From assembly GCA_012514615.1 (NCBI GenBank), contig JAAYZY010000535.1, positions 1 to 5,715 of the forward strand: DNA of 5,715 nt. Reading direction: 5' to 3'. The translations under genes were made by a program, and so were the position numbers. Below, one piece after another: positions 1 through 5,715 of the stretch. How positions within the stretch are numbered: the first letter of the stretch is position 1; each line of letters starts with the position of its first letter. The notes under the pieces are model-generated. The model was not told the origin of the DNA, did no database searches, and saw only the letters and a list, made by a program, of their open reading frames with translations. This stretch comes from Chloroflexota bacterium (lineage in GTDB: Bacteria; Chloroflexota; Anaerolineae; DTPP01).

Positions 1-769
1 CAGCCAGCAGGGCCACCTGATGGCCGCGGTACCACTGCTTGGCATACTCGGCCTTGCCCTCGATCATGCCGTAGTGACGCATGACGTTGAGGTAAGCCGC
101 GGCGAACCGCTGGCCGATGAAGTGGAAGTCGGTCTTCAGCATCTTGCTCCAGCCGCCCCACTCCACGGTGATGCCGCCGCCGCCCTGCTCGGCGATCATG
201 CCGGTGGGGCTGCCGCGGCCCACGCCGCTGGTGTTCACCAAGTTCCACTCAGGCCCCATGGCGCCGGCCAACTCCAGAGAGGCTGGCGTTTCCGCGGCGA
301 AGATGGCCGACTCAAGGTAGGAGTGCTCGCCGCCGGAATGCACGGCAATCTGCAGGTCGCAGTTGTCTTTCATGGCGGTCCAATGGGCCCAGCCCACCCG
401 CTCAGTGGCATAGCCGTCCGGCTTGCCGGGGTAGATGCGGTTCAGGTCGTAGGAGAAGGTGTCGCGGGGGTCGCCGCGGTTGCCAGCCGTGAACGCTTCG
501 ATGTTCAGGGCAGGCACGGCCACCAAGGTACCCTTCATCTTTTTCGGGTCCAACTGCTTCAGCAGCAGCATGATGGAGTAGGGGCCTTCCGGCTCGTCGC
601 CGTGGGTCGCCCCGTTGATCCACAGGCGGGGGCCGTCTTCCACGCCGCGGTAGACGATGATGGGCATCTCCCGGCGGCGGCCGTAGAGGTCCACGCCCAA
701 GGGGATGCCTCCGCGCTTGGCTTCGCCCGGCATCACCGTCACGTTGCCGATAGTCATCGGTTTTGCCAT
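1..769 (-). CDS. M14-family deacylase (succinylglutamate desuccinylase/aspartoacylase type), 3' end cut by window
   Basis: This is a probable cytoplasmic zinc-dependent amidohydrolase of the AstE/AspA branch of the M14 carboxypeptidase fold, which removes acyl groups from N-acylated amino acids or similar compounds. The visible 256 residues hold a complete-looking catalytic set: THGDE at 55-59 (zinc ligands His56 and Glu59), DLNR at 108-111 (substrate-binding Asn-Arg), a third zinc ligand His144 in IAVHSGG, and the likely general base Glu203 in ITVEWGG. No signal peptide is seen. The ATG at 769 follows AGGAG with an 8-nt spacer. A second Met at codon 5 is a weaker option. The C-terminus lies beyond base 1. 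It is the last visible gene of the run, 90 nt after the aminotransferase, and may act on that enzyme's substrate or product. N-acetyl-diaminobutyrate deacetylases (DoeB) fall in the same broad family, so the acyl group and substrate are open. The family call is firm; the specificity is not known. Confidence 0.88.
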   Translation of the reverse strand, partial: MAKPMTIGNVTVMPGEAKRGGIPLGVDLYGRRREMPIIVYRGVEDGPRLWINGATHGDEPEGPYSIMLLLKQLDPKKMKGTLVAVPALNIEAFTAGNRGDPRDTFSYDLNRIYPGKPDGYATERVGWAHWTAMKDNCDLQIAVHSGGEHSYLESAIFAAETPASLELAGAMGPEWNLVNTSGVGRGSPTGMIAEQGGGGITVEWGGWSKMLKTDFHFIGQRFAAAYLNVMRHYGMIEGKAEYAKQWYRGHQVALLA

Positions 770-777
770 GTCAGGTT

Positions 778-782
778 CTCCT
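778..782 (-). promoter_or_regulatory. Shine-Dalgarno site of the M14 deacylase gene
   Basis: AGGAG lies 8 nt upstream of the ATG at 769. It supports that start over the in-frame Met four codons later. Confidence 0.7.
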
Positions 783-808
783 CTTTTCCACGTCTTCACT
801 GGTTCGGT

Positions 809-855
809 CGGAATCGGGCCGGGGCGATGATGGCACCGCCCCGGCAGGGATTCCG
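809..855 (-). other. Two-tier intergenic hairpin between aminotransferase and deacylase genes
   Basis: In the 90-nt gap an outer 7-bp stem (CGGAATC at 849-855 with GATTCCG at 809-815, minus-strand reading) encloses an inner, perfect 9-bp stem (GCCGGGGCG at 837-845 with CGCCCCGGC at 818-826). The apical loop is 10 nt, and a small internal loop of 3 against 2 nt separates the stems. It begins 4 nt after the aminotransferase stop codon. No U-run follows, so it is not a canonical intrinsic terminator on either strand. It could stabilise the upstream mRNA end, mark an RNA processing point, or partly attenuate transcription into the deacylase gene. The pairing is directly visible; the function is inferred. 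Confidence 0.7.
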
Positions 856-859
856 TTGG

Positions 860-2023
860 CTACTTCTTGACGTGCTCAGCGATGGTGCGCTTCATGCGGG
901 CCACCGCTTCCTGCAGACGCTCTTTGGGAGCCAGCAGGGAGATGCGCAGGTACTGTCCGCCGGACTCGCCGAAGGCGTTGCCGGGGAAGATGAGCACCCG
1001 CCCCTCTTTCAGGAAGAGGTACGAGAGCTCTTCGGCTGAGATGCCCACGCTGGAGGCATCGGGGAAGGCGTAGAACGCCCCCTTGGGCCGCCCGTAGGTG
1101 AAGCCCATCTCGTCCAGGCCCTGCATCATGATCTGGCGACGCTCGTCGTAGATGCGGCGGAAGCGTTCCACGCAGTCCTGCGGCCCGGTGAAGGCAGCAT
1201 GTGCGCCCCACTGGGAGATGACCGAGGTGCCGCGGTTGGCGCTGATCTTCATGGCCCGCATGGCGGCGATGATCGACGCTGGGGCCGCCACGTAGCCGAC
1301 GCGCCAGCCGGTCATGGCGTAGGTTTTGGAGACGCCGTTGAGGGTGATGGTGCGTTCTTTCATCCCCGGCAGCGAGGCGATGCTCATGTGCTGGGCGTCG
1401 TCGTAGATGAACTTCTCGTAGATCTCGTCAGAGATGACGATGAGGTTGCGCTCCTGGGCGATCTCGGCCAGGCGGCGGATGCTCTTGGGCGAGATGACGC
1501 CGGAGGTGGGGTTGCCCGGGGTTACCAGCAGCAAGACCTTGCTCTTGGGCCCGATGCGCTTCTCCACCTCCTCAGGGCGCAGGTCGAAGCTGTCTTCCTG
1601 GTAGGTGGGCACAGGGACGATCTTGCCGCCGGCCACGTGGATAGCGGCATCGTAGGAGGTGTAGCGCGGGTCCGGCACCAACACCTCATCGCCGGGGTTC
1701 AGCAGCGACTGAATCAGGAAGAAGAGCGCCTCCTGGCCGCCGCCGGTCACCAGCACTTCCGTGGCCGGGTCGACCAGCACGTTGTTCTCCCGCCGCAACT
1801 TGTCGGCGATGGCCTGGCGCAGCTCGAAGAGCCCCTCGGCCGGGGCCGGCTGCAGGGCCGCGCCGCGCCGCAGCGCATCTTTGGCCGCCTGAACGATGTG
1901 CGCCGGCGTATCCTGGTCGGGGTCGCCGCGGCCCAGGGCGATGACATCGGGCAGGGTCTTGGCCAGCTCCATCATCTCGTAGCGGATGCTGGTACCCTTC
2001 TCGGCTACCTTCTTCTGGCTCAT
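860..2023 (-). CDS. PLP-dependent class I/II aminotransferase, lysine-bearing partner
   Basis: This 387-residue fold-type I aminotransferase is close to the aspartate-aminotransferase family in length and motif order. It would move an amino group between an amino acid and a 2-oxo acid using PLP. The motifs are GRGDPDQDTP (31-40), GGGQEAL (94-100), PLP-stacking Tyr121 in DPRYTSY, Asn171 in PGNPTSG, Asp199 and Tyr202 in SDEIY, Schiff-base Lys233 in GVSKTYAMTGWRVGY with phosphate-binding Arg241, and carboxylate-binding Arg360 in YLRIS. One key residue is missing: where relatives have a Tyr (AspAT Tyr70, donated across the dimer to the partner's PLP phosphate), this protein reads LQPAPAEG with Pro59, and there is no aromatic residue from 52 to 64. 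The start at 2023 is chosen for its AGGAGG with a 6-nt spacer. An in-frame ATG at 2119 would add 32 residues translated from inside the upstream gene. The start overlaps the upstream stop as ATGA, so the two are probably translated together. The amino-acid substrate is unknown. Confidence 0.9.
   Translation of the reverse strand: MSQKKVAEKGTSIRYEMMELAKTLPDVIALGRGDPDQDTPAHIVQAAKDALRRGAALQPAPAEGLFELRQAIADKLRRENNVLVDPATEVLVTGGGQEALFFLIQSLLNPGDEVLVPDPRYTSYDAAIHVAGGKIVPVPTYQEDSFDLRPEEVEKRIGPKSKVLLLVTPGNPTSGVISPKSIRRLAEIAQERNLIVISDEIYEKFIYDDAQHMSIASLPGMKERTITLNGVSKTYAMTGWRVGYVAAPASIIAAMRAMKISANRGTSVISQWGAHAAFTGPQDCVERFRRIYDERRQIMMQGLDEMGFTYGRPKGAFYAFPDASSVGISAEELSYLFLKEGRVLIFPGNAFGESGGQYLRISLLAPKERLQEAVARMKRTIAEHVKK
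2020..2023 (-). other. ATGA stop/start overlap coupling the two aminotransferase genes
   Basis: The TGA at 2020-2022 ends the upstream aminotransferase paralog, and the ATG at 2021-2023 starts the downstream one. This 4-nt overlap usually goes with translational coupling and similar amounts of both proteins, which fits subunits of one complex. Confidence 0.85.
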
Positions 2024-3216
2024 GCTGCACCTCCTGCCCGCACGTTCAAGGCCCACTTCAGGCGCCGCATGGCCTGTTCCAGGTCCGACATGGTGGGCCA
2101 GAGGGAGATGCGCACCCACCCTTCACCCTTGGCGCCGAAGACCGGGCCTGGCAGCACGGCCACCCGCGCCTCCGAGAGCAGCCAGCAGGCGAACGGTTCG
2201 GCCTTCTTGCCACTGCTGCGCACATCCACGAAGACGTAGGGCGTGGCCTGCGGCTGGCTGTGGGGCAACCCCAGTTCATCCAGAGCCGCCAGCACCAGGG
2301 CGCGCTTGGCGTCCATCTCAGCGCGGCGGGCCTCCACCCAGCCCTGGGGGCCGGTCATGGCTTCCAAGGCCGCGAACTGGGCCATGGCGCTGGTGCAGAT
2401 GGTGATAGCCTGCTTCAGGTCCCGCACCGGCGTCACCAGCTCCTTGGGGCCGGCGAAGTAGCCGACCCGCCAGCTGGCCAAGCCGTAGAGGTACGAGAAG
2501 CTGCACACAGTGAGGGTGTGCGGGGCCGCGGCGGGCACAGAGGCCAAGCTCACGTGCCGCGCGTGCTGCCCCAGCCCTTCGTCCAGCGACTCATCGGCGA
2601 TGACGGTGAGCCGGTGCTCGGCCACCAGGTCGGCGATGCGCCCGATCTCCTCAGCGGAGAGGACGGCCCCGCTGGGCGTGGCCGGGTTGACCAGCAACAG
2701 CAGCTTGCTCTTGGGGGTTAGGCGGCTCTTGATCTGGGCCGCGGTCATGGCGAAGCCATCGGCGGCGCGCAACGGCACCGGCACCAGCGTGGCCTGCGAC
2801 AGGCGCACGCCCTCATCCACAAAGGCCGGGCGCAGCTCCGGCGCCAGCACTTCGTCGCCGGCGCTGGCCAGCACCTGCAGCCCCACGAAGACGCCCTCGC
2901 GTCCACCGTTGCTGATGACCACACCGCTGCCGGCATCCACCGTGACGCCCTGCAGCGCGGCAAGCTTGGCTGCCACTGCCTTGCGCAAGGCCGGCACGCC
3001 TGGCCGGTCGGTGTAGTGCGTCTCGCCCTGGTCCAGCGACGCTTCCACCGCCGCCAAGACGTTCTCTGGAAGCACCGGATCGCCCGAGTCGCCGCTGAGG
3101 TCGATGGTGTGTTCGAAGCGCATCTCGCGCGGCCAGCCCGAAGCCGGCTCCACCACCCGCCAACGCTCAGCCCGCTGGGCGATGGCCGATGCCATCGGTC
3201 CCATAGTCTGCTCCAT
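2020..3216 (-). CDS. Aminotransferase-fold paralog lacking the PLP lysine (likely pseudoenzyme subunit)
   Basis: This 398-residue protein aligns along its length with the class I/II aminotransferase encoded directly downstream, but its own PLP pocket is degraded. The canonical SK(T/S) lysine motif reads SFSYLYGLASWRVGY, with Tyr242 (codon TAC at 2491-2493, two base changes from a Lys codon) in place of the Schiff-base lysine. The residue equivalent to AspAT Asn194 is Thr180 (NPATPSG), Tyr225 is Leu211 (ADESL), and the PLP-stacking aromatic is Pro130. It keeps Asp208, Arg250, Arg369 and HYTDRPG (66-73), whose Tyr68 matches the tyrosine that reaches across the dimer. The frame is intact and the flanking motifs are well kept, so it does not look like a decaying gene. 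It follows an 80-nt gap with a palindrome and overlaps the next gene by ATGA. The most likely role, by inference, is the non-catalytic half of a heterodimer with that partner. It could instead be a regulatory or binding protein. The start at 3216 has AGGAGG 12 nt upstream, rather far; Met5 and Met8 are alternatives. Confidence 0.85.
   Translation of the reverse strand: MEQTMGPMASAIAQRAERWRVVEPASGWPREMRFEHTIDLSGDSGDPVLPENVLAAVEASLDQGETHYTDRPGVPALRKAVAAKLAALQGVTVDAGSGVVISNGGREGVFVGLQVLASAGDEVLAPELRPAFVDEGVRLSQATLVPVPLRAADGFAMTAAQIKSRLTPKSKLLLLVNPATPSGAVLSAEEIGRIADLVAEHRLTVIADESLDEGLGQHARHVSLASVPAAAPHTLTVCSFSYLYGLASWRVGYFAGPKELVTPVRDLKQAITICTSAMAQFAALEAMTGPQGWVEARRAEMDAKRALVLAALDELGLPHSQPQATPYVFVDVRSSGKKAEPFACWLLSEARVAVLPGPVFGAKGEGWVRISLWPTMSDLEQAMRRLKWALNVRAGGAA
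2028..2035 (-). promoter_or_regulatory. Shine-Dalgarno site deciding the start at 2023
   Basis: AGGAGGTG sits inside the last codons of the upstream paralog, with 6 nt between AGGAGG and the ATG. It argues strongly for the start at 2023 and against the longer reading from 2119. Confidence 0.75.
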
Positions 3217-3222
3217 CTTTTG

Positions 3223-3234
3223 TCCTATCCTCCT
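3223..3234 (-). promoter_or_regulatory. Double Shine-Dalgarno-like stretch before the lysine-less aminotransferase paralog
   Basis: A full AGGAGG at 3229-3234 stands 12 nt from the ATG at 3216, longer than usual. A weaker AGGA at 3223-3226 has a 6-nt spacer. The long spacing may mean initiation at Met1 from the weaker site or at Met5 from neither. The start is therefore likely but not settled. Confidence 0.5.
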
Positions 3235-3259
3235 GATGGTTGATACCCATTGGTCGATG

Positions 3260-3285
3260 CTGGGGGCAGGCGCGCCTGCCCCCAG
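3260..3285 (-). other. Perfect 26-nt palindrome in the gap between DUF4438 and aminotransferase genes
   Basis: The arm CTGGGGGCAGG pairs with CCTGCCCCCAG around a central CGCG, giving an 11-bp GC-rich hairpin in RNA. It lies 11 nt after the stop codon of the second DUF4438 gene and about 25 nt before the next Shine-Dalgarno site. No U-run follows on either strand, so a canonical intrinsic terminator is not supported. It may protect the 3' end of the upstream message, be a processing site that sets different expression levels in one operon, or act as a DNA operator for a dimeric regulator. The symmetry is directly seen; the role is inferred. Confidence 0.75.
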
Positions 3286-3296
3286 GGGAACATGCT

Positions 3297-4181
3297 CTAA
3301 CGGAAGGCCCCCAGGCCCATGATGCGGGCCATGTTGGCCTTGGCATCGTGCACCGGCTCGATCTCGGCCGTCGGGCCGGTGAGGAAGCAGACCAGGCCGG
3401 GCCCGAAGCCCACGCGCACGCTGTCGCCGTGGCAGACGATGCCCACGGAAGTGGCGCCCCGCAGGTAGCCGGGGGCATAGGTGGTGTCATAGTCGCGCAC
3501 AGCGATCACGTCGCCCAGCCGCAGGTCCTTCAGGCCGTACTCTTCCACCATGCCGGGCGAGTTGGTCTGGAGCTGCAGCGCGCCGCCGTCGGAATCCAGG
3601 CCGGCGCCTGCGCCCATGAGCTCAGCCGGCAACGTAGCCACCACCGGCACCTGCAGCTTGCCGCCCTGCACCTTGATGCCCATGCGCTCGGCCAGGCCGG
3701 GGTCGATGTTCTTCACCGTGACGTTGGGGAAGCCCTCGATGGCGGCACCCAACCCGTAGGCCCGCACCTGGATGGCGTCGCCCACGGCCAGTGTCTCCAT
3801 GGCCTCCGGGGGGAAGTCCAGGATCAGATGATCCATGAAGCGCCCGCTCTTGCCGGCGACCACACCCTTGGCCCCCTTGGCCCGGCCGCTCATGACCACC
3901 GCCTCGTTGCCCAGGCAGGCGAAGACCTTCAGCGCCCGGTGGGCCGCCGCGTCTTTGCTGCGGATGCTCACGCCGGGCTCGATCACCTCGGCCAGCCAGC
4001 CCATGGCCGGGTCGCCGATGCGCACGTTGTAGACGATGCCGCCGTTCAGCGGCAGCAGGCTCAGGGTCCCCTCTCGAGTCATGAAGTGAGGGGTCCAAGG
4101 CACTGTGGGGAAGCCGGGGGCATCAATGTTGCCCATGACCGAGATCTTGACCAGCTTTTCCTTGTTCTTGATCTTCAGCAT
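3297..4181 (-). CDS. DUF4438 family protein, second tandem copy
   Basis: This 294-residue protein of a family with no assigned function is plainly a paralog of the gene just upstream. Shared blocks are LVKISVMG (10-17), GIVYNVRIGDPAMGW (48-62), EPGVSI (68-73), ACLGNEAVV (88-96), a central DFPPE, LRLGD (220-224), VRD (228-230), HGD (251-253) and TAEIEP (271-276). No signal peptide or membrane segment is seen. The ATG at 4181 is chosen because AAGGAGA lies 7 nt upstream and because the N-terminus then lines up with the paralog. An ATG at 4211 would overlap the upstream gene by 17 nt and add 10 unmatched residues. Some polar positions of the first copy are changed here: Asp192 and Asp194 become Ala201 and Gln203, and the GHGPG histidine becomes Phe259. 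It may be a structural or specialised partner of the first copy. A role in the same pathway is inferred from gene order only. Confidence 0.82.
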   Translation of the reverse strand: MLKIKNKEKLVKISVMGNIDAPGFPTVPWTPHFMTREGTLSLLPLNGGIVYNVRIGDPAMGWLAEVIEPGVSIRSKDAAAHRALKVFACLGNEAVVMSGRAKGAKGVVAGKSGRFMDHLILDFPPEAMETLAVGDAIQVRAYGLGAAIEGFPNVTVKNIDPGLAERMGIKVQGGKLQVPVVATLPAELMGAGAGLDSDGGALQLQTNSPGMVEEYGLKDLRLGDVIAVRDYDTTYAPGYLRGATSVGIVCHGDSVRVGFGPGLVCFLTGPTAEIEPVHDAKANMARIMGLGAFR

Positions 4182-4188
4182 GACAGTC

Positions 4189-4195
4189 TCTCCTT
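4189..4195 (-). promoter_or_regulatory. Shine-Dalgarno site deciding the start of the second DUF4438 gene
   Basis: AAGGAGA directly abuts and shares a base with the TAA stop (4195-4197) of the upstream copy, with 7 nt to the ATG at 4181. The tight spacing suggests coupled translation of the two DUF4438 proteins and rules against the start at 4211. Confidence 0.7.
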
Positions 4196-5052
4196 TATGC
4201 CCACCGGCCAAATTTCAGGTAGTTGCCAATGTTGGCATCGGGATCGATTTCGGGGATGATGTGCGCCGTGGCGCACGAAAGCAGGGTCATCACCCCAGGC
4301 CCGTGCCCGGTCTGGAAGCAGTCGCCGTGGTTGATGAGGCCGATGGCGATGGCTCCCTTCTGGTAACCGCGGCCGGTGCTGTGATCCTGATCCCGGATCG
4401 CCACCAGGTCGCCCAGGCGCAGGCTCAGCAGGCCCAGGCTCTCCACCCAAGAGCGGTCTTCGGTCATCATGTCTTGGTCCACGTACTCGGGGAAGAGCTC
4501 CATGCCCGAGCCCATGATCTGCGGCGGCAGCTCGTGGGCCACCGGCACCACGATCTTGCCATCGCCGGCTTCGCGGATGCGCATCGCTTCCAGGAGTTGC
4601 GGGCTGCATTTGCGCACGGCGATGTGGGGGTAGTCCACCATGGCCAAGCCCAGCCCCTCGGTGAGGATCTGGATGCGGTCGCCCACGCACATCCGCTCCA
4701 GCTCTTCAGGGGCGAAGTCGATGAGCAGCCGGGCGTGCTCGCCGGAGACGATGCCCCGGGTACCCGCCGCGTCGCCCGAGGCCACCACCGCCTCGTTGCC
4801 CACGCAGGTGAGGTAGTGCATGGCGTAGTCGGCCTGCGTGTCGGCGTTGTGGATGGAGACGCCAGGCTCCAAGTGGTCGGCCTCCCAGCCAAACGCTGGA
4901 TCGCCTACCCGGGTACTGTAGACGATGCCGGCCATGCCGATGGAGAACTTGGCTCGACCGCTGTTGTCTGGCCCGTAGCCGCGCAGCGCTGGCGGGGAGA
5001 TCTCCCCCAGCACCGCCATCTTGACCAGACGGTCCTTGTTGGTGCGAATCAT
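4195..5052 (-). CDS. DUF4438 family protein, first tandem copy
   Basis: This 285-residue protein of unknown function is recognised as DUF4438 by its blocks: GIVYSTRVGDPAFGW (42-56), EPGVSI (62-67), TCVGNEAVVASG (82-93), DFAPEELE (112-119), LRLGD (211-215), IRDQD (219-223), NHGD (241-244), GHGPGV (249-254) and TAHIIPEIDPDAN (262-274). The many glycine turns and short hydrophobic runs suggest a compact beta-rich soluble protein; no export signal is seen. Cys83 before GNEAVV is also present in the second copy. Residues that could bind metal or act in catalysis are His242, Asp244, His250, Asp192 and Asp194. That is a guess from their polar, motif-embedded nature. The ATG at 5052 has AAGGAGG 5 nt upstream. 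It follows the DegT-type gene by 27 nt and the second copy by tight linkage. Its place among aminotransferases and a deacylase suggests a metabolic role, but no reaction can be assigned. Confidence 0.85.
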   Translation of the reverse strand: MIRTNKDRLVKMAVLGEISPPALRGYGPDNSGRAKFSIGMAGIVYSTRVGDPAFGWEADHLEPGVSIHNADTQADYAMHYLTCVGNEAVVASGDAAGTRGIVSGEHARLLIDFAPEELERMCVGDRIQILTEGLGLAMVDYPHIAVRKCSPQLLEAMRIREAGDGKIVVPVAHELPPQIMGSGMELFPEYVDQDMMTEDRSWVESLGLLSLRLGDLVAIRDQDHSTGRGYQKGAIAIGLINHGDCFQTGHGPGVMTLLSCATAHIIPEIDPDANIGNYLKFGRWA

Positions 5053-5079
5053 CGTGCCCTCCTTGGACTGGGACTTACG

Positions 5080-5715
5080 TCAGGAACCGCGCTGTGCCCG
5101 GGGCCCTGCCCCCAGGCTGAGGGAACTCCCTTGGGTGGCCTCCATGAGGCAGTCGGCCACGTAGCGGATCTGCTCATCGGTGAGCTCCGGGTAAATGGGC
5201 AGGCAGAGCACCTGCTCGGCGATCTCCTCGGTGACCGGCAGGTCACCGGGGTGGTAGCCCAGGCGACGGTAGAGCGCCTTGAGATGCACGGCCGGGGCGT
5301 AGAGGACATGGGTCTCCACCCCCCAGCGGGCCAGGGCGCGGCGCACTTCGTGCCGATTGGCAACCAGCACCACATAGTTGCGGTAGACGTGCCCAAAGCC
5401 GGCCGGCACGTGGGGCGTCACCACATTGGAGTCGGCCAGCAGTTCGCCATAGAGGGCGGCGATGGCCTGCCGCCGGGCGATCCAGGCCGGCACGTGGGGC
5501 AGCTTGGCCAGCACCACCGCAGCCTGGAGGGTGTCCAAATGGCTGTGGTAGCCCTCCACAATGTGATCCATGGGAGCCAGCAGTTTCACCGGCCCCACCT
5601 GCTCGAAATCCCGCGTCTCGCCGTAGGAGCCCCACAGGCGCACCTCTTCGGCCAGGTCAGGGTCGTCGGTGGTGACGATGCCGCCATCGCCGTAGGCCCC
5701 CACGATCTTGTTGGG
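5080..5715 (-). CDS. DegT/DnrJ/EryC1-type PLP aminotransferase, N-terminal part outside window
   Basis: The C-terminal 211 residues belong to a fold-type I PLP enzyme of the family that transfers an amino group, usually from glutamate, to keto-sugars or related cyclic ketones. The visible part opens with PNK followed by GAYGDGG (6-12). The Lys at visible residue 3 (bases 5707-5709) is the expected Schiff-base lysine. Further family marks are GYHSHLDTLQAA (55-66), VYRNY (110-114), YAPAVH (139-144) and LCLPIYPELT (170-179). Roughly 180 N-terminal residues must lie beyond 5715, so the first visible GTG (5703) is not a start. The usual NSRLD-type motif reads HSHLD; in solved relatives that Asn reaches the neighbouring subunit's PLP phosphate, so this is a notable change. 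A 20-residue Gly/Ser-rich tail ends the protein. It precedes the first DUF4438 gene by 27 nt and is probably co-transcribed. The family is firm; the substrate is unknown, and a sugar is not guaranteed. Confidence 0.9.
   Translation of the reverse strand, partial: PNKIVGAYGDGGIVTTDDPDLAEEVRLWGSYGETRDFEQVGPVKLLAPMDHIVEGYHSHLDTLQAAVVLAKLPHVPAWIARRQAIAALYGELLADSNVVTPHVPAGFGHVYRNYVVLVANRHEVRRALARWGVETHVLYAPAVHLKALYRRLGYHPGDLPVTEEIAEQVLCLPIYPELTDEQIRYVADCLMEATQGSSLSLGAGPRAQRGS

Follow-up and report, generated by a model that had tools for sequence, protein, structure and literature searches.

Do two adjacent genes, each of whose products lacks part of an aminotransferase active site, encode two enzymes or one? 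The question is raised by a 5,715-nucleotide stretch of Chloroflexota DNA (the window), in which two paralogous open reading frames overlap on the minus strand. A first-pass annotation had proposed that their products, here called alpha and beta, form a mixed dimer with one complete site. Based on comparison of the pair with its relatives, we consider it very probable that the alpha and beta genes encode one heteromeric PLP aminotransferase with one composite site.

Active-site residues of the two chains

Both reading frames (860-2023 and 2020-3216) and their ATGA overlap were confirmed. Alpha matches PF00155 with 239 bits, beta likewise matches PF00155, and among solved structures both chains are closest in sequence to the P. 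horikoshii aminotransferases 1dju/1gd9. In the direction of transcription, the minus strand carries a DegT-type fragment, two DUF4438 proteins, beta, alpha and an AstE/AspA-type protein. The features are listed below.

2..769, minus strand: AstE/AspA-type deacylase, 3' end beyond the window; homologous reading frames in 12 of 30 pair loci including the window
860..2023, minus strand: alpha, putative catalytic chain, class I aminotransferase with Lys233 and the full cis set, Pro59 at the Tyr70 position (reading frame, PF00155, alignment, tree)
1226..1234, minus strand: alpha R264-G265-T266, second trans segment, diverged (alignment; IC[TS]/LCT in 0 of 100 alphas)
1325..1327, minus strand: codon of alpha Lys233, Schiff-base lysine, AspAT Lys258 (alignment; Lys in 100 of 100 alphas)
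1847..1849, minus strand: codon of alpha Pro59, Tyr70 position (alignment; Tyr in 26 of 100 alphas)
2020..2023, minus strand: beta/alpha stop/start overlap ATGA (sequence)
2020..3216, minus strand: beta, Lys-less aminotransferase paralog with both trans segments, Tyr68 and I273-C274-T275 (reading frame, PF00155, alignment, tree, structure model)
2392..2400, minus strand: beta I273-C274-T275, second trans segment, AlaA residue 276 region (alignment, column scan, PMC4094517)
2491..2493, minus strand: codon of beta Tyr242, Lys258 position (alignment; Lys in 2 of 100 betas)
3013..3015, minus strand: codon of beta Tyr68, Tyr70 equivalent and predicted trans donor (alignment; Tyr in 98 of 98 readable betas)
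3297..4181, minus strand: DUF4438 protein, co-conserved neighbour (homologous reading frames in 16 of 30 pair loci including the window)
4195..5052, minus strand: second DUF4438 protein (domain match)

The first shell of the E. coli AspAT active site comprises 16 residues, including Tyr70, Trp140, Asn194, Asp222, Tyr225, Lys258, Arg266, Arg292 and Arg386 (PMC3823064). The Schiff-base lysine is described as absolutely conserved in catalytically active aminotransferases, and Y65 of AspC, the Tyr70 equivalent, likely contacts the PLP phosphate of the other subunit (PMC9309667). In AlaA, Tyr68 is given by the opposite subunit; Ser296 and Arg292 of AspAT also come from the opposite subunit, and AlaA has Ile276 of that subunit and Tyr15 instead (PMC4094517).

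Residues were matched by aligning the window chains with E. coli AspC and AlaA, and the alignment reproduced the correspondences of the first-pass annotation for the losses and the kept Tyr68 of beta as well as for the cis set and Pro59 of alpha. Alpha retains Tyr121 (at Trp140), Asn171, Asp199, Tyr202, Lys233 and Arg241. With Arg360 at the Arg386 position, equivalents of the Schiff-base Lys, Asn194, Asp222, Tyr225, Arg266 and Arg386 are all present, and that of Tyr70 is missing, Pro59 being aligned to it (AspC Y65 in sequential numbering; AlaA Y68). The assignment of Arg360 held through AlaA, whose Arg378 aligned with alpha Arg360 and beta Arg369, but AspC is gapped there, so the match to Arg386 comes from AlaA alone. 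Beta retains Tyr68, Asp208 and Arg250 and has Pro130, Thr180, Leu211 and Tyr242 at the positions of Trp140, Asn194, Tyr225 and Lys258; with Tyr242, beta alone lacks the Schiff-base lysine of a catalytic class I aminotransferase. An alignment shift that conceals a different Tyr at the Tyr70 position of alpha was rejected, as Pro59 sits there in the AspC/AlaA alignment despite one extra residue ahead of the loop. The alphas of L002 and L003 share that extra residue and do have Tyr at position 70.

A second trans segment had been overlooked in the first-pass annotation. It is split alike between the chains, I273-C274-T275 in beta versus R264-G265-T266 in alpha, with I273 aligned to AlaA position 276 (Leu in the K-12 sequence used).

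The best NCBIfam model for both window chains was GntC (NF041364), with 337.5 and 245.4 bits; both scores are well under the curated cut-off of 415 bits, and GntC membership was rejected for either chain. No AOS model was among the best 25 NCBIfam matches of each chain (82 and 65 matched).

Complementary losses in tandem pairs

The scored set, loci up to L221 and the window, held 296 distinct aminotransferase-like genes, that is 100 tandem pairs (the window and 99 loci) and 96 lone genes. The pairs are mostly from Chloroflexota, with others from Trueperaceae (Deinococcota) and Microvirga (Pseudomonadota). Sequences were merged only when identical or when one was contained in another; many pairs are closely related, and clustering at 78% alpha identity reduces them to 25 groups. 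Scanning genomes for beta patterns gave 74 loci, and the patterns included the trans motifs, which favours betas having them. Genome searches with the alpha alignment, at E limits from 1e-40 to 1e-134, matched 15 of 15, 2 of 199, 3 of 201, 11 of 158, 27 of 249 and 57 of 154 genomes; these counts include lone relatives, and the larger searches scored the best candidates per genome only. The betas of L141 and L156, which run off contigs, were omitted from the Tyr count, dN/dS and pair trees, the cut genes L053 and L087 from the Fisher table and the tree, and the Lys-less lone genes L042 and L062 from the Fisher table.

Lys258, Tyr at 140, N194, D222, Y225, R266 and R386 were each found in 100 of 100 alphas. 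Tyr70 was lost in 74 alphas, the replacements being Pro (21), Leu (18), Ala (12), Val (9) and nine other residue types; the loss seen in the window is thus frequent but not universal, 26 of 100 alphas keeping the Tyr. In the betas, Tyr70 was present in all 98 readable chains, and Lys was kept in only two of 100 (L001 and L002), Y225 in two and N194 in three; Asp222 was retained in 95 and Arg266 in 59. At the second loop, IC[TS]/LCT occurred in 100 of 100 betas versus 0 of 100 alphas. The 79 pairs found via alpha, free of the beta-motif bias, gave the same picture: Tyr in 77 of 77 betas, IC[TS] in 79 of 79 and Lys in 0 of 79. With the pattern seen again in the other 99 tandem pairs, chance was dismissed as its source in the window.

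Counted by pair, both losses were found in 73, the beta Lys loss only in 25, the alpha Tyr loss only in one (L001) and neither in one (L002). Whether the two losses accompany each other was a test named in the first-pass annotation. A Lys-less chain beside a Lys-bearing chain, as in a working model of SPT type, was found in 98 of 100 pairs. The Tyr loss also differed between subclasses. Where beta is short (50 pairs), no alpha had Tyr70 (0/50); where beta is long and more diverged (41 pairs), 24 of 41 alphas had it and beta Arg266 was lost in 41 of 41; among the remaining nine pairs, the window included, two alphas had it.

Protein searches extended these counts. The beta search gave 114 matches, with 26 close relatives beyond the window copy (P0008-P0032 and P0034; 43-63% identity), of which all 24 that were readable have Tyr70; the Lys position is occupied by Arg in 20, Lys in three (P0008, P0029 and P0030), Tyr in two and Phe in one. 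Among the best 120 of 7999 matches in the alpha search, one is the window protein, and the other 119 have Lys in 119 and Tyr70 in none. Plasmid records held only distant relatives of beta, below 60% identity in 1157 of 1157 records.

Lone genes behaved differently from paired ones. Tyr70 and Lys were both kept in 90 of the 96, and the remaining six are the two cut genes (L053 and L087), an unlinked alpha-type and beta-type gene in one genome (L093 and L042 in G012) and an alpha and a beta gene at contig ends of another (L095 and L062 in G013). Lone homologs with the same substitutions, which would have counted against a mixed dimer, were thus absent among the 96 apart from cut genes or genes of genomes holding both alpha and beta. 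Tyr loss with an adjacent partner (74 of 100) versus without one (2 of 92) gave a Fisher p of 6e-28, a value that ignores shared ancestry and treats as independent 100 pairs that are not. Together with the 73 pairs that show both losses, the comparison strongly supports the proposed mixed dimer.

Could alpha and beta instead be two independent homodimers with altered chemistry, alpha being a Tyr70-less aminotransferase or lyase and beta a non-PLP enzyme? The losses are complementary, the small domain is missing in half of the betas and, among the 96 lone genes, either change occurs only in the two genomes holding alpha and beta. These observations make two separate enzymes highly improbable, even though GntC, to which both chains come closest among NCBIfam models (below cut-off), is a PLP cyclodehydratase.

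Conservation, size and history of beta

All columns of the window beta were scanned in a set of representatives made up of 27 alphas, 26 betas and 39 lone genes. Conservation in beta (at least 88%) together with looseness in alpha (below 60%) was confined to eight columns, namely 61, 64, 66, 67, 68, 273, 274 and 283, and all of them fall in two segments placed across the dimer interface in accounts of published structures. For eight of eight within stretches 60-74 and 265-284, the hypergeometric p is about 2e-9, the stretches having been set after seeing the result. The reverse pattern (alpha at least 95%, beta below 50%) was found in 33 columns, including 130, 180, 211 and 242, some being simply absent from short betas, and ten columns were conserved in both chains.

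The second loop is variable in lone enzymes, with IC[TS]/LCT in 7 of 96 and, among the lone representatives, Ile in 38% and Cys in 44%. Such variability is what a loop governing substrate specificity might show. Here, too, alpha has apparently drifted: lone genes of its sister type have Ile at the first loop position in 14 of 14 cases, versus 5 of 100 alphas. This departure is weaker evidence than the Tyr loss because lone enzymes, as a rule, do not conserve the loop. As the second loop varies in lone enzymes and 26 of 100 alphas keep Tyr70, neither loop alone proves obligate pairing.

These two facts would also fit a regulatory or stabilising pseudoenzyme, where the alpha homodimer works, beta modulates or chaperones it and the conserved loops serve dimer contacts; for comparison, SPT2 lacks stability when its Lys-less partner SPT1 is missing (PMC6148460). 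However, Tyr70 is lost in 74 of 100 alphas, yet is kept with Lys in 90 of 96 lone relatives, and the beta-conserved, alpha-loose columns occur only in the two segments which published structures are described as placing in the active site of the partner. A pseudoenzyme of this kind is in our judgment unlikely.

Beta is predicted to have an aminotransferase fold. The model of the window beta (pLDDT 88, pTM 0.86) has a large PLP domain and a small C-terminal domain, with 1gd9/1dju as nearest folds (TM 0.85 to 1gd9), and the predicted model of a short beta (L013) has the large domain only. Short betas, found in 50 pairs (48 complete, 214-259 aa), end directly after the second loop. The dN/dS of beta had a median of 0.23 and a highest value of 0.31 in 34 comparisons, which indicates purifying selection, and the median pairwise tree distance was 1.8 times that of alpha.

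The faster evolution of beta, with the catalytic residues and often the C-terminal domain gone, is also what would be expected of a decaying pseudogene, or of a separate PLP-independent protein whose adjacency to alpha is incidental. Pseudogene decay was ruled out by the dN/dS values, the recurrence of the pairing and its order in Chloroflexota, Deinococcota (Trueperaceae) and Pseudomonadota (Microvirga), and the specificity of the conserved columns, and we give this explanation as a whole hardly any credence. In these pairs, conservation and loss are complementary and column-specific, the pairing and its order are conserved, and beta is under purifying selection. A 4-base stop/start overlap (ATGA, GTGA or TTGA) occurs in 51 of 100 pairs, a count of 4-base overlaps only, the spacing in the remaining 49 being poorly resolved.

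In a tree of 93 rows, alpha formed one clade (SH-aLRT 100), whereas beta needs two label changes, which still allows a single origin. Eight lone genes with Tyr and Lys are sisters of alpha, with support of 85 and 83 at two forks. The subclades of alpha and beta mostly match, including the unlinked L093/L042, which stand beside L103 in both; the deeper order differs between alpha and beta, and support is weak at several forks. Over 98 pairs, the pairwise distances in alpha correlate with those in beta at r of 0.94, a mirror-tree value that ignores shared ancestry and has no correction for the species tree. With the Tyr column left in the tree, Tyr70 was lost in alpha at least 10 times if regain is allowed and 13 times if not. 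Tyr and Lys are present in both chains of L002, and in L003 the beta Lys is lost and the alpha Tyr kept; L002 and L003 look like early steps. L001 is an exception, with the alpha Tyr lost and the beta Lys kept, and its beta already has Pro and Leu at the W140 and Y225 positions.

Proposed composite site and known systems

How might the two chains work together? In the mechanism we propose, alpha would give the PLP lysine, the ring-stacking and ring-binding residues and the arginine for the substrate alpha-carboxylate. Beta would be a tandem-duplicated paralog that lost its catalytic residues and, in many lineages, the entire small domain, and that persists as a dimer partner by lending two loops to the site of alpha: one with the tyrosine that would bind the PLP phosphate (Tyr70), the other an Ile-Cys loop near the substrate side chain (positions 292-297). 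The other site, made of the beta cis and alpha trans residues, would be dead, so that each alpha-beta pair would have one working site. From the sequences we infer a physical heteromer, its one-site stoichiometry, transaminase chemistry and an influence of beta on substrate choice. That the pair is an obligate two-subunit class I aminotransferase, in which a half-size scaffold beta only presents two loops and acts as a separable specificity subunit, with exactly one site per pair, is a further step that we favour by a modest margin. Against the composite site stand the Tyr70-keeping alphas (26 of 100; 24 of 41 in one subclass), whose homodimer would be without the Ile-Cys loop only, and the Lys kept in the betas of L001 and L002 and in 3 of 26 database relatives of beta.

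Neighbours of the pair were compared at 30 loci, with reading frames clustered by homology (single linkage, uncurated) and families named from domain matches, GntR by eye. The recurrent ones were an Ldh_2 dehydrogenase (24 loci), SDR (17), DUF4438 (16), an oligopeptide-type binding protein (16), a VOC protein (14), AstE (12), GntR (11), S9 peptidase (9), amidohydrolase (7), M24 (6) and M14 peptidase (6). A frequent order in the 20 loci viewed was DUF4438, DUF4438, VOC, Ldh_2, beta, alpha. The oligopeptide-type transporter, deacylases/peptidases, Ldh_2 dehydrogenase and DUF4438 nearby suggest catabolism of a compound taken up from outside, which may be amino-acid-like or of N-acyl type. Ectoine catabolism, prompted by the AstE and M24 neighbours, was rejected, as the DoeB scores were 76.9 and 89.1 bits versus a cut-off of 402.7 bits. 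No mention of DUF4438 was found in the open-access papers searched.

Several betas are already named aminotransferase in source annotations, though Lys-less, which gives the pairs relevance for annotation. The first-pass annotation knew of no such arrangement in a bacterial class I aminotransferase pair, and among the matches listed from the open-access papers searched we likewise found no described bacterial or class I heterodimeric aminotransferase; according to a 2022 review, little is known of heteromultimers from monomers of different aminotransferases (PMC9309667). The pairs form a natural replicated series, from L002 with both chains intact through L003 with the beta Lys gone to 10-13 alpha Tyr losses and betas cut to the large domain. 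With this series, the passage from a symmetric two-site homodimer to a one-site heteromer can be tested directly, and so can the need of each chain for particular residues.

Bacterial fold-type I heteromers with a Lys-less chain have a precedent in the split alpha/beta glycine decarboxylase P-protein of some bacteria, which joins Lys-bearing and Lys-less homologous chains; it is an alpha2beta2 decarboxylase of a different family from the alpha/beta pair. SPT1/SPT2 (LCB1/LCB2) of eukaryotes resembles the pair in being a fold-type I PLP heterodimer with a Lys-less SPT1 and presumably one site (PMC6148460). In contrast to alpha and beta, which are class I aminotransferases, SPT belongs to the AOS family, in which its heterodimer is called unique, and the passages of that source drawn on here do not describe SPT1 as a bare large domain or SPT2 as being without trans residues (PMC6148460). 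E. coli AspC and AlaA and the P. horikoshii aromatic aminotransferase (1dju/1gd9) share the fold and the active-site plan, and in AspC and AlaA the residues at 70 and at 292 and 296 are contributed by the opposite subunit or act on it (PMC4094517, PMC9309667). Unlike the alpha/beta pair, however, the general form of aspartate aminotransferases is a homodimer (PMC6715241), and the AlaA dimer contains a single kind of chain (PMC4094517), so that each chain supplies both the cis and the trans sets.

Lysine replacement in the beta chain and a diverged subclass of pairs

The position equivalent to Lys258 of AspAT is most often occupied by Arg in the beta (Lys-less) subclade to which the window protein belongs, as seen in 20 of the 26 database relatives (P0008-P0034), and the Tyr found there in the window beta is a minority state within its own subclade. 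A second, more diverged subclass of adjacent beta and alpha genes was also observed at L090 (genome G003), L091 (G007) and 39 other loci. The Lys of its beta is replaced by Pro, Ser or His, and Arg266 is lost as well. Pairs of both kinds occur in G003, separated by about 10 kb, and the alpha of this genome is the closest in the tree to the Lys-bearing alpha of the window.

Lone relatives of the alpha chain

Sister genes of alpha that stand without an adjacent partner and retain both the Tyr70 and Lys258 equivalents were found at L084, L085, L086, L089, L092, L094, L114 and L218. They are probably homodimeric relatives of the ancestor. By eye, an amidohydrolase-like ORF adjoins the gene at L085 and a VOC-like ORF that at L086. 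One genome has two alpha-like lone genes, each with Tyr and Lys, separated by about 7 kb (L096; G187 C2 328000-347000). In G002, the distance between one lone gene of this type and a short-beta pair is about 15 kb.

Genes adjoining the pairs

Neighbours were compared across 30 pair loci, the window included, by uncurated single-linkage clusters of homologous ORFs. Examples of two recurrent families are:

L229, 7798-8862: Ldh_2 gene adjoining the pair
Window, 3297-5052: two tandem DUF4438 proteins

The Ldh_2 dehydrogenase is the most frequent neighbour (24/30 loci); its top NCBIfam model, L-sulfolactate dehydrogenase, scores 238.9 bits, well under the cut-off of 500. DUF4438 homologs adjoin pairs in 16 of the 30 loci. 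No paper in the open-access literature searched names DUF4438, and these proteins look like unstudied components of the same pathway as the pairs.
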